Part shown: piece after piece, positions 1 through 64,000 of the stretch | How positions within the stretch are numbered: position 1 is the stretch's first letter | Layout of the letters: every line of letters starts with the position of its first letter | NCBI RefSeq assembly: GCF_003725535.1 | Contig: NZ_RJSF01000044.1 | Location: 383,361 to 447,360 of the forward strand | Origin: Nocardioides pocheonensis | GTDB lineage: Bacteria > Actinomycetota > Actinomycetes > Propionibacteriales > Nocardioidaceae | Length of the DNA stretch: 64,000 nt | Direction: 5' to 3' | The notes under the pieces: generated by a model | Told to the model about the DNA's origin: nothing | The model's input: only the letters and a program-made list of their open reading frames with translations | The model's database searches: none | Made by a program: the position numbers and the translations under genes

Positions 1-13
1 CGTCCTCACCCGG

Positions 14-1582
14 TCAGCGCGACCAGGTCACCTCCCAGGTCACGTTGTCGCCGTGCTGCTGGGTCCAGAAGGTGCGCCACGCCGAGGCGTGCACGTCCGG
101 CACCTTGGCGCCGAGGATCCCGGCGACCGTCGGGTCGCCGTCGGAGACGTGGATGCCGGTGATCTCGTTGTCGCCGTCGTTGTACGACGGGCCGCCGGCG
201 GCGTCGAACGTCGCGGAGGCGTCGCGGCCCTCGGCGAGCCAGCGCACCGCCTCGGGTGCGCTGTCGTCGCGCTCGCTGTCGTGCCCGGCGTGCTCGTCCT
301 CGCCGATGTCGAAGACGTAGCCGGAGTCGAGCGCGTTGCGCTGCGTGTGCAGGCCGTCGCCGGCGTCCTCGACGACGAGCACCTTGTCCTGGGCGGCGAA
401 GGCGATGTTGTCGAAGCCGGTGTGCGCCGGGTCGCCCACGGCGGCGATGCTGATCCTGCCGCTGCTCGCGCTCGGCGAAGACTGGGTGAGCTTGAAGACA
501 CCACCGAAGCGGCCGGGCAGGGTGCTGCTCAGCGAGGTGTCACCGGTCTCGGTGAAGTAGAACTCCTTGAAGTCCGTGCCCGGGCGGAAGACGCCGTTCT
601 CCGGCCGCTTCAGCGGGGTGGCGCCGGCTGCCTTGGCCGACGCGGTCGCGTCGTACGCGCCGGCGCCGGTGTGCACGGTGACCCACGTGGTCGCGAACGA
701 GGTGCCGTAGGTGTGCAGGTCGGTGATGAAGGAGTCCGACGGGTTCGCCTGCACCTGGCTCGCGGTGACCGGGGTGCCGTCGGCACGCTTGATCTGCAGG
801 GCCTGCAGCGCGCCGCCCGCGGTGAGGTCGGCCTTGTTCGTGGGCACGAACCGGTAGACGAAGCTGTTCGGCACCTTGCCGCCGCTCACCCCGCTGCCGC
901 CGATGTCCTCGACCAGCCAGACGTTGCCGTCCTTGTCGTTCTGCACGCCCTCGAAGCCGCCGGAGCCGAGCGCGTCGAGCCGCTTCGCCTTGCCGTCGAC
1001 CGGATCGCCGTTGCCGTCGAGGGTCACCGCGAAGACGCCACCGGTGGGAGCCTTCGACTCCGCGGTGAGCAGCAGCTGGTGGGTGAAGGGGTCCCAGGTG
1101 ATCCCGTCGATCGTCGGGAAGGCGTTCCCGTTGGCGTCCTTGTCGCTGATCAGCGTGACGCGCTTGGCCGGGTCGGTCTCGTCGAGGTTGACCCGGGTGA
1201 CGTAGCCGCGCGGCCCGCCCTCGTGACCCTGGTAGAGGTAGTGCTTGCCGCCGAGGACCAGGTAGACGTTCTTGTCCGGCTCGGTCTTGTTCGCCTCGTT
1301 CGCCGCCTGGGTGAGCGGGCCGCCGTTGCTCGTGTTGTAGCCGTAGTGCGTGACGCCGTTCGCGCTGTCGGGGTTGGTCAGCGCCAGGCTGCCCCAGGCG
1401 GCCGGGAGCTCGTGTGCGCTCGGGGTGAGCACGTTGCTCTCGACGCCGAGGCGCGGGTTGGCGTCGGGCACGCCGAAGACGTGGAAGCCGCCGTGCGCGT
1501 CGGCCGAGCCGACTGCCAGCAGGCAGGACGCGCCGGCTGCTGCACCGAGCAGTCCGAGCCGGGCGAAGGTCGTGTGCTTCAT
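14..1582 (-). CDS. Secreted PhoX/DUF839-like phosphatase-family protein
   Basis: 522-residue exported protein. The N-terminus starts MKHTTFARLGLLGAAAG and is followed by a hydrophobic stretch ending near Ala-Asp-Ala, a Sec-type signal peptide without twin arginines. The mature part has the repeated beta-strand style of PhoX/DUF839 proteins (for example ITWDPFTHQLLLTAES, GGFEGVQNDKDGNVWLVEDIGG and VVEDAGDG), a family of calcium-dependent, beta-propeller alkaline phosphatases and relatives. Activity on phosphate esters is inference; many DUF839 proteins are uncharacterised. I chose the ATG at 1582 because a purine-rich AGAAGAAGGG lies just upstream and it opens the signal peptide; a longer frame reaches further upstream without a sensible start. 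It diverges from the leucine-catabolic operon. Confidence 0.75.
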   Translation of the reverse strand: MKHTTFARLGLLGAAAGASCLLAVGSADAHGGFHVFGVPDANPRLGVESNVLTPSAHELPAAWGSLALTNPDSANGVTHYGYNTSNGGPLTQAANEANKTEPDKNVYLVLGGKHYLYQGHEGGPRGYVTRVNLDETDPAKRVTLISDKDANGNAFPTIDGITWDPFTHQLLLTAESKAPTGGVFAVTLDGNGDPVDGKAKRLDALGSGGFEGVQNDKDGNVWLVEDIGGSGVSGGKVPNSFVYRFVPTNKADLTAGGALQALQIKRADGTPVTASQVQANPSDSFITDLHTYGTSFATTWVTVHTGAGAYDATASAKAAGATPLKRPENGVFRPGTDFKEFYFTETGDTSLSSTLPGRFGGVFKLTQSSPSASSGRISIAAVGDPAHTGFDNIAFAAQDKVLVVEDAGDGLHTQRNALDSGYVFDIGEDEHAGHDSERDDSAPEAVRWLAEGRDASATFDAAGGPSYNDGDNEITGIHVSDGDPTVAGILGAKVPDVHASAWRTFWTQQHGDNVTWEVTWSR

Positions 1583-1724
1583 CGAAGACCCTTCTTCTCT
1601 CGTGTTCGCCAGCCGCCGTCGGCTGACGAGCAGAGCCTCGGGGGGTCGCACCACGCGCAGTGACCGCGCCGGGGAAGACGAGGTGAACGTTCGCTGGCGC
1701 TCAGGCGGCACGCCCCGCTAGGCT

Positions 1725-1742
1725 GGTTAACGATCATTAACC
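1725..1742. promoter_or_regulatory. 18-bp palindromic operator upstream of mccB
   Basis: GGTTAACGATCATTAACC is a near-perfect palindrome: 8 of 9 base pairs match, with a central GATC. It ends 17 bp before the GTG of the carboxyltransferase gene. Its size and symmetry fit a TetR-family dimer site, the usual kind of regulator for branched-chain acyl-CoA operons. No regulator gene adjoins it, so the regulator is unknown. Confidence 0.6.
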
Positions 1743-1758
1743 GTGGGAAGGTGGTGCC

Positions 1759-3351
<1,593 letters not shown>

Positions 3352-3435
3352 GGTGGTTGCCATGGTCTGTGGTTCCGCTTCATGGCTGAGTCCCCGCATG
3401 GTGACGTTGCCTCGCTTCGGTCGGGAGGACCACGC

Positions 3436-5397
3436 ATGTTCGACTCGTTGTTGATCGCCAACCGCGGCGAGATCGCGCTGCGCGTCCTCCGCACCGCGCG
3501 GCGGATGGGCATCCGCACGGTCGCGATCTGCACCGACCTCGACGCCGCGGCCCCGCACGTGCGGGCGGCGGACGCGTCGGTGACGGTGCCGTCGTACCTC
3601 GACATCGCCGCGGTCGTCGACGCGGCCCGCCGCAGCGGCGCGACCGCGATCCACCCGGGCTACGGGTTCCTCTCCGAGCGGCCGGAGCTCGCCCGTGCGG
3701 TCGAGGCGGCCGGGCTGAAGCTCGTCGGCCCCTCGGCGGACGTCATGGAGCAGATGGGCCGCAAGGACGCCGCGCGCAAAATCGCGACGGCCGCGGGCGT
3801 GCCGGTGGTGCCGTCGTACCCGCTGGACGCGGCCGCCGAGATGTCCTTCCCCGTGCTGGTGAAGGCGGCGGCCGGCGGTGGTGGCAAGGGCATGCGGATC
3901 GTGCGCCGCGCCGAGGACTACACCGACGCGGTGGCCGCCGCACGGCGTGAGTCGCTCACCGCGTTCGGCGACGACACCCTGCTGGTGGAGAAGTACGTCG
4001 AGTCCGGCCGGCACATCGAGGTGCAGGTGCTGGCCGACGCGCACGGCCACGTCGTGCACCTCTTCGAGCGCGACTGCAGCACGCAGCGCCGCCACCAGAA
4101 GGTGCTCGAGGAGGCGCCCGCCCCGACCATCACCGAGGAGACCCGCCGCCTGGTCACGGCGTCCGCGGTGGCGATGGCCGCCGAGGTCGGCTACGAGAAC
4201 GCCGGCACCGTGGAGTTCCTGCTCGACAACGCGACCGGGGAGGCCTACTTCCTCGAGATGAACACCCGGCTCCAGGTCGAGCACCCGGTCACCGAGCTCA
4301 CCGTCGAGGTCGACGGGCGCCCGCTGGACCTGGTCGAGCTGCAGCTCCTGGTCGCTGCCGGCGAGCCGTTGCCGTTCGGGCAGGATGACGTGCGCCAGCA
4401 CGGCCACGCGATCGAGGCCCGGGTGTACGCCGAGGACCCGTTCGCCGGCTTCCTGCCTCAGGCCGGCACGGCCACGATCGTGCGCTGGCCGGTGTCCTCG
4501 GACCAGGCGCTCACGGTGCGGGTCGACCACGCCCTCGAGAGCGGACAGGTGGTCAGCACGTCGTACGACCCGATGCTCGGCAAGGTGATCGCGCACGGAC
4601 CCGACCGCGAGGCCGCGCGCCGGGCCCTGGTCGCGGCGCTGGACCGCACCGCGATCCTCGGCTTCGCGACCAACACGGGCTTCCTGCGGACGCTGGCCGC
4701 GAGCGACGAGTTCCGCGACGTCACCATCGACACGGCCTGGCTCGACACCGCCGAGATCGTGGAGCCCGGCGTCGACGTCGCCCGGATCATCGCCGCCTGG
4801 ACCGACGTCGCCGTGCGCGCGATGACCGCCGGTCCGCCGCACCCCTTCCTCGCCGACGGCTGGCGGCTCGGTGCGCCGCCGGCTCCCGAGCTGGTCGCCC
4901 TCGACCAGGTCGTCGCCGTACGCCGGGCCCACGGCACCGTGTCTCATCCGGCTGGCGCCGTGTCTCATCCGGCTGGCGCCGTGCGCGACGCGGCCGGCGA
5001 CCACACCGTGCACCAGCTGCTCGCCGAGCAGCACACGGTGGTGCTCGACATCGACGGCGTCCGGCACTGGGCCGTGGTCGACGCGGAGCGGCACCAGGTG
5101 GAGGTCGTCCACGAGGGCCAGCGGCACGTCTTCGAGCGGCCCGACGTATTCGGCGACCACGGTCCGGTCGCCGGCGACGGCACGCTGCTCGCCCCGATGC
5201 CGGGCACGCTGCTCAGCGTCGACGTGTCCCCGGGCGACCACGTGGTCGAGGGCCAGCGGCTCGGCGTGCTCGAGGCGATGAAGATGGAGCTGGCGCTGAA
5301 GGCGCCGTTCGGCGGCACCGTGACGTCCGTCGGCGCCGCGACCGGCGACCAGGTGCAGCTCAAGCAGCTGCTGTTCGAGGTGAGTGCCGATGACTGA
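3436..5397 (+). CDS. mccA: Acyl-CoA carboxylase alpha chain (biotin carboxylase plus BCCP)
   Basis: 653 residues. Opens MFDSLLIANRGEIALRVLR, the classic biotin carboxylase start, followed by the ATP-grasp loop KAAAGGGGKGMRI near residue 141 and the FLEMNTRLQVEHPVTE catalytic motif. The C-terminal biotinyl domain has EAMKME with the target lysine near residue 616. It carboxylates biotin using ATP and bicarbonate and works with the upstream beta subunit. GGGAGG precedes the ATG. The region between the carboxylase and biotinyl domains contains a 21-bp in-frame tandem duplication (4937-4978), giving two copies of a VSHPAGA heptad. It overlaps the HMG-CoA lyase gene by 8 bp, so translation is probably coupled. 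Confidence 0.92.
   Translation: MFDSLLIANRGEIALRVLRTARRMGIRTVAICTDLDAAAPHVRAADASVTVPSYLDIAAVVDAARRSGATAIHPGYGFLSERPELARAVEAAGLKLVGPSADVMEQMGRKDAARKIATAAGVPVVPSYPLDAAAEMSFPVLVKAAAGGGGKGMRIVRRAEDYTDAVAAARRESLTAFGDDTLLVEKYVESGRHIEVQVLADAHGHVVHLFERDCSTQRRHQKVLEEAPAPTITEETRRLVTASAVAMAAEVGYENAGTVEFLLDNATGEAYFLEMNTRLQVEHPVTELTVEVDGRPLDLVELQLLVAAGEPLPFGQDDVRQHGHAIEARVYAEDPFAGFLPQAGTATIVRWPVSSDQALTVRVDHALESGQVVSTSYDPMLGKVIAHGPDREAARRALVAALDRTAILGFATNTGFLRTLAASDEFRDVTIDTAWLDTAEIVEPGVDVARIIAAWTDVAVRAMTAGPPHPFLADGWRLGAPPAPELVALDQVVAVRRAHGTVSHPAGAVSHPAGAVRDAAGDHTVHQLLAEQHTVVLDIDGVRHWAVVDAERHQVEVVHEGQRHVFERPDVFGDHGPVAGDGTLLAPMPGTLLSVDVSPGDHVVEGQRLGVLEAMKMELALKAPFGGTVTSVGAATGDQVQLKQLLFEVSADD
4937..4978 (+). 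repeat. 21-bp perfect tandem duplication in mccA
   Basis: Two identical adjacent 21-bp units at 4937-4957 and 4958-4978, each containing GTGTCTCATCCGGCTGGCG. They add a second copy of a seven-residue unit in the linker before the biotinyl domain and keep the frame. Probably a recent slippage duplication tolerated in a flexible linker. Confidence 0.85.
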
Positions 5398-6280
5398 GCG
5401 CGACGTCACCATCTACGAGGTGGGCCCGCGCGACGGGCTGCAGAACGAGTCCGCCGTCGTCCCGCTCGAGGCCAAGGTGACGTTCATCGAGCGCCTGGTC
5501 GCAGCCGGCCTGCCGGTCGTCGAGGCGACCAGCTTCGTGCACCCGACATGGGTTCCCCAGCTCGCCGACGCGGCCGAGCTGGTCGAGCGGCTCGGACCCG
5601 AGGGCCGGCGACACCCCGTCCTGGTGCCCAACGAGCGTGGCCTCGACCGTGCCCTCGAGCTCGGCTGCGAGCACATCGCGATCTTCGGCAGCGCCACCGA
5701 GACCTTCGCCCGGCGCAACCTCAACCGCAGCCTCGACGAGCAGTTCGCGATGTTCGAGCCGACGGTCCGACGCGCGCGCGACGCCGGGCTCGACGTACGG
5801 GCCTACGTGAGCATGTGCTGGGGCGACCCGTGGGAGGGCGCCGTACCCGTCGAGCAGGTGGTGTCCGTGGGCAAGCGGCTCTTCGACCTCGGGGCCAGCC
5901 AGCTCTCGCTCGGAGACACGATCGGTGTGGGCACGGCCGGCGCCGTCGGCACCCTGCTCGATGCCTTCAACGACGCCGGCCTGCCCGACGACGTGCTCGC
6001 CGTGCACTTCCACGACACCTACGGCCAGGCGCTCGCCAACGCGTACGCCGCCTGGCAGCACGGCGTGCGCACCTTCGACGCCAGCGCCGGCGGCCTCGGC
6101 GGCTGCCCGTACGCCGAGAGCGCCACCGGCAACCTCGCGACCGAGGACCTCGTCTGGATGTTCCGCGGCCTCGGTGTCGAGACCGGCGTCGACCTCGACG
6201 CCCTGGTCGCGACGAGCGTCTGGATGGCCGGGGTGCTCGGCCGACCCAGCCCGTCGAAGGTCGTCACCGCCCTGAGCTGA
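5390..6280 (+). CDS. Hydroxymethylglutaryl-CoA lyase
   Basis: 296 residues. Cleaves HMG-CoA to acetoacetate and acetyl-CoA, the last step of leucine degradation. Shows the DRE-TIM signature EVGPRDGLQNE at the N-terminus, the metal-binding HFHDTYG and the glycine-rich catalytic loop GGLGGCPYA, with the active-site cysteine. The ATG at 5390 overlaps the end of mccA by 8 bp. A GTG two codons upstream is possible. The missing partner, isovaleryl-CoA dehydrogenase, is not next to it; the acyl-CoA dehydrogenase at 40.8 kb is AidB-like instead. Confidence 0.92.
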   Translation: MTERDVTIYEVGPRDGLQNESAVVPLEAKVTFIERLVAAGLPVVEATSFVHPTWVPQLADAAELVERLGPEGRRHPVLVPNERGLDRALELGCEHIAIFGSATETFARRNLNRSLDEQFAMFEPTVRRARDAGLDVRAYVSMCWGDPWEGAVPVEQVVSVGKRLFDLGASQLSLGDTIGVGTAGAVGTLLDAFNDAGLPDDVLAVHFHDTYGQALANAYAAWQHGVRTFDASAGGLGGCPYAESATGNLATEDLVWMFRGLGVETGVDLDALVATSVWMAGVLGRPSPSKVVTALS

Positions 6281-6313
6281 AGAAAGATGCTGGGCCGAGA
6301 CGGGCTGGGCTGA

Positions 6314-6343
6314 GGCGAGCCCCGCCCCCGCGCGGGGCTCGCC
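6314..6343. terminator. Bidirectional hairpin terminator
   Basis: Perfect 12-bp stem (GGCGAGCCCCGC paired with GCGGGGCTCGCC) with a six-base loop, lying between the convergent HMG-CoA lyase gene and the minus-strand gene ending at 6366. There is no U-tract, as is common in high-GC actinobacteria. Confidence 0.75.
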
Positions 6344-6365
6344 ACCTGCTCGATCCAGCGCGTGC

Positions 6366-6797
6366 TCACGCCAGCGCGGGGCTGAGCTCACGCAGCGCCG
6401 GGCCCAGCGTCTTCTGCAGCTGCTCGGACCCTGCCCGCTGCACCAGGTCGAAGGCCTGCCGCAGCACGACCTCGGCGATCGGGTCGGACAGGTCGTCGAA
6501 GTGCGGACGCGGCCCGGGCCACCGGTGCGGAGGGGTGCCGCACCAGTCGTCGAAGTCGAGCATCGCGTCGAACGCCGCGATCCGCTGCTCCGACGAGGCC
6601 TCCTCGCGACTGGCCTCGACGATCGCCTCCTGGGCGGCCCGCGCGACGTGGTGCGCGACCTTGCTCGACGCCACCTCGCTGACCTCCCGGACGATCGCCG
6701 ACGCGATCACCGCGTCGAGCTCGTGCACCAGCCGGGCGCGGATCAGCAGCTGCCACGGCACGTGGTCGGCGCCGGGGAAGTGGTCGATGTCCCACAT
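6366..6797 (-). CDS. Hypothetical protein, 143 aa
   Basis: No family recognised. The protein starts MWDIDHFPGADHVPWQ, is mostly helical in appearance, acidic, and has no signal peptide or membrane segment. A strong GGAGGAACC ribosome-binding site directly precedes the ATG, which decides this start against longer upstream options. It is transcribed alone, convergent to the leucine operon and divergent from the small membrane protein at 6966. Codon use matches its neighbours, so I take it as a real gene of unknown role. Confidence 0.7.
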   Translation of the reverse strand: MWDIDHFPGADHVPWQLLIRARLVHELDAVIASAIVREVSEVASSKVAHHVARAAQEAIVEASREEASSEQRIAAFDAMLDFDDWCGTPPHRWPGPRPHFDDLSDPIAEVVLRQAFDLVQRAGSEQLQKTLGPALRELSPALA

Positions 6798-6965
6798 GGG
6801 TTCCTCCTCTGGTCGGGCCCGGCACGGCGCCGGGCTCTCATGCAGGGAGGAGTCGCCGCCGGTGCCGGGGATACGCGGGTCGCTGCCGAGTGACGGGCAG
6901 CGCGTGCGATGTGATGTCGATCCCTGGAGCGCATCAGCGACGCGGTGACGGGGAACCGGGGCCGC

Positions 6966-7250
6966 ATGGACCACCCTGTCGTCGTACCCGTGCAGACCGA
7001 GGAGGACGTGCGCCTGTGGGCCGCGCCCCGGATGATCGTAGTGACCCAGTTCGTCGCCGGGGTGGTGTTCCTGATGATGGCGCTGGTCAACCTGCTCGGT
7101 GACCACTCGAGCGGGTGGCAGCGGTTCATCGGCGTCATCGCCGCCGTCGTGGCCGGCATGGCCTTCGGCGTCGCCGGCAGCCTGCGCTTCCAGGGCCGGA
7201 TGGTGCGCCGGCACCTCGAGACCTGCGGCGTCGACCGGCCGGCAGCCTGA
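6966..7250 (+). CDS. Small two-helix membrane protein, 94 aa
   Basis: Function unknown. Two hydrophobic segments are visible: MIVVTQFVAGVVFLMMALVN (about residues 23-42) and FIGVIAAVVAGMAFGVAGSL (about 55-75), followed by a basic tail. I chose the ATG at 6966; a GTG at 6945 would add seven residues. GGGGAA lies about 10 bp upstream of the ATG. It does not belong to an obvious operon. Confidence 0.6.
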   Translation: MDHPVVVPVQTEEDVRLWAAPRMIVVTQFVAGVVFLMMALVNLLGDHSSGWQRFIGVIAAVVAGMAFGVAGSLRFQGRMVRRHLETCGVDRPAA

Positions 7251-7295
7251 CCCAGCGGGACTTCGAGCCGCTCGGGCCGGACTCCTCGGTCCGGC

Positions 7296-7733
7296 TCAGC
7301 CTCGGTGTCGACTGTCGTGGGCGTCCCGTCGACGCTGCCCGCCCACCACTGCGGTGAGTCCGCTGCTCGTGACCACGTACAGCGCCCACCCCAGCACCGC
7401 TGCGACCAGGTCGCTGAGATTCGTCTCCTGCACGGTCGATCCGGGCCACTTGCCGACCAGGAAGAGGGGCGGGTACAGGGCCGGCAGGCTGACGAGGACG
7501 AGGCTGGTCCCGGCGAGCCACCACCGCCGTCCGAACCGGATGCACAGGCCCGCGAGAGTGCCCGCCAGGGCCGCCAAGGCGAGGGCCGGAACGAGCAGCA
7601 GCGGCCAGCTGACCGAGGTGAGTGCCGACAGCCCGTCGACGTACACGGGCGTGGCGAACCACCAGAGCAGCAGCCCACCAGCGGCGAACACCGCGCCCTG
7701 CACGAGGAGCAGGCGGACGACGGGGGCCGGCAT
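7296..7733 (-). CDS. Predicted four-helix membrane protein, 145 aa
   Basis: No family recognised. Four hydrophobic segments can be read: LLLVQGAVFAAGGLLLWWF, LLLVPALALAALAGTLAGLC, WLAGTSLVLVSLPALYPPLF and LVAAVLGWALYVVTSSGLTA. The loop between helices 3 and 4 contains GKWPGSTVQETN and the C-terminus is short and basic. The ATG at 7733 is the only start that directly opens the first helix. Role unknown; no functional neighbours. Confidence 0.6.
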   Translation of the reverse strand: MPAPVVRLLLVQGAVFAAGGLLLWWFATPVYVDGLSALTSVSWPLLLVPALALAALAGTLAGLCIRFGRRWWLAGTSLVLVSLPALYPPLFLVGKWPGSTVQETNLSDLVAAVLGWALYVVTSSGLTAVVGGQRRRDAHDSRHRG

Positions 7734-7780
7734 GTGCCCACGGTAGGAGGGCGGGATCTGTCCGACCCGAGTACGGGTGC

Positions 7781-9037
7781 TCAGCACCGGCGGTGGAAGG
7801 CCACGCGCCCGTCGGCTCCGCCGCCCATCTCGTACGTCGGATCGTGGGCGCGGTGGTGGTGGAAGGAGCACAGCAGCACTCCGTCGTCGAGGTCGGTCCT
7901 GCCGCCGGTGGCCCAGGGTTGGCGGTGGTGCGCCTCGCACCACGTGGCGGGGATCGTGCACCCGTCGGCCCGGCAGTGCCGGTCGCGCAGTCGGAGGGCC
8001 TTGCGCTGAGCGGGAGTGAAGAGTCGGCTGGAGCGACCGAGGTCGAGGACTTCCGAGCGACTGCCGAGGACGGTGGGCACGATGTTCGCGGTGCACGCCA
8101 GCCGGCGCGCCTCGGCCGCCGTGAGCCGGAGGTCGTCGCTGCTGATCAGCCCGGCGGTCGCGAGCTCGGAACGGAGCTGGTCGAGGGTGACCGTGACGAT
8201 CACCGTGGTCGCGTCGCCCCCGTGGGCGGGGAGCTCCTGCGGATCGAGGTGCTCGAGGAGGGCGCAGAACGCCTGGGCGCGCCGGCGGTGCAGGGGCCCT
8301 GCCTCAGCCTCGTCGCCCTGCGCGGTCACGGTCGTCCTCCGCGGCGAGGTGAAGGCGTCGAGGTAGGTCGCCAGTCGGTGGGCAGTGGCGTCGGGCAGCA
8401 GGCCGTGCAGCCGGGTCGTGCCGTCGCCGTACGGCGTCAGCGTCAGTGACATCGTCTCCGCGGCCCGGCGTTCCTCGGCCTCCACGGCCTTGGCCTCGGC
8501 AGCCTCCGCGACCTCGGGAGCCACCACGTCGAGGATCCGGCGGCCGAGCACCCGCAGCTCACGCGGCCCGAACTCGGCGGCGTACGCCACCAGCTGCTCC
8601 TCGGCGCGAGCCACCACCTCGCCCGGAACCGCGTCGGGCAGCGCGTCGAGGGCGCGGACGATCACGTCGGCCTGAGCGGTGTTCAGCCCGCCGCTGCCGA
8701 GGGCGGTGCCGACGCGCTGCCACCGCTCCGCCAGCGCGCTGCCCAGCCGGAGTTCGCGCTGAAGGTCGCGGCGGTCGTCGCGGGCGTGGTGGGCCAGCCA
8801 TGCACCGGCGTCGCGTGCGCCTGCCTCCAGGGCGACGTCGTCCGCGGCGGCGAGCAACCGCAGGCGCAGCGCCTGGGCCCGCTCGGTCATCTCGGTCACG
8901 GCGAGCAGCGCCGCGGCCTTGTCGGAGGTGCTCATCAGCTCCACCGGGACGGTCGCGATCGCAGCCAGCTCGTCGGTGACCCGCTCGGCGCAGGCCAGGA
9001 CGGGATGGTCGCCGCACGATTCGGGCATCACCGCCAC
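7781..9037 (-). CDS. DUF222/HNH endonuclease-like protein (13E12 family)
   Basis: 418 residues with the two-part layout of the actinobacterial DUF222 family: a helical N-terminal region (about 30-260) and a C-terminal HNH nuclease motif (RDRHCRADGC, WCEAHHRQPWATGG, LLCSFHHHRAHD). The HNH residues look intact, so DNA nicking is possible but unproven. Members occur in many copies in Nocardioides and mycobacterial genomes. The GTG at 9037 is supported by GGGAGGT upstream. I see no inverted or direct repeats around it, so I do not call it a mobile element. Confidence 0.85.
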   Translation of the reverse strand: MAVMPESCGDHPVLACAERVTDELAAIATVPVELMSTSDKAAALLAVTEMTERAQALRLRLLAAADDVALEAGARDAGAWLAHHARDDRRDLQRELRLGSALAERWQRVGTALGSGGLNTAQADVIVRALDALPDAVPGEVVARAEEQLVAYAAEFGPRELRVLGRRILDVVAPEVAEAAEAKAVEAEERRAAETMSLTLTPYGDGTTRLHGLLPDATAHRLATYLDAFTSPRRTTVTAQGDEAEAGPLHRRRAQAFCALLEHLDPQELPAHGGDATTVIVTVTLDQLRSELATAGLISSDDLRLTAAEARRLACTANIVPTVLGSRSEVLDLGRSSRLFTPAQRKALRLRDRHCRADGCTIPATWCEAHHRQPWATGGRTDLDDGVLLCSFHHHRAHDPTYEMGGGADGRVAFHRRC

Positions 9038-9191
9038 GGCACACCTCCCAGCACGCAGTACCAGTCGTCGTACTCACGCGTGATGGGCAGCCGGCCCGTG
9101 AGAGGCCCACCCGGAAGACCCGGATGCCGTCCGGGGCCTGAGCCATCGATGTCACCACCGGACGTACGTCAATCATACAGGTGCTCGAATA

Positions 9192-9208
9192 CAGAGGCAA
9201 GGCCTCTG
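9192..9208. promoter_or_regulatory. Short perfect hairpin ahead of sulfotransferase operon
   Basis: CAGAGGC and GCCTCTG separated by AAG form a perfect 7-bp inverted repeat, 43 bp upstream of the first sulfotransferase start. It could be an operator or leader hairpin; nothing else points to a specific role. Confidence 0.35.
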
Positions 9209-9250
9209 TCCCTCGTCACCCGGCCCGCGCCCGTACGGCAGAATGCCCGC

Positions 9251-10333
9251 ATGCCGCGCCGCGTCTTCCTGCACATCGGGACTCCGAAGAGCGGCACGAC
9301 CTACCTGCAGGAGAAGCTCGCGCTCAACCGGGACGCGATCGCCCGGCAGGGCCTGCTCTATCCCGAGACCCGCGGCGGCAACCACTTCGAAGCGGCGCTC
9401 GACCTGATCGAGGAGCGGTGGGCCGGGCAGCGCGAGGTCGCGCGGGGGCAGTGGCCCGCCCTGGTCGCCGAGGTCCGCAAGGCTCCCCGTGACGCTCTGG
9501 TCAGCCACGAGATCCTCGCCGCGGCGACCCCGGCGCAGGTGGCGAGCGCGATGGCGGCGTTCCGGGACGCCGAGGTGCACCTCGTCCTCACCGCGCGCGA
9601 CCTGGGCCGGCAGCTGCCGGCCGAGTGGCAGGAGCGGCTCAAGCACCGGGGCCGCCGCTCGTTCGCGAACTTCCTCAAGCACGTGACCGCGGCCCGGCGG
9701 ACCAACCCCGAGCTGTGGTTCTGGAGGGTGCAGGCGATCCCCGACGTGCTCACCCGCTGGGGCAACGGCCTCCCGCCCGACCGCGTCCACGTCGTGACCG
9801 TGCCTCCGGCCGACGCGCCGCGGGAGCTGCTCTGGCAGCGGTTCGCCTCGGTGGTGGGCCTCGACCCCGATGCGGCGTACGTCGAGTCGACCGACTTCAA
9901 CCAGTCGCTCGGCATCGTCGAGACCGCGGTGATCCGGCGGGTCAACCGGCTCCTCGTCGGCAAGGGCGTGCCCCGCGAGATCTACGTCGCAGTCGTCCGC
10001 GAGGTCATCGCCCGCAACACCCTGGCACGCCGTCCCGACCAGGTCCGCGCCACGCTGCCCGAGCCGCTGTGGCCCTTCGTCGAGGAGGTCACGGCGGAGT
10101 GGCACGAGTGGCTGGTCGGCGCCGGCGTCGACGTCGTCGGCGACCTGGCCGACCTCGAGCCGCGGCGGCCCGACTACACCGACGGCACCTGGATCCATCC
10201 CGACCATCCGCCCGAGGCGGAGGTCGCCGACGCGGCCCTGGAGGCGCTGGCAGCGGTGATCCAGGACCTCACCCCGGCCCCGGGGTCCGAGTCCCCGGTG
10301 CGCCGGCTGACCAGCAGACTGCTGCGCGGGTGA
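9251..10333 (+). CDS. Sulfotransferase family protein
   Basis: 360 residues. The N-terminus MPRRVFLHIGTPKSGTTYLQ carries the 5'-phosphosulfate-binding loop (TPKSGTTY, about residues 11-18) of PAPS-dependent sulfotransferases, and SHEILAA plus LTARDLGRQLPAEWQE match the conserved middle region where the 3'-phosphate is bound. The C-terminal third includes RVNRLL and WLVGAGVDVVGDLADL. The acceptor is unknown; the lack of a signal peptide means a cytoplasmic enzyme. First gene of a three-gene run with the paralogues at 10347 and 11540. Confidence 0.85.
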   Translation: MPRRVFLHIGTPKSGTTYLQEKLALNRDAIARQGLLYPETRGGNHFEAALDLIEERWAGQREVARGQWPALVAEVRKAPRDALVSHEILAAATPAQVASAMAAFRDAEVHLVLTARDLGRQLPAEWQERLKHRGRRSFANFLKHVTAARRTNPELWFWRVQAIPDVLTRWGNGLPPDRVHVVTVPPADAPRELLWQRFASVVGLDPDAAYVESTDFNQSLGIVETAVIRRVNRLLVGKGVPREIYVAVVREVIARNTLARRPDQVRATLPEPLWPFVEEVTAEWHEWLVGAGVDVVGDLADLEPRRPDYTDGTWIHPDHPPEAEVADAALEALAAVIQDLTPAPGSESPVRRLTSRLLRG

Positions 10334-10346
10334 CGACGAGCCGGTG

Positions 10347-11540
10347 ATGACCCACGACGAGCGGTACGCCGAGCACGTGCGCGCCTGGGCCGCCGAGCTC
10401 AGAGCCGGCTCGACCGTGCCCTGGTCCGACTTCCTCGGCGCGACGCCGTCGATCCCTCCGACGGCTGCGATCGGCTCGCTCCCGGGTGCGGCCCAGCTCG
10501 AGCTCGTGCGGCGCCTCGCCGGCGAGGAGGAGGCCGCCGACCTCCCCGACTTCGGCGGGCTGGCCGACCTGGTCCTGGCCACGCCGGGCCCCGGCCGCGG
10601 TCTGGTCGACGTGCCGCTGCCGTGGCCCGGGCGCGACGCCGAGGACGGCGCCACGGTCGGCACCCCACCGGTCGCTCCCGAGGAGCTGCCGGCCGAGGAG
10701 CTGCTCCGGATCTGCACCGGTGTGCTGGTGCGGCTGCTCTCCGCCGAGCCGACCGGACCGGTGCGCCGGCCGGCCCGGCCCTGGCGTCCCTGGCGCCGCG
10801 CGTTCACCCTCCTCGGCGCCCCCACCACGGTCGACCTGGTCCGCCGAGCACTGCTGCGGCAGGGCCTGCGCGAGGGAGGTGCGCGGACGACGTACCTCGT
10901 CCTCGGCGGTCCGCTCGAGGAGCTGATGGCACAACGCTGGTCGGCCCGGGTCCGCGCCGGCGCCGGGGTGCGGTGGCAGCGGATGTGGCGCGTCGCCGCG
11001 GCCAACGACCGCGTGCCGCCGGGGATCGCGCTGCCGACGATCGCGTCCCACCTGGCCGAGGAGTTCGACGCCGCTCGGGTCCACGTCGTGCTCGCCCCGG
11101 ACGCGCAGACCAGCCTCGCCCTCGTGGCCGAGATCCTCGGCGTGCAGGCGGCTCCGATCGCCGACCGGTACGACGGCCTGGCCACCGACCTGCTCCGGCG
11201 GGTCAACCCGGTGCTCACCCTGGCCGTGGGCGAGGAGGCCCGCCGGGACGTGGTCGCCCGGGTCTGGCCCGAGATCGCCGCAGGCGAGTCCTCGGGGCCG
11301 CTCGCGGCTCCGGCCGGCCAGCTCGCGTGGGCGATCGGGGCGGGCGAGCGGATGGCGACCGCGCTCGCCGGCGGTCGATACGCTGTGCACGGTGATCCGG
11401 CGCTCCTGGTGCCGACCCGCCGGCCCGGCGTACGACGCGCCCCGGACCCTGACGACGTGCTCGCCCACGCGCTCCGCGTCGTCACCCGGGCGTGGCGACG
11501 CCACGTCGCCGGCACCGACGCAGCGAAGGGGCGGGGCTGA
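10347..11540 (+). CDS. Divergent sulfotransferase-related protein
   Basis: 397 residues, no assigned family. It lies between two sulfotransferase genes. The C-terminal half resembles them by eye: RVHVVLAP matches RVHVVTVPP/RVHLVTVPP, LLRRVNPVL matches IRRVNRLL, and YAVHGDPALLVP matches VDVVGDLADLEP. The N-terminal phosphosulfate loop (TPKSGTTY) is missing; the corresponding area has LGAPTTVDLVRRALLRQG and a later TTYLVLGGPLEELMAQRW. I infer a paralogue that has lost PAPS binding, perhaps a structural or regulatory partner. The start is ATG 10347, or GTG three bases earlier. It ends in a TGATG overlap with the next gene, so the two are coupled. Confidence 0.65.
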   Translation: MTHDERYAEHVRAWAAELRAGSTVPWSDFLGATPSIPPTAAIGSLPGAAQLELVRRLAGEEEAADLPDFGGLADLVLATPGPGRGLVDVPLPWPGRDAEDGATVGTPPVAPEELPAEELLRICTGVLVRLLSAEPTGPVRRPARPWRPWRRAFTLLGAPTTVDLVRRALLRQGLREGGARTTYLVLGGPLEELMAQRWSARVRAGAGVRWQRMWRVAAANDRVPPGIALPTIASHLAEEFDAARVHVVLAPDAQTSLALVAEILGVQAAPIADRYDGLATDLLRRVNPVLTLAVGEEARRDVVARVWPEIAAGESSGPLAAPAGQLAWAIGAGERMATALAGGRYAVHGDPALLVPTRRPGVRRAPDPDDVLAHALRVVTRAWRRHVAGTDAAKGRG

Positions 11541-12760
11541 TGGCGCGCAAGGTGATCGTGCACGTCGGCGCTCCGAAGACCGGCACGTCCTTCGTCCAGG
11601 ACCTGCTCTTCCACGCCCGTGAGCCGCTCGCGGCGATCGGCGTCCGCTACCCGGCCGACCGGTTCGACTCCCACTTCCTGGCCGCGCTCGACCTCATGCA
11701 GCTGAGCTGGGGCGGCCTCGAGCGCGAGGCCGTCGGCGCCTGGGACCGGCTCGCCGCCGAGGTGCGTGCGTGGCCCGGCACGGCGATCGTCAGCCACGAG
11801 ATCCTCGCGACGGCATCACGCGCGCAGGTCGCCCGGGCGCTGGCCTCGCTGTCGACGGGGTCGGGCGCCGACGCGACCGAGATCCACGTCGTGCTCTCGG
11901 CGCGCGACCTGGTCCGGCAGATTCCCGCGGAGTGGCAGGAGAACGTCAAGCACCGCCGCACCACGTCGTACGCCGACTTCCTCGCGCACCTCCAGGACCC
12001 CAGCCGCCAGCAGGGCGTGGCGTCCTGGTTCTGGGGCGTGCAGGAGGTCCCGGACATCCTCGACCGCTGGGGCTCCACGTTGCCCAAGGAGCGGGTGCAC
12101 CTGGTCACCGTGCCGCCGAGCGGAGCCCCGAGGGACCTGCTCTGGCAGCGGTTCTCCCAGGTGCTCGGCCTCGACCCGGCGCAGTTCACGCTCGACGACG
12201 TGCGCACCAACGCCTCCCTGGGCGTGGCCGAGGTCGCGGTCGTCCGCCGCCTCAACGAGGAGGTCGCGGAGCTGCTGCCCAACCACCACTACCGGGCGAT
12301 CGTGCGCGAGGCCCTGGTCCACCAGAACCTCTCCCGCGACCGCCGCTCGGCCCGCCTCTCGGTGCCGCGCGACGTCTGGGAGTGGGCGGCGCAGCTGAGC
12401 CGGCAGTGGGTGGCCGAGCTGGCGCTGCGCGGGTACGACGTGGTCGGCGACCTCGACGACCTGCTGCCTGCCGAGCCGCTGCCGTGGGTCGACCCGGACC
12501 ACCCCGAGATCCACGAGCTCGCCGAGGCGACCATGCGCGCACTGACCGCGACGACCGTCGAGGCGGCCAGGCTGCGCGACCGGGAGGTCGAGCTGCAGCA
12601 CGACATCGAGGAGCTGATCGACAAGCTCGACCGCGCGCACGCGACGCCGATCTACAAGGCCAAGGAGCGACTGGTGGCGAAGGCCGGCACCAGCCGGGCG
12701 GTCGCGAAGGGGCTGGCGGTCTACCGCCGCTTGCGCGGCAGGAACTCCCGGTCGACGTAG
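11540..12760 (+). CDS. Sulfotransferase family protein with C-terminal coiled coil
   Basis: 406 residues. Starts MARKVIVHVGAPKTGTSFVQ with the phosphosulfate loop APKTGTSF, and has SHEILAT and LSARDLVRQIPAEWQE like the first gene of the run. Beyond the sulfotransferase domain (to about residue 335) comes a charged helical tail rich in REVELQHDIEELIDKLDRAH, a likely coiled coil, ending in a basic stretch. The ATG overlaps the stop of the preceding gene by one base. Its last 40 bp overlap the end of the convergent EcsC-like gene. Confidence 0.85.
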   Translation: MARKVIVHVGAPKTGTSFVQDLLFHAREPLAAIGVRYPADRFDSHFLAALDLMQLSWGGLEREAVGAWDRLAAEVRAWPGTAIVSHEILATASRAQVARALASLSTGSGADATEIHVVLSARDLVRQIPAEWQENVKHRRTTSYADFLAHLQDPSRQQGVASWFWGVQEVPDILDRWGSTLPKERVHLVTVPPSGAPRDLLWQRFSQVLGLDPAQFTLDDVRTNASLGVAEVAVVRRLNEEVAELLPNHHYRAIVREALVHQNLSRDRRSARLSVPRDVWEWAAQLSRQWVAELALRGYDVVGDLDDLLPAEPLPWVDPDHPEIHELAEATMRALTATTVEAARLRDREVELQHDIEELIDKLDRAHATPIYKAKERLVAKAGTSRAVAKGLAVYRRLRGRNSRST

Positions 12761-13401
12761 CGGCCGATCTTCCAGGTCACGAACGCGTCGGTGCTCGCGC
12801 CGACGACACCGCCCACCACCGGGATCCGGCGCCCGACCGTGGCGGCGAGCCGCTTGCCGGTCGCCCGGGTCACCAGCTCGGCGGCGACCTCGGTGCCCAG
12901 CAACCGGTCGAGGGCCGGGTCGTGCACGGCCGCCGCGGCGATCTCCATCGGCGTTCCCGGCAGGGTGCGCTGCTTGACCATGCGCAGGATCCGCTCCTCG
13001 CCGAGCAGGCAGGCGAGGATCGCGTCGCGCGTGCGCGGGTCGGAGAGCTCGTAGCCGCGCAGGTGAGCGATGCCGGCGACCATCCGGCACTGGATCAGCG
13101 CGAGGCCGGACAGGTTGACCGGCACCGTGACTGCGAGTGTGACCAGGCCGCCGATGTTGGTGACGAAGCCCTGGGCTCCGGCGTACCGGACGTGGTTCTC
13201 GATCACCTCGTGGATCGCGCGCTCGACGTCGCCGTCCTGCTCGTGCAGCTGCTTGTCCGCTGCGGACGCGGCGCTCGGCAGCGGCCCGACGCCGGTGATC
13301 GCCTTGTCCAGCGCCTGGTGGACGAAGGACGAGGTCAGCCCCGGCGCCAGGTTGGTGACCTTGGGCGCCAGCGCTGCGCCGACCCGCTTGCGCACGCTCA
13401 T
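12721..13401 (-). CDS. EcsC-like protein
   Basis: 226 residues resembling the EcsC family: amphipathic helices, a glycine-rich hydrophobic segment (FVTNIGGLVTLAVTVPVNLS), a conserved ALIQCRMVAGIAHLRGYEL region and a C-terminal glycine-rich segment (RRIPVVGGVVGASTDAFVTW). The family is membrane-associated and its biochemical role is unresolved. The ATG is followed by basic residues. The 3' end overlaps the sulfotransferase gene by 40 bp in opposite orientation, which is a large convergent overlap for this window. Confidence 0.65.
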   Translation of the reverse strand: MSVRKRVGAALAPKVTNLAPGLTSSFVHQALDKAITGVGPLPSAASAADKQLHEQDGDVERAIHEVIENHVRYAGAQGFVTNIGGLVTLAVTVPVNLSGLALIQCRMVAGIAHLRGYELSDPRTRDAILACLLGEERILRMVKQRTLPGTPMEIAAAAVHDPALDRLLGTEVAAELVTRATGKRLAATVGRRIPVVGGVVGASTDAFVTWKIGRYVDREFLPRKRR

Positions 13402-13464
13402 GCTTCCAGCCTAGGAGGGGTCCGGTGAGACGACGGAGCGCGGGCCGGTTGCGATGATGGGTGC

Positions 13465-14145
13465 GTGCCGATCGACCCGGGACCGACGCTCTGGGACCTC
13501 CCCACCCCACGCCGGCGCGACCGCGACCTCGTCGCCATGGGCGGCGACCTCGAGCCGAGCACGCTGATCGCGGCGTACCGGCGCGGACTCTTCCCGATGC
13601 CGGCGGCGCTCGAGTCCGAGGAGATCTGCTGGTGGTCGCCGGTGCGTCGCGGCGTGCTGCCCCTCGACGGCCTGAGGGTGTCGAGGTCGCTGCGCGCGTC
13701 GATCCGGCGCTACGAAGTGCGGGTGAACACCGCGTTCCGCGACGTCATCCGCGGCTGCGCCGATCCCGCGCGCGACTCGCGCTGGATCGACACGGGCGTG
13801 CTCGACGGCTACACCCGGCTGCACGAGCTCGGGTGGGCGCACTCCGTGGAGACCTGGCGCGACGGCGAGCTCGTGGGCGGTCTGTACGGCGTCGCCATCG
13901 GCGGCCTGTTCGCCGGGGAGTCGATGTTCGCCCGCGCCACCGACGCCTCGAAGGTGGCGCTGGTGCACCTCGTCGACCTGCTCCGCGACGAGCACGCCGC
14001 GCAGCGGTTGCTCGACACCCAGTGGCAGACCCCCCACCTCGCGACCCTCGGTGTCGTCGAGGTCCCGCGGGCGGAGTACCTCGCGCGCCTCGAGGTCGCG
14101 CTGGCGCTCCCGCTCCCGGCCGCGTTCACGACCACCGCTGGTTGA
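13465..14145 (+). CDS. aat: Leucyl/phenylalanyl-tRNA-protein transferase
   Basis: 226 residues, normal length. Adds Leu or Phe from tRNA to N-terminal Arg or Lys of proteins, marking them for ClpAP-type degradation (N-degron pathway). Conserved blocks: GGDLEPSTLIAAYRRGLFPMP, WWSPVRRGVLPL, SRWIDTGVLDGYTRLHELGWAHSVE and GGLYGVAIGGLFAGESMFARATDASKVAL. The last few codons run into the first unit of a repeat cluster; the tail FTTTAG is encoded by repeat flank. Convergent with the rhodanese gene. Confidence 0.93.
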   Translation: MPIDPGPTLWDLPTPRRRDRDLVAMGGDLEPSTLIAAYRRGLFPMPAALESEEICWWSPVRRGVLPLDGLRVSRSLRASIRRYEVRVNTAFRDVIRGCADPARDSRWIDTGVLDGYTRLHELGWAHSVETWRDGELVGGLYGVAIGGLFAGESMFARATDASKVALVHLVDLLRDEHAAQRLLDTQWQTPHLATLGVVEVPRAEYLARLEVALALPLPAAFTTTAG

Positions 14146-14281
14146 GGCGCGGTTGCGCAGCAACCGCCTCGAAACCCGGTGGCTCAGGCCGACCCGGACG
14201 GGTGGTTTCGAGGCTCGCAGGCTCGCACCTCAACCACCGGTGGTTGAGGTGCGGTTGCGCAGCAATCGCCTCGAAACCCGG
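14139..14281. repeat. Three-copy cluster of 40-bp palindromic repeats
   Basis: Unit A (14139-14179) and unit C (about 14238-14281) are direct copies of the pattern TGGTTGAGG ... CCTCGAAACC. Unit B (14201-14240) is an inverted copy with a variant centre. Units A and C contain an inner hairpin, CGGTTGC with loop GCA and GCAACCG, perfect in A and with one mismatch in C. They lie between two convergent genes and probably serve as a bidirectional terminator. They resemble dispersed palindromic repeats common in Nocardioides-type genomes. Confidence 0.8.
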
Positions 14282-14306
14282 TGCCCCGAGGCGGACTCGC
14301 TCAGGC

Positions 14307-14633
14307 CTACGAGCCGCCGACCAGCTCGCGCCCGGCCTCCTGCCACTCCATCAGACCGCCGGCGAGGTTGACCGCGTCGTGGCCACGCTCGACCAGGTAG
14401 CGGACCGCGCGGGCCGACCGCGCACCGACGGCGCACACCACGAGCAGCTGCTGGTCGGACGGGAGCTCCTCGAGCCGCGACGGGAGCTCGCCGAGCGGGA
14501 TGTGCACCGAACCGGGCACGTGCGCCTGCTGCCACTCGACGGGCTCGCGCACGTCCAGCACGGTGAGGCCGTCCGGGAGGGGCTGCGGGACCTGGTCGAC
14601 CGTCACGGCCGGGATCGCGTCCATGTCCGACAC
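14307..14633 (-). CDS. Single-domain rhodanese
   Basis: 108 residues. Rhodanese fold with LDVREPVEWQQAHVPGSVHIPLGEL and the active-site loop VVCAVGARSARA, where the cysteine would carry the persulfide. Single-domain rhodaneses move sulfur to thiophilic acceptors; the in vivo partner is unknown. The GTG at 14633 or the ATG three codons later (14624) could be the start. It follows the Fpg gene by one base, so the two are probably co-transcribed. Confidence 0.85.
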   Translation of the reverse strand: MSDMDAIPAVTVDQVPQPLPDGLTVLDVREPVEWQQAHVPGSVHIPLGELPSRLEELPSDQQLLVVCAVGARSARAVRYLVERGHDAVNLAGGLMEWQEAGRELVGGS

Positions 14634-14634
14634 G

Positions 14635-15501
14635 CTACTTCAGGAGCTTGGAGAGGCGGCGGTCGGCGAGCAGCTTTCCGCCCGTCTGGCACGTCGGGCA
14701 GTACTGCAGGCTCGAGTCGGCGAAGGAGACCTCGCGCACGGTGTCCCCGCACACCGGGCACTTCTCACCGGTCCGGCCGTGCACCGCCATGTGCGACTTC
14801 TTCTCGCCCTTCAGCTCGCTGGCCGGAAGCCCGCTCGAGCGCTGGACCGCGTCGGTCAGCACGGTGCGGATGGCGTCGTACAGGGTCTGGAGCTCGGCGT
14901 CGGTGAGGCTGTTGGCCGGCTTGAACGGCGACATCTTCGCGGCGTGCAGGAGTTCGTCGGAGTAGGCGTTCCCGATGCCCGCGACGTTGCCCTGGCTGCG
15001 CAGTACGCCCTTGATCTGGGCCCGGCCGGCGCGCTCCAGGATGTCGCGCAGCACGTCGATCGTGAAGGAGTCGGCCAGCGGGTCGGGCCCGAGGCGGGCG
15101 ATGCCCTCGACGTCGTTCGGGTCGCGGACGACGTACAGGGCCAGGCTCTTGCGGGTGCCGGCCTCGGTCACGTCGAGACCGCTGCCGTTGTCGAGCACGA
15201 TGCGGGCGGCCAGCGGCGACTTCGCGTTCGGCCGGGCCGGCAGCGGTGGCACCTCGTCCTTCCACCGCACCCAGCCCGCCTTCGCCAGGTGCAGGATCAG
15301 GTGCGTGCCGGACACGTCGATGTCGAGGAACTTCCCGTGCCGGGTGACCCCGTCGACCAGCCCGCCGGCGAGCGCCGTGATCGGAGGGTCGTAGGTCTTC
15401 AGGCAGCTGAACGCCGCGATGTCCACGCGCACGATCGCACGGTCCGTGAGCCGGCCGGACAGGTCGCGGGCCAGCGCCTCCACCTCGGGCAGCTCGGGCA
15501 T
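14635..15501 (-). CDS. Fpg/Nei family DNA glycosylase
   Basis: 288 residues. Starts MPELPEVEALARDL, where Pro after the initiator Met is the catalytic nucleophile after processing and Glu is the second catalytic residue. The helix-two-turn-helix region is AGRAQIKGVLRSQGNVAGIGNAYSDELLHAAK and a C-terminal zinc finger is formed by CPVC and CPTC. The enzyme removes oxidised bases and cuts the abasic site. KGVLRSQGNVAGIGNAY differs from classic Fpg (KxxLLDQ), so it may be one of the actinobacterial Nei/Fpg variants. Followed immediately by the rhodanese gene. Confidence 0.88.
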   Translation of the reverse strand: MPELPEVEALARDLSGRLTDRAIVRVDIAAFSCLKTYDPPITALAGGLVDGVTRHGKFLDIDVSGTHLILHLAKAGWVRWKDEVPPLPARPNAKSPLAARIVLDNGSGLDVTEAGTRKSLALYVVRDPNDVEGIARLGPDPLADSFTIDVLRDILERAGRAQIKGVLRSQGNVAGIGNAYSDELLHAAKMSPFKPANSLTDAELQTLYDAIRTVLTDAVQRSSGLPASELKGEKKSHMAVHGRTGEKCPVCGDTVREVSFADSSLQYCPTCQTGGKLLADRRLSKLLK

Positions 15502-15574
15502 GGAGCACACGGTACCGCCGCAGAAGTAGGCCGAATCGCTGTCGCCGGACACCTCGAAGGCGCAGAATCGAGCC

Positions 15575-15832
15575 ATGTCAGCGGTGTCACCGGTCCCCGA
15601 GGGCGTCGAGTACTTCCTCGACACCCGCGGCGACGCGCGCGCCCTGCGGGTGAGCTGGCACCACGAGGCCGACGTCGTCGTGCTCTCGATGTGGCGCGGC
15701 CGCGAGTGCGTCTCCAGCTTCCGCCTCTCGATCGACGAGGTGCCCGAGCTGATCGCGGTGCTCCGAGACGGCCTCGACCGCTCCTACGACGCGGTGTCGC
15801 GGCCCGCGGGCGACGCCGCTACGACACGCTAG
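15575..15832 (+). CDS. Conserved actinobacterial hypothetical protein, 85 aa
   Basis: Small soluble acidic protein with pattern LDTRGDARALRVSWHHEADVV, LSMWRGRECVSSFRL and a C-terminal DEVPELIAVLRDGL helix. It reminds me of small conserved proteins found in many actinobacteria, but I cannot name a function. It diverges from the glycosylase gene and precedes the AAA ATPase gene by 43 bp. Confidence 0.65.
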   Translation: MSAVSPVPEGVEYFLDTRGDARALRVSWHHEADVVVLSMWRGRECVSSFRLSIDEVPELIAVLRDGLDRSYDAVSRPAGDAATTR

Positions 15833-15875
15833 GCAAATCTAGGATCTGGCCAATACGGCCCGATACCGTCCGATC

Positions 15876-17102
15876 GTGGACCCGATCCGGAACCCCTACG
15901 CCCCCGGCGCCGGGCAGCGGCCGCCCGAGCTGGCCGGCCGCGACCACGAGCTGGGCGCCTTCGAGGTCGTGCTCGAGCGGGTGTCGCGTGGCCGCCCCGA
16001 GCGGTCCCTGGTGCTCACCGGGCTCCGCGGTGTGGGCAAGACGGTGCTGCTCAACGCGCTGCGCTCGGCCGCCGTACGCCGGCAGTGGGGCACCGGCAAG
16101 CTCGAGGCACGGCCCGACCAGGGGCTGCGCCGGCCGCTGTCGAGCGCCCTCCACCAGGCGGTGCGCGAGCTCGGCCACCCGCAGTCCGACGGCGTGCAGC
16201 AGGTGCTCGGCGTGGTGAAGGCGTTCGCCGAGCGCGAGGCCGGCCCGGGCGCGAAGCTGCGCGACCGCTGGCATCCCGGCATCGACGCGCCGGCGGCCCA
16301 GGGCCGTGCCGACTCCGGTGACATCGAGATCGACCTGGTCGAGCTGCTCACCGACGTGGGCGGTCTCGCCGCCGACCTCGGCAAGGGCGTCGGCATCTTC
16401 ATCGACGAGATGCAGGACCTCGGCCCCGACGACGTCTCCGCCCTGTGCGCGGCCTGCCACGAGATCAGCCAGGCCGGGCTGCCGGTGATCGTCGTGGGCG
16501 CGGGGCTCCCGCACCTCCCGGCGGTCCTGTCCGCCAGCAAGTCCTACTCCGAGCGGCTGTTCCGCTACCAGCGCATCGACCGGCTCTCCCGCGAGGCCGC
16601 CGACCGGGCGCTCGCCGCGCCCGCGCAGGAGGAGGGGGCGGCGTACGACGCCGACGCCCTCGCCGCGATGTACGCCGCGACCGGCGGCTACCCGTACTTC
16701 ATCCAGGCCTACGGCAAGGCGGTCTGGGACGTCGCACCGGCCTCGCCGATCACGGCGGCCGACGTCGCCGTGGCTGCGCCCGAGGCCGAGGCCGAGCTGG
16801 CGGTCGGCTTCTTCGGGAGCCGGTTCGAGCGTGCGACGCCGGGGGAGCGGGAGTACCTCCGGGCGATGGCCGAGACCGCGGTCGCGCAGGCCGAGAACGG
16901 CACCGACGCCGAGGCGGCCTGGGACATGAGCGGCAGCTCCGTGCCGACCGCCGACGTGGCCGCCGCGCTCGGCAAGAAGCCGCAGTCGCTCTCGCCGGCC
17001 CGTGACGCCCTGTTGAAGAAGGGCCTGATCTACTCCGGCGAGCGCGGCCGGATCGCGTTCACCGTGCCGCACTTCGGCAAGTACCTGCTCGCCCAGGGCT
17101 GA
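15876..17102 (+). CDS. AAA ATPase of the Orc1/Cdc6-like (AAA_16) type
   Basis: 408 residues. N-terminal RNPYAPGAGQRPPELAGRDHEL is a typical lead-in for this class. Walker A is GLRGVGKTVLL (about residues 47-57) and Walker B is GIFIDEMQDL (about 172). The C-terminal third looks like a winged helix (TADVAAALGKKPQSLSPARDALLKKGLIYSGERGRIAFT). Such proteins bind ATP and probably DNA; the role here is unknown. It converges on the gas-vesicle operon but lacks GvpN features, so I keep it separate. Confidence 0.8.
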   Translation: MDPIRNPYAPGAGQRPPELAGRDHELGAFEVVLERVSRGRPERSLVLTGLRGVGKTVLLNALRSAAVRRQWGTGKLEARPDQGLRRPLSSALHQAVRELGHPQSDGVQQVLGVVKAFAEREAGPGAKLRDRWHPGIDAPAAQGRADSGDIEIDLVELLTDVGGLAADLGKGVGIFIDEMQDLGPDDVSALCAACHEISQAGLPVIVVGAGLPHLPAVLSASKSYSERLFRYQRIDRLSREAADRALAAPAQEEGAAYDADALAAMYAATGGYPYFIQAYGKAVWDVAPASPITAADVAVAAPEAEAELAVGFFGSRFERATPGEREYLRAMAETAVAQAENGTDAEAAWDMSGSSVPTADVAAALGKKPQSLSPARDALLKKGLIYSGERGRIAFTVPHFGKYLLAQG

Positions 17103-17129
17103 GGCCCGCCCGGTGGCCCGCCAGGCCAG

Positions 17130-17432
17130 TCAGAGCAGCGTGCCCAGCGGACCGAGGTCGATGTTCAGGTCCTCCGGCTCCAGCCCGAAGTGCTCGCGCA
17201 GCTCCTCCATCCGCTCCTCGAGCAGCATCAGGGTGCGACCGAGGCGCTCGACGTCGTCGTCGGAGAGTCCGCCCGCCTCGACCCGGCGGATCGCCTGCCG
17301 CTCCATCAGCTGGCGCAGCAGCTCGACGAGCGTGAGCACCAGCTGGACCAGGCCCTTCTCGACCGTCTCCGGGTCGGCCTCGACGCGGTTGCGCAGCGGG
17401 GAGGGCCAGGGGTCGTGGGGTTCCGCGGTCAC
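17130..17432 (-). CDS. gvpK: Gas vesicle protein GvpK
   Basis: 100 residues. Matches GvpK, a small helical protein needed for gas vesicle formation: VEKGLVQLVLTLVELLRQLMERQAIRRVEAGGLSDDDVERLG followed by EERMEELREHFGLEPEDLNIDLGPLG. Last gene of the operon. The GTG start overlaps the stop of the preceding gvpF/L-type gene (GTGA), which supports it over a longer frame. Confidence 0.9.
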   Translation of the reverse strand: MTAEPHDPWPSPLRNRVEADPETVEKGLVQLVLTLVELLRQLMERQAIRRVEAGGLSDDDVERLGRTLMLLEERMEELREHFGLEPEDLNIDLGPLGTLL

Positions 17433-18061
17433 GACAGCGCCGCCTCGTCGCAGAAGCTGAACGGCGGCCAGGGCCCGGTGACCAGAGTCTCGACGTCCGC
17501 GCGATCGGCGGCCCAGTCCGCGACCGCCGCGCACGCAGCGTCGGCGTCGGTGCGGAGAACGAGCACGGCCAGCCGGCGCTGGTCGGTCAGCAGGCGGGTC
17601 TCCTCCGACCAGGGCGCCAGGACGGCGCGCAGGTCGTCGAGGGCGCGGTCCTGCCGGCGTACGGCCTCCGTGCGCCGGAGCAGGTAGGCGCGGCCGGAGC
17701 CGTCGGCCGCATCCTCGGCGGGCTCGTCGGTGCGCTCGTCGAGCTCGAGGTGGACGACCAGCTCGCACCGGCCGGTCAGCTGCGCGAGCCTCTGGCTCCA
17801 GGCGGTGGCGTGCTCCTCCGCCACGGCGAACAGCTCCTCCCTGCTGGTCAGCGTGGTGCCGTAGCGGACCGGCAGCACCGGCATCCGCTCGGCCAGCGCC
17901 ACGACTCGCCGGCCGTGCGCGAGCACGGCGGTCCGGTCGCTCGGCGGCGGCTCGTCGCGGTGCTCGTAGAGCACGGCCACGTCTCCCGCGGCGTGGCTCC
18001 GGAGCTCGGCGTCCGGAAGGACGGTCGCCTCGCGGGGCACGATCGCGTGCAGCAGGATCAT
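17429..18061 (-). CDS. GvpF/GvpL family gas vesicle protein (third paralogue)
   Basis: 210 residues, the shortest of three GvpF/L proteins in the operon. Family marks: PVLPVRYGTTLTSREELF (the segment seen as VVPVRFGVI in GvpF), a middle helical section and the C-terminal TLVTGPWPPFSF. The N-terminal subdomain is shorter than in the paralogues. GvpF and GvpL are minor or accessory proteins that bind GvpA and help nucleate the shell. Start and stop overlap both neighbours by four bases. Confidence 0.85.
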   Translation of the reverse strand: MILLHAIVPREATVLPDAELRSHAAGDVAVLYEHRDEPPPSDRTAVLAHGRRVVALAERMPVLPVRYGTTLTSREELFAVAEEHATAWSQRLAQLTGRCELVVHLELDERTDEPAEDAADGSGRAYLLRRTEAVRRQDRALDDLRAVLAPWSEETRLLTDQRRLAVLVLRTDADAACAAVADWAADRADVETLVTGPWPPFSFCDEAALS

Positions 18062-18276
18062 CGGACGGCGCCTCCTGCCGGGGTGGGGCTCGTGACGACG
18101 GCGGGTCCGACCCGGTGTGCCGGCGCCAGGACCAGCCGCAGGCCCAGGTAGACGAGGTCGACGCCCGCGAGCGAGAGCACGACGTCGCCCGTGACCACGA
18201 CACCGCCACCGATCAGCCGGTCGACCAGGTCGACGAGCGCGACCTGCTCGCCGCTCGGGATCCGGTCCACGGTCAC
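18058..18276 (-). CDS. gvpS: Gas vesicle protein GvpS (GvpA-like minor protein)
   Basis: 72 residues, a GvpA-related minor protein of the S/M type: VALVDLVDRLIGGGVVVTGDVVLSLAGVDLVYLGLRLVLAP. The LVYLGL end instead of GvpA's [13 protein letters not shown] is the mark of GvpS. It probably sits at nucleation or cone tips rather than in the main rib; that is family knowledge plus inference. Its GTG overlaps the stop of gvpL (GTGA). A second GTG two codons later is possible. Confidence 0.85.
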   Translation of the reverse strand: MTVDRIPSGEQVALVDLVDRLIGGGVVVTGDVVLSLAGVDLVYLGLRLVLAPAHRVGPAVVTSPTPAGGAVR

Positions 18277-19067
18277 GGGCGCGCCTCCGCCGGGTCGACG
18301 CGGTCGGTGCCGAGCTCGACGAAGTTGTACGGAGGCCACGGTCCGCTCACCTCCACGGTGATCCCGTCGCGGGCCAGCCGAGCCGCCACCTCCTCCACCC
18401 CGGCGAGGAACAGCCGCTCGTGCCGCCGGCACACCAGGTGCGCGGAGTTGAGCAGCATCGGCTCGCGGCGACCCGACAGCGTGCTGTCCTGTGGTTGGTT
18501 GACCACGCTCTGGCGGGACAGGTCGGCCAGGGAGGCGTACGCGTCCCGGACCAGTCGCTCGCGGTTCCCGCGTGCGGAGTCCCGCCGCGACAGCGCGTCG
18601 ATGCGCTGTCGCAGGTACTCGCTGCCGCTCGCGGGGCGCTCGACCGTCGACTCCTCCGGCTCGCCGACGAGGTACAGGTGGACCGACCACTCGAGGTGGT
18701 CGTGGAGCGCCTGGAGCACGGCGAGGAACAGCGGCGTCTCCGCCTCCAGCATCTGGTGCAGCTGCACCTCGTCGCGGTACATCGCGGGCAGCCGCAGCGG
18801 CAGGACGTCGATGTCGCGGACGAGGTCGTTGAGAACCCTCTGGTGCTCGGTGGCCACCTGGGCCAGCCACGCCGGGTCCTCGGCGTGCTCCTCCCAGGCC
18901 GCGGCGCCGTACGACGCGCCGGGCACGATGCTGAACACGCCGCTGACGGGACCGGCATCGAGGAGCGCCACCCCGGCGCCCCCGATGCCGGTCGCGGGCA
19001 CGTCGATCGCCGCGTCCGTGCAGACGACGCCGTAGGCGTGGATCACGGTGGCCGGCTCAACGTCCAT
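18273..19067 (-). CDS. gvpL: Gas vesicle protein GvpL (GvpF/L family)
   Basis: 264 residues. Typical GvpF/L arrangement: N-terminal IHAYGVV strand, a helical middle with VLPLRLPAMYRDEVQLHQML, and the C-terminal EVSGPWPPYNFVEL. Members interact with GvpA and other accessory proteins during assembly. Assigned GvpL rather than GvpF from its place after gvpJ and before gvpS, as in the streptomycete order. Its ATG overlaps the end of gvpJ by 11 bp. Confidence 0.87.
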   Translation of the reverse strand: MDVEPATVIHAYGVVCTDAAIDVPATGIGGAGVALLDAGPVSGVFSIVPGASYGAAAWEEHAEDPAWLAQVATEHQRVLNDLVRDIDVLPLRLPAMYRDEVQLHQMLEAETPLFLAVLQALHDHLEWSVHLYLVGEPEESTVERPASGSEYLRQRIDALSRRDSARGNRERLVRDAYASLADLSRQSVVNQPQDSTLSGRREPMLLNSAHLVCRRHERLFLAGVEEVAARLARDGITVEVSGPWPPYNFVELGTDRVDPAEARP

Positions 19068-19416
19068 GCTGCACCTCGCCGTCCCCGAGCCGCTGCTCGA
19101 GCTCGCGGACCCGCTGCTCGAGCGCGTCCTTCTCGTCGGGCTCGTCGATGCCGGTGACGAAGGCGTCGTTCTCCCACCAGGAGATCCCCATCTCCTTCGC
19201 CTTGTCGACCGAGGCGACCATCAGCCGGATCTTGATGGTGAGCAGCTCGATGTCGAGCAGCCGCACCTGGATGTCGCCGACGACGACGATGCCCTTGTCC
19301 AGCACGCGCTCGAGCACGTCGGCCAGGCTCTGGCCGGAGGGTTCCCGGTTGGTGCTGAAGACCGGGCCCTGCGGGGCACCGGGCGCCGTGGTGGTCTGGG
19401 GGCTGCTGGAGCTCAT
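19057..19416 (-). CDS. gvpJ: Gas vesicle protein GvpJ
   Basis: 119 residues. GvpA-fold core LADVLERVLDKGIVVVGDIQVRLLDIELLTIKIRLMVASVDKAKEMGISWWENDAF closely follows the Bacillus GvpJ pattern (LLTIKIRLIVASVDKAKE...WWEND). A C-terminal charged helix (KDALEQRVRELEQRL) looks like a short coiled coil. GvpJ is a minor shell or tip protein. The first 28 residues are a disordered S/T/P-rich lead. Overlaps gvpO by 4 bp. Confidence 0.9.
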   Translation of the reverse strand: MSSSSPQTTTAPGAPQGPVFSTNREPSGQSLADVLERVLDKGIVVVGDIQVRLLDIELLTIKIRLMVASVDKAKEMGISWWENDAFVTGIDEPDEKDALEQRVRELEQRLGDGEVQHGR

Positions 19417-19676
19417 CGGTCCTCCACCTGCGATCGCTGGAACCTGCGGACACGGCGGTAGCCGGTGACCTCGCCGTCCCCGTCGAAGGTCACCTCGTAG
19501 CTGGCCAGCACGTCGGTGGTCTCGGGCACCCGCTCGAGCTCGAGCACGTCGACCATCGCGGTCCAGCCGTCCTCGACCCGACGGATCGCGGTCACTCCTT
19601 CGGCCGGGCAGCCGACCAACGCCTCGAGCTCGTCGAGCGCGCGTTGCCCCAGCTGGGCCAGCGACGCCCTAGCCAT
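19413..19676 (-). CDS. gvpO: Gas vesicle protein GvpO
   Basis: 87 residues. Matches the GvpO family: a helix (AQLGQRALDELEALVG) then the strand-rich section TAIRRVEDGWTAMVDVLELERVPETTDVLASYEVTFDGDGEVTGYRRVRRF. GvpO is needed for gas vesicle formation in haloarchaea and is conserved in actinobacterial clusters, with unknown biochemistry. Here it sits mid-operon between gvpG and gvpJ rather than ahead of gvpA as in the streptomycete arrangement I know. Confidence 0.85.
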   Translation of the reverse strand: MARASLAQLGQRALDELEALVGCPAEGVTAIRRVEDGWTAMVDVLELERVPETTDVLASYEVTFDGDGEVTGYRRVRRFQRSQVEDR

Positions 19677-19920
19677 GGTCGGCCTGCCCGTCGATCAGCC
19701 GTTGCACGAGCTCCTCCTCGAGGAGGTCGGCCTCCGCGTCGCTCAGGTCGCCGGCGCTCCGGCGCGCGCTGACGTCCTCGAGCTCGCGCTGGATCCGGGC
19801 GGGGTCGTACCACTGCCGCTCGGCCTCCGCCTGGACCTGCTCCGCCACCCAGACCGCCCCGCGGACGGGTGCGAGCGGCCAGGTGACCAGCCCGGTGACG
19901 ACGCCGGAGATCAGGCCCAT
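19669..19920 (-). CDS. gvpG: Gas vesicle protein GvpG
   Basis: 83 residues. Pattern [50 protein letters not shown] is characteristic of GvpG, followed by an acidic helix DAEADLLEEELVQRLI. GvpG is a small accessory protein that interacts with GvpF/L. The ATG at 19920 lies inside the end of gvpF (10-bp overlap), a coupled start with GGAGGAGT upstream. Confidence 0.9.
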   Translation of the reverse strand: MGLISGVVTGLVTWPLAPVRGAVWVAEQVQAEAERQWYDPARIQRELEDVSARRSAGDLSDAEADLLEEELVQRLIDGQADHG

Positions 19921-20657
19921 GACTCCTCCTGCAGCTCGACGTGGTCCAGGAAGGCGTACGGCGGTTGCGGGCCGACGTAGCGCAGCGACATCTGTCCCGC
20001 CACCTGGCGGTCCAGATCGCCCACGGCCGCGTCGACGCGCGCTCGGTCCTCCCTCCTGACCAGCAGCGCGACGCTCGCGACGTCGTACGCCCCCCGGACG
20101 TCGTTGATCGAGGCTGCCAGCGCATACGGACGGAGCCACTCCACGACGGTGTGCTCGGCGTCCTCGCGCAGTGTCGCCAGCGCGCTGCCGACGGCCTCCC
20201 CGAGACGGATCTGGGCGGCCTGGTCGGCCGGGTCGACGGACGCGCGGAAGGCGGCGAGGTCGGGGTCGCGGCGGAGCACCTCCCGGAGAGCCGCCTCCTC
20301 GTCGTACGTCGCGTGCACGGTCACCTGCACGCACCCGTCGAACGCCTGCAGCAGGCCGAGCAGGTGGTCGCGCTGGTTGACCAGGAACTCGCTGCGCACG
20401 GTGTCGTCATCGGGCACGATCACCCCGAAGCGCACGGGGACCACCGTGGTCTCCGCGGCGACCGCCTCGAGGAGGTGGGCGTGCGCGAGCAGGTCGGCGC
20501 GCCGAACCCGGGCGTCCTCCTCGACGTCGCTGACCAGCACGGCGAGCCCGTCGGCCTCGACCCGCCTGACCGGACGAGCCAGGCGCCCGGTCAGGCCGTC
20601 GGGCAGCCGCGCCGTCGAGGCGATCACGCCGTAGACATGGCACAGCACGGCGCTCAC
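19911..20657 (-). CDS. gvpF: Gas vesicle protein GvpF
   Basis: 248 residues. N-terminus [12 protein letters not shown], then [23 protein letters not shown], a central [18 protein letters not shown] and the C-terminal [16 protein letters not shown]; all are GvpF/L family marks. Placed directly after gvpA, as gvpF is in actinobacterial clusters. GvpF contacts GvpA and is found at the inner shell surface in other organisms. Start overlaps gvpA stop by four bases. Confidence 0.9.
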
Positions 20658-21124
20658 CCCTGGCTTCGCGAGCGCGCGGCACGCTTCTGCGGCCGGCGCT
20701 GCGCGGTCTTCTTCTGGGCGCGGGGCTGCCGCTGCTCCTCGTCGCCCTCGTCCTCGTCCTCGTCCTCGTCGTCGTCACTCCCGAAGAGCTCGCCGACCTT
20801 CTCCTTCACCCCTTCCAGGGCACCCGAGGTCTTGCCCTTCGCCCCGGACTCCGTCAGACCCTGGACCAGGTCGGGCAGGCCCTTGGCGTCACCGACCTCG
20901 GACAGGTCGAGGCGGTTCACCGCCTGCGCGAACCGCAGGTAGGTGTCGACGCTGGCGATCACGATGCGGGCGTCGATGGTGAGCAGCTCGATGCCGACCA
21001 GGGAGACCCGCACGTAGATGTCGATCACCAGGCCCTTGTCCAGGATGGTGTCGATCACGTCGGCGAGGCTGCTCGGCGCCGGCCGGTCGAGGTACCGGTT
21101 CGCGGACTGCTGCATGACGGTCAT
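20654..21124 (-). CDS. gvpA: Gas vesicle structural protein GvpA
   Basis: 156 residues. The shell-forming core is residues 18-70: [52 protein letters not shown], with the helix-strand-strand-helix layout of GvpA. About 85 extra residues follow, including an acidic run ([14 protein letters not shown]) and a basic end ([17 protein letters not shown]). Cyanobacterial GvpA is only about 70 residues; actinobacterial ones tend to carry extensions. The tail would be exposed on the shell or clipped. The ATG overlaps the preceding small gene by 4 bp. Confidence 0.92.
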
Positions 21125-21384
21125 CGGGACTCCTTGTTGTCGGTGGGCAGGGCCTGGTCGTCGCGCCGCATCAGGTGGCGACGGATCGCCGACCGGTTCG
21201 CGGAGAGGGCCTTGGCCACTCCCGCCTTGTTGCAGCCGGTGAAGTAGCCGATGCACCAGTCCAGCTGCTGCAGGGCGTCCTCACAGGCCGTGCGGTAGCG
21301 GTCGACCTCCTTCATCAGGTCGACCACCTCGCGGTTGCGGGTCTGTCCGCCTCCGCTGCGCTCCCGCGTCGAGGTCGTCGCCAT
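21121..21384 (-). CDS. Small HTH-like protein of the gvp operon, 87 aa
   Basis: Not a named Gvp family to my knowledge. An N-terminal charged segment is followed by a helix ([26 protein letters not shown]) and then [23 protein letters not shown], which by spacing resembles a helix-turn-helix of the kind 'hxxVAxxLxxxRSxIRRhL'. Two cysteines (in [12 protein letters not shown]) lie near the turn. It could regulate the cluster or organise assembly. GAGGTGA lies upstream of the ATG and it is coupled to gvpA by a 4-bp overlap, so it is made together with the shell protein. Confidence 0.65.
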
Positions 21385-21390
21385 CCGCGA

Positions 21391-21920
21391 TCACCTCTTC
21401 GAGCGCGACGCGCTGGCGGACCGGCCCGTCTTCCGCCCGCTCGACCCGGTCGACCGGCTGCGGCCCGAGGAACCCGAGCCCGACGACGTGCGGCTCGTGG
21501 TCGTCGGGGTCCGCTTCGCCGCAGCGGCCGTCCTCTGGGAGGTCGACTTCCTGGCCGCGGTCTTCTTCGCGGTCGACCCGCTCGACGCCGTCTTCCTCGC
21601 AGTCGTCTTCTTGGCTGCGGTCTTCTTCGCGGTCGAGCCGCTGGAGGCCGTCTTCTTCGCGGTCGACTTCCTGGCGGTCGACCCGCTCGACGCCGTCTTC
21701 CTGGCAGTCGTCTTCCTGGCTGCGGTCTTCTTCGCGGTCGAGCCGCCGGACGCCGTCTTCTTCGCGGTCGAGCTGCCCGATGCGGACTTCTTGGCGGTCG
21801 AACTGCTCGACGTCGACTTCCTGGCCGCGCTCTTCTTCGCGGTCGAGCCGCTCGAGGCGGACTTCTTGGCGGTCGAGCCGCTGGAGCTCGACTTCTTCGC
21901 CGTCGACGACGACCGCTGGC
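21391..21920 (-). repeat. Degenerate tandem coding repeats for STAKK units
   Basis: On the plus strand this stretch repeats TTCTTCGCGGTCGAGCCG and variants such as TTCTTGGCGGTCGA many times with spacing that is a multiple of three. It encodes the Lys/Ser/Thr/Ala-rich tail of the SRPBCC protein. Copies are imperfect, so copy number may vary between strains. Confidence 0.8.
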
Positions 21921-22788
21921 GCTTCACCTTGCCGTCGTGGATCTCGCCCTCCCAGCCGTCCACCTCGTCCTGCTGCAGCAGCGCGTGGTTGGCGACGAAG
22001 CGGCGGTAGTGCTTGAGCTCCAGCCGGACCCGACGGCCCTGGGCGCGCCAGAGGTTGCCGGTGCGCTCGAAGAGGCCTTGCGGGAAGTACTCCAGCGAGA
22101 CCAGCACCCGGGTCAGGTCGGGCGCGAGCTCGTGGAACGTCACCGCCCCGTCGACGTGGCCCTTCTCGCCCTCGGACTTCCAGACGATGTGCTCGGGCGG
22201 GACCTGGTCGATGATCTTGGCCTTCCACGTGCGGTGGGACCAGAAGATCTGGGCCTTCCAGGTGACCTCCTCCGGGTCCTTCTGGTTGACCGCCTCGACC
22301 TTCTTCATGAAGGCGGGGAAGGCCTCGAACTGCGTCCACAGGTCGTAGGCGACCTCGCGGCTGACCGGCACGTCGATGGTCTCGACGATGTTGGTCACCT
22401 TGAGGTCGGTGGAGTCCATCGACGCGACCTTGCCCTTGCCGCCGGAGTCACCGGCGTCCTCGTCGGAGTCGTCGTCGCCCGAGCCGACGCCCGGGATCGC
22501 GTCCTTGACCTTGCCCGCGGCGCCCTTGACAGCACCGACCGGAGAGGCCGCCTTCGCCGCCGCCTTGGCCCCGGCCTTCACCATGTCGCCCGGTCCGGGT
22601 ACGGCGTCACCGAGATCACCGAGCTTGCCGCCCGTGCCGGTCAGGCTCGCGCCGATCTTCGCGACGCCGCGCTTGGCGAGCGCCTTCCCGAGCTCGACGA
22701 CCTCGTCCTTGAGCCGGTCGACCGGCAGCTCGGAGAGCAGCCCGTCCACGAGCCCGTTTCCCTGGCCCTGCTTGGTCTGCGTCGCCAT
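21391..22788 (-). CDS. SRPBCC-domain protein with histone H1-like tail, gvp operon
   Basis: 465 residues in three parts. N-terminal part (about 1-125) has LVDGLLSELPVDRLKDEVVELG and an Ala/Lys/Gly-rich stretch. The middle (about 130-270) is a START/SRPBCC domain like polyketide-cyclase/dehydrase proteins: DVPVSREVAYDLWTQFEAFPAFMKKVEAV, then VDGAVTFHELAPDLTRVLVSLEYFPQG. The last roughly 175 residues are low complexity, built of units such as SSGSTAKKSA, TAKKTAARK and TTARKTAS, like histone H1/HU-type basic tails. SRPBCC proteins are known in streptomycete gvp clusters. The tail suggests nucleic-acid or polyanion binding; I infer possible pairing with the acidic protein encoded one base upstream. 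Confidence 0.82.
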   Translation of the reverse strand: MATQTKQGQGNGLVDGLLSELPVDRLKDEVVELGKALAKRGVAKIGASLTGTGGKLGDLGDAVPGPGDMVKAGAKAAAKAASPVGAVKGAAGKVKDAIPGVGSGDDDSDEDAGDSGGKGKVASMDSTDLKVTNIVETIDVPVSREVAYDLWTQFEAFPAFMKKVEAVNQKDPEEVTWKAQIFWSHRTWKAKIIDQVPPEHIVWKSEGEKGHVDGAVTFHELAPDLTRVLVSLEYFPQGLFERTGNLWRAQGRRVRLELKHYRRFVANHALLQQDEVDGWEGEIHDGKVKRQRSSSTAKKSSSSGSTAKKSASSGSTAKKSAARKSTSSSSTAKKSASGSSTAKKTASGGSTAKKTAARKTTARKTASSGSTARKSTAKKTASSGSTAKKTAAKKTTARKTASSGSTAKKTAARKSTSQRTAAAAKRTPTTTSRTSSGSGSSGRSRSTGSSGRKTGRSASASRSKR

Positions 22789-22789
22789 G

Positions 22790-23401
22790 TCAGCGTCCCC
22801 CTGCTCCTGCCGGGGACAGTGCCCGGCGTCGTCGTGCGCGGGTGCGAGGGGCCAGGTCCGACTCCTCGTCCTCCTCGTCGTCCTCGTACTCGTCGGAGGG
22901 CTCCTCGTCGGACTCTTCGTCGTCCTCGGGCTCCTCCTCGTCTTCCTCGTCCTCGTACTCGTCGTCGTCCTCGTACTCGTCGGAGGCCTCGTCACCGGAC
23001 TCGTCGTCCTCCTCCGGAGCCTCCTCGTCCTCCTCGGAGTCGTCGTAGGCCTCGTCCTCGGGCTCGTCGTCGGCCTGGCCGCCGCGGGACGGCGTGCCGC
23101 CACCGAGCGCTTCCCTGCGTTCGGCCAGCCGGTCCGTGAGCCGCTCGAGCCGGGACGCGGCGGCAGCGACCGCCACCCCGCGCCCGGCGTCCACCAGCTT
23201 CGAGCCGGCCTTCCCGGCGACCTTCCCGGCGCTGCCCTCGGTGAGGCCACCCACACCGTGGGTGACGAGTCCGACGGCGGACTTCCGGACGTCCTCGCTG
23301 GCCAGCGCGGTGCCGACCATGAGGGCCAGGCGCAGCTTCTTGAACCGGCCGAACAGGTAGCCGGCGGCGACGGCGGTGCCGACGCGTGCAGTCGTGTCCA
23401 T
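22790..23401 (-). CDS. Acidic-tailed protein, first gene of the gvp operon
   Basis: 203 residues, no named family. Residues 1-100 are helical and amphipathic (MDTTARVGTAVAAGYLFGRFKKLRLALMVGTAL, then VGGLTEGSAGKVAGKAGSKLVDAGRGVAVAAAASRLERLTDRLAERR). Residues about 110-185 are almost entirely Asp, Glu, Ser and Tyr; the last 17 are Arg/Ala rich. The N-terminal GYLFGRFKKLRLAL motif occurs in membrane-associated actinobacterial proteins, and I have seen similar proteins near gvp genes, but no function is known to me. GGGGAGGGAGA is a strong ribosome-binding site. The acidic tail would suit interaction with the basic-tailed next product. Confidence 0.72.
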   Translation of the reverse strand: MDTTARVGTAVAAGYLFGRFKKLRLALMVGTALASEDVRKSAVGLVTHGVGGLTEGSAGKVAGKAGSKLVDAGRGVAVAAAASRLERLTDRLAERREALGGGTPSRGGQADDEPEDEAYDDSEEDEEAPEEDDESGDEASDEYEDDDEYEDEEDEEEPEDDEESDEEPSDEYEDDEEDEESDLAPRTRARRRRALSPAGAGGR

Positions 23402-23418
23402 AGGGGTCTCCCTCCCCA

Positions 23419-23439
23419 GTGGGGCGGCTCCCGCCCCAC
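23419..23439. promoter_or_regulatory. Leader hairpin of gvp operon
   Basis: GTGGGGCGG, loop CTC, CCGCCCCAC: a perfect 9-bp stem within the presumed 5' untranslated region, just upstream of the ribosome-binding site of the first gene. It could stabilise the message or limit translation. Confidence 0.45.
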
Positions 23440-23451
23440 CCTCGTGGCGCC

Positions 23452-23477
23452 GTACCCCGCCATCACGGGGACCGAAC
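23452..23477 (-). promoter_or_regulatory. Stress-sigma-like promoter of gvp operon
   Basis: Read on the minus strand: GTTC, 16-base spacer, GGGTAC. This fits the SigB/SigF-type consensus of actinobacteria (GNNT or GTTT, 14-17 bases, GGGTAY) and lies 50 bp before the first gene of the gvp operon. Inference from consensus only. Confidence 0.55.
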
Positions 23478-23614
23478 GCCAGGTTTCGGTGGTGCGCTGG
23501 TCAGTAGTCGTCGGGCGCCGGCGCGTCGCCCTCCGGCGTGCCGGAGCACGCTCTGCTCACGATGTGTTGCTCCCTCCCCAGGGACGAGGCCGCGGCCCCA
23601 TCGCGCGCACGCCC

Positions 23615-23956
23615 TCAGGCGTGCGCGACCTTCCTCACTCTCTTGCGGGTCTTCTTGAGCCGCTTCCGGACGGCCTTGCCGTCGGGTCGCGGAACGTCCG
23701 AGAGACGGTCACCGAGGGCCTCGGCCGCACCGGTGACCGCCGACCGCGAGGCCTTGCCCGCGGTCTTCACGGGATGCCGGGCGCCCGGCGGCATGAACAG
23801 CCGGATCGCCATCCCGAACAGGCGTCGGCCCAGCATCAGCAGCGGGATGCCCACAGGCAGCAGCACGACGGTCACGCACAGGACCAGGGCGACCAGGCAC
23901 ACGACACTGGCCACGATCCACATCAGCGCTCCGGCAAGAGCGCGCAGAACTCTCAC
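23615..23956 (-). CDS. Membrane protein with basic tail, 113 aa
   Basis: A long hydrophobic region (ALMWIVASVVCLVALVLCVTVVLLPVGIPLLMLG) that can form two helices, followed by a strongly basic C-terminus ending DGKAVRKRLKKTRKRVRKVAHA. GTG start at 23956 is preceded by GGGAGGGAGGAAC. It lies directly upstream of the gvp promoter region in the same direction, separated by about 210 bp with its own GGGTAC-like promoter. Function unknown; the basic tail recalls the charged tails in the gvp operon. Confidence 0.65.
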   Translation of the reverse strand: MRVLRALAGALMWIVASVVCLVALVLCVTVVLLPVGIPLLMLGRRLFGMAIRLFMPPGARHPVKTAGKASRSAVTGAAEALGDRLSDVPRPDGKAVRKRLKKTRKRVRKVAHA

Positions 23957-23988
23957 GTTGTTCCTCCCTCCCACAGGAGAAGCGCCTA

Positions 23989-24013
23989 GTACCCACCGGT
24001 CTGTGGCGCACAC
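23989..24013 (-). promoter_or_regulatory. Second stress-sigma-like promoter
   Basis: Minus strand GTGT, 15-base spacer, GGGTAC, ahead of the small basic-tailed membrane protein gene. It fits the loose SigB consensus GNNT-N14-16-GGGTAY. The -35 part overlaps the direct repeat at 24007-24032. Confidence 0.4.
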
Positions 24014-24032
24014 ATCGGGCCGCACACATCGG
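24007..24032 (+). repeat. 12-bp direct repeat in a divergent promoter region
   Basis: CGCACACATCGG occurs twice with a 14-bp period (24007-24018 and 24021-24032) between the divergent basic-tailed membrane protein and GlsB-type genes. A pair of sites for one regulator is possible. Confidence 0.5.
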
Positions 24033-24115
24033 TACGGGGGACATGTCTGCCGGCCGGTCCGGGTACCTGTCCTGCCTGCGAGACCCTCACGTGGTCTCAG
24101 GGGAGGAGAACCAAG

Positions 24116-24397
24116 ATGAGTGTCATCGGTGTGCTCGTGGCGGGCGTGATCATCGGCCTGCTCGGCAAGCTGGTCGCCCCGGGCGACAAGGACAACACCC
24201 CGCTCTGGCTCACGATCGTGTGCGGGATCGCTGGAGTCCTGGTCGGGTGGTACATCTACGCGGCCTTCGGCGGCAACGGCTCGAACGGGGTCGACTGGAC
24301 CCGCTGGATCGTCGCCATCCTGGTCTCGGCGGTCTTCGTCGTGATCGCTTCGACGGTGACCGGCCGCAACAGCGGATCGCGGCGCCTGCACGTCTGA
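24116..24397 (+). CDS. GlsB/YeaQ/YmgE family stress membrane protein
   Basis: 93 residues with three hydrophobic segments (MSVIGVLVAGVIIGLLGKLV, WLTIVCGIAGVLVGWYIYAA, WIVAILVSAVFVVIASTVTG) and the family features GLLGKLVAPG and GIAGVLVGW. Also known as transglycosylase-associated proteins; often stress-induced, exact role unclear. Strong GGGGAGGAGAA ribosome-binding site. A GGGTAC at 24061 lies upstream without a good -35 partner, and a small hairpin (GAGACC/GGTCTC, 24080-24098) sits just before the ribosome-binding site. Confidence 0.88.
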   Translation: MSVIGVLVAGVIIGLLGKLVAPGDKDNTPLWLTIVCGIAGVLVGWYIYAAFGGNGSNGVDWTRWIVAILVSAVFVVIASTVTGRNSGSRRLHV

Positions 24398-24442
24398 CGC
24401 CCCGGGGCTGCGGCCCCGGCTGAGGGCCAGGATCAGAGCAGG

Positions 24443-24472
24443 GACGGCCCGGCGGGAGACCGCCGGGCCGTC
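24443..24472. terminator. Strong hairpin terminator
   Basis: Perfect 13-bp stem GACGGCCCGGCGG / CCGCCGGGCCGTC with a GAGA tetraloop, 46 bp after the GlsB-type gene. No U-tract follows. Confidence 0.8.
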
Positions 24473-24577
24473 AGCGCGTCCGGGCCACTGGGCCGGCCGC
24501 ACGACTTCGCAGCCTGGGCCACTGACCCTCGGTGCGTCCTCGCGCGCGATCCCGGGGTGGCACCGACAATGGTGCCC

Positions 24578-25366
24578 ATGGCAGAGCGCCGGCCCCAGGT
24601 GGTGGCCCACCGCGGAGCGAGCGCGGACCAGGCCGAGCACACCCTGGCTGCCTACGTCGTCGCCCTGGACCAGGGCGCCGACGCGCTGGAGTGCGACGTC
24701 CGGCTCACCGCCGACGGCCACCTCGTCTGCGTGCACGACCGCGATCTCCGGCGTACTGCGCAACAGCGACGGCTGGTGTCGTCCATGGAGCTGACGGAGC
24801 TCGAGCAGCTCGACTTCGGGGCCTGGAAGCACCCGTGGGCCGAGCTGGACGACGAGGCGCCGGACGCCGACCCGGAACGCAACAAGGTGCTCACCCTCCG
24901 CCGGCTGCTGCAGACGGTCGCCGACTACCCGCGGCCCGTGGAGCTGGCGATCGAGACCAAGCACCCGACCCGGTACGCCGGTCTGGTCGAGCGCCGGCTG
25001 GTCGACCTGCTCGACGAGTTCGGCTGGGCCGGTGACGGATCGCCTGCGCGGGTGATGAGCTTCTCGTGGGTCGCCCTGCGCCGCATCCGGCGGCTCGCCC
25101 CCGCCCTCCGGCTGGTCTTCCTCATGGACTCGCCCCTGGACTGGGCGCGCACGCGCCCTCTCGCCGAGCCGGACTGGATCGCGGGGCCCGGCATCGAACT
25201 GCTCCAGAAGCACCCCGAGATGATCCGCCGGATCCGGCGGGCAGGCACCGAGCTGCACGTGTGGACCGTGAACAGCCGCGTCGACCTGGACCTCTGCCTC
25301 GACCACGGGGTCTCCGCCGTGATCACCGATCGGCCGCAGCAGATGCTGGACTACTTGCACGCATGA
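24578..25366 (+). CDS. Glycerophosphodiester phosphodiesterase
   Basis: 262 residues. GDPD marks: VVAHRGASADQAEHTLAAY, with the catalytic His of HRG near residue 12, ALECDVRLTADGHLVCVHDRDL, IETKHPT in the middle, and the C-terminal VWTVNSRVDLDLCLDHGVSAVITDRP. It hydrolyses glycerophosphodiesters to an alcohol and glycerol 3-phosphate. No signal peptide, so cytoplasmic. ATG 24578 chosen; an upstream in-frame ATG at 24557 would add seven residues. Confidence 0.9.
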   Translation: MAERRPQVVAHRGASADQAEHTLAAYVVALDQGADALECDVRLTADGHLVCVHDRDLRRTAQQRRLVSSMELTELEQLDFGAWKHPWAELDDEAPDADPERNKVLTLRRLLQTVADYPRPVELAIETKHPTRYAGLVERRLVDLLDEFGWAGDGSPARVMSFSWVALRRIRRLAPALRLVFLMDSPLDWARTRPLAEPDWIAGPGIELLQKHPEMIRRIRRAGTELHVWTVNSRVDLDLCLDHGVSAVITDRPQQMLDYLHA

Positions 25367-25367
25367 C

Positions 25368-25392
25368 GTTTGCCTCCGGTGTCACCGGGCAT
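25368..25392 (+). promoter_or_regulatory. Possible SigB/SigF-type promoter of the RsbW-like gene
   Basis: GTTT, 15-base spacer, GGGCAT. The -35 matches the consensus exactly and the -10 keeps GGG-A. It begins right after the GDPD stop codon and lies 47 bp before the kinase gene. Confidence 0.4.
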
Positions 25393-25438
25393 AGGAGAGG
25401 GAGGCGGGTGACGGCGAGCGCGACGGCGAGGTTCGACG

Positions 25439-25855
25439 ATGATCCCAGGCATGACGGCACCCCTGCAGGGTCCCGTCACCATGAGCGTCCCGTTCGCCCC
25501 CGAGAGTGCCAGTCGCGTCCGGGCCGCACTGAGCACGTGGCTCGGCCACCGCGGCTCCTCCCCGGCGGTCGTCGACGAGGCCCGGCTGGTCGCCACTGAG
25601 CTGGTCGGCAACGCCGTGCGCCACGCCTCCCCGCTCGGGAACGGCACGGTGCTGGTGCGCTGGCAGGAGGACGGCAGCGACCTGGTGCTCTCCGTGTGCG
25701 ACGGTGGCGGGCCGAGCCGGCCGGAGCGGGTCGAGGCGCAGCCGTACGACGTGCGCGGCCGTGGCCTCACGATCGTCGACGCCCTCAGTACGGCCTGGTG
25801 GGTCGAGCACCACACCCAGCTGCACACCGTGAACGTCCGGATCCCCCTGCGCTGA
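25439..25855 (+). CDS. RsbW-like ATP-binding anti-sigma kinase domain protein
   Basis: 138 residues, one HATPase_c domain. N-box ATELVGNAVRHA (about 53-64), G1 box VCDGGG (about 87) and G2 box VRGRGLTIVD are intact. Single-domain proteins of this type phosphorylate anti-anti-sigma factors or sequester sigma factors of the SigB group; no sigma or antagonist gene adjoins it. In this window it sits beside the GlsB-type gene and the gvp operon with GGGTAC-type promoters, so a role in stress-sigma control is plausible. Alternative start: ATG 25451. Confidence 0.85.
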   Translation: MIPGMTAPLQGPVTMSVPFAPESASRVRAALSTWLGHRGSSPAVVDEARLVATELVGNAVRHASPLGNGTVLVRWQEDGSDLVLSVCDGGGPSRPERVEAQPYDVRGRGLTIVDALSTAWWVEHHTQLHTVNVRIPLR

Positions 25856-25926
25856 CCACCTGCGCTGACGGCCGGCCGCTCCCGGGCGCCGGTCGCGCCA
25901 GCCCGGGGCTCCTCTAGCCTTCGGCC

Positions 25927-26869
25927 ATGGGCAAGAAGTCACGCGTCAAGGCACGCGCCGCCGAGGCCACTCCCCGCGCCGAGGGGGAGGTCGGGCCCCG
26001 CGAGCCCTGCCCGTGCGGCTCGGGTCGCCGGTACAAGGCCTGCCACGGCAGTCCCGGCGGTGCTCCGATCGTCTGGTCCGCACGGCCGTTCTCCGGCCTT
26101 CCCGCCGAGTGCGACGTGATCGCGATGCGCGAGTTCGTCCCGGCGGCGACCGCGCCCGTGCGGTTGGCGGGGTCGGACCGCGAGGTCGTGCTCTGCACGC
26201 TGCTCCCCGGCGCGGCCCCCGGGGCTGGTCCGCGAGGACGGCGCGATCTGGCTCGGGCTCCAGGTGCAGCACGCGTACGGCGACCCCAGCCGCGACCTCG
26301 GCGCCGTGCTGGAGGCGGCGCTCGACGCCGAGCCGGGCAGCATGGTCGGCCTGCCGTCCGACCCGGGCGAGGGTCCCCGGCTGCAGGACCTCGTCGTGGG
26401 TGACCTCGAGGTGACCGTGCACGAGGGATTCGGGTTCTGGGCCGCGGGCGTCGACGACCCCGACGGCAGCATCGAGGCCGCGCTCGAGCAGGCCAACGCC
26501 ACGGCGGCGCCGACGGCCCGGCTCGAGGGTGTCGAGGCGGCGTACTGGACCTCGCTGGGCGACCGGGAGTTCCTCCGCTGGGTGCGCCCGGAGGCGGAGG
26601 ACCCGCTGCTGGACGCGCTGGCGAGGCTGCACGCCGCCCGGGAGGACCACCTCGTAGAGGGCGCGCGCCTGATCGGGATGTTCCGCGCCCACGGGGTGCT
26701 CGTGCCGGTCTGGGACGTCCCTCCGGGCACCGGGCCCGAGCCGCTCGCCGGAGCGGTCGCGGAGTTCGACCGCCGGCTCGCCGAGACGCTCGCCGACGCC
26801 CGGCCGCTGCACGCCGCGGAGCGAGCCGCCCGCTCGGGGCTGACCAGCCGCCAGCTGACGATCCGGTAG
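25927..26869 (+). pseudogene. SEC-C motif (DUF5926-like) protein, frameshifted
   Basis: Two frames together make one protein. Frame one from the ATG at 25927 gives MGKKSRVKARAAEA, the zinc-binding SEC-C motif EPCPCGSGRRYKACHG, and ARPFSGLPAECDVIAMREFVPAATAPVRL up to about residue 97. Frame two (in phase with 26264-26869) continues GLVREDGAIWLGLQVQHAYGDPSRDL to the natural end LTSRQLTIR. The switch lies at the C5G4 run 26216-26224; removing one base restores the reading frame. Either a sequencing error or a real recent inactivation or slippage site. The intact protein would be about 314 residues, a conserved actinobacterial family of unknown role. Confidence 0.8.
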
Positions 26870-26900
26870 CCATCGGAACGGAATCTTCCCGGGGTGCGGC

Positions 26901-26930
26901 TTGTCCGGGTTGCACCCCGTGTCGTATGGT
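26901..26930 (+). promoter_or_regulatory. Possible promoter with no gene downstream
   Basis: TTGTCC, 18-base spacer, TATGGT, facing right. Only eight bases later begins the hairpin 26938-26977, so a transcript from here would be about 40-50 nt. No protein gene on this strand follows. Weak but suggestive. Confidence 0.3.
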
Positions 26931-26937
26931 TCAACTC

Positions 26938-26977
26938 GCCCGGTCGGCGTTGCATCCCCCGTCAACACCGACCGGGC
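26938..26977. terminator. Hairpin terminator between convergent genes
   Basis: GCCCGGTCGG and CCGACCGGGC form a 10-bp stem, extended by GTTG/CAAC, followed by TTT on the plus strand. It lies between the SEC-C gene and the 3' end of arginine deiminase. Confidence 0.75.
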
Positions 26978-27050
26978 TTTGCCTTTCCCGGAGGTCTGCC
27001 CGGAGGTGTGCCCGGAGGGTGTGTCCGGGGGTGTGCGGGGCCGCGCCGGG

Positions 27051-28238
27051 CTAGCCGTCGCGGCTGATCGGACAGCTCATGCAGCGCGGGCCGCCGCGGC
27101 CGGAGCCGAGCTCGGATCCGGCGATCGCGACCACCTCGATGCCCGCCTCGGCCAGGCGGGCGTTGGTCTCCACGTTGCGCTCGTAGGCGACCGCGAGGCG
27201 CGGCGCCAGGGCGAGCGTGTTGTTGCCGTCGTCCCACTGCTCGCGCTCGGCGGTGACCGGGTCGAGACCCGTGTCGATCTGGTGGAGGGTGTCGATCTCC
27301 ATCGCCTTGGCCGCGGCCACCAGGAACGGCTCGGCCGAGGCGACGTCGAGGACGCCGGGCTCCGGCTCCGTGACGGTCCAGGCCTGGAGCCGGTCGGCGA
27401 CGTTGGGGTACATCACGATCTTGTCGACGTCGACCATCGTGCAGACCGTGTCGAGGTGCATGGTCGCCCGTTCCTGGGCGATCGGGACGGCCAGCACCGT
27501 GTGGGCGAGGTCGTCGGCGAAGAGGTGCCGGGCGAAGCGTTCGACCCCTGCGGGCGTCGTACGCTCGCCGACGCCGACGGCGACGACGCCGGGGGAGAGC
27601 AGCAGCACGTCGCCGCCCTCGACGTGCTCGTGGTGCGCGCCGTGGATCGTGGGCGTGCCCGCGAAGCGGGGGTGCGCGGTGTAGATCAGCTCGGTCAACT
27701 GGGTCTCCCGCACGCGGGCGGGCATCGCGAGGGACGTGATCGCGACCCGGTCGCGGATCCAGACGCTGGAGTCGCGGGTGAAGAGGAGGTTCGGCAGCGG
27801 GTCGACGAGGAAGTCGTCGGGAGCCAGCAAGGAGGTGACCAGGCCGAACCCGCCCCGGACCTCGTCGTTGCGCAGGCCGGCGGTCAGGACGAGCGCGAGA
27901 GCCTCGGGCGAGTGGTCGGCGAGCGCGGCGCGCAGGTAGTCGCGCAGGGTGTCGCCGAGGTGTCGGGACTCCAGCACGTCGTCGATCGCCCGGGTGCGCG
28001 TCTCCTCGGTCGCCAGGGTCTCGACCAGCAGGTCGACGAGGTAGAGCACCTCGACGTCGCGGTCCCGCAGGGCCTGGGCGAACGCGTCGTGCTCGTCCTG
28101 CGCCCGGCTGACCCAGGGGATCCCGTCGAACAGCAGCTTGTCGTTGTTGCGCGGCGTCAGCCGCTTCAGCTCAGGACCCGGCCGGTGCAGCATCACCGTG
28201 CGCAGCCGGCCGACCTCGCTGCTCGCTCCCAGTGGCAT
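27051..28238 (-). CDS. arcA: Arginine deiminase
   Basis: 395 residues, normal length. Converts arginine to citrulline and ammonia. Visible family marks: [53 protein letters not shown], and the C-terminal [13 protein letters not shown] with the catalytic cysteine near residue 386-389. The usual partners (ornithine carbamoyltransferase, carbamate kinase, arginine/ornithine antiporter) are not adjacent. It follows the sigma/membrane-protein pair by 17 bp in the same direction, but lacks a clear ribosome-binding site in the gap. Confidence 0.95.
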
Positions 28239-28255
28239 GGAGGGAGCCTAGAGGC

Positions 28256-29341
28256 TCACGGGCTTCCCGGCGTCGGTGCGGACTCGCAGCGACGGGTGAG
28301 CACGCTGCACCGCACGTGCCCGGTGATCAGCTCCGTGGAGGTGTCGCCGCTCGAGATGTCGAGGACCACGTCGGTGTCGGATTCCCAGTAGAGATCGCGG
28401 ACGTCGCTGAATCCGGCCGGCATCCGGAGCGTGGCCTTCGTCGCCGGGCGACCGGGTTGCTGGAACGTGACCGCACCCCACGAGGCGAAGCCACCTCCGG
28501 CGGCTGGGTCGCGAGCGTCGGTCAGCCACGCGCCCCAGGACCCTGTCGGGTCGAGCCGGACCTCCTCGGCCCGACTCGGGAAGCCCGTCGGGCCGTACAT
28601 GAGCGAGGAGATGTCGGTCGCGCGAGGAGCGCCGCCGGGACGCCAGGCATGCCCGCTCGTGACCCCTCCGTAGGTCACCGTGCCGTCGTCGCCCACCGTG
28701 ATCAGCTGTTCGCCGGACTCGTCGTCCGGCTTGGCGACGAGGGTGGCGGCGGACAGCCGACCGAGCTCGTGGACGGCTGAACGCGTCACGTCGGCGACGA
28801 CGATGACGCCGGTCGTGTGGTGGTCCTCGACCCAGGCGATGGTCCGGGCGTTCGGTGACACCTTCACGACGGGTCCCGCCACGTCGTGGAGCACGCCGAT
28901 GCGCTCGGTCCCTCGGAAGACTCCGATGTCGGTGGCGCCGTCGGTGGACGTGGTGCGCCCGTATCCGAGGGTCAGGCCACCCAAGGTGACGGCATCGCTC
29001 CACGCACCCGGCTGCGGCGTCCCGTCGATGTAGAGCGTGCCCTTCGCCGGGTCGACGTAGGTCCGCAAGGGCGACCCGAGCGGAAACGTCCCCATGGTCG
29101 CGGTCGAGGTCGGCCCGGTGGGCGAGGGTGCTGCATTCGGCCGGCCGATCTGGTTGCCGACGACGACCGCAGCCACCACCGCGGCGGCCGCGAGGAGCGT
29201 GGTCGCCGTCCAGCGCACGCGTGACCGGGTGCGACTCTGCTCGGCCTGCTGGACGACCGCCGCCACGGCCGGGGGCGGAGGCACGTCGATGCCCGTGGCC
29301 ACGGAGGCCAGCTCGTCGGTGAGGGTCTGCTCGAGGTTCAC
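28256..29341 (-). CDS. Membrane-anchored partner of ECF sigma factor
   Basis: 361 residues. One transmembrane helix (VRWTATTLLAAAAVVAAVVVG, about 46-66) after a 45-residue cytoplasmic segment that starts VNLEQTLTDELASVATGIDVPPP, then a large extracytoplasmic beta-rich domain with WD/propeller-like repeats (SWGAWLTDARDP, WESDTDVVLDI). Its GTG overlaps the stop of the sigma gene (GTGA). This is the usual layout of SigE-family sigma factors with a membrane protein; anti-sigma activity is inference, since no zinc-binding anti-sigma motif is seen. Confidence 0.75.
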   Translation of the reverse strand: MNLEQTLTDELASVATGIDVPPPPAVAAVVQQAEQSRTRSRVRWTATTLLAAAAVVAAVVVGNQIGRPNAAPSPTGPTSTATMGTFPLGSPLRTYVDPAKGTLYIDGTPQPGAWSDAVTLGGLTLGYGRTTSTDGATDIGVFRGTERIGVLHDVAGPVVKVSPNARTIAWVEDHHTTGVIVVADVTRSAVHELGRLSAATLVAKPDDESGEQLITVGDDGTVTYGGVTSGHAWRPGGAPRATDISSLMYGPTGFPSRAEEVRLDPTGSWGAWLTDARDPAAGGGFASWGAVTFQQPGRPATKATLRMPAGFSDVRDLYWESDTDVVLDISSGDTSTELITGHVRCSVLTRRCESAPTPGSP

Positions 29342-29859
29342 GACCGCTCTCCTTCCGTCTGCGCGATCCGGCCGCGCAGCGCACGCAGCGCGTCGCTGGC
29401 GGTCGACTTCACCGTGCCGGGCGAGCAGCCGAGCGCATCGGCGATCTGCTGCTCGGTGAGGTCCTCGTAGTAGCGGAGCACGATCACGGCCCGCTGCCTC
29501 GGGGGGAGGGCGGCGACGTGCGGCCAGAGCACCAGCCGGTCGTCGTCGTGGCCGGCGGGCACGTCGACCTCGGGAGCCTGGTCGACCAGCCGCTCCCGCG
29601 AGACGCGGAGCGGGCGGCGGGAGCTGACGAAGGCGTTGGTGAGGATCCGGCGGACGTAGGCGTCGGGGGACGACGCGGCCGCGACCTTCGGCCAGGCGAG
29701 GTACGCCTTGACCAGGGTCGCCTGGGCGAGGTCCTCGGCGTCCGCGTGGTTCCCGGTGAGCAGGTACGCCGTCCGGTAGAGCGCGGTCCAGCGGGCACCG
29801 ACGTACTCCTCGTACGAGGGCGGCGGGAGGTCGGTGCGGGCCGGAGAACGAAGCGCCAT
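29338..29859 (-). CDS. SigE-family ECF RNA polymerase sigma factor
   Basis: 173 residues. Region 2 is YEEYVGARWTALYRTAYLLTGNHADAEDLAQATLVKAYLAWPKV and region 4 is LPPRQRAVIVLRYYEDLTEQQIADALGCSPGTVKSTASDALRALR. This is the actinobacterial SigE-type (ECF41-like length without a C-terminal extension) group. The ATG at 29859 is supported by AAAGGGGGAG. Probably controlled by the overlapping downstream membrane protein; its regulon cannot be read from here. Confidence 0.92.
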   Translation of the reverse strand: MALRSPARTDLPPPSYEEYVGARWTALYRTAYLLTGNHADAEDLAQATLVKAYLAWPKVAAASSPDAYVRRILTNAFVSSRRPLRVSRERLVDQAPEVDVPAGHDDDRLVLWPHVAALPPRQRAVIVLRYYEDLTEQQIADALGCSPGTVKSTASDALRALRGRIAQTEGERS

Positions 29860-29910
29860 GGCTCCCCCTTTCTGACCCGTGTGACGCCGCGAGACCGGCA
29901 TCGGGTTGGG

Positions 29911-30516
29911 TCAGCCGCGGAGGAGGTCGTACACCGTGATCGCGGCCAGCATGAGGCACACGGCTGCCCCGATGTAGTGGATCACCGACAACCGCACGTG
30001 GCGGAGCAGGTAGCGCCCGGCGAGCACCGCGACTCCGGAGACGGTCACGAGCGCTCCCCAGGCGCCGAGGAACACGGCGACCGGCTCGTCGTACTTGCCG
30101 ACGAGGCTGATCGTCAGCAGCTGCGAGAGGTCGCCCCACTCGGCGGCGAACAGGACGAGGAAGGACGCCAGCACGGCGGCCCATCCGGTCTTGGGTTCCT
30201 TCGCCTTGGCCGCGAACTCCTCCTCCGCCTCCTCCTCGTCGGCATCGGCTCGCGGTGCCTCGCGGGCGAGCAGGAAGGCGCCGACCAGGAAGATCGCCGC
30301 GGCGACGGCGTGGACCACGTCGGTGGGCAGGAACGTGACCGCCTTGCCGACCGTGACGGCCAGCAGGGTCTGGACCAGGAAGGCCAGGCTGACGCCTGCC
30401 CACACCAGGACGCCGCGGTAACGGGTGGAGAGCACCAGGGCCGCGATGAAGGTCTTGTCGGGGAGCTCGACGACGAAGATGGCCGCGAAGGTCAGGGCGA
30501 CGACGCTGGGGCTCAC
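29911..30516 (-). CDS. TMEM165/GDT1 family cation transporter
   Basis: 201 residues, six predicted helices in two halves, each with the family's acidic motif: VELPDKT (about residue 16) and AAEWGDLSQ (about 125). The central loop is Glu/Ala/Lys rich (ADADEEEAEEEFAAKAKEPK). GDT1 proteins move Mn2+ or Ca2+ across membranes. It starts 10 bp after larC, so it is probably part of the lar operon. No Mn riboswitch is seen in front. Confidence 0.88.
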   Translation of the reverse strand: MSPSVVALTFAAIFVVELPDKTFIAALVLSTRYRGVLVWAGVSLAFLVQTLLAVTVGKAVTFLPTDVVHAVAAAIFLVGAFLLAREAPRADADEEEAEEEFAAKAKEPKTGWAAVLASFLVLFAAEWGDLSQLLTISLVGKYDEPVAVFLGAWGALVTVSGVAVLAGRYLLRHVRLSVIHYIGAAVCLMLAAITVYDLLRG

Positions 30517-30526
30517 CGGACCAAAC

Positions 30527-31747
30527 CTACGAGGTGGCCTCGCGGGCGTGGGCGGCCGCCTCGGCGAGCACGTCCTTGACCGGTCGCCCGGTGGCGCGCG
30601 CGGCAGCCCGTACGTCGGCGTACTCGGGCTGGACGTTCATCAGCTCGCCGTCGAGCCGGGCGAGCTTGACCGCGACGCGATGGCCGTCGACCTCGACCGC
30701 GACGAACTCCCGGTCGAGGGCGACCTTCGCGAAGGTCTGCTCGCGCACGCCGATGGTGGAGGTCTGCCGGAACACCTCGCGCCGCACGGCGTCGGCGGCG
30801 TCGGCGTCGGCGGCGACGAGCACGTGAAGGGTGTGCGCGGGCCGGCCCTTCTTCATCAGGATCGGGGTGAGCCAGGCGTCCGAGGCGCCGGCGTCGAGGA
30901 GGGCCGCGATCACGTCCGGCCACAGCCGGGGGTCGAGGTCGTCGACGTTCGCCTCGATGACGAGCGCCTCCTCGGTCCGCTGCTCTGCAGCGGGGTTCGC
31001 ATCGGTGTCGACCGCTTCCCCGACGACCAGCCGCACCACGTTGGCGTGCCCGGCGGGGTCGCGGCCGCCCGCGCCGACGCCGACGGTGTCGACCGCCATC
31101 GGCGGCTGCGGGCCGAACTCGTCGGCGAGCACGGCCAGGAGCGCCGCCCCGGTGGGCGTGGTGAGCTCGAGGTCGACCGGACCGCCGTACGACGGCAGCC
31201 CGCGGAGCAGCTCGACCACGGCGGGGGCCGGGACGCCGACCGCGCCGTGCGCGATCCGCACCGTCCCGCCGCCGAGCGCGACGGGGGAGCAGACCAGCCA
31301 GTCGAGGCCGAGGTGCACGAACCCGGCCGCGACGCCCACGACGTCGGCGATCGAGTCCAGAGCGCCGACCTCGTGGAAGTGCACGTCGTCGACGGCGACC
31401 CCGTGCACGGCCGCCTCCGCCTCGGCGATCCGGCCGAAGACCTCCAGCGCCACGTCGAGCACGGCTGGGTCGAGCGAGGAGTCCTCCACCAGCCTCCGGA
31501 CGTCGGCCCAGGAGCGCTCCGTGGCCGAGTCGGCGACGCGGACCAGGCACCGTGTGGCGGCGAAGCCGTTGCGGGTCGCCGGCTCGGCGCGCAGCTCGAC
31601 CGGCTCCGGGGTGACCGCGTCGACCGCGTCCCGGATCACCTCGAGCGGCACGCCGGCGTCGACCAGCGCGCCGAGGAGCATGTCGCCGCTGGCTCCGGAG
31701 GACGCGTCGATCCAGGCGACGGTGCCGGCTGCGCCCGCGAGCCTCAC
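30527..31747 (-). CDS. larC: LarC nickel insertion protein
   Basis: 406 residues. LarC is the CTP-dependent nickel chelatase that inserts Ni into the pyridinium-bisthiocarboxylate nucleotide (NPN) cofactor of lactate racemase-type enzymes. Marks: WIDASSGASGDMLLGALVDAG at the N-terminus, VHFHEVGALDSIADVVG with metal-binding His/Glu, LTTPTGAALL, and EANVDDLDPRLWPDVIAALLDAGASDAWLTPILMKKGRP. Full length in one frame, unlike lactobacilli, where larC needs a programmed frameshift. The GTG overlaps the stop of larB by 4 bp. Confidence 0.93.
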   Translation of the reverse strand: MRLAGAAGTVAWIDASSGASGDMLLGALVDAGVPLEVIRDAVDAVTPEPVELRAEPATRNGFAATRCLVRVADSATERSWADVRRLVEDSSLDPAVLDVALEVFGRIAEAEAAVHGVAVDDVHFHEVGALDSIADVVGVAAGFVHLGLDWLVCSPVALGGGTVRIAHGAVGVPAPAVVELLRGLPSYGGPVDLELTTPTGAALLAVLADEFGPQPPMAVDTVGVGAGGRDPAGHANVVRLVVGEAVDTDANPAAEQRTEEALVIEANVDDLDPRLWPDVIAALLDAGASDAWLTPILMKKGRPAHTLHVLVAADADAADAVRREVFRQTSTIGVREQTFAKVALDREFVAVEVDGHRVAVKLARLDGELMNVQPEYADVRAAARATGRPVKDVLAEAAAHAREATS

Positions 31748-32451
31748 GGGTGCGACCTCGCGTTGCGCGCGACCCGCGCGGCGAAGACGCCCGCCCCGTA
31801 GCCGTTGTCGATGTTCACGACGACCACACCGGGGGCGCAGGAGTTCAGCATGCCGAGGAGCGCGGCGATCCCGCCGAACGAGGCGCCGTACCCGACGCTG
31901 GTCGGCACCGCCACCAGCGGCACGCCGGTCAGCCCGCCGACCACGCTGGGCAGCGCACCCTCCATGCCGGCGACCACGATGAGGCAGTCGGCGTCGGCGA
32001 ACCGGTCGCGCGCCTCGAGCAGGCGGTGCAGCCCGGCGACGCCCACGTCGTCGATCCGGCGTACGTCGGCCCCGTGCACCCGCACGGTCAGGGCCGCCTC
32101 GGCCGCGACCGGCGCGTCGCTGGTGCCGGCCGCGATCACCGCGACGGTCCCGCGGGTCTCCGGGAGCGGCCCCAGGGTCGCGGCGCGCGCGACGTCGTCG
32201 ATCGCGGCCGCGGGGAGCTCCGCGGCGATCCGTGCCTGCGCCTCCGCCGAGAGCCGGGTGGCCAGCACGGCCCGCTCCGGGTGGCGGGCGTGCAGCGTGC
32301 GGAGGATCTCGACGACCTGGGTCGGGGTCTTGCCCTCGCCGTACACCACCTCCGGGTCCCCGGTACGCCGGGCCCGGTCGACGTCGACCCGCGCGAAGCC
32401 GAGGTCGGCGGTCCGCTCGCCGGGGCTCTCGGCGTCGGGGTGCTGGCTCAC
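31744..32451 (-). CDS. larB: LarB, NPN cofactor carboxylase
   Basis: 235 residues. LarB carboxylates and hydrolyses nicotinic acid adenine dinucleotide in the first step of NPN synthesis. Marks: PEVVYGEGKTPTQVVEIL, TVAVIAAGTSDAPVAAEAALTV, VVAGMEGALPSVVGGL and PTSVGYGASFGGIAALLGMLNSCAPGVVVVNIDNGYGAG, the AIR-carboxylase-like core. GTG 32451 gives the usual length; the open frame continues further upstream but without family similarity. LarE, the sulfur-transfer step, and LarA are not in the window. Confidence 0.93.
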   Translation of the reverse strand: MSQHPDAESPGERTADLGFARVDVDRARRTGDPEVVYGEGKTPTQVVEILRTLHARHPERAVLATRLSAEAQARIAAELPAAAIDDVARAATLGPLPETRGTVAVIAAGTSDAPVAAEAALTVRVHGADVRRIDDVGVAGLHRLLEARDRFADADCLIVVAGMEGALPSVVGGLTGVPLVAVPTSVGYGASFGGIAALLGMLNSCAPGVVVVNIDNGYGAGVFAARVARNARSHP

Positions 32452-32637
32452 CCCTGCGAGGCTACTGGCGCCGGCGACGACCCGGAACACTGCCGGCCGG
32501 TGGTCAGGGCACCTGGACCTTCGACCCTGTCCCGCAGCACCGCCGCCGGCGTGTACTGGAGGTGACTCGGGACGAATCCGGAGCCGAAGGGTCGGAGGAG
32601 TGATGTCCCCTTTCAGAGGTTCGTTCGCCACGCCGCC

Positions 32638-33534
32638 GTGGTCGCCGCGATCCTCTCGCTGCTCCTGACGAGTGCCTGCGGGCAGTCGATGAAGGACACG
32701 ATCGCGAGGACGAAGGATGCCAGCCTGACCGTGCACCAGCGGTGCACCGCGATGGACGACCTTGCCTTCGAGGGGAAGCGGGCCGTCGCTCCGCTGCACG
32801 AGCTCACCCACGACCCGAACGCCGAGGTCGCGACCTGCGCCCGGAAGGCGATCGCGGGGATCTTCGACTCCGGTGCCGCGGATGCGTTGGTGCCGTTGCT
32901 CGCCGATGACGACCCGCGTGTGGTGGTGAGTGCCACCGAGGCGCTCGGGCAGATCGGCAAGCGCAGCACGGTCCCCGCGCTCGTGCCGCTGCTGCAGTCG
33001 CCGAACCGGCAGGTCGAGATCGAGGCGCTCCACGCCCTGGGCACGATCGGTGACAAGAAGGTCGTGCCGGCCATCGAGGAGGTGGCCCTGCGTCGCGGCG
33101 CGACCCCCGCCGAGGACAAGGCCGGCCGGAAGGTCCGGATCGCCGCGGTCGGCGCTCTGGGGAACCTCGGTGACCAGCGCGCGAGGACAACGTTGGTGCG
33201 CGTGCTCGGCAGCGATCCGGCCTGCTCCCGGGCGGCCGGGGCGTCGCTCGCCGCTCTCTACCAGGACGACGTCACGCCGTTGCTGCCGTTGCTCCAGGAG
33301 CGTCGACACGTCGCGCTCGCGTTCGGGCTGGTCGACATCGGCCAGGAGGGGACCGAGGACTCCCTCGTCGCCGCGCTGCACCGGTTCGGCGACCTCGAGC
33401 TCGCCGAGTACTACCTGAACTGCGGGAACCGCAGGCTCGAGAAGGCGGCCCGGACATGGGCGGACGACCACGGCTACTCCGTGCTCACCCATCCCGGTGT
33501 GGGCGGCGACGAGTGGGGCTCGGCCTCCGACTAG
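32638..33534 (+). CDS. HEAT-repeat lipoprotein, start region possibly frameshifted
   Basis: The frame from GTG 32638 gives 298 residues with lipobox LLLTSAC and at least four HEAT-like repeats (ADALVPLLADDDPRVVVSATEALGQIG, STVPALVPLLQSPNRQVEIEALHALGTIG and others). Such repeats bind partner proteins. The GTG has no ribosome-binding site and cuts off the positive start of the signal peptide. A well-placed ATG (32603, after GGAGGAG) is one base out of frame. One more C in the C4 run 32607-32610 would give MSPFQRFVRHAAVVAAILSL, a perfect lipoprotein signal. The real start is therefore uncertain. Ends in a CTAG shared with pheA. Confidence 0.7.
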   Translation: MVAAILSLLLTSACGQSMKDTIARTKDASLTVHQRCTAMDDLAFEGKRAVAPLHELTHDPNAEVATCARKAIAGIFDSGAADALVPLLADDDPRVVVSATEALGQIGKRSTVPALVPLLQSPNRQVEIEALHALGTIGDKKVVPAIEEVALRRGATPAEDKAGRKVRIAAVGALGNLGDQRARTTLVRVLGSDPACSRAAGASLAALYQDDVTPLLPLLQERRHVALAFGLVDIGQEGTEDSLVAALHRFGDLELAEYYLNCGNRRLEKAARTWADDHGYSVLTHPGVGGDEWGSASD

Positions 33535-34370
33535 TCCGCCCGGAAGGCATCCGCCGGGTAGACCCCGAGGATCTTCACGTCGGTGGTGAAGAACGCCAGT
33601 TCCTCCAGCGCGTTCTTGAGACCGGTGTCCTCCGGGTGCCCGTCGACCTCGGCGAGGAACTGGGTGGCCGCGAAGTGGCCGCCGACCATGTAGCTCTCCA
33701 GCTTGGTCATGTTCACGCCGTTCGTCGCGAAGCCGCCGAGCGCCTTGTAGAGCGCCGCCGGGAGGTTGCGGACGTTGAAGATGAAGCTCGTGACCACCGG
33801 GCCCCGGTCGCGGGGGGCCTGCACGAAGTCGCGGCTGAGCACCACGAAGCGCGTGGTGTTGTCGTCCTCGTCCTCGACGTCGCGAGCCAGGATCTGCAGG
33901 CCGTAGATCTCGGCGGCCAGCGGAGGCGCGATCGCCGCCTGTGCGGGGTCGGCGGCCTCGGCAACCTCCCGAGCAGCGCCCGCGGTGTCGCCGGAGATCA
34001 CCGGAACGAGGTCGTGCTCGCGGATGATCCGGCGGCACTGGCCGAGCGCGTGCACGTGGCTGTGCACGGTCCGGATGGTCTCGAGGGTCGCGCCCTCGGT
34101 GGCCATCAGGTGGAACTGGATGCGCAGGAAGTGCTCGCCGATGATGTGCAGCCCGGAGGTCGGCAGGAAGTGGTGGATGTCGGCGACGCGTCCGGCGATC
34201 GAGTTGTCGATCGGGATCATCGCCAGCTCGGCGTCGCCGTTCTCCACCGCCGCGAACACGTCCTCGAAGGACGCGCACGGGACCGCCTCCCAGTCGCCGT
34301 AGTGCTGCTTGCAGACGATGTGGGAGTTCGAGCCGGGCTCACCCTGGTAGGCGATGCGTCGTGCAGTCAC
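33531..34370 (-). CDS. pheA: Prephenate dehydratase
   Basis: 279 residues, a monofunctional enzyme: catalytic domain (about 1-185) with AYQGEPGSNSHIVCK, IPIDNSIAGRVADIHHFL and the catalytic NTTRFVVL, then a C-terminal ACT domain (SFIFNVRNLPAALYKALGGFATNGVNMTKLESYM) that binds Phe for feedback control. Makes phenylpyruvate from prephenate. GTG 34370 is the start. The stop codon shares a CTAG with the stop of the convergent HEAT-repeat gene. Confidence 0.95.
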   Translation of the reverse strand: MTARRIAYQGEPGSNSHIVCKQHYGDWEAVPCASFEDVFAAVENGDAELAMIPIDNSIAGRVADIHHFLPTSGLHIIGEHFLRIQFHLMATEGATLETIRTVHSHVHALGQCRRIIREHDLVPVISGDTAGAAREVAEAADPAQAAIAPPLAAEIYGLQILARDVEDEDDNTTRFVVLSRDFVQAPRDRGPVVTSFIFNVRNLPAALYKALGGFATNGVNMTKLESYMVGGHFAATQFLAEVDGHPEDTGLKNALEELAFFTTDVKILGVYPADAFRAD

Positions 34371-34414
34371 GCGAGCATCTTGGCACTGAACCGAGCGCCC
34401 GGCTCGGGCACGGC

Positions 34415-35077
34415 TCAGCTGGTGGCCCAGCGCTCGCCGAGCTCGGCGTCGGCGGGCGCCGGCGCCGGGAGGGCGGAGGTGGCGCCGGGGCGCAGGGCGT
34501 CGAGCAGCAGGGCCAGGTAGCGACGCCGCAGGGCCGTGGTGCGCTCGACGTCGTCGACCCGGATCGCGCTCAGCTCCTCGAGCAACATCGGCAGGTCGTT
34601 GACCTCGAGGTCCGGGCGGACCGCCTTCGCAGCCTTCGTCTGCTCCACGACCCGCTCGGTGAGGACGTTGGCCTGGGCAGCCAGCTCGCGCAGCTCGGGG
34701 GTCGGGGTGAACGTGCCGGCCAGGTGCACGGTCAGGGAGTGCACGTCGGCCTCGACCATGCCGGTCAGGAAGCCGGCGAACGCCTCCCACGGGTCGAGCC
34801 CCGGCGCGAGCGCGTGCTCGGCCAGCTCCACGTGGCGCCGGAGACCGTCCGCGCAGAGGGTCTGGAGCAGCTCCTCCTTGCTCGGGTAGCGCCGGTAGAG
34901 CGCGCTGATCCCGACCCCGGCCTTGTCGGCCACGGACGAGATCGGCGCCCGGGGGTCGCTCAGGAAGACGTCGCGGGCGGCCGCGCGGATCATCGCGTCG
35001 TTGCGCCGCGCCTGGGCCTGACGTCCGCCGAGCAGGCGCGGCGAGACTCCCGGAGCGGAGGCGGACGCAGCAGCCAT
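34415..35077 (-). CDS. TetR family transcriptional regulator
   Basis: 220 residues. N-terminal HTH: MIRAAARDVFLSDPRAPISSVADKAGVGISALYRRYPSKEELLQTL, a clear TetR_N domain preceded by a short disordered lead. The ligand domain (about 85-205) is unremarkable, so the effector is unknown. A palindrome (35101-35117) lies just upstream of the start and suggests autoregulation. No adjacent target is obvious; pheA follows in the same direction after 44 bp. Confidence 0.9.
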   Translation of the reverse strand: MAAASASAPGVSPRLLGGRQAQARRNDAMIRAAARDVFLSDPRAPISSVADKAGVGISALYRRYPSKEELLQTLCADGLRRHVELAEHALAPGLDPWEAFAGFLTGMVEADVHSLTVHLAGTFTPTPELRELAAQANVLTERVVEQTKAAKAVRPDLEVNDLPMLLEELSAIRVDDVERTTALRRRYLALLLDALRPGATSALPAPAPADAELGERWATS

Positions 35078-35100
35078 GCCTTCGACGATAGCACCGCGAA

Positions 35101-35117
35101 CGGAATGCTCTGTTCCG
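35101..35117. promoter_or_regulatory. Putative TetR autoregulatory operator
   Basis: CGGAA and TTCCG arms around a 7-base centre, reading CGGAACAGAGCATTCCG on the minus strand, 23 bp before the TetR gene start. The GGAACA-GCATTCC style is common for TetR dimer sites in actinobacteria. Confidence 0.5.
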
Positions 35118-35214
35118 CCTTTGTTGCCCCCTGCGCGAGCGGCTTCGGTCGTCGTCGCGTCCGGGCCCGCGCGTCGGGCCGGACGGGCCCGCCCGCGTGC
35201 CTACGCTCCTCTGC

Positions 35215-35634
35215 ATGAACACCGCGGTCTCGGTCCTCGCCCTCCTCGTCGCCCTGGGTGCGCTCGTCGTCGCGCTCGGCACCTGGCGCACGGTGACCGC
35301 GCGGTCGGGGAGCGGCGACGTGGCCGACCTCCCGCAGGACGCGCTCGGCCTGCGGCACGAGGTCGCGGCCCTGCGCGGTGAGGCGGCCACGGCCCTCAAG
35401 CACCTTGCGGTGGTCCGGTACGACGCCTTCGGTGCTGGACTGGACAGAAGCAGCGGCGGCCACCTGTCCTGGTCGCTGGCCCTGCTCGACGACCACGGCG
35501 ACGGCGCCGTGCTGACCTCCATCCACGGCCGCAACGAGGCGCGCGCCTACGCGAAGTCGATCACCGCGTGGCGGTCCGACCAGCCGCTCTCCCCGGAGGA
35601 GGAGGAAGCCGTCGGCCACGCCCGCCGGACGTGA
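35215..35634 (+). CDS. DUF4446 family protein
   Basis: 139 residues. One N-terminal membrane helix (VSVLALLVALGALVVALGTW), a short helical linker, and the DUF4446 core: VVRYDAFGAGLDRSSGGHLSWSLALLDDHGDGAVLTSIHGRNEARAYAKSI, ending LSPEEEEAVGHAR. Function unknown; the family is widespread in Gram-positives. Start ATG 35215 rather than the in-frame start six codons upstream. Confidence 0.85.
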   Translation: MNTAVSVLALLVALGALVVALGTWRTVTARSGSGDVADLPQDALGLRHEVAALRGEAATALKHLAVVRYDAFGAGLDRSSGGHLSWSLALLDDHGDGAVLTSIHGRNEARAYAKSITAWRSDQPLSPEEEEAVGHARRT

Positions 35635-35667
35635 GGGCAGCGCCACGCTGAGCCCGACGTGGCGGTC

Positions 35668-36138
35668 TCAGGCCACCTTCGTGAGCAGGAAGACCGGGAT
35701 CACCCGGTCGGTGCGCTCGGCGTACCTGGCGTAGTTGGGCCAGGTCCGGAGCATGTGCTCCCAGGCGGCAGCGCGCTCGTCGCCGGACAGCTCGCGCGGG
35801 GTGGCGTCGAAGGTGCGCCCGTCGACGGTCACGGTGACCCGCTGGGCGGCGCGCACGTTGAGCACCCAGACGGGAGCCTTCCTCCCGCCGAAGTTGGAGC
35901 CGGCGATCAGGTACCCGTGGTGGTAGGGCACGCACAGGATCGGCGTGGACCGGGCGATCCCCGACTTCCGGCCGAGCACGGTCAGCATCATGCTCGGCAG
36001 CCCGGCGATCCGGAGCAGCGACCACGTGCCCTTGGTCACCCGCTGGATGAACTTGTCGATCGCGGTGATCTGCGGCAGGAACCGCGGCAGCCAGGGGATG
36101 CTGCCGAGCCAGATCGCCACCGGCGTGAGCGCGTTCAT
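35668..36138 (-). CDS. Deazaflavin (F420)-dependent nitroreductase family protein
   Basis: 156 residues. Ddn-like fold: LLRIAGLPSMMLTVLGRKSGIARSTPILCVPYHHGYLIAGSNFGGRKAPVWVLNVRA then VTVDGRTFDATPREL and a C-terminal FLLTKVA. Members use reduced F420 or related cofactors to reduce quinones or nitro compounds. The GRKSG and SNFGG motifs contact the cofactor in the family. Presence of F420 chemistry fits an actinomycete. Confidence 0.87.
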   Translation of the reverse strand: MNALTPVAIWLGSIPWLPRFLPQITAIDKFIQRVTKGTWSLLRIAGLPSMMLTVLGRKSGIARSTPILCVPYHHGYLIAGSNFGGRKAPVWVLNVRAAQRVTVTVDGRTFDATPRELSGDERAAAWEHMLRTWPNYARYAERTDRVIPVFLLTKVA

Positions 36139-36199
36139 CCCGGGGATTGTGCCAGCCGACGGCGTACGACGGCAGCCGGCAGCCGGTCGGGCAACGGTC

Positions 36200-37786
36200 T
36201 CAGCGGGGCACGCGGACCAGCAGCCGGCCGTGGATGCACTCCGCGCGGAGCTCTTTGCCCGGGGCGATCAGGTCGCCGTCGAGCTGGCGCGGGGCGGGCG
36301 CCTGGGTGCGGACGATCACCTCGCGTCCGGTCATCCTCGTGATGGTCTCGTCGGTCCGCTTGTTGCGGGTCAGCACGCGCGCCGCGATCGGCACCCAGGA
36401 GAGGAAGCGGCGGGGGTAGAGCATCACCACGTCGAGCTGGCCGTCGTCGATCGCGGCGTCCGGGATCAGCGGCATGCCGGCCTGCAGGTGGCCGACGTTG
36501 CCGATCACCAGCGTGCGTGCCCGGTGCCGGGTGAAGGGTCCGCCGTCGACCGACACCTCCACCCGGATCGCCGGGAACATCAGCGCCTTCAGCGCGCTCC
36601 ACACGTACGCGAGCCAGCCCACCTTCTGCTTGAAGGTCTCGTTGACGCCTTCCATGATCGCGGCGTCGAAGCCCATGCCCGCCATCACCAGGAAGGTGGC
36701 GTCCTCCATCTCGTCGCCGGTCACCCGGACCATGTCGATCGCCCGGTCCTGGCCGTTGAGGCCGACGTCGACCGCGGCGCGCAGGTAGAGCGGGATCGAG
36801 AGGTTCCGGGCGAGCAGGTTGCCGGTGCCGGCGGGCACGATCCCGACCGGGATGCCGGTCCCGGCCAGCTCCTCGCACACCGCGCGGATGGTGCCGTCGC
36901 CGCCGATCGCGAGCACCAGGTCGGCGCCGGACACGGCCGCCTCGTGGGCCATCTGGTACCCGGTGTCCTCGACGGTCGTCTCCCACCAGCTGACCTGCTG
37001 CCAGCCCGACTCGAGCGCCATCTTCTCGACCATCACCCGGAAGCCCGCCGGGTCGTCGACCTTGACCGGGTTGAGGATCGCTGCGACCCGTCGCTCCGAG
37101 GACGGGATCGCCTCGGGCAGGGGATCCATCACCAGGGCGATCGACCGGGGCTGGGGGTCGTAGACCACGAGGGCGAGCAGCGCGACGGCCGAGCTGAGGA
37201 GGAAGCCGGCCACCACGTCCGACGGCGAGTGCACCCCGAGCAGCACCCGGTCGGCTCCCACGGCCAGCGCGAGGAGGACGGCCAGGACGCCGACGGCACG
37301 GCGCAGCCCTCTCCGACGGATCAGCATCCCGCTGAGGACGATCGCCACCCAGGCGCCGGCCGCGATCGCGGTCGCGTGTCCGGAGGGGAAGCCGAACCCG
37401 CCGATGTCGCTGAGCGGGTGGGCCCAGTGCGGTCGGGGGCGCTGGACGATGTCCTTGACCTCGGGGGACGCCACCCGCGACACGGCCAGCACGATCACGG
37501 CCCAGGCGCCGGCCCGGCGGTAGCCCTTGAGCGCGAGTGCCACCCCCGCCAGCACCCCGACGGCGAGCACGATGTTCGGATGGAACACGGCGGCGACGAC
37601 CTCGGCAGTGCGCTGCACCCAGTGGTGGTCGGAGGTGAAGGCGAAGGGCCGCCGCCCGAGCGTCCGGTCGAGGTCGAGCAGGGGACGCCACTTGCGGTCC
37701 ACCAGCACGGCGAGCGCGACGAACAGCCCGGCGCACAGCAGCGCACAGGCCAGAGCGGTCCAGCGCCCGCGGCGGGTGTCGATCAC
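36200..37786 (-). CDS. PAP2 phosphatase - diacylglycerol kinase fusion
   Basis: 528 residues joining two lipid enzymes. N-terminal PAP2 domain with about five helices and the three acid-phosphatase motifs KDIVQRPRP, PSGHA and DRVLLGVHSPSD. C-terminal lipid kinase domain (from about 235) with RRVAAILNPVKVDD, the ATP loop AIGGDGTIRAVCEELAG and GIVPAGTGNLLARNL. The halves could interconvert phosphatidate and diacylglycerol or act on undecaprenyl lipids; substrate unknown. The GTG lies 8 bp after the histidine kinase gene, so the TCS and this enzyme share an operon. Confidence 0.9.
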   Translation of the reverse strand: MIDTRRGRWTALACALLCAGLFVALAVLVDRKWRPLLDLDRTLGRRPFAFTSDHHWVQRTAEVVAAVFHPNIVLAVGVLAGVALALKGYRRAGAWAVIVLAVSRVASPEVKDIVQRPRPHWAHPLSDIGGFGFPSGHATAIAAGAWVAIVLSGMLIRRRGLRRAVGVLAVLLALAVGADRVLLGVHSPSDVVAGFLLSSAVALLALVVYDPQPRSIALVMDPLPEAIPSSERRVAAILNPVKVDDPAGFRVMVEKMALESGWQQVSWWETTVEDTGYQMAHEAAVSGADLVLAIGGDGTIRAVCEELAGTGIPVGIVPAGTGNLLARNLSIPLYLRAAVDVGLNGQDRAIDMVRVTGDEMEDATFLVMAGMGFDAAIMEGVNETFKQKVGWLAYVWSALKALMFPAIRVEVSVDGGPFTRHRARTLVIGNVGHLQAGMPLIPDAAIDDGQLDVVMLYPRRFLSWVPIAARVLTRNKRTDETITRMTGREVIVRTQAPAPRQLDGDLIAPGKELRAECIHGRLLVRVPR

Positions 37787-37794
37787 GGCGAGGA

Positions 37795-39228
37795 TTATGC
37801 CCCGAGGGTCCCGGGCCCCCTGACGGCGTCGAAGCGGACCGTCATCACCGTCCCGGTCGGGTCGCCGGCTGAGGCGGTCAGGCTCCCGCCCATCCGCTCG
37901 CACAGTCGCTGGGCGATCGAGAGCCCGAGGCCGGTGCCGACGGCACGCTGGGCGGCGTACCGGTCGCGGAGGTAACCGCGCTCGAAGGCGCGCTCGTGGT
38001 CGCCGGGCTCGAGCCCGGGACCCGAGTCCACCACCGACAGCGCGGTGCCGGCGGCGTCCTGGACGGCGCGCAGCTGCACCTCGCCGCCCGACGGCGTCGC
38101 GCGCATCGCGTTCTCCACGAGGCCGTCGAGCAGCTGCCGGACCCGCACCGGGTCGCCCGGGAACGGGGCCGGTCGATCGGGCAGCTCGACCCGGAGCACC
38201 ACGCCCGCGGACGCCGCGGTGGCCTGCCAGGCCGCCGCGGTGCTGGTCAGCAGCTCGGCCGGGTCGACGGTCACCGTCTGGAGCCGGAAGTCGTCGGCCT
38301 CCAGGCGGGCCAGCGCGAGGAGGTCGGCGATGAACTGGTCGAGTCGCCGGGTCTCGGCGGTCAGCGTCTCGCCCACGGTCGTGGTCTGGTCGGGCGCGAC
38401 GGCGCCGTCGCGCAGCGCCTCGGCGTACCCGCGCAGCGCGGTGAGGGGCGTCCGCAGCTCGTGCGAGATCGACAGCAGGAACTCCCGCTGCCGCGCCTCG
38501 CTCGTGGCGAGGGCCCGGTCGAGCGCGGTCAGGGCCCGGCTCATCTCGTCGACCTCGCGCACCGCGGCCGGCGGCGGCTCCGGCAGCCCGCGCTCGCCCG
38601 CCGCGAGCCGGTGCGCGCGGTCGGCGGCGTCCCGCACCCGCGCCGTCGTACGCCGGGCCGACAGCAGCGTGACGACTCCGGCGGCGAGGAGGCCGAGCAG
38701 AAGGGCCAGGCCGAGCCGGCGGAGCAGTGCGCCGGTGGCGGCACCCACGCCGCTGGTCGGCTGCACTCCCACGACCACCGTGCCGCGGCCGGCGAGCGTG
38801 CCGCGCTCGACGGCGCGCGCCTCGACCAGGTACTCGCGGCCGCCGACCCGATGCCGCGTCGAGAGCGTGCCGGTGCGCCGCACCTCGGCGGTGTCGGCGG
38901 GGGTGAGGTAGTCCAGCGCGCTCCCGGCGCCGCCGCCCTCCGCGGTCAGCAGACCGTAGCGCCGGTCGTCCGGCCCCACGGTGGTGCGCTCCTTGCTCAG
39001 CAGCTGGACGCTGAGCCGCGGGGTGCGGGCCAGGGTGTCGACCGCCCGGACCAGCTCGTCGCGCGACTGCGACTGTGCGACACCGCGGACGAGCGGCACG
39101 CCGAGCAGCACGGCGACCAGGGCGACGACGAGCGATCCGGCGAGGGCCGCGGTCACCATGCGTGACGCGAGCGAGCGCGCGTCCGGCGGCGCGGCGTCGC
39201 CCGGGTCGGTGGCTGCCACGGGGCTCAT
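37795..39228 (-). CDS. Sensor histidine kinase
   Basis: 477 residues. TM1 at about 24-46 (MVTAALAGSLVVALVAVLLGVPLV), an extracytoplasmic sensor of about 125 residues, TM2 at about 175-197 (LLRRLGLALLLGLLAAGVVTLL), HAMP, HisKA with FLLSISHELRTPLTALRGYAEAL (His near 254) and HATPase_c with LVENAMRATPSGG, VVDSGPGL and GTGLGLSIAQRL. Signals to the OmpR-type regulator whose gene overlaps its start by 4 bp (ATGA). The ligand is unknown. Confidence 0.93.
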   Translation of the reverse strand: MSPVAATDPGDAAPPDARSLASRMVTAALAGSLVVALVAVLLGVPLVRGVAQSQSRDELVRAVDTLARTPRLSVQLLSKERTTVGPDDRRYGLLTAEGGGAGSALDYLTPADTAEVRRTGTLSTRHRVGGREYLVEARAVERGTLAGRGTVVVGVQPTSGVGAATGALLRRLGLALLLGLLAAGVVTLLSARRTTARVRDAADRAHRLAAGERGLPEPPPAAVREVDEMSRALTALDRALATSEARQREFLLSISHELRTPLTALRGYAEALRDGAVAPDQTTTVGETLTAETRRLDQFIADLLALARLEADDFRLQTVTVDPAELLTSTAAAWQATAASAGVVLRVELPDRPAPFPGDPVRVRQLLDGLVENAMRATPSGGEVQLRAVQDAAGTALSVVDSGPGLEPGDHERAFERGYLRDRYAAQRAVGTGLGLSIAQRLCERMGGSLTASAGDPTGTVMTVRFDAVRGPGTLGA

Positions 39229-39905
39229 GGGGTCGCGGCCGAGTAGCCGACGCCCCGGTGCGTGCGGATCGGGGCGTGCGGCCCGAGCTTCGACCGGAGC
39301 TGGGCCACGTGCACGTCGACGGTCCGGCTGCCGCCGTAGTCCGCGGTCCCCCAGACGGTGGAGAGCAGCTGCTCGCGGCTGAACACCTGCCCGGGTCGGC
39401 GCAGCAGCGCGGCCAGCAGGTCGAACTCGGTGGCCGTCAGGTGCACGTCGTCGCCTGCCATCTGCACCCGGCGGGTCACGGGGTCGAGCCGCAGGGCACC
39501 GAGCTCGATCGCCGACGCCGTCGCCTCGCCGCGTGCACGGCGCAGGATCCCGGCCACCCGCGCGACCAGCTCGCGCGGCGAGAACGGCTTCGTGACGTAG
39601 TCGTCCGCCCCGAGCTCGAGCCCCAGGACGCGGTCGATCTCGTCGTCGCGGGCGGTCACGAAGATCACCGGGGTCCAGTCGTCCTCGGCCCGCATCCGCC
39701 GGCAGATGTCGATGCCGTCGAGGCCGGGCAGGCCGACGTCGAGGATCACGACCGCCGGCCGCAGCCGTCGGATCTGGGCGAGGGCCTGCCCGCCGTCGCG
39801 CTCGACGTGCACGCCGTACCCGGCCTGGGTGAGGTAGAGCCGCTCGACGTCGGCGATCGCGGGCTCGTCCTCGGCGATCAGCACCAGGCCCCGGTCGGCG
39901 TTCAC
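39225..39905 (-). CDS. OmpR-family response regulator
   Basis: 226 residues. Receiver domain: LIAEDEPAIADVERLY, phospho-acceptor Asp in VVILDVGLPGLDG (about residue 56), KPFSPRELVARV. C-terminal winged-helix: LTATEFDLLAALLRRPGQVFSREQLLSTVWG and RTVDVHVAQLRSKL. First gene of the RR-HK-PAP2/DAGK operon; diverges from the exported protein at 40046, a likely target. Confidence 0.94.
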   Translation of the reverse strand: MNADRGLVLIAEDEPAIADVERLYLTQAGYGVHVERDGGQALAQIRRLRPAVVILDVGLPGLDGIDICRRMRAEDDWTPVIFVTARDDEIDRVLGLELGADDYVTKPFSPRELVARVAGILRRARGEATASAIELGALRLDPVTRRVQMAGDDVHLTATEFDLLAALLRRPGQVFSREQLLSTVWGTADYGGSRTVDVHVAQLRSKLGPHAPIRTHRGVGYSAATP

Positions 39906-40045
39906 GTGACCATGAAACCGGACCCCGGCGGGCTCCGGTGGCGAGCGCGCGGATTCTTACGTCCCTCGAACATCGCCCGAACGCTGCCTGCACCCGGCAC
40001 GCCCACGCTGGACACGTCAAGCAGTCGACCCAGAGAGGACGGACC

Positions 40046-40612
40046 ATGAGTCCCTTCACCAGCTTCGTCTCCCGCAAGGTGCTCGGCGCCGTCGCGGCGT
40101 TCGCCGTGTTCGCCGCGTCGCTCGCGGGCTTCCTGCTCGCCCACTCGGTCGCGGCCGGCGCGGCGGCAGGCTCCGGCACCGCGGCGTCGCAGACGGCGGA
40201 GGTCTTCGACGCCGCGCTCGCCGACCCCTCGTCGGCCGGCAGTGGAGCGGTCGCATCGGCGGACCCGGCCGGTCGCGCCAAGCTCCGCGCCGACCTCCGG
40301 GCCGCCTTCAGGCTCCAGGGCGACGCGCGCCGTGCTGCCCTCGCCGAGATCCGGGCGAAGGCCCTCGCCGGCGACTACGGACCGGCGATCCAGCGGCGTG
40401 CGGAGCGCCGCGACATCCGTCACGACCTGCTGTTCAGCCTGCTCCCCGACAACCTCCAGCAGGACCTCCAGGCGTTGCAGGCGGCACCGGCCGACCAGCG
40501 CAAGCAGATGCGCGCCGACATCATGACCAAGGCCCTCGCCGGCGAGTACGGCCCCGACGTGCAGCAAGCCGCCGAGCGGCTCCGGGCCCTGCACCACGCC
40601 ACGACCTCCTGA
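40046..40612 (+). CDS. Exported protein with internal duplication, possible TCS target
   Basis: 188 residues, no family recognised. A basic start and hydrophobic helix (VLGAVAAFAVFAASLAGFLLA) act as signal or anchor, followed by an Ala/Ser-rich linker. The mature part holds two related units: the first AEIRAKALAGDYGPAIQRRAERR and the second ADIMTKALAGEYGPDVQQAAERL, separated by LLFSLLPDNLQQDLQAL. AGAGGACGG precedes the ATG. It diverges from the two-component operon and is closed by a strong terminator, the arrangement of an envelope protein controlled by that system. Confidence 0.7.
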   Translation: MSPFTSFVSRKVLGAVAAFAVFAASLAGFLLAHSVAAGAAAGSGTAASQTAEVFDAALADPSSAGSGAVASADPAGRAKLRADLRAAFRLQGDARRAALAEIRAKALAGDYGPAIQRRAERRDIRHDLLFSLLPDNLQQDLQALQAAPADQRKQMRADIMTKALAGEYGPDVQQAAERLRALHHATTS

Positions 40613-40632
40613 GCGCGTCGGATCCCCCGGTT

Positions 40633-40667
40633 CCTGCCCCCGCCACCTCCCTCCCGGCGGGGGCAGG
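40633..40667. terminator. Strong hairpin terminator
   Basis: CCTGCCCCCGCC / GGCGGGGGCAGG, a perfect 12-bp stem with an 11-base pyrimidine-rich loop, 21 bp after the exported protein gene. Confidence 0.8.
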
Positions 40668-40675
40668 TGGGGGTC

Positions 40676-40713
40676 ATTACAACCTTGTGACAATCGACGT
40701 GAAGATGTAATAC
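40676..40713 (+). promoter_or_regulatory. Promoter and palindromic operator of the AidB-like gene
   Basis: TTGTGA (40685-40690), 17-base spacer, TAATAC (40708-40713): a good housekeeping promoter. It is framed by an inverted repeat, ATTACA (40676-40681) and TGTAAT (40706-40711), so a bound regulator would cover both elements. The AT-rich patch stands out from its surroundings. Confidence 0.6.
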
Positions 40714-40783
40714 TGGGCGGACAGTCGACCCGTGCGGAACCGCGCCGGGGCGGGCTGTCCGGACCGGCGTCGAAGGAGCTCCC

Positions 40784-42421
40784 GTGCCCGCCACCCACGA
40801 GGTCACCAACCAGGTCCCGCCGCTGGTCGGGCACGACGTCGCGGCGTACCCCGCGCTGCTGGAGAGCCTCTCCCGCGAAGGTGCGGGGTGGGCGACGGAC
40901 GACCTCCACGCCCTCGGCCGGCGCGCGGGCAGTGCCGAGGCACAGGAGTGGGGACGGCTGGCCGAGAAGAACCACCCGGTGCTCCACACCCACGACCGCT
41001 ACGGCCACCGCGTCGACGAGGTGGAGTTCGACCCGGCGTGGCACCAGCTGATGACGGTTGCCGTCGAGGCGGGCATCCACGCCGCCCCGTGGGCCGACGT
41101 CCGCGAGGGCGCCCACGTGGCACGCGCCGCCAAGGAGTTCGTCTGGACCGCGTCCGATGCCGGCCACATCTGCCCGATCTCGATGACGTACGCCGTGGTG
41201 CCGGCCCTGCGCCACGCCCCCGACCTCGCCGCGACGTACGAGCCCCTGCTCACCGCCACGACCTACGACTTCGGCCTGCGCGTCCCGGCGACGAAGCGCG
41301 GCCTGATCGCCGGCATGTCGATGACCGAGAAGCAGGGTGGCTCCGACGTCCGCGCCAACACCACGACCGCCACGCCCGCCGGTGACGGCGCCTACGCGCT
41401 CGTCGGCCACAAGTGGTTCACGTCGGCGCCGATGTCGGACTTCTTCCTGACCCTCGCGCAGGCGCCCGGGGGACTCTCGTGCTTCTTCGTGCCGCGCGTG
41501 CTCCCGGACGGCTCCCGCAACCCGATCCGGCTGCAGCGGCTCAAGGACAAGCTCGGCAACCGCTCGAACGCTTCCTCCGAGATCGAGTACGACGGCGCCC
41601 TCGGCTGGCTCGTCGGTGAGGAGGGGCGTGGCGTCCCCACGATCATCGAGATGGTCAACATGACCCGGCTGGACTGCACGATCGGATCGGCCGCCGGCAT
41701 GCGGATCGCGACGATGCAGGCCGTCCACCACGCCCGGCACCGCAGCGCCTTCGGGAAGCTCCTGGTGGACCAGCCGCTGATGGCGAACGTGCTCTCCGAC
41801 CTCGCTGTCGAGGCCGAGGCCGCGACGTACGCCGCGATGCGGCTGGCCGGCGCGACCGATCGCGTGGCACGCGGCGACGAGCAGGAGGCGATGGTCCGCC
41901 GGGTCGCGCTCGCGGTCTCGAAGTACTGGGTCTGCAAGCGCGCGCCGTCCCACGCCGCGGAGGCGCTCGAGTGCCTGGGCGGCAACGGCTACGTCGAGGA
42001 CTCCGGCATGCCGCGGCTGTTCCGCGAGTCTCCGCTGATGTCGATCTGGGAGGGCTCCGGCAACGTCGCCGCCCTGGACACGCTCCGTGCGATCGGGCGC
42101 CAGCCCGAGAGCCTGCAGGCGTTCTTCGACGAGGTCGAGCTCGCGGCCGGCGCCGACAGTCGCCTCGACGACGCGCTCGCCCACGTGCGCAAGGAGCTCA
42201 CCGACTTCGAGGACATCGAGTACCGCGCCCGCCGCATCGTCGAGCAGCTCGCCCTGGTCTTCCAGGGCTCGCTCCTGGTCCGTCACGCTCCTTCGGCAGT
42301 CGCCGACGCGTTCTGCGGCTCGCGGCTCGGCCGCGACTGGGGCGTCGCCTTCGGCACGCTGCCGGTCGGCGTGGACACCGCGGCGATCATCGAACGCGCC
42401 GGCACCGATCCCGTCGAGTAG
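40784..42421 (+). CDS. AidB-like acyl-CoA dehydrogenase
   Basis: 545 residues, longer than usual acyl-CoA dehydrogenases and matching the AidB branch: N-terminal THEVTNQVPPLVGHDVAAYPALLESL, AAKEFVWTASDAGHICPISMTYAVVPAL, FAD-binding MTEKQGGSDVRANTTTA, and ALECLGGNGYVEDSGMPRLFRESPLMSIWEGSGNVAALD. AidB binds DNA and protects against alkylation in E. coli; its enzymatic activity is weak. The GTG start has AAGGAG upstream. It is not the missing isovaleryl-CoA dehydrogenase of the leucine operon. Confidence 0.92.
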   Translation: MPATHEVTNQVPPLVGHDVAAYPALLESLSREGAGWATDDLHALGRRAGSAEAQEWGRLAEKNHPVLHTHDRYGHRVDEVEFDPAWHQLMTVAVEAGIHAAPWADVREGAHVARAAKEFVWTASDAGHICPISMTYAVVPALRHAPDLAATYEPLLTATTYDFGLRVPATKRGLIAGMSMTEKQGGSDVRANTTTATPAGDGAYALVGHKWFTSAPMSDFFLTLAQAPGGLSCFFVPRVLPDGSRNPIRLQRLKDKLGNRSNASSEIEYDGALGWLVGEEGRGVPTIIEMVNMTRLDCTIGSAAGMRIATMQAVHHARHRSAFGKLLVDQPLMANVLSDLAVEAEAATYAAMRLAGATDRVARGDEQEAMVRRVALAVSKYWVCKRAPSHAAEALECLGGNGYVEDSGMPRLFRESPLMSIWEGSGNVAALDTLRAIGRQPESLQAFFDEVELAAGADSRLDDALAHVRKELTDFEDIEYRARRIVEQLALVFQGSLLVRHAPSAVADAFCGSRLGRDWGVAFGTLPVGVDTAAIIERAGTDPVE

Positions 42422-42476
42422 GGGAGAACCGCCCCGCGAGTCCGGGGTTTCCGCCCTCCCGTGGGGCGGTTTCCCC
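42421..42476. terminator. Hairpin terminator
   Basis: GGGGAGAACCGCCCC pairs with GGGGCGGTTTCCCC (one bulge) starting at the stop codon of the AidB-like gene and followed by TTG. It also lies downstream of the convergent molybdoenzyme gene. Confidence 0.75.
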
Positions 42477-42502
42477 TTGTTCGTAGAGTGGTTCCGGCCA
42501 AC

Positions 42503-44797
42503 TCAACGAGCCGCTCGACGCTCCAGCCGCACGACCACGCTCTTCGACACGGGCGTGTTCGACACCTTCGCCACCGAGTCGAGCGGCACCAGCACGTTCG
42601 TCTCCGGGAAGTACGCCGCGGCGCACCCGCGTGCGGTGGGGTAGGGGACGACCCGGAAGTCCTCGGCCCGACGCTCCCCGTCGGTCCACACGCTGACCAG
42701 GTCGACCTGCTCGCCATCGGCCAGGCCGAGCTCGGTCAGGTCGTCACGGTTCACGAACACCACGCGCCGGCCGGCCCGGATCCCGCGGTAGCGGTCGTCG
42801 AGACCGTAGATCGTGGTGTTGAACTGGTCGTGGCTGCGCACGGTCTGCAGCAGCAGGTGCCCGGGGGGAACAGTGAGCACGTCGAGGGGGTTCACGGCGA
42901 AGCGCGCCTTGCCGGTCGCGGTACGGAACTCCCGCCGGTCGCGCGGCGGGTGCGGGAGCGGGAAGCCGCCGGGGCGGCGTACGCGCGTGTTGAAGTCCTC
43001 GAACCCCGGCACCACCCGGGCGATGTGGTCGCGCACCGTGTCGTAGTCGGCCCGCATGCCGGCCCAGTCGACGCCATCCCCCGACGACTCAGCGTCGTCC
43101 GGGAACAGCTCCTCCGCCAGCCGGGTGACGATCGCGACCTCGGACAGCAGCTGTTCCGAGGCCGGGTCGAGCCGGCCCTGCGACAGGTGCACCATGCCCA
43201 TCGAGTCCTCCACGGTCACGGCCTGCGGCCCGCTGAGCTGCTCGTCACGCTCGGTGCGACCGAGGCAGGGGAGGATCAGCGACTCGGCGCCGCAGAGCCC
43301 GTGCGAACGGTTCAGCTTCGTGCTCACGTGGACGGTCAGGTCGAGCCCGGTCATCGCGGCCGCGGTCGCCTCGCTGTCCGGCGTGGCTGACACGAAGTTG
43401 CCGCCCATCGCGAAGAACGCGCGGATCCTGCCGTCGCGCATGCCCCGGATCGTGTCGACCGAGTCGAGTCCGTCGTCGGCCGGCGGAGTGAAGCCGAACT
43501 CCTTCTCGAGCGCGTCGCGGAACGGAGCGGGCATCTTCTCCCAGATGCCCATCGTCCGGTCGCCCTGCACGTTGGAGTGTCCGCGCACGGGGCACAGCCC
43601 TGCCCCCGGCTTGCCGATGTTGCCGCGCAGCAGCATCAGGTTGGTGATCTCCTGGATGGTCGCGACCGCGTCGCGGTGCTGGGTCAGCCCCATCGCCCAG
43701 CAGACGATCACCCGCTCGGACTCGCAGTAGCGGCGCGCGAGCCCCTCGATCTGGTCGCGCTCCAGACCCGTGGCGGCGAGCACCTCGTCCCAGTCGAGAG
43801 CCTGCAGCTGGGCGACGTACTCCTCGTACTCCGAGCAGTACGCCGAGACGAACGCCTGGTCGACCGCGCCGGCATCGACGGTGAGCCGGGCGAGCGCGGC
43901 GAAGAGGGCCTGGTCACCGGCCAACCGCACCTGCACCAGCTCGTCGGCCAGGTCGGTGCCCTTCACCATCCCCTGCGGCGTCTGCGGGTTGTGGAACCGG
44001 CGCAGGCCCGCCTCGTCGAGCGGGTTGACGTTGACGATGTGCGCGCCGGCCTTCTTCGCCTTCTCCAGCGCGGTCAGCATCCGCGGGTGGTTGGTGCCGG
44101 GGTTCTGCCCCACGACGAGGATCAGGTCCGCGGCGTACAGGTCCTCGAGCAGCACCGAGCCCTTGCCGATGCCGATCGAGTGAGACAGCGCCGCACCGCT
44201 GGACTCGTGGCACATGTTCGAGCAGTCCGGGAGGTTGTTGGTGCCCAGGCGCCGCACCATCAGCTGGTAGAGGAACGCCGCCTCGTTCGACGTGCGGCCC
44301 GAGGTGTAGAAGGACGCCGCGTCGGGCGACGGCAGCGAGTGCAGCCGGTTCGCGATCAGCGTGAACGCGTCGTCCCACGAGATCGGCCGGTAGTGCGTGT
44401 CGCCGGGCGCCCGGTGCACCGGCTCGGTCAGCCGGCCCTGCTGCCCCAGCCAGTAGTCGGACCGCTCGGCCAGCTCGGCAACCGGGTGCGCGGCGAAGAA
44501 CTTCCGGTCGACGCGCCGCAGGGTGGCCTCCTCCGCCACCGCCTTCACGCCGTTCTCGCAGAACTCCGCGCGGTGGCGGTGGTCCGGGTCCGGGTCGGGC
44601 CACGCGCACCCGGGGCAGTCGAAGCCCGTGTCCTGGTTGACCCGGGCCAGCGTCAGCGCCGTACGACGCACGCCCATCTGCTCCCAGGCCATCGTGAGCG
44701 CCTTGGCGACGGCGGGAGCGCCGGCCACCGAGTGCTTCGGCCCGCCGACGTGGACGGCGTCGTCGGTGGGATCCTCGCGGGGTGCTCGTCGGGCCAT
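42503..44797 (-). CDS. FdhF/YdeP-like molybdopterin oxidoreductase
   Basis: 764 residues. Resembles the YdeP branch of the molybdopterin oxidoreductases: N-terminal QDTGFDCPGCAWPDPD (cysteines that may carry a cluster), RPISWDDAFTLIANRL, TNNLPDCSNMCHESSGAALSHSIG, VGQNPGTNHPRMLTALEKAKK, LLRGNIGKPGAGLCPVRGHSNVQGDRTMGI and the C-terminal molydopterin-dinucleotide domain (QFNTTIYGLDDRYRG). The substrate is unknown; E. coli YdeP is linked with acid resistance. No partner subunits or fdhD adjoin. Confidence 0.9.
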   Translation of the reverse strand: MARRAPREDPTDDAVHVGGPKHSVAGAPAVAKALTMAWEQMGVRRTALTLARVNQDTGFDCPGCAWPDPDPDHRHRAEFCENGVKAVAEEATLRRVDRKFFAAHPVAELAERSDYWLGQQGRLTEPVHRAPGDTHYRPISWDDAFTLIANRLHSLPSPDAASFYTSGRTSNEAAFLYQLMVRRLGTNNLPDCSNMCHESSGAALSHSIGIGKGSVLLEDLYAADLILVVGQNPGTNHPRMLTALEKAKKAGAHIVNVNPLDEAGLRRFHNPQTPQGMVKGTDLADELVQVRLAGDQALFAALARLTVDAGAVDQAFVSAYCSEYEEYVAQLQALDWDEVLAATGLERDQIEGLARRYCESERVIVCWAMGLTQHRDAVATIQEITNLMLLRGNIGKPGAGLCPVRGHSNVQGDRTMGIWEKMPAPFRDALEKEFGFTPPADDGLDSVDTIRGMRDGRIRAFFAMGGNFVSATPDSEATAAAMTGLDLTVHVSTKLNRSHGLCGAESLILPCLGRTERDEQLSGPQAVTVEDSMGMVHLSQGRLDPASEQLLSEVAIVTRLAEELFPDDAESSGDGVDWAGMRADYDTVRDHIARVVPGFEDFNTRVRRPGGFPLPHPPRDRREFRTATGKARFAVNPLDVLTVPPGHLLLQTVRSHDQFNTTIYGLDDRYRGIRAGRRVVFVNRDDLTELGLADGEQVDLVSVWTDGERRAEDFRVVPYPTARGCAAAYFPETNVLVPLDSVAKVSNTPVSKSVVVRLERRAAR

Positions 44798-44896
44798 CTG
44801 GCCATTGTGGCGCGGGCACCCGCACCGACCCAGCGGCTGCCGGCGCGCCCGGGTCGTCTGTCAGACTCGACGAGGGACGACGAACCAGGAGACGCG

Positions 44897-45853
44897 ATGC
44901 CCAGGCTCACCACCACGCGCGCGCTCGCGGCGACGGCCGCGGCTCTCGTCGTCACCGTGCTCGCCGGCTGCGGCAACGCCACCCCCGACCGCGCCTCCGC
45001 GCCCGCGCAGAGCGGCTCCGCCGACACGGCGCAGGCGCAGGCCGGCAACGGCGACTGGTTGCTCCGCTTCACCACGGCCGAGGGTGAGGACGGCGAGCAG
45101 GCCCGCGCGGTCTACGTGCAGTACAACCCGACGACCGGAGCGGCGCAGTCGCGGGCGCTGCCTCGCGTGACGGCGTCCGACGCCAGCCAGGACGAGCAGG
45201 TGCTGATGGTCAGCGCCGACCACCGGTGGGCCATCCCCGACACCGGTGTCCCCGGGTCGGAGTCCAGGACGGGCAAGCTCACCCTCTACTCGCTCACCAG
45301 CGACGCGACCGAGTCGCTCGACATCCGCGCCCTGACCGGTCATCCGGACCTGAAGGCGGTCGGGTGGGCCTTCGACCCGACCCACGCGGGCCTGCTCCGG
45401 GTCGTCGACACCGGGCTCGGCGTGTGGAAGGTCGACCTCGCGGCGAAGTCGGCCACGCAGGAGGGCACGCTGCCCCGACGCGACGGGTGGATCTTCGGCA
45501 ACGGCTTCGACAAGGCGACCGGTGAGCCCTACATCGAGAGCATCGACAGCGACCAGACCGAGCCGGCCGGCAACGGCGACAGCGACACCCGCCCGGTCGA
45601 GCGGGAGGGCGGCACCCTGCTCCGGTACGACGGCGAGCCGCTCGACGCGCTGCCCAAGCCGCCCTGCGGCTTCGCCGGTGGCTTCCGGTACGCCGACGGC
45701 TCGGCATGGCTGTTCTGCGCGGACACGCCGAGCATCGCGGCGTACCAGGCGGCGAAGGACGGCGCGACCTGGCACCGGTTCGGCACCCCGTCGCAGTCCG
45801 TCGTCCCGAACGCCGCGGCCGAGCTGACCTTCGCGCTGCCGCCCGTCGCCTGA
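44897..45853 (+). CDS. Lipoprotein, 318 aa
   Basis: Signal [27 protein letters not shown] with lipobox LAGC (Cys near residue 25). The mature protein is beta-rich and propeller-like ([54 protein letters not shown]). No family recognised. CCAGGAGA precedes the ATG. Transcribed with serS direction but separated by 40 bp. Confidence 0.75.
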
Positions 45854-45893
45854 GCCGGGAAACCCGGTCGACCGCGGCCGATATCCTCAGCGT

Positions 45894-47222
45894 GTGATCG
45901 ATCCCCGGCTGCTCCGCGACGACCCCGACCTGATCCGCGCTGCCCAGGCGAAGCGAGGTCTGTCCGCGTCGGTCGTCGACGAGGCGCTCGCGGCCGACGA
46001 GGCGCGACGGGCGGCGATCGCTGACTTCGAGCGGCTGCGTGCCGAGCAGAAGCAGCTCGGCAAGCTCATCCCGCGGGCGCAGGGCGACGAGAAGGCGGCC
46101 CTGCTCGAGCAGACCAAGACCCTGGCCGCCCAGGTCAAGGCCGCGGAGTCGGCCCAGGGTGCGGCCGAGGACGTCTGGAACGCCGCGATCCGGGCGATCC
46201 CCAACCCCGCCGCCGACGATGCGCCCGCGGGCGGCGAGGACGACTACGTCGTGCTCGAGACCGTCGGCACGCCGCGCGACTTCGCGAGCGAGGGCTTCGA
46301 GCCGCGTGACCACGTCGAGCTCGGCAAGATCCTCGGCGCGATCGACCTCGAGCGCGGCGCCAAGGTCTCGGGCTCGCGGTTCTACTTCCTGACCGGCGTC
46401 GGCGCCGAGCTGGAGTTCGCGCTGGTCAACCTCGCGATGGAGCAGGCCCGCGAGGCCGGCTTCACCCAGGTGATCGCCCCGTCGCTGGTCAAGCCGCGAG
46501 CCATGGAGGGCACCGGCTTCCTCGACCAGGCCGCCGACGACGTCTACCGGATCGAGGGCGAGGAGATGTATCTCGTCGGCACCTCGGAGGTCGCGATGGC
46601 GGCGTACCACTCCGACGAGATCCTCGACGGCGCCTCGCTGCCCCGCCGATACGCCGCCTTCAGCCCGTGCTTCCGCAAGGAGGCCGGCTCGCACGGCAAG
46701 GACACCAAGGGCATCATCCGGGTGCACTGGTTCGACAAGGTCGAGATGTTCGTCTACACGACGCTCGAGGACGCCGAGGCCGAGCACGAGCGGCTGCTCG
46801 GGTGGGAGAAGGAGTTCCTCGACAAGCTCGAGCTCGCCTACCGGGTGATCGACACCGCGGCCGGCGACCTGGGCCCGAGCGCGAAGCGGAAGTTCGACTG
46901 CGAGGCCTGGATCCCCACCCAGGGCAAGTACCGCGAGCTCACCTCCACCTCGAACTGCACCGACTTCCAGGCCCGCCGCCTCGACATCCGGGGCCGTTTC
47001 CCTTCGGCAGGCTCAGGACAAGCGCCGGAGCAGCGCCAGCCCGAGGTCCGCCCGGTGGCGACGCTCAACGGCACGCTGACAGCGATCCCGCGCACGATCG
47101 TGGCGATCCTCGAGACCCACCAGCAGCCGGACGGCTCGGTGCGCGTGCCGAAGGCGCTGCAGAAGTGGCTCGGTCGCGAGGTCCTCGAGCCGGTCGCCGC
47201 CGCGACCGGGCTCGGAGGTTGA
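45894..47222 (+). CDS. serS: Seryl-tRNA synthetase
   Basis: 442 residues. N-terminal tRNA-binding coiled-coil arm (about 30-105), class II core with [10 protein letters not shown]-type segment ([20 protein letters not shown]), [19 protein letters not shown] (motif 2 region: [31 protein letters not shown]) and motif 3 [22 protein letters not shown]. Between LDIRGR and RPVATLNG there is an extra dozen or so residues ([14 protein letters not shown]) encoded by a dispersed repeat at 47001-47028. The insertion is in frame and lies in a surface loop before motif 3. The GTG start at 45894 matches the normal N-terminus. Confidence 0.95.
47001..47028 (-). repeat. Dispersed repeat inserted in serS
   Basis: CCTTCGGCAGGCTCAGGACA plus AGCGCCGG. 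Inverse orientation relative to the GGTTGAGCCTGCCGAAACC element in mccB; shares its TTCGGCAGGCTCA core. In frame within the loop before motif 3 of seryl-tRNA synthetase. Confidence 0.7.
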
Positions 47223-47235
47223 GCTTGCCGAAACC
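47217..47235 (+). repeat. Dispersed repeat at the serS/HAD junction
   Basis: GGTTGAGCTTGCCGAAACC differs by one base from the core in mccB. It contains the serS stop codon (TGA at 47220) and the likely TTG start of the next gene (47225). Confidence 0.75.
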
Positions 47236-48064
47236 GCCCGGCGAATCCTGGATCCCGAAGCTGGTCGCCCTCGACATCGACGGCACCCTCCTCGCCTGGA
47301 TCGAGGGCCGCGGCACGACCCACGAGGAGGTCCGGCCTGCCGTCCACGACGCCGTGCAGCGCGCGCACGACGCCGGTGCGCACATCGTGCTGGCCAGCGG
47401 CCGCTCGCCGCACGGCATGACCGGGATCGCCGACCTGCTCGACCTGCACGACGACGGGAGCGACCCGCTCTGGGTGGTGGCCTCCAACGGCGCCGTGGTG
47501 TTCCGCTACCCGCCCCTCGAGGTCGTCCACGAGGTCACCTTCGACGCCCGCGAGGCCGTGCGTGCGGTCCTCGCCGAGCACCCCGAGGCGATGGTGGCCG
47601 TGGAGGAGCGCGGCGTCGGCTACCGGCTCAACCGGCACTTCCCCGAGGGTGAGCTGTCCGGGGAGCTGATCGTCTCCGACCTCGAGGAGATGATCGCCGA
47701 GCCGGTGAGCCGTGTGATCATCCGCGACCCGGACGCCACCGCCGAGGACTTCGTCGCCACGGCCGCCCGGCTCGGTCTGCACGGCACCAACTACGTCGTC
47801 GGCTGGACCGCCTGGCTCGACCTCTCACCGGTGGGCGTGCACAAGGCCAGCGGGCTGGCGGAGGTGTGCCGTCGCCTCGGGGTCGACCGCGCCGACGTGC
47901 TCGCGATCGGCGACGGCCGCAACGACGTGGAGATGCTGCGCTGGGCCGGCCGCGGCGTGGCCATGGGACAGGCCGTCGAGGAGGTGCGCGCCGCCGCCGA
48001 CGCGGTGACCGGCGCCGTGGGCGACGACGGGGTCGCCCAGGAGCTGTGCCGGTGGTTCCCGTGA
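47225..48064 (+). CDS. HAD-family phosphatase (Cof type)
   Basis: 279 residues if the TTG at 47225 is the start: GGAGG at 47214-47218 is six bases upstream. There is no ATG or GTG that fits. HAD motifs: LVALDIDGTLLAW (nucleophile Asp), VLASGRSP, a cap domain, and IGDGRNDVEMLRWAGRGVAMGQA. Cof-type enzymes dephosphorylate sugar phosphates, FMN or similar. The first ten codons come from a dispersed repeat, so the N-terminus may vary. Overlaps the next gene by GTGA. Confidence 0.85.
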   Translation: MPKPPGESWIPKLVALDIDGTLLAWIEGRGTTHEEVRPAVHDAVQRAHDAGAHIVLASGRSPHGMTGIADLLDLHDDGSDPLWVVASNGAVVFRYPPLEVVHEVTFDAREAVRAVLAEHPEAMVAVEERGVGYRLNRHFPEGELSGELIVSDLEEMIAEPVSRVIIRDPDATAEDFVATAARLGLHGTNYVVGWTAWLDLSPVGVHKASGLAEVCRRLGVDRADVLAIGDGRNDVEMLRWAGRGVAMGQAVEEVRAAADAVTGAVGDDGVAQELCRWFP

Positions 48065-48576
48065 CCGGGACGCTCGACCCGGTGGTCAGCACGCCGCGGC
48101 TGCGCCTGGAGCTGATCACCCCGGAGGAGGCGTCCGGGATGCTCGCCGGCCGCCGCCGGCCCGAGTGGCACCCCGACTACCCGCGACGCGACGACCTGGA
48201 CGCGGTCTCGATGATCGCGGCGGCCGCGGGTCCGGACGCCGACCTGAGCTGGAGCCCACGCCACGTGGTGCGCGCCTTCGACGGCCTGGTCGTCGGGTCG
48301 ATCGGGTTCTTCGGGCCGCCCGACGCCGGTGACGACGGGGTGCCCGAGACGGAGATCGGCTACGGCCTCGTCGAGGACGCGCGCGGTCGGGGCGTCGCGA
48401 CCGAGGCGGTCACCGGGCTGCTGGCGCACACCGACCGGCTCGGCGTACGCGTGCGGGCGAGCGTGGCGCCCGACAACACCGCCAGCGTGCGGGTGCTGGC
48501 CAAGTGCGGCTTCACCCAGCTGCGCGGTGCCGACGACGAGGGCAACCTCGTGATGGCCCGCCCGCTACCTGCCTGA
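48061..48576 (+). CDS. GNAT family N-acetyltransferase
   Basis: 171 residues. RimJ/RimL-like: STPRLRLELITPEEA at the N-terminus, VGSIGFFGPPDAG, the acetyl-CoA loop EDARGRGVATEAVTGLLAHTD, and APDNTASVRVLAKCGFTQLR. The acceptor is unknown. GTG start overlaps the HAD gene stop. Its 3' end overlaps the convergent TIGR03086-like gene by 12 bp. Confidence 0.88.
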   Translation: MTGTLDPVVSTPRLRLELITPEEASGMLAGRRRPEWHPDYPRRDDLDAVSMIAAAAGPDADLSWSPRHVVRAFDGLVVGSIGFFGPPDAGDDGVPETEIGYGLVEDARGRGVATEAVTGLLAHTDRLGVRVRASVAPDNTASVRVLAKCGFTQLRGADDEGNLVMARPLPA

Positions 48577-49161
48577 GCGCGGCGTCCACGCGGGGTCGCG
48601 CCCGATGAACGCGACCAGCCGGCTCTCGGGGTCGGCGTCGGGCGCCACCGCGACGCGGGGGCCGTACTGACCGCTCGACCGGAGCAGGTCGTCCATCGGC
48701 TCCATGCCGGCCAGCATCGCCGCGCACCGCACCGGGTCGAGCGCCGGCTCCTGCCCGGTCGCCCGGGCCAGGTCCCAGGTGTGCAGGAACACGTCCGAGG
48801 TGTAGAACCGGTCGATCGCGTCGTCGAGTGGGAGCTCGCCGATGTGCGGGTTGGTGAGCAGGCGGTCGTGGCACGTGGGGTCGTCGAGCAGCGCCTGTAC
48901 GCCGGCGCAGTGCACCTCCCACGCGCCGACCGGGTCGTCGTCGACGGACGGGCCCGGGGGGAGCCGCACCCCCGCACCGGCGTCGAGGAAGGCCGGGAGC
49001 CAGTCGACCAGGTGGGCGACCACGTCGCGTGCCCTCCACTCGGGCACCGGTGACGGGTCGTCCCAGGCCTCCGCAGGGGTGGCCACCACCAGTGCGGTGA
49101 ACCGGCCGGCGATCGCGCGGTGCTCGTCGCGGGGGTTGCTCGTGCTCTCGTGCTCAACCAT
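48565..49161 (-). CDS. TIGR03086/maleylpyruvate isomerase-like metal-binding protein
   Basis: 198 residues of the DinB/mycothiol-dependent maleylpyruvate isomerase superfamily: PVPEWRARDVVAHLVDWLPAFLDAG and SDVFLHTWDLARATG carry the two histidine-containing metal motifs. Such proteins often use mycothiol, but this activity is inference. The ATG sits in the loop of a palindrome (49154-49169), and the -10-like TATTGT about 13 bases upstream suggests a leaderless or nearly leaderless message. Confidence 0.82.
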   Translation of the reverse strand: MVEHESTSNPRDEHRAIAGRFTALVVATPAEAWDDPSPVPEWRARDVVAHLVDWLPAFLDAGAGVRLPPGPSVDDDPVGAWEVHCAGVQALLDDPTCHDRLLTNPHIGELPLDDAIDRFYTSDVFLHTWDLARATGQEPALDPVRCAAMLAGMEPMDDLLRSSGQYGPRVAVAPDADPESRLVAFIGRDPAWTPRSGR

Positions 49162-49169
49162 AAGGTTGA
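49154..49169. promoter_or_regulatory. Palindrome overlapping a start codon
   Basis: TCAACC, ATAA, GGTTGA: perfect 6-bp arms with the start codon of the minus-strand gene inside. Upstream (minus strand) lies TATTGTATTC, a possible -10. Looks like an operator that blocks transcription start, as for ArsR-type or related repressors. Confidence 0.5.
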
Positions 49170-49266
49170 ATACAATAGCGAAGCCCGGTCCTCGTGGGAA
49201 CCCCTCGCGTGAACGGCTCCCGGCGAACCCGGACGGTCAGGCCCGGGAGGTGGCTAGGGTCGGGCT

Positions 49267-50085
49267 GTGCTGGCTGGCGTGCGACTCGTGGCGACGGACC
49301 TCGACGGCACCCTCGTGCACTCCGACGGGTCGGTGACCCCGCGCACCCGGGCCGCCCTGGTCGCGGCCGAGGAGGCCGGCCTCGAGGTCGTGTTCGTGAC
49401 CGGCCGGCCGTTGCGCTGGGCGGAGGAGGTCTTCGAGCACGTCGGCGGCCACGGTCTCGCGATCGTGTCCAACGGAGCACTGGTCTGGGACGTCGCCGGC
49501 GCGCGCGTGCACCTGATCCGGCCGATCGACCCCGCCACCGGCATCGAGGTCGCGCGCCGGATCCGCGCGGCCGTGCCCGACAGCCACTTCGCGGTCGAGA
49601 CGCTCGAGGGGATCGCGCTCGAGCCGGGGTTCCTCGAGCGCCACCCGGTGCCCGACGGCGCCGTCCGCGGTCCGATCGAGCAGATCTTCGCGCGGCCGGC
49701 CGTCAAGCTGCTGGCCCGGCACGAGACCCTGGGCTGGGAGGAGTTCTGGGCCGCCGCCGACGAGGCGGTGGACGGGCTGGTGGAGATCACGTGGTCCTCG
49801 GCGACCTCGCTGCTCGAGATGAGCGCGGCCGGCGTCACCAAGGCGTCCACGCTCGCCCTGCTGTGCGAGGAGCGAGGCATCTCCGCCGACCAGGTGCTGA
49901 CGCTCGGTGACATGCCGAACGACATCCCGATGCTCACCTGGGCCGGCACGTCGTACGCGATGGCGAACGCGCACCCCACGGTGCGCGCGGCCGCGCAGCA
50001 CCTCGCGCCGGCCAACGACGAGGACGGCGTCGCCCAGGTCATCGAGTCGCTGCTCGACAGCCGCGCCGCTCCGTGGCAAGACTGA
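49267..50085 (+). CDS. HAD-family phosphatase (Cof type)
   Basis: 272 residues. LVATDLDGTLVHSDGSVTPRT, VFVTGRPLRWA, a C2 cap with VKLLARHETLGWEEF, and TLGDMPNDIPMLTWAGTSYAMANAHP. Second Cof-type phosphatase in 2 kb; similar to the product at 47225 in the motifs but with a different cap. Substrate unknown. Co-directional with phhB four bases downstream. Confidence 0.92.
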   Translation: MLAGVRLVATDLDGTLVHSDGSVTPRTRAALVAAEEAGLEVVFVTGRPLRWAEEVFEHVGGHGLAIVSNGALVWDVAGARVHLIRPIDPATGIEVARRIRAAVPDSHFAVETLEGIALEPGFLERHPVPDGAVRGPIEQIFARPAVKLLARHETLGWEEFWAAADEAVDGLVEITWSSATSLLEMSAAGVTKASTLALLCEERGISADQVLTLGDMPNDIPMLTWAGTSYAMANAHPTVRAAAQHLAPANDEDGVAQVIESLLDSRAAPWQD

Positions 50086-50089
50086 GTCC

Positions 50090-50407
50090 ATGGCGGTGAT
50101 GGACGACGACGAGATCGCAGCGGCCCTGGAGCGTTTCCCGCACTGGCGGCGTGAGGGGCACACGATCACGCGACCCGTGGAGGCACCCTCGTTCCTGGAG
50201 GGCATCGACCTGGTCGGAGTGGTCGCCCGTGCGGCCGAGGCCGCGAACCACCACCCGGACATCGACATCCGCTGGCGCACGGTCACGTTCACGCTGAGCA
50301 CGCACTCCGAGGGCGGGATCACCGCGAAGGACTTCGCCCTCGCCGAGCAGATCGACGACGCGGTCAGCCGGGCGGTCGCCCACGAGATCGACGAGCCGGG
50401 CGAGTGA
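50090..50407 (+). CDS. Pterin-4a-carbinolamine dehydratase
   Basis: 105 residues. MDDDEIAAALERFPHWRREGHTITR then AEAANHHPDIDIRWRTVTFTLSTHSEGGIT: the His-His-Pro-Asp core of 4a-hydroxytetrahydrobiopterin dehydratase. It recycles pterin after aromatic amino-acid hydroxylation; in bacteria without such a hydroxylase other roles are discussed. The ATG follows the HAD stop by 4 bp. Confidence 0.93.
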   Translation: MAVMDDDEIAAALERFPHWRREGHTITRPVEAPSFLEGIDLVGVVARAAEAANHHPDIDIRWRTVTFTLSTHSEGGITAKDFALAEQIDDAVSRAVAHEIDEPGE

Positions 50408-50425
50408 CCGCCGGGTGACCCGCGC

Positions 50426-50998
50426 GTGAGCCGCCCCCCGGTCGGCCGCCTGGCGCTCGCCCTCGCGGTCACGCTCGGACTGCTGGTGCTCACCCCGAGC
50501 CCGTCGTGGGCGTGCAGCTGCGCGGCGGTGGGCACCGCCCAGCACGTCCAGTACGCCGGCACGGTCGCCGCGGGCACCGTCGACTGGACGGCCACCGACG
50601 GCCAGACCCGCACCTACAAGGTGGACTTCGACACCGTCTGGAAGGGCGCCGCCGCCGGGTCCGAGAAGCTGAGCACCAGCGCGTACGACGCGTCCTGCGG
50701 CCTCGGCGATCTCGCCACCGGCAAGCGCTACCTCTTCTTCATCGAGGGCCGGCACCCGGGCGCGATGCGGGTCGGCCTCTGCGGCGGCACGGTCGCCTAC
50801 GACGATGTGCTGGCCCGGGAGGTCCAGCAGGTCACCGGGCCGCCGGGGAAGCCGCTGTCCGCACCGACCGACGAGGCCGCGCCGGACTCCTCGGGCGCTG
50901 GCTCGCGCCCGCTCGCGGTGCTCGGCATCGGCGCCGCGCTCCTGGCAGGCCTGGCCGCCGCTGCCGTCGCGCTGCGGCGCAGGGAACAGAGGACCTAG
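50426..50998 (+). CDS. Secreted TIMP/netrin-like protein with C-terminal anchor
   Basis: 190 residues. Signal peptide to about residue 28 (LALALAVTLGLLVLTPSPSWA) followed at once by CSCAAVGTAQHVQYAGTVAAG, the CxC start of TIMP/netrin OB-fold domains. Further Cys at SCGLGDL and LCGGTV. A C-terminal helix (LAVLGIGAALLAGLAAAAVAL) plus RRREQR anchors it. Probably a cell-surface protein; no ligand known. Ends in a CTAG shared with the bpa stop. Confidence 0.8.
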   Translation: MSRPPVGRLALALAVTLGLLVLTPSPSWACSCAAVGTAQHVQYAGTVAAGTVDWTATDGQTRTYKVDFDTVWKGAAAGSEKLSTSAYDASCGLGDLATGKRYLFFIEGRHPGAMRVGLCGGTVAYDDVLAREVQQVTGPPGKPLSAPTDEAAPDSSGAGSRPLAVLGIGAALLAGLAAAAVALRRREQRT

Positions 50999-51561
50999 AG
51001 GTACAACCCGCTCGAGTGGTCGCCGCGTCCGGGCACCTCGCCCTCCTCGGACACGCCGGCCTGCGGCGGCATCGCGCCCGGCGGCAGCGCGCGGCGCATC
51101 TGCTCGAGCTGGGCCCGGGCAGCCATCTGCTGGGCGTAGATCGCGGTCTGGATGCCGTGGAAGAGGCCCTCGAGCCAGCCGACCAGCTGGGCCTGGGCGA
51201 TCCGCAGCTCCGACTCCGACGGCGTGCTGGAGCTGAACGGGTCGATCAGCCGGTCCAGCTCCTCTCCGAGCTCGGGCGCGAGGCCCTGCTTGAGCTCGCC
51301 GATCGAGGTCCGCAGTACCCCGGCGAGCCGGCTGCGACCGGCCTCGTCGACGGGTGCTGCCTTCACCTCCTCGAGCAGCATCCGGATCATGCTGCCGATC
51401 CGCATCACCTTCGCCGGCTCCTCGACCAGCTCGGTCACCTGCTCGGTGTCGTCGTCCTCACCCTGGCTCGCGCCGGCAGCCTGGCCGGCGACCTGCGAAC
51501 CCTGGGGATCGATGATCAGGATGCGGGGGTCGTGCGGCTGCTCGGGCTGTTCGGTGGACAT
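50995..51561 (-). CDS. bpa: Bacterial proteasome activator
   Basis: 188 residues. Bpa is an ATP-independent ring activator of the 20S proteasome, restricted to proteasome-bearing actinobacteria. Features: RILIIDPQG near the start, a four-helix region (EEPAKVMRIGSMIRMLLEEVKAAPVDEAGRSRLAGVLRTSIGELKQGLAPELGEELDRLI, LRIAQAQLVGWLEGLFHGIQTAIYAQQMAARAQLEQM), and the C-terminal GLYL, which resembles the GQYL tail that docks on the proteasome in mycobacteria. The ATG at 51561 gives the normal N-terminus. Confidence 0.92.
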   Translation of the reverse strand: MSTEQPEQPHDPRILIIDPQGSQVAGQAAGASQGEDDDTEQVTELVEEPAKVMRIGSMIRMLLEEVKAAPVDEAGRSRLAGVLRTSIGELKQGLAPELGEELDRLIDPFSSSTPSESELRIAQAQLVGWLEGLFHGIQTAIYAQQMAARAQLEQMRRALPPGAMPPQAGVSEEGEVPGRGDHSSGLYL

Positions 51562-51652
51562 GCCCGCAACCCTAGACGAGCACGTCCAGCGCTCGCGATG
51601 CGAAGGTCGCAAACCGCTGCGGGCCGCGCTCGCGTCGGGTTCACTGGGCCCC

Positions 51653-52144
51653 ATGAGCCACTCGATGCGCACGCGTGCGCTCGCGGCCGCCGTCGTCCTG
51701 GCCGCCTCGCTGACCGGCCTGACCGCGTGCGGCGACAGCGGCGGCACGACGGTCACGACCAAGGACGCCAAGGTCAAGGTCGACAAGGACAAGGTCACCG
51801 TGCAGACGTCGGAGGGCACGGCCACGATCGGACAGGGCCTGCCGGACGGGTTCCCGAAGGGCGACATCCCGCTGCTCGACGAGAAGGTCGTCAACGGGGT
51901 GAAGGGCGCCGACGGCGGGCCGTTCGCCTGGTCGGTGGTGATGACCAGCGCGCGGCCCATCGACGACCTGAGCAAGCAGGTCACCCAGGCGTTCGGCGCG
52001 GCCGGCTACACCGCCGCCCGGGCCAACGAGCTCGGCGACGTGAGCATCCACCAGTTCACCAATGCGACGTACGACGTGGGCGTCACGATCGCGCGCACCG
52101 GTGACGGCGTGACGATCACCTACCTGGTGAAGAACAAGTCCTGA
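51653..52144 (+). CDS. Lipoprotein, 163 aa
   Basis: Signal MSHSMRTRALAAAVVLAASLTGLTACGD with lipobox LTAC. The mature part has a Lys/Val-rich repeat region (TKDAKVKVDKDKVTVQTSEGTATIG) and a globular C-terminal half (FAWSVVMTSARPIDDLSKQVTQAFGAAGYT). No family recognised. No Shine-Dalgarno before the ATG, so it may be leaderless; it diverges from bpa with 91 bp between them. Confidence 0.72.
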   Translation: MSHSMRTRALAAAVVLAASLTGLTACGDSGGTTVTTKDAKVKVDKDKVTVQTSEGTATIGQGLPDGFPKGDIPLLDEKVVNGVKGADGGPFAWSVVMTSARPIDDLSKQVTQAFGAAGYTAARANELGDVSIHQFTNATYDVGVTIARTGDGVTITYLVKNKS

Positions 52145-53131
52145 TCAGGTCCTCAAGAGGATCTTCCCGGTGTGCGTGCCGGCGTCCATGAGGGCGTGCG
52201 CCTCGGCGACCCGGTCGAGGGAGAGCTCGGCGCCGACGATCGGTCGGACCCGGCCGATCTCGACCAGGGGCCAGACGTGCTCCTCGACCGCGCGGCAGAT
52301 CGCAGCCTTCTCCGCGCTCGGACGAGCGCGCAGCGTGGTCGCGATCACCGCGCCTCGCTTGGCCAGCAGCGCGGCGATGTCGAGCTCGCCGCGGGTGCCG
52401 CCCTGCATGCCGATGATCGCCAGCCGCCCCGACGTCGCGAGCGCGCGCACGTTGGGGTCGAGGTACTTCGCCCCCATGTTGTCGAGGATCACGTCCGCGC
52501 CGCCGGCCTCGCCGAGCACCTCCACCCAGAGCGGGATCCCGGAAGCGGCCTCGTCGCGGTAGCTGATCGCCCGCTCGGCGCCCAGGCTGCGGCACAGCTC
52601 GAGCTTCTCCTCCGACCCGGCGGTGGCGAACACCCGCGCGCCGAGCGCGGCGGCGAGCTGGATCGCGAAGCTGCCGATGCCCCCGGCGCCGCCGTGCACG
52701 AGCAGCTTCTCGCCCGGCTGCAGGTGGGCGAGCATGAAGACGTTCGACCACACGGTGCACGCCACCTCGGGCAGCGCGCCCGCCACCGCGAGCGGTACGC
52801 CGTCGGGCACGCGCATCAGCTGCCCGGCCGGTGCGACGACCTGCTCGGCGTACCCGCCCCCCGCGAGCAGGGCGCAGGCCTCGTCGCCGACCGACCACCC
52901 CTCGACGTCGGCGCCGACGGAGCGCACGGTGCCGGAGCACTCGAGCCCGAGGACGTCGCTGGCTCCGGGCGGAGGCGGGTAGAAGCCCTGGCGCTGCAGC
53001 AGGTCCGCGCGGTTGACGGCGGTGGCGACGACGTCGAGCACGACCTCGCCGGGCCCGGCCACCGGGTCGGGCAGCTCGGCGAGGGTCAGGGTCTCGGGGC
53101 CCCCCGGGCTGGGCACGGTGACGGCACGCAT
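52145..53131 (-). CDS. NAD(P)H-quinone oxidoreductase family protein (PIG3-like)
   Basis: 328 residues of the zinc-free MDR family. GETL-type start (MRAVTVPSPGGPETLTLAEL), NRADLLQRQGFYPPPPGASDVLGLE, nucleotide-binding LLVHGGAGGIGSFAIQLAAALGARV and a C-terminal RVAEAHALMDAGTHTGKILL. The NRADLLQRQG...PPPPGAS stretch is typical of TP53I3/PIG3-like quinone reductases that use NADPH. Ends one base after the lipoprotein stop on the other strand. Confidence 0.9.
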   Translation of the reverse strand: MRAVTVPSPGGPETLTLAELPDPVAGPGEVVLDVVATAVNRADLLQRQGFYPPPPGASDVLGLECSGTVRSVGADVEGWSVGDEACALLAGGGYAEQVVAPAGQLMRVPDGVPLAVAGALPEVACTVWSNVFMLAHLQPGEKLLVHGGAGGIGSFAIQLAAALGARVFATAGSEEKLELCRSLGAERAISYRDEAASGIPLWVEVLGEAGGADVILDNMGAKYLDPNVRALATSGRLAIIGMQGGTRGELDIAALLAKRGAVIATTLRARPSAEKAAICRAVEEHVWPLVEIGRVRPIVGAELSLDRVAEAHALMDAGTHTGKILLRT

Positions 53132-53161
53132 GCGCTCAGCATAGGAACGCGCCGTCGGGGG

Positions 53162-53467
53162 TCAGGCCTCGACCGACTCCAGCTCTTCCTCGACCTCGGG
53201 GTCGTCGTCCTCGTGGGCGACGTCGTAGGGCGTCTTGTCCCAGCGCTGGGCCAGGGCCAGGGCGGCGCCCGCGAGTCGCTCGACCTCCTCGGGGTCGCCG
53301 TCGAACTTGGCAGCGGCGTACCCGAGCAGGAACGTGGTGATCGGCGCGGCCGGTCGATCCACGTTGTGGGCGGCCTCCCGCGCCACGTCGAGGACGAGTG
53401 CCTCGTCGAGGTCGACCTCCACGTCGAGCACGTCGCAGAGCTCGTCGATCCAGTCGTGCAGGTTCAC
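53162..53467 (-). CDS. DUF6457 domain protein
   Basis: 101 residues. VNLHDWIDELCDVLDVEVDLDEALVLDVAREAAHNVDRPAAPITTFLLGYAAAK, then an acidic tail. Matches the actinobacterial DUF6457 family, often encoded beside a MobA-like transferase, as here. Function unknown. The GTG at 53467 matches the usual N-terminus (MNLHDWIDEL); a GTG six codons upstream is possible. Confidence 0.8.
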   Translation of the reverse strand: MNLHDWIDELCDVLDVEVDLDEALVLDVAREAAHNVDRPAAPITTFLLGYAAAKFDGDPEEVERLAGAALALAQRWDKTPYDVAHEDDDPEVEEELESVEA

Positions 53468-53518
53468 AACGCCACGATTACCCACACGGGCGGGCGACGC
53501 AAGGGAAAGCGCGAAACC

Positions 53519-54169
53519 TCACCCGTCTGTGCGCGAATCCGGATCCTTCGCGCGGCCTTCGCCACCGGGGCCGAGAGCCTCGCGTAGGGCGACGAGGTCC
53601 TCCCAGGTGTCGAGGTCGCGGGTCTCCTCGGCCGTCGATGCGACCTCCGCGAGCCGCAGACCCGTCACCAGCTCGCGCATCGACAGGCCGTGTCCGGCCC
53701 GGTCGTCCGCCGCTGCCTCCAGGGCCGAGAGCGAGTACGCCGCGCAGAGGCTCTGCCGGCGCCCCGACGGGTCGACGAGCACGGCGCCGTCGTCGCGGAC
53801 CGCGTCGATCAGGCGGCGCACGGTGTCCTGGGAGACCAGCGGCATGTCGACGGCGAGGACGACGACCCAGGTCGGCGTACGGGCGAACCGGCGGACGCCG
53901 GCGAGCAGCCCGGCGGCCGGTCCGCCGCCGGCCGGGTCCTCGCGGGTGAACGTCACCGGCCGGCTCGTGGGGACCTCCGGTCCGACCACCACCACCTCGT
54001 CGACGTCGGCCAGCGCCGCCAGCGCGTGGTCGAGGAGGGTCCGGCCACCCACCTCGATCGAGGCCTTGTCCGCGCCGCCGAGCCTCGCCCCGCCGCCTCC
54101 GGCGAGCACGACGGCGCCGACGGGGACGTCGCCCGGGGCACCCGGCTGCGGGTCCAGCTCTCCTGCCAC
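53519..54169 (-). CDS. MobA-like nucleotidyltransferase
   Basis: 216 residues. GAVVLAGGGGARLGGADKASIEVGGRTLLDHAL is the GT-A nucleotide-binding start of MobA/IspD-type transferases; VVVLAVDMPLVSQDTV carries the metal-binding Asp. It may attach GMP or CMP to molybdopterin; the YdeP-like molybdoenzyme at 42.5 kb would be a client. The C-terminal part is truncated relative to E. coli MobA-type proteins only slightly. The start is uncertain: GTG 54169 chosen. Confidence 0.82.
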   Translation of the reverse strand: MAGELDPQPGAPGDVPVGAVVLAGGGGARLGGADKASIEVGGRTLLDHALAALADVDEVVVVGPEVPTSRPVTFTREDPAGGGPAAGLLAGVRRFARTPTWVVVLAVDMPLVSQDTVRRLIDAVRDDGAVLVDPSGRRQSLCAAYSLSALEAAADDRAGHGLSMRELVTGLRLAEVASTAEETRDLDTWEDLVALREALGPGGEGRAKDPDSRTDG

Positions 54170-54235
54170 GGGTCGCAGTGTGTCACCGCGACGGGCCTGC
54201 AGCCCGGTGTCGGCCCGCATGGCAGGCTGGTCGCC

Positions 54236-55015
54236 ATGGCCGCCGACCTCCTGCGCGTGACCCTCTGGCAGCACGCCTCCGACCTCGATCCGGCCGCCAA
54301 CCGGGCGGCCCTCGACCGGGTCCGCGACCTCGCCGACGGCGCCGACCTCGTCGTGCTCCCCGAGGCGTTCGCCCGTGAGTTCGGTGAGCCCGGCAGCGAC
54401 CTCACCCCGTACGCCGAGCCGCTGGACGGGCCGTTCGCCACCGCGCTCGGCGAGCTGGCCGACAGCGAGGACGTCACCGTGCTGGCCGGCATGTTCGAGC
54501 GCGCCGAGGACACCGACCGGCCCTACAACACGCTGGTCCTCGCCGGGCCGGGCGCGCGGACGACGTACCGGAAGATCCATCTCTACGACTCCTTCGGCTA
54601 CCGCGAGTCCGACACGCTGGCCCCCGGCCCGACCACGCCCGTCACCGCCCGCGTCGGCGACGCGCGGATCGGCCTGATGACCTGCTACGACCTGCGCTTC
54701 CCCGAGCTCGCTCGCGCCCTGTCCGCCGAGGGTGTCGACGTGCTCGTCGTGCCCGCCGCCTGGGTCGCCGGCCCGGGCAAGGTGATGCAGTGGCAGACGC
54801 TGCTGCGGGCGCGCGCGATCGAGAACGTCTGCTGGGTGGTCGCGGCCGCACAGCCCGGCCCGCGCTACTGCGGCCACTCGATGGTGGTCTCGCCGACGGG
54901 CGAGGTCGTCGTCGAGGCCGGTGACGGGGAGGAGGTGCTCGCCGTCGCCCTGGACCTCGACGCGGTCCGGCAGGCGCGCTCGGTCAACCCGTCGCTGGAC
55001 AATCGCCGGATGTGA
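54236..55015 (+). CDS. Carbon-nitrogen hydrolase (nitrilase superfamily)
   Basis: 259 residues. Catalytic triad visible: Glu in VVLPEAF (about 42), Lys in YRKIHLYD (about 112), Cys in MTCYDLRFPEL (about 150). The YDSFGYRESDT and RARAIENVCWVVAAAQ segments fit the Nit1/Nit2 and omega-amidase-like branches. The natural substrate may be deaminated glutathione or an amide; not decided by sequence alone. Diverges from the mobA-like gene. Confidence 0.9.
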   Translation: MAADLLRVTLWQHASDLDPAANRAALDRVRDLADGADLVVLPEAFAREFGEPGSDLTPYAEPLDGPFATALGELADSEDVTVLAGMFERAEDTDRPYNTLVLAGPGARTTYRKIHLYDSFGYRESDTLAPGPTTPVTARVGDARIGLMTCYDLRFPELARALSAEGVDVLVVPAAWVAGPGKVMQWQTLLRARAIENVCWVVAAAQPGPRYCGHSMVVSPTGEVVVEAGDGEEVLAVALDLDAVRQARSVNPSLDNRRM

Positions 55016-55053
55016 GCCGTTGATAGGCTCCGACGTCGGTCACGTGAGCGCCG

Positions 55054-56664
55054 GTGACCCTGCTGGGGGTCGCGCCGACGGCGCTCTCCCCAGCCACTCA
55101 GGAGAAGGTGGGACAGCTGTCCGGTCCTGATCGCACCCCCGGCCGGCGACGCGCCGTGCCCGGGGACGCGTCGCGGCCGACCGGCGACCCCGCGTCCGGC
55201 CGTCCCGGTACGCCGAACCGGCCGCCCGCCCGACGGGCCTCCCGTCCCGCGACGAACCTGCCCCCGGCTCCGCCGCCGGAGCGACCCGCCGCCCGCCCGC
55301 CCCGTCGTCGAGCCGAGCCCGGGACGCCCGTGCCGGCCCGCCCCGACTCCACCGCCACCCCCGCCTCGGTCCCGGTCTCGGCTGACCGACCCCCGCGGCG
55401 CGCGGACCGGCAGCCACCGACCCCGTCCGAGCCCACCGTGTCCGAGCCGACCCCGTCCGAGCCCACAGCGTCCGAGCCGACCCCGGTCGAACCGGCGCCC
55501 GACCCGGCTCGCCCGCACCGTCAGCGCGCGCGCCAGGGGCCTCGTCCCGCGCCGACCCGACGCGCCGAGTCAGGTCGACGCGCGGGCCGAGCGGCACGAC
55601 AGCAGCGCGACACCGGCACCACCACCCCGGTCCAGAGCCCGGCGTCGTCGGAGCGACCCACCCGCGAGCGTGCCCGAGCCGCCCTCCGGCGCACCCTGAT
55701 GGGCCTCTGGGTGCTCGTGGTGCTCGCCGCGACCGTGGGCATCGTGGCCGTCCGGGTCTCCGCCGACGTCCCCGACGCCGTACGACAGGTCGCCGCGGGG
55801 AGCCTCTCCGCGGCGCTCGCCCTCGCGCTCGCGGTGCGCACCGGCGGTCGGCCGGTCTGGGCCGCGGTGCTCGCGGCCGGCACGGCGACCGCCGCCTTCG
55901 TCACCGGCTGGGAGCCACTGCTCGACGGCGCGGCCGTCGGCACCGGCGTGCTGGCAGCCACCCTGGGCGTGATGGCGACGGTCCCCGCGGCGACCGTCGG
56001 CAGGGCGGTCCGCGAGGCGCTGATCGCCACCGCGATCGGCTGGGTCGGCGCCCTCGGCGTCGTCGCCTACGGCCCGCGCGCCCGGCTCGACGTCGACCTC
56101 GTCCGCTTCGGGTACGCCGTGCTCGGCCTCTCCCTGGTCGGCGCGATCGCCCTCGTCTACCGCCTCGGCGCCGGCCTCCACGGGCTCGGCCGCCGCGGCT
56201 ACGTCGTCGCCGGCGGCGCCGTGCTGATGCTCGCGTTCGCCCTCGCCTACAGCGAGGCGATCGCGCAGTGGGGTTCGCGCGACCTCGTCGGCACCATCGA
56301 CGACTTCCGCGACTCGACGAAGGACCTCCTCGGCGCCGTGCCGCACCCGATCATGGCGCTGCTCGGCTACCCCGCTCTGGTCTGGGGCGTGTTCATGCGT
56401 GCCCGCCGCCGCCAGGGCTGGTGGGTCTGCGCCTTCGGCGTCGCGGTCACCTCGCCGACGGCCACGCGCCTCGTGGCCCAGGACCTGAGCACGAACAGCG
56501 TCGTCCTCGGTGCCCTCTACAGCGTCCTCGCCGGCTCGGCGATCGGCTACCTCGTGATCCGGGTCGAGCAGTCGCTGACCGGCACGCACGGCCGCCGCGC
56601 ACGGCGCGACGAGGAGGCCGAGGCCCACCGTCCCGAACCCCGCCGGTTCGAGCCGCTGCACTGA
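55054..56664 (+). CDS. Proline-rich membrane protein, 536 aa
   Basis: Residues 1-205 are disordered and rich in Pro, Arg and Ala, with a short repeat of the type VSEPTPSEPTASEPTPVEP near residue 130. Residues 215-510 contain about eight hydrophobic helices (TLMGLWVLVVLAATVGIVAV, LSAALALALAVRTGG, WAAVLAAGTATAAFVTG and more) and end basic/acidic. I know similar conserved actinobacterial membrane proteins without function. The GTG start at 55054 is uncertain; a second GTG lies at 55108. Confidence 0.7.
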   Translation: MTLLGVAPTALSPATQEKVGQLSGPDRTPGRRRAVPGDASRPTGDPASGRPGTPNRPPARRASRPATNLPPAPPPERPAARPPRRRAEPGTPVPARPDSTATPASVPVSADRPPRRADRQPPTPSEPTVSEPTPSEPTASEPTPVEPAPDPARPHRQRARQGPRPAPTRRAESGRRAGRAARQQRDTGTTTPVQSPASSERPTRERARAALRRTLMGLWVLVVLAATVGIVAVRVSADVPDAVRQVAAGSLSAALALALAVRTGGRPVWAAVLAAGTATAAFVTGWEPLLDGAAVGTGVLAATLGVMATVPAATVGRAVREALIATAIGWVGALGVVAYGPRARLDVDLVRFGYAVLGLSLVGAIALVYRLGAGLHGLGRRGYVVAGGAVLMLAFALAYSEAIAQWGSRDLVGTIDDFRDSTKDLLGAVPHPIMALLGYPALVWGVFMRARRRQGWWVCAFGVAVTSPTATRLVAQDLSTNSVVLGALYSVLAGSAIGYLVIRVEQSLTGTHGRRARRDEEAEAHRPEPRRFEPLH

Positions 56665-56726
56665 CCGCCACCGCTCGCGCCGCCCGAACGTGCGAGTAAC
56701 CCTCCGCGAGCGGTAGCGTCCCCGCC

Positions 56727-56957
56727 ATGGCTGGTACGACGACCTCGCAGATCCTCGCCGAGATGGTGGCCAGCGTGCTGTCGGTCGCCGTCGCGCCCGG
56801 CGACGAGGTCGAGGCAGGCGACACCGTCATCCTGCTGGAGTCCATGAAGATGGAGATCCCGGTGCTCGTCGAGCGACCCGGTCGGGTCGCGGAGGTCCGC
56901 GTGGTCGCCGGGGACGTCATCCAGGAGGGCGACGTCCTGGTCGTCCTCGACCACTAG
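56727..56957 (+). CDS. Stand-alone biotinyl/lipoyl-attachment protein
   Basis: 76 residues, one biotinyl domain: VLSVAVAPGDEVEAGDTVILLESMKMEIPVLVERPGRVAEVRVVAGDVIQEGDVLVVL. The ESMKMEIP loop carries the modified lysine. Acts as a carrier for a carboxylase or transcarboxylase whose other parts are elsewhere. Single gene between the membrane protein and tRNA-Ser; the mccA product at 3.4 kb already has its own BCCP. Confidence 0.9.
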   Translation: MAGTTTSQILAEMVASVLSVAVAPGDEVEAGDTVILLESMKMEIPVLVERPGRVAEVRVVAGDVIQEGDVLVVLDH

Positions 56958-56995
56958 ACTCCGGAGTCCTGCGCCCGGGCTCGCCCGCGGCGCGA

Positions 56996-57084
56996 GGAGG
57001 GGTGCCGGAGTGGCCGATCGGAACCGCCTTGAAAGCGGTCGCTGGCAGAGATGTCAGCCGCGGGTTCGAATCCCGCCCCCTCTG
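56996..57084 (+). tRNA. tRNA-Ser (UGA)
   Basis: 89 nt. Acceptor GGAGGGG pairs with CCCCTCT (first pair G-U), anticodon stem-loop CCGCCTTGAAAGCGG with anticodon TGA, a long variable arm typical of tRNA-Ser (CGCTGGCAGAGATGTCAGC), T-arm GCGGGTTCGAATCCCGC. No CCA encoded. Its last 11 bases are the left arm of a 22-bp inverted repeat with the following sequence (57074-57125). Confidence 0.95.
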
Positions 57085-57207
57085 CTGGAGGCACGTGCGA
57101 AGCCGTGCCCCCAGCAGAGGGGGCGTGGCCGGGTCCGGCGGCTGCTGGAGGCACGTGCGAAGCCGTGCCCCCAGCAGAGGGGGCGTGGCCGGGTCCGGCG
57201 GCTGCTG
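57074..57207. repeat. tRNA-end inverted repeat and 60-bp tandem duplication
   Basis: 57082-57141 and 57142-57201 are identical 60-bp units, followed by CTGCTG. Each unit contains a hairpin (CTGCTGGAGGCACG with CGTGCCCCCAGCAG, one mismatch) and the string CAGCAGAGGGGGCG, the reverse complement of the tRNA-Ser 3' end. Thus the tRNA tail (57074-57095) can fold onto 57104-57125 over 22 bp with a single mismatch. Possible transcription terminator that was duplicated, or remnant of an element using the tRNA end. Confidence 0.85.
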
Positions 57208-57318
57208 ATGGGAGACGCGTCAGCGGATCCTGTCGATGGTCATCGAGCAGCGTCCGCGGGTGGGGAACGAACCCGCGAAGAGCGTGCCGAGATGTGGTGA
57301 CGTGCGTGCAGAGGTGCC

Positions 57319-57675
57319 CTACTCGCTGCCGCCGATCTCCATCGCGACCGAGTCGTAGACCAGGTCGTGCAGTCGCTGGCGGTAGTGCTCGACGTCGTTG
57401 ATCAGCCGGCGGACCTCGGTCGCGACGCCGTCGGCCTCGAGTCGGTCGAGCAGACCGGCGCCCACCGCGGAGATCCGGCCGAGCAGCTGGCGGCGCTCCC
57501 GCTCCATCACGCCGGTGCGGGGGGTCAGCCACCCCTCGCGCGCCTCGACACGCTCGTCGCTGAGGGCCTGCCGGAGGATGGAGAGCCGCTGGCGCACCAG
57601 CCACCGCCAGTTCGACGCCGAGCGGGCGTGGGACAGGGTCTCCTGAAGGTCCGAGATCGCTGATTCGAGGGTCAT
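57319..57675 (-). CDS. Helical hypothetical protein, 118 aa
   Basis: Almost entirely helical, charged: LESAISDLQETLSHARSASNWRWLVRQRLSILRQALSDERVEAREGWLTPRTGVMERERRQLLGRI and TEVRRLINDVEHYRQRLHDLVYDSVAMEIGG. No family recognised. GAGGTGGTG lies upstream of the ATG at 57675, which decides the start. Stands alone between the tRNA-Ser repeats and the membrane protein gene. Confidence 0.7.
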   Translation of the reverse strand: MTLESAISDLQETLSHARSASNWRWLVRQRLSILRQALSDERVEAREGWLTPRTGVMERERRQLLGRISAVGAGLLDRLEADGVATEVRRLINDVEHYRQRLHDLVYDSVAMEIGGSE

Positions 57676-57790
57676 CAGCACCACCTCACGAGGGTCGGTT
57701 CGTGCACAAGTGGGACCTTGAGTGTGACGCAGCCCACATCGGCAGGCAATACCTGCAGGGTGGTTGAAAGTGGCATCGGACAATGGCCCG

Positions 57791-58264
57791 GTGACCGATC
57801 CCGTCCGTTCGCGCGGCACCCGTGACTACGGGCTCGCGCGCGCGTTGCGCGCCCGCCTGCTGGGAGTCTCGCTCGCGGCGATCGGCCTCGTCCTGAGCCT
57901 CGCGGCGGTACTCGTGGCCCTCACCGGTCTGCCGGGCACGGTCCTGGCCGGCCTGGTGGTCCTCGCCGTCCTCGGCATCGCCGTCCTCGGGCTGCTGCTC
58001 GCCCGTCGCCCGTACGTCGTCCGCCTCGACGATCTCGGCTACCGGATCCGGTTCGTCCGCGGGGCCGGCCGGTCCGGCGCCCGCTGGACCGACGTGCTCG
58101 ACCTGACCACCGCGGTCGTCTCCGGCACCGAGTGCGTCGTACTGCGGCTGCGTGACGGAGGGTCCTCGACGCTGCCGGTCAACGTGATCGAGGGCGATCG
58201 CGAGGAGTTCGTCGACGAGCTCCAGCGGCGCCTCGACGCGGGCCACGGCTACCGCCGGCTCTGA
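57791..58264 (+). CDS. Membrane protein with PH-like domain, 157 aa
   Basis: Two hydrophobic helices (LGVSLAAIGLVLSLAAVLVAL, LAGLVVLAVLGIAVLGLLLA), then a strand-rich C-terminal half (YVVRLDDLGYRIRFVRGAGRSGARWTDVLDLTTAVVSGTECVVLRLRDGGSSTLPVNVI) like bacterial PH (bPH) domains. The role is unknown. The start is uncertain: GTG 57791 chosen, while TTG 57764 and GTG 57770 are also in frame. Confidence 0.65.
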   Translation: MTDPVRSRGTRDYGLARALRARLLGVSLAAIGLVLSLAAVLVALTGLPGTVLAGLVVLAVLGIAVLGLLLARRPYVVRLDDLGYRIRFVRGAGRSGARWTDVLDLTTAVVSGTECVVLRLRDGGSSTLPVNVIEGDREEFVDELQRRLDAGHGYRRL

Positions 58265-58357
58265 CCGCGCGGCGGCTCCGGCTCCGGCGCACCACGCCCT
58301 CGGTGCGGCCGATTTCCCGCAGCCGTCCGGGCATGGGTAACCTGTCCCTCGCTGTCG

Positions 58358-58447
58358 GGAGGTGTCGCCTAGTCCGGTCTATGGCGCCCGCCTGCTAAGC
58401 GGGTTGAGGGCAAACCCCTCTCGCGGGTTCAAATCCCGCCACCTCCG
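58358..58447 (+). tRNA. tRNA-Ser (GCU)
   Basis: 90 nt. Acceptor GGAGGTG / CACCTCC, anticodon stem-loop CCCGCCTGCTAAGCGGG with anticodon GCT, long variable arm, T-arm GCGGGTTCAAATCCCGC, discriminator G. No CCA encoded. Second tRNA-Ser within 1.4 kb. Confidence 0.95.
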
Positions 58448-58466
58448 CAGTGGTCTCGGGAGAGAT

Positions 58467-58506
58467 CGACGAACGGGTCGGGCCTCGAGGCTCGGCCCGT
58501 TCGTCG
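58467..58506. terminator. Hairpin terminator after tRNA-Ser (GCU)
   Basis: CGACGAACGGG pairs with CCCGTTCGTCG (11 bp), with the loop able to pair further (GGGCC/GGCTC region), followed by TTCC. It starts 20 bp after the tRNA. Confidence 0.75.
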
Positions 58507-58537
58507 TTCCGGGGCCGGTATTGCCCCCGCTGCGTCC

Positions 58538-58579
58538 GAACTTGCATGAACTTGCAGGAAGGTGCAGTGCACGTTCATG
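58538..58579. promoter_or_regulatory. Palindromic operator with tandem half-sites before peptide gene
   Basis: CATGAACTTGCA (58545-58556) and TGCACGTTCATG (58568-58579) are inverted arms matching at 11 of 12 positions, separated by 11 bases. Overlapping it, GAACTTGCAT, GAACTTGCAG and GAAGGTGCAG run as three 10-bp direct units (58538-58567). This is a likely binding site for a dimeric, cooperatively binding regulator, 96 bp upstream of the small peptide start. The LuxR-type protein encoded at 59013-60038 is the natural candidate. Confidence 0.65.
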
Positions 58580-58674
58580 AGGCGCGATCTTCGTAGTGGG
58601 TTCCTGCGGGCTGGGCGAAACTTGAGTCACCGGCCGCATCCCCTGCGTGGTCGCAAGCAGAAGGAAGACCTCCG

Positions 58675-58827
58675 ATGAGCAAGTTCCAGCGCCTTGCCCG
58701 CCTTGCGGCGGGCGCCCTCCTGGCGACAGGCGTGTTCGCCAGCGCCGCCGCTGCACCCGCGAGTGCGGCCACCGACACGAGCAGCAACCACAAGGTGGTC
58801 ATGCTCGACACGGGATGGGGCGGCTGA
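58675..58827 (+). CDS. Small secreted peptide (50 aa), signalling-peptide candidate
   Basis: ATG at 58675 after AGAAGGAAGACC, a good ribosome-binding site. Signal peptide: MSKFQRLARLAAGALLATG followed by VFASAAAAPASAA, with a likely cleavage after Ala-Ser-Ala-Ala. The mature peptide is about 19 residues and starts near TDTSSN and ends KVVMLDTGWGG. Upstream lies a 35-bp palindrome, downstream a perfect 12-bp terminator hairpin, so it forms its own transcription unit. It faces a LuxR/TrmB-type regulator gene. Its size, signal and C-terminal aromatic/glycine end are like exported peptide signals; function is inference. It is too short for most gene callers. Confidence 0.75.
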   Translation: MSKFQRLARLAAGALLATGVFASAAAAPASAATDTSSNHKVVMLDTGWGG

Positions 58828-58914
58828 CCGACACACAACCACAGACGCGAGACGAGGACGCACGTCCCCCCCAGACAGTCCGTCGATGCCAACCCCCCGG
58901 CCCGTCTCGTGACC

Positions 58915-58945
58915 AAGGGCGGAGAGACCCCCACTCTCCGCCCTT
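58915..58945. terminator. Perfect hairpin terminator after peptide gene
   Basis: AAGGGCGGAGAG / CTCTCCGCCCTT, a 12-bp perfect stem with a seven-base loop, 87 bp downstream of the peptide stop and before the 3' end of the convergent regulator gene. It can act in both directions. Confidence 0.85.
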
Positions 58946-59012
58946 GTCATGTCCGGGACCCGTTCCTGACCTGACCAGCGGCAGTGATCGAGGAGCCGGG
59001 ACGACCCCCGAC

Positions 59013-60038
59013 TCAGTCCGGCTCGGACGCGGCGGCCGCCCGCTGCTCGTGACGCTCCCGCTCCTCCTGCCGGCCGATCGCGTAGCCGAGCTGGAAGCGG
59101 GTCTCGACGCCGTACTCCGCCTTGAGCGAGGCGACGTAGCCGGCGTAGGTGCGGGTGCTCACGCCCATCCGCTTGGCGCTGGCGTTGTCGCTGTGGCCCT
59201 CGACCAGCATCCGCACCGTCATGTTGTGCACGTCGTCGGCGACCTCGCGCTCGGTGTTGAGCTCGCGGTCGGTGAAGCCGCGGGCACGCTCCCAGTAGCG
59301 CTCGAAGATGTCGACCAGGTAGGCGACCAGGCCGGCGTCGTGGATCGCCAGCGCCACCTGGTAGCCCTCGACGCCGGGCACGATGGCGAGCCGCCGGTCG
59401 ACGACGATCAACCGGTTGAAGAACTCGTCGAGCGTGCGGACCTCGGCACCGTGCTTGATCACCTCCTCGACGTACTGCCGGGTGGCGACGCTGCGCCGGG
59501 CCGAGTGCTGGTAGAGGGTGCGCATCCGGAGGCCGCGCTGGAGCGCCCGCTTGTCGCGCTCGATCGCCTCGGCGAGCACGTCGGCGGGGCGGGCGCCGTC
59601 GGGCTGCGCGGTGAGCAGCTCGAACTCGGCGTCGCCGACGGCCGCGGTGAGGAACCGGTTGATGTTCGGCAGGCCGCGCAGCTCCACGATCGGCTGCTCG
59701 GACCGGGAGGTGCGCCGGTAGACCAGACCCAGCTCGGCGAAGGTGTTGGCCCAGTCGGTCGACTCGGCGAGCAGCTCGGCGGCGCGCTGGCCCATCGGGG
59801 AGACCACGCGGGACTGCACCGTGGCCGGGTCCACCGGCAGGTAGGAGTCGGTCGCGGGGTCGAAGGCGAGGAGGCCGAGGTCGACGAGGAAGGCGAACGC
59901 CTCGTGCTCCGGCGCGTCCTCGACGATGCGGGGGTCGTCCCCGCTGATGGCCCCCTCGAGCACGATCTTCTGGTACAGGTCACCTGCATGGGTCTGCAGG
60001 AGGCGACGGTGGGCAGCGCCGTACTCCGTGGGGGTCAC
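59013..60038 (-). CDS. LuxR/TrmB-type transcriptional regulator
   Basis: 341 residues. The N-terminal part (about 15-95) looks like a TrmB/winged-helix-like domain (QKIVLEGAISGDD, HEAFAFLVDLGLLAFDPATDSYLPVDP). The middle (about 130-250) is the sensor-like region with RQYVEEVIKHGAEVRTLDEFFNRLIVVDRRLAIVPGVEGYQVALAIHDAGLVAYLVDIFERYW. The C-terminal HTH is MLVEGHSDNASAKRMGVSTRTYAGYVASLKAEYGVETRFQLGYAIGR, a LuxR/NarL-type fold. Such regulators are expanded in actinobacteria. The GTG at 60038 has no ribosome-binding site and a -10-like AATAAT at 60046-60051 (minus strand), so it is probably leaderless. The small peptide encoded at 58675 is its likely partner. Confidence 0.85.
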   Translation of the reverse strand: MTPTEYGAAHRRLLQTHAGDLYQKIVLEGAISGDDPRIVEDAPEHEAFAFLVDLGLLAFDPATDSYLPVDPATVQSRVVSPMGQRAAELLAESTDWANTFAELGLVYRRTSRSEQPIVELRGLPNINRFLTAAVGDAEFELLTAQPDGARPADVLAEAIERDKRALQRGLRMRTLYQHSARRSVATRQYVEEVIKHGAEVRTLDEFFNRLIVVDRRLAIVPGVEGYQVALAIHDAGLVAYLVDIFERYWERARGFTDRELNTEREVADDVHNMTVRMLVEGHSDNASAKRMGVSTRTYAGYVASLKAEYGVETRFQLGYAIGRQEERERHEQRAAAASEPD

Positions 60039-60045
60039 CTGTCCG

Positions 60046-60064
60046 ATTATTCACAAACATGCAA
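60046..60064 (-). promoter_or_regulatory. -10 region of leaderless regulator gene
   Basis: Minus strand AATAAT at 60051-60046, seven bases before the GTG start. Further upstream lies TTGCATG (60063-60057), a string also found in the operator at 58538-58579, so the regulator may bind its own promoter. Confidence 0.4.
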
Positions 60065-60239
60065 CGGGCGGCATCGTTCTTTCGTCTCGACGTGACCGCC
60101 CGGGAGGATCACCGGCGGCTCCGGGCGCCTGCGGCGGGACCTTCGCCCGTGGTGCCCGCGGCGTGCTCGTGCGCAGCATGGGAGTGGCCGGGACCACCGG
60201 TTCCGGACGGGACCGCGCCGGCCAGGAGGAGGGTTCGTC

Positions 60240-60716
60240 ATGGAGTCCGTGAAGACCGCAGCCGCCGAGTTCCTGTCCCACAAGCGGGTGGCGGTGACCG
60301 GGGTGTCGCGCAACGCCGGCAGCCACGGCAGCAACGTGGTCTACCAGCGCCTCAAGGAGCGTGGGTACGACGTGTACGCCGTCAACCCGAACGCCGAGAC
60401 CATCGAGGGCGACCGGTGCTACCCCGACCTGCACGCGATCCCCGGCGGGGTCGAGGCGGTGGTGATCGGCACCCGGCCCGAGCGCGCGCTGGCCACCGTC
60501 CAGGAGTGCGACGAGCTCGGCGTCAAGGACGTCTGGATGCACCGCTCGTTCGGTGGCGGGAGCGTGTCGGACGAGGCGACGGCGTACGGCCGCGAGCACG
60601 GCATGACCGTGATCGACGGCGGTTGCCCGTTGATGTTCGAGCCGACCTCGGACCCGGGCCACAAGGTGATCAAGTGGGTGTGCCGGGCCAACCACCACCT
60701 GCCCGCTCACGTGTGA
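60240..60716 (+). CDS. CoA-binding domain protein
   Basis: 158 residues. CoA_binding_2 family: FLSHKRVAVTGVSRNAGSHGSNVVYQRLKERGYDVYAVNPNAETIEGDRCYPDLHAIPGGVEAVVIGTRP, then LGVKDVWMHRSFGGGSVSDEA and VIDGGCPLMFEP. Rossmann-like fold that binds CoA or a nucleotide; physiological role unclear. Strong AGGAGG before the ATG. Diverges from the regulator gene. Confidence 0.9.
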   Translation: MESVKTAAAEFLSHKRVAVTGVSRNAGSHGSNVVYQRLKERGYDVYAVNPNAETIEGDRCYPDLHAIPGGVEAVVIGTRPERALATVQECDELGVKDVWMHRSFGGGSVSDEATAYGREHGMTVIDGGCPLMFEPTSDPGHKVIKWVCRANHHLPAHV

Positions 60717-60733
60717 GGGCCGGGCGGCGGAGG

Positions 60734-61534
60734 CTAGCGATTGAGGTTCTCGTACTCGGGGGCGGTGGCTGCGGCGATCCTGTAGAACCCGCGAGGGCAC
60801 ACGCTGTGCAGCCAGATGGCGATCCGCTCCCGCGCGCTGGCGATCACGACGAGGGACCGTCCGCGGTCGAGCGCCCTGACCGTGCGGGAGGCGAAGGCCT
60901 CGACGGGCATGCCCTTCAGGCTCGCTTCGGACAGGTCGCCGAACGTCCGACCGCTCCCGTTGATGCTGTTCACCGTGATCGGCGTACGGACATAACCGGG
61001 TACGACCACCGAGACCCGCAGTCCGGGTTGCTCGGCGCGGAGCGCGTCGTAGAAGCCGTGCAGAGCGCGCTTCGCCGCGGAGTACGCCGAGCTGCACTGG
61101 TCGCTCAGCAACCCGTTGACGCTGCTGACGACCACCACCTGGTCGCCGTCGGTCAACGAGGGGAGCAGGGCCAGGGTCAGCACGATGTTGCCGTGGTAGT
61201 TGATGTCCGTCACGCGCCGGTAGATGGACAACGGGGTCTGGGCGACCCGGTCCTTGTAGTCGATGCCGGCGTTGTTGACCAGGACGTCCACGTGCCCGAC
61301 GGCGGCCAGCACCCGAGCCGTGACCGTGTCTGCTCCGTCGAAATCAGTGACGTCGTAGGGGACGCACAGCGCTGAGTCCGGATCCGCGAGCTCCGTCCGC
61401 ACGCGCTCGAGCTCGTGCTCACGGCGTGCACTGAGCACGACGAACGCCCCCCGTCGCGAGTACTCCTTCGCGAGTCCTTCACCGATTCCCGACGAGGCGC
61501 CGGTGATCCAGACGACCTTCTTCCTCGACACCAT
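60734..61534 (-). CDS. Short-chain dehydrogenase/reductase
   Basis: 266 residues. Rossmann start WITGASSGIGEGLAKEYSRRGAFVV, LVNNAGIDYKD, catalytic Ser and YSAAKRALHGF (Tyr-x3-Lys). Membrane-dehydrogenase-like C-terminus (LHSVCPRGFYRIAAATAPEY). Last gene of a three-gene minus-strand operon with the FGGY kinase (7-bp gap) and the epimerase, so a sugar or polyol oxidation step is likely. The true substrate is not known. Confidence 0.88.
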   Translation of the reverse strand: MVSRKKVVWITGASSGIGEGLAKEYSRRGAFVVLSARREHELERVRTELADPDSALCVPYDVTDFDGADTVTARVLAAVGHVDVLVNNAGIDYKDRVAQTPLSIYRRVTDINYHGNIVLTLALLPSLTDGDQVVVVSSVNGLLSDQCSSAYSAAKRALHGFYDALRAEQPGLRVSVVVPGYVRTPITVNSINGSGRTFGDLSEASLKGMPVEAFASRTVRALDRGRSLVVIASARERIAIWLHSVCPRGFYRIAAATAPEYENLNR

Positions 61535-61541
61535 GGATCGC

Positions 61542-63146
61542 CTATCTGTTGTGCCGCGCGTAGATCCGCCGGTTCTTCTTGTAGAGCTCGGTGAAGGTGC
61601 GGTACTGCCGGTCGTAGACCGCCTGTCGCTCGGGATCCGGGTGGTAGGACTCCGCGATGTGCACCCGCGCCGGGACGTCCTCCCAGGCGAGGGCGCCGAT
61701 GCCGATCGCCGCGATCAGCGCGGCACCGCGGGCGTTGGCGAGCACGGGCTCCTCCGCCTGCCGGATCGTGCAGCCGAGCACGTCGGCGAGCGTCTGGCAC
61801 CACAGCGCGGACCGGGCACCGCCGCCGATGAACGTGAGCGCGGTGAAGCCGTCCGGCATCTCCTTGCGCAGGAAGCGCTCGACCGCGTCCCGCATCCAGC
61901 GCGCGTTCAGCGCGATGCCCTCGAAGACGCTGCGAGCCAGGTCGGCGCGCGTGGTGGACAGCGAGACGTTGAACCAGCCACCGCGGACGTAGGGGTCGTC
62001 GACGGGGGTGCGCTCGCCGTTGAGCCAGGGGGCGAACACGACGCCGTTGCTGCCCGGCGGTGAGCTGACCGCGAGGGCGTTGAGGCGCTCGAGGGCGTCC
62101 TCGGGGGCGGGCCGGGCGTCGAGCATGCCGTCGTCGGGGTAGACGACCCGCTCGATCAGCCAGTCGATCGCCTTGCCGGCGACGTCCTGCACGGTGGCGA
62201 TCCAGTACCGGTCCGGCACGACGGCCGGCAGCGAGGCGACGTTGCGCAGCACGTCGGTGCGCTTGAAGGGCACGTGGGCGCTGAGCCACGCCGACGTCCC
62301 GATGTAGAGGTGTCCGGCGTAGTCCTCGACGGCACCTGCCCCGACGGCCGCGGCGGTCGTGTCGCCGGTGCCGGCGACGACCTGGACGTCGGTCGAGAGG
62401 CCCAGCTCCTCCGCGACCTCGGGGAGCAGCGTGCCGACCACGCTGGCCGGCGGCACCAGCTCGGGCAGCTTGTCCACGTCGAGGCGGCACCGGCGCGCGA
62501 GGGCTCGGTCCCACCGGACCGCGGAGGGGTCGCGGTTGTCGCTGCACCAGCGCAGCGTCGCGGTGTCGAAGCCGGCCACGGCGCGACCGGTGAGCCGCAT
62601 CGTGAGGTACTCCGGTACGTCGAGCAGGTGGGCCGCGGCGGCGTACACGTCGGGACGGTCGTGGCGCAGCCACTGGGTCTGGCCCACCGGGTCCTTTCCG
62701 CTGCGGGACGGGGCGCCGCCGGTCTTGCTCAGCCATTCCCGCAGCGCCCGGGCGTTGTAGCCCGCACCGGGCACGGTCACCCCGCCGGAGGTCAGCGCCC
62801 GCGCGTAGTCCGCACCGCGGGCGTCCATCCAGGTCAAGGCGTTGTGCAGGTGTCGGCCGCGCGCGTCCACGGCGACGACGCCGCCCCACTGGCTGCTCAT
62901 GCAGATCGCCGCGACGTCGTGCGGTGCGACCAGGTCGCGCGCCAGCAACCGGCGGGTGGCGGCGACGATCGCGCGCCACCACGCGTCCGGGTCCTGCTCG
63001 GCGCCGCCGCCGGGCAGCAGGATCAGCTCGACCTTCTCGGTCTCGTGGGCGAGCACCTCGCCGTCGGCGGTGGCGAGCAGCACCTTCGGGCCACCCGTGC
63101 CGAGGTCGACACCGAGGACGTGGCGCGTCGGCTCAGCCGTGGGCAT
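61542..63146 (-). CDS. FGGY-family carbohydrate kinase
   Basis: 534 residues. VLGVDLGTGGPKVLLATADGEVL (ATP/phosphate 1 loop), ICMSSQWGGVVAVDARG, TWMDARGADYARAL, GTGDTTAAAVGAGAV, YIGTSAWLSAH and FIGGGARSALWCQTLADVLGCTIRQAEEP. Xylulokinase-like; the sugar is not certain. Overlaps the epimerase gene by 14 bp, and is followed by the SDR gene. Confidence 0.9.
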   Translation of the reverse strand: MPTAEPTRHVLGVDLGTGGPKVLLATADGEVLAHETEKVELILLPGGGAEQDPDAWWRAIVAATRRLLARDLVAPHDVAAICMSSQWGGVVAVDARGRHLHNALTWMDARGADYARALTSGGVTVPGAGYNARALREWLSKTGGAPSRSGKDPVGQTQWLRHDRPDVYAAAAHLLDVPEYLTMRLTGRAVAGFDTATLRWCSDNRDPSAVRWDRALARRCRLDVDKLPELVPPASVVGTLLPEVAEELGLSTDVQVVAGTGDTTAAAVGAGAVEDYAGHLYIGTSAWLSAHVPFKRTDVLRNVASLPAVVPDRYWIATVQDVAGKAIDWLIERVVYPDDGMLDARPAPEDALERLNALAVSSPPGSNGVVFAPWLNGERTPVDDPYVRGGWFNVSLSTTRADLARSVFEGIALNARWMRDAVERFLRKEMPDGFTALTFIGGGARSALWCQTLADVLGCTIRQAEEPVLANARGAALIAAIGIGALAWEDVPARVHIAESYHPDPERQAVYDRQYRTFTELYKKNRRIYARHNR

Positions 63147-64000
63147 CGACGAGCCTCCGGGCCCGGCGCCGGCCGCGCCAGGCGTCGTCGTGGGCGAGCA
63201 CGGTCTCCTCGACCGGTCGGTAGTCGATGCCCAGCTCCTCGACGCTGCGCCGGTTGTCGACGGCGAACCGGATGCCCAGGTGCTTGCGGATGTAGTCCTG
63301 GGTGAGGCCGAACCTCGGGCCGAGCACGCGCACCGCGAGGTCGGGCACCTGGTGGCGGGGCAGGCCCAGCCGCGCCGGGTGCCGGTCGCGCACGATGCGC
63401 GACATCGCCACCATCGAGACCATCTCGGGCCGGGCGAGGATGTAGCGGCCGGAAGCGGCAGACCGCTCCGCGGCCCGGACGTGCGCGGTCGCCACGTCGC
63501 GGACGTCGACGAAGGTGAAGCTGAAGTTGGGCGCGCCGTAGAAGAAGTAGCCGCTCAGCAGCTCGTTCATGAGGAACAGGCTGCCCGACTCCGATCCCGG
63601 GACCAGCACCGGACCCAGGACGAGGCCCGGATTGATCGTGACCAAGGTCCAGCGGTCCTGCGCGTTGGCGGCGCTCCACGCCTCGAGCTCGGCGACGGTC
63701 TTGGCGTAGTGGTAGGGGTTGTTCTCCAACGTGCTGGTGATGTTGAAGTACTCCTCGGTGAGGGTCTGGCCGGCCATCTCGCGCACGTCGGCGTAGTCGC
63801 CGAAGATCGCCCCGACGGTCGAGGTGAGCACCAGCCGCTCCACCTCCGGCGTCCGCTCGATGCTGCGCACGATGTTGCGCGTGCCGAGCAGCGCAGGGTT
63901 CAGCACGTCGCGCCGGGGATCCTTGATCTGCTCCGGGAGGAGGAACGGCGAGGCGACGTGGAAGACCGCGCGACACCCGGCCATCGCCTCGTCGAAGGCG
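63133..64000 (-). CDS. NAD-dependent epimerase/dehydratase, 5' end beyond the window
   Basis: Partial: the frame runs off the right edge, at least 288 residues. Extended-SDR features: CRAVFHVASPFLLPEQIKDPRRDVLNPALLGTRNIV, TSTVGAIFG, active-site YHYAKTVAELEAW, INPGLVLGPVLVPGSESGSLFLMNELLSG and FTFVDVRDVATAHVRAAERSAASGRYIL. The nucleotide-binding GxxGxxG start is outside the window. Probably works on the same sugar or aldehyde pathway as the kinase and SDR downstream. Confidence 0.87.
   Translation of the reverse strand, partial: AFDEAMAGCRAVFHVASPFLLPEQIKDPRRDVLNPALLGTRNIVRSIERTPEVERLVLTSTVGAIFGDYADVREMAGQTLTEEYFNITSTLENNPYHYAKTVAELEAWSAANAQDRWTLVTINPGLVLGPVLVPGSESGSLFLMNELLSGYFFYGAPNFSFTFVDVRDVATAHVRAAERSAASGRYILARPEMVSMVAMSRIVRDRHPARLGLPRHQVPDLAVRVLGPRFGLTQDYIRKHLGIRFAVDNRRSVEELGIDYRPVEETVLAHDDAWRGRRRARRLVDAHG

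What the first reader, a model, noticed from the sequence alone, without database searches (positions are those of the whole stretch)
58538..60064. Unlisted secreted peptide facing a LuxR/TrmB-type regulator: a candidate peptide-signalling pair
A 50-codon gene (58675-58827) encodes a clean signal peptide and a mature tail of about 19 residues ending KVVMLDTGWGG. It has its own ribosome-binding site, a 35-bp palindrome 96 bp upstream (CATGAACTTGCA / TGCACGTTCATG) overlapping three 10-bp direct units, and a perfect terminator. The gene opposite is a LuxR/TrmB-type regulator with an HTH end and a leaderless-looking start whose promoter carries TTGCATG, also present in the operator. Together these look like an exported peptide and its cognate receptor-regulator. 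I do not know of a described system with this exact composition, but a literature and database search is needed.
Basis: partly seen in the sequence, partly recalled or inferred. Interest (0 to 1): 0.85.

Follow-up and report, generated by a model that had tools for sequence, protein, structure and literature searches.

The report
Secreted peptide and its paired regulator
A tiny exported peptide with a short, often repeated core (Asp-x-x-Trp) sits beside the same kind of gene regulator in many actinobacteria, on some of their plasmids and in a Streptomyces phage, which looks like an undescribed way for these bacteria, and one of their viruses, to signal with peptides.

Summary
The 22 regulator-bearing genomes of 24 in the window's genus each carry, convergent to the regulator, a small signal-peptide-like ORF with a D-[TS]-[GA]-W core; the rest of the mature part varies. 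Of 39 hand-picked loci from other Nocardioidaceae, 37 have a D-x-x-W ORF within 420 bp; of 20 loci elsewhere in the class 11 do (divergent; all in Streptomyces-like genomes), as do phage Chymera, 3 of 3 IMG/VR contigs and 7 of 17 plasmid loci opened. Cores are often tandem (up to 9 copies), identical within a precursor in 36 of 37 cases, variable between precursors. The regulator is TrmB-like (winged helix plus PLD-like domain) with a LuxR-type HTH. A conserved element about 100 bp before the peptide start is, at the stringency used, hardly found elsewhere and absent from the two genomes without the regulator. Most likely an exported, processed, re-imported peptide binds the regulator, which controls the peptide's promoter. 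Anatomy and conservation are shown; secretion, processing, import, peptide and DNA binding are inferred. It works like RRNPP/arbitrium systems but is not a member (no TPR receptor). Ten searches of an open-access library found no description.

The parts
58358..58448 (+). tRNA-Ser(GCT), syntenic landmark: a tRNA-Ser lies within 700 bp upstream of the peptide gene, same strand, in 43 of 59 paired Nocardioidaceae loci
58545..58579 (.). 35-bp imperfect palindrome CATGAACTTGCA/TGCACGTTCATG
58552..58571 (+). operator core TTGCAGGAAGGTGCAGTGCA (pattern YTGCANNAANNTGCANTGCA); TGCA-N-TGCA lies 90-163 bases before the peptide start in 46 of 59 paired Nocardioidaceae loci
58675..58827 (+). 50-aa precursor peptide, predicted secreted
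58675..58767 (+). predicted Sec signal peptide (31 aa, AxA cleavage site)
   Evidence: by eye and hydropathy rule
58807..58818 (+). DTGW core codons, the conserved part of the mature peptide
58914..58946 (.). 13-bp perfect hairpin between the convergent genes, probable bidirectional terminator
59013..60038 (-). TrmB-LuxR regulator, 341 aa (candidate peptide receptor)
59064..59255 (-). C-terminal HTH, LuxR/NarL-type (about residues 262-325); assigned through the profile with Streptomyces relatives and the model's helices, not by a match of this protein alone
59289..59696 (-). PLD-like domain (about residues 115-250), no HxKxxxxD catalytic motif; candidate ligand pocket
60045..60064 (-). regulator promoter: -10-like ATAATC close to the GTG (leaderless-looking) and TTGCATG

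Best explanation
A one-component peptide-signalling pair. The precursor is exported by Sec (inferred from the signal peptide), trimmed outside to a short peptide carrying the D-x-x-W core (inferred; in 22 of 77 precursors the first core follows an A-x-A-like site directly, in others it is at or near the end of the chain or repeated), taken back up, probably by an oligopeptide permease (inferred; five SBP_bac_5 matches are in the genome), and bound by the PLD-like domain of the neighbouring TrmB-LuxR regulator (inferred). The regulator binds the TGCA-rich operator about 100 bp before the peptide gene through its LuxR-type and/or winged HTH (inferred from co-conservation) and, with peptide bound, most likely activates the peptide promoter (sign uncertain), giving an autoinducing switch. 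Residues 2 and 3 of the core are the likely address code. In Streptomyces-like genomes the same regulator can come with several paralogues in one cluster, and in phage Chymera the pair lies near integrase and immunity repressor, where an arbitrium-like lysogeny role is the natural guess.
For: Pairing: 22 of 22 genus, 37 of 39 family and 11 of 20 class loci within 420 bp; control 77 hits in 110 kb near against 4 in 306 kb far. Co-loss: G011 and G019 lack regulator, operator and credible peptide (G011 is only 75% complete). Unit under selection: 36 of 37 multi-copy precursors carry one core throughout, against a permuted mean of 4 and maximum of 11, while cores differ between precursors. Operator: YTGCANNAANNTGCANTGCA with up to one mismatch lies at the peptide locus in 20 of 22 genomes; the 11 other sites in 24 genomes are no more than the reversed control, 13. 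Ten of 18 Streptomyces and mobile-element loci carry GGAACATGATGCA unchanged at -97 to -113; 900 shuffles gave 2 mismatches at best. Architecture: TrmBL2 and LuxR/NarL profile matches, TrmBL2 and PLD fold matches. Mobility: Chymera, IMG/VR contigs 3 of 3, 7 of 17 plasmid loci. Permease proteins present.
Against: No binding, secretion or expression data. 34 of 111 regulator stretches (HMM-matched pieces) have no such ORF within 420 bp: four are second pieces of paired regulators (L077, L152, L157, L158), one is cut by a contig end (L069), one has it at 1.6 kb (L086), and 28 are truly without, including a clade of 14 array paralogues. 8 of 17 plasmid loci show none. The operators are shown only for Nocardioidaceae and one Streptomyces-like clade; none was found for Chymera, L131, L151, L152, L154 or L156-L158, and G004 and G008 miss it at the locus. 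No output beyond the peptide gene is known. Some related pairs carry cores without D-x-x-W, and two plasmid precursors mix cores (L207, L210). Covariation of core residues with regulator columns was underpowered, 5-8 independent pairs. No importer or protease is linked. Patterns and profiles were built partly from the loci on which they score. The fold match to TrmBL2 is by domains: global TM-scores are 0.33-0.45.
Confidence: 0.7

Rival explanations
1. The peptide is an effector or antimicrobial (or RiPP precursor) and the regulator is only its local controller, answering to a different ligand.
For: The operator found is that of the peptide gene itself. Trp-containing tandem cores could be a product. 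One plasmid pair lies beside NRPS genes and some others near biosynthetic genes.
Against: In the 18 annotated neighbourhoods (1 phage, 17 plasmids) I saw no modification or immunity gene that recurs, reading the tables and without a systematic search. The window's three downstream neighbour proteins are not beside the pair in relatives (0 of 68 loci each, short flanks), while the three upstream ones partly are. Four-residue cores identical within precursors and switching between them fit an address code better than a toxin. Mature parts outside the core are unconserved.
Confidence: 0.15
2. The peptide is sensed at the cell surface by another protein (a membrane sensor, for instance); the TrmB-LuxR regulator acts downstream or represses the gene, without binding peptide.
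For: Export without a linked importer; Pfam describes TrmB as sugar-specific, and I know of no peptide ligand of a PLD-like domain (recall).
Against: The pair recurs in unlike neighbourhoods on chromosomes, plasmids and a phage; I saw no membrane sensor recurring there, but did not search for one.
Confidence: 0.12
3. Chance small ORF: signal-like ORFs with Trp near a conserved regulator.
For: Short ORFs are common in GC-rich DNA; the ORF finder is mechanical.
Against: Control rates, repeats, co-loss and the operator.
Confidence: 0.01

Closest known systems
RRNPP systems (Rap-Phr, PlcR-PapR, Rgg-SHP and others; Bacillota)
   Same: Small Sec-type propeptide next to a 250-500 aa cytosolic receptor; propeptides with internal duplications are reported there too (PMC10075063, passages read); also on plasmids and phages.
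   Different: No TPR found in the receptor; it is TrmB/PLD-like with a LuxR-type HTH. Phylum Actinomycetota; DxxW core.
Arbitrium (AimR-AimP-AimX) of Bacillus phages
   Same: Temperate phage carrying a secreted-looking peptide and adjacent regulator near integrase and repressor (Chymera).
   Different: Regulator shows no likeness to the TPR receptor AimR (AimR has TPRs); peptide divergent and tandem (DPGW twice); lysogeny effect untested.
TrmB/TrmBL2 regulators of archaea
   Same: Winged HTH plus PLD-like domain (best E 1.8e-11 by profile, 5.2e-15 by fold).
   Different: Extra C-terminal LuxR-type HTH and a linked secreted-looking peptide.
LuxR-AHL and gamma-butyrolactone systems
   Same: LuxR-type HTH (first); cell-cell signalling in Streptomyces (second).
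   Different: No autoinducer-binding domain in the Pfam scans; genetically encoded peptide instead of a small molecule.

Membership tests
RRNPP | Propeptide of 10-100 aa | tested here: met
   50 aa in the window; 77 paired precursors are 39-118 aa, two of them over 100
RRNPP | Sec signal peptide | tested here: inconclusive
   Signal-like by hydropathy rule; SignalP not available
RRNPP | Receptor of 250-500 aa directly beside the propeptide | tested here: met
   341 aa, 185-bp gap
RRNPP | TPR domain in the receptor | tested here: not met
   No TPR in the Pfam scans, PDB profile searches or the fold hits shown; TrmBL2/PLD and LuxR HTH instead
RRNPP | Receptor binds imported mature peptide | not testable with these tools
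   Needs binding assay
Arbitrium | AimR-type (TPR) receptor | tested here: not met
   Chymera gp29 matches only GerE/LuxR HTH, below its cut-off, and no TPR family
Arbitrium | Located in a temperate phage lysogeny region | tested here: met
   Chymera gp29/gp30 near integrase, immunity repressor and excise; integrated in S. venezuelae per PMC10117723 (passage read)
Arbitrium | Peptide changes the lysis-lysogeny decision | not testable with these tools
   Needs infection assay
TrmB regulators | TrmB-type wHTH plus PLD-like domain | tested here: met
   TrmBL2 profile and fold matches; Pfam TrmB seen only for L151 and just below cut-off
LuxR AHL receptors | Autoinducer-binding domain | tested here: not met
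   Not found in the Pfam scans of the window protein and four relatives
RiPP cluster | Modification enzyme linked to the precursor | tested here: inconclusive
   None recurs in 18 annotated neighbourhoods read by eye; no systematic search

The most novel reading that the evidence does not exclude
The TrmB-LuxR regulators are a previously unrecognised class of intracellular peptide-pheromone receptors, evolved independently of RRNPP, giving Actinomycetota a widespread genetically encoded peptide language (DxxW and related Trp-centred codes) used by chromosomes, plasmids and at least one temperate phage, with Streptomyces arrays acting as multi-receptor clusters.
Probability: 0.55. Interest if true: 0.95.

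Novelty: new variant of a known kind. Interest (0 to 1): 0.87.

Why it matters
In Actinomycetota the signals are said to be typically small molecules, in Bacillota peptides (PMC10075063, passage read; another review adds cyclic or modified peptides for actinobacteria, PMC4748050, passage read). A conserved pair of gene-encoded peptide and one-component regulator in Nocardioidaceae and Streptomyces, with readable codes, would open cell-cell communication, silent biosynthetic clusters and phage lysogeny in these bacteria to direct tests with cheap synthetic peptides. Chymera is an integrated prophage in the laboratory strain S. venezuelae (PMC10117723, passage read), so the test can be done at once.

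Tried and rejected
Covariation between core residues and regulator columns: only 5-8 independent pairs, nothing that would survive the number of columns tried. Regulon: looser operator patterns give many sites, more than the reversed control (in the own genome 15 against 9 at one mismatch of the short pattern; 66 against 18 at three mismatches of the longer one), but the lists are too mixed to read as targets; of ten off-target sites fetched one in G012 (L183) and one in G004 (L185) lie about 100-130 bp before secreted-looking protein genes, which is not enough to claim targets. Viral scan with the Nocardioidaceae alignment found nothing. PHROGs: no family for four proteins. A weak phage match (MT835605, human faecal sample) has no DxxW ORF near it. 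TTGCATG in the regulator promoter as a shared operator half-site: rejected as not conserved. Literature: ten searches over the full text of an open-access library; I saw listings only, and of long result lists only the top 12-20 (20 of 38, 20 of 77, 20 of 10,033 and 12 of 9,350); passages read from PMC10075063, PMC4748050, PMC13220807 and PMC10117723. No description of this pair seen. Subscription papers and most preprints were not searched.

Full report
What is there. The window (contig C43 of a 4.9-Mb genome) belongs to the Nocardioidaceae by its relatives: of three loci found by the regulator's sequence one is titled Nocardioidaceae and two Marmoricola. Downstream of tRNA-Ser(GCT) (58358-58448) lies a 50-codon ORF with a signal-peptide-like start and a tail of about 19 residues ending LDTGWGG, then a perfect 13-bp hairpin (58914-58946), then, convergent, a 341-aa regulator.

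Conservation in the genus. The regulator is in 22 of 24 genus genomes. Next to it, convergent, each of the 22 has a small secreted-looking ORF with D-[TS]-[GA]-W: found by six-frame listing and by a script that failed half way after printing two loci; the combined set is. In an alignment of 18 of them D, G and W are invariant and T nearly so; the rest of the mature part is not conserved. A profile of these peptides searched over the 24 whole genomes puts its best hit at the locus in 21 of 22 (G001: second best, E 2.9e-4). In the two genomes without the regulator the best hits are E 0.10 (G011, 75% complete) and 0.0027 (G019), inside long frames, as expected of signal-peptide background. The profile was built from the same peptides, so only the absences and the lack of other strong copies are independent evidence.

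Beyond the genus. Regulator matches at E<=1e-10: 215 of 294 family genomes (genus included) and 139 of 393 class genomes (family included; at most five candidates per genome scored there, so copy numbers are lower bounds). I fetched 39 family loci by hand from the listing; 37 have a D-x-x-W ORF within 420 bp, one (L086) at 1.6 kb, one (L069) is cut by a contig end. Of 20 class loci chosen by hand 11 have it, all among the 14 of genus code g44; 0 of the 6 others do. All 59 paired Nocardioidaceae loci are convergent and all 18 others divergent, so the pairing has survived a rearrangement or arisen twice. A tRNA-Ser stands upstream of the peptide in 43 of the 59.

Mobile elements. Regulators of this family are in 102 of 72,556 plasmid records (97 Streptomyces) and clearly in one phage (two records of the same genome) among 50,697 phage records; a Streptomyces-type query adds one weak match without a D-x-x-W ORF. 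Phage Chymera gp30 contains ADPGWG and ends NDPGWG, and is divergent to the regulator gp29, near integrase, immunity repressor and excise. Chymera is described as an integrated prophage of S. venezuelae (PMC10117723, passage read). Three of three IMG/VR contigs of 90-95 kb found carry DTAW or DTTW repeats divergent to the regulator, as do four circular plasmid records of 88-94 kb (L154, L207, L210, L211). Of the 17 plasmid loci opened, 7 have a divergent D-x-x-W ORF close by (L151, L152, L154, L205, L207, L210, L211; L205 with a poor signal sequence), L201 has one on the same strand, L212 one at 642 bp, and 8 none that I could see. The calls for L201-L212 were made by eye on a looser filter.

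The unit. Over 77 paired precursors: DTGW 34, DTSW 9, DSGW 7, DTAW 7, DTTW 7, DSSW 3, DTVW 2, DSTW 2, one mixed, and one each of DYQW, DPVW, DITW, DPGW, DVGW. 37 have two or more copies (up to 9); in 36 all copies are identical, against 4 on average and 11 at most in 2000 permutations. Two later plasmid precursors mix TG and TA (L207, L210), so the rule is strong but not strict. In 22 of 77 the first core follows an A-x-A-like site directly. Among 30 further loci from 25 genomes, mostly of other families, I saw no clear D-x-x-W precursor, but three carry other tandem Trp cores: eight GTTW (L240), three GFDWG (L215) and two SWDWPK (L219); the code may go beyond D-x-x-W. Labels cluster on the regulator tree but change at least 24 times (quick tree, one support measure).

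The operator. Before the peptide start, TGCA-N-TGCA occurs within 220 bp in 20 of 22 genus and 26 of 37 family loci and, apart from none, in 0 of 18 others. The longer pattern YTGCANNAANNTGCANTGCA (one mismatch) gives 31 sites in 24 genomes: 20 at the peptide locus (20 of 22; G004 and G008 miss), 11 elsewhere against 13 for the reversed pattern, none in G011 and G019. The pattern was read from these same promoters; the independent points are the rarity elsewhere and the absence with the regulator. Ten Streptomyces-like loci carry GGAACATGATGCA at nearly the same distance, similar by eye to the Nocardioidaceae TGCAGGAA..TGCA.TGCA; those ten are related to each other. The regulator therefore most probably acts on the peptide's own promoter. 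The sign of regulation is not shown.

The regulator. A profile of the genus proteins matches archaeal TrmBL2 (E 1.2e-7) and no LuxR HTH; a profile that also holds Streptomyces, plasmid and phage relatives matches TrmBL2 (1.8e-11) and LuxR/NarL-type HTHs (9.8e-8). The AlphaFold model (pLDDT 77, pTM 0.48, seven sequences) matches TrmBL2, TrmB and PLD-family proteins; globally the TM-scores are low and the match is by domains. The PLD motif HxKxxxxD is in 0 of 106. Pfam and NCBIfam give nothing above cut-off for the window protein; of four related regulators scanned, GerE passes its cut-off for L151 and L139 and falls short for Chymera gp29 and L132. No TPR and no autoinducer-binding domain was listed.

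Mechanism. Shown: pairing, core, repeats, joint absence, operator conservation, domain architecture. Inferred: export, processing, re-import (five SBP_bac_5 matches in the genome), binding in the PLD-like domain, autoinduction. The closest functional analogy is RRNPP, given five defining features in PMC10075063 (passages read), of which the TPR receptor is not met; so it works like RRNPP but is not one. Rivals (regulated effector peptide; surface sensing) are not excluded but explain the identical repeats and the travelling two-gene unit less well.

Novelty. Ten full-text searches of the held open library (listings, partly capped) showed no paper on this pair. Reviews looked at in passages name small molecules for this phylum, and one also cyclic or modified peptides. 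I file it as a new variant of a known kind (peptide-based one-component signalling), because the logic is known even though I know of no peptide-receptor family with this receptor.

Noticed in passing
L136-L140 (Streptomyces-like genomes): Clusters of 3-5 regulators of this family with mixed orientation and only one D-x-x-W peptide gene seen; the extra regulators form their own clade of 14. Possible multi-receptor arrays.
   Followed up: partly
L240, L215, L219 (other families of the class): Tandem Trp-centred repeats without D-x-x-W (GTTW, GFDWG, SWDWPK) near related regulators.
   Followed up: partly
L151 (S. globosus plasmid): A peptide with three DTGWGAP cores and its regulator lie beside NRPS and MbtH genes; possible control of a biosynthetic cluster.
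   Followed up: no
L183 near 3000-3134 and L185 near 3000-3122: Operator-like sites just before genes of secreted-looking proteins in G012 and G004.
   Followed up: partly
window 57086-57206: Two direct copies of a roughly 60-bp stretch right after tRNA-Ser(TGA) (by eye).
   Followed up: no
G002 contig C1 ends: The regulator matches at both ends of this one-contig genome, so the gene probably spans the record's start.
   Followed up: no
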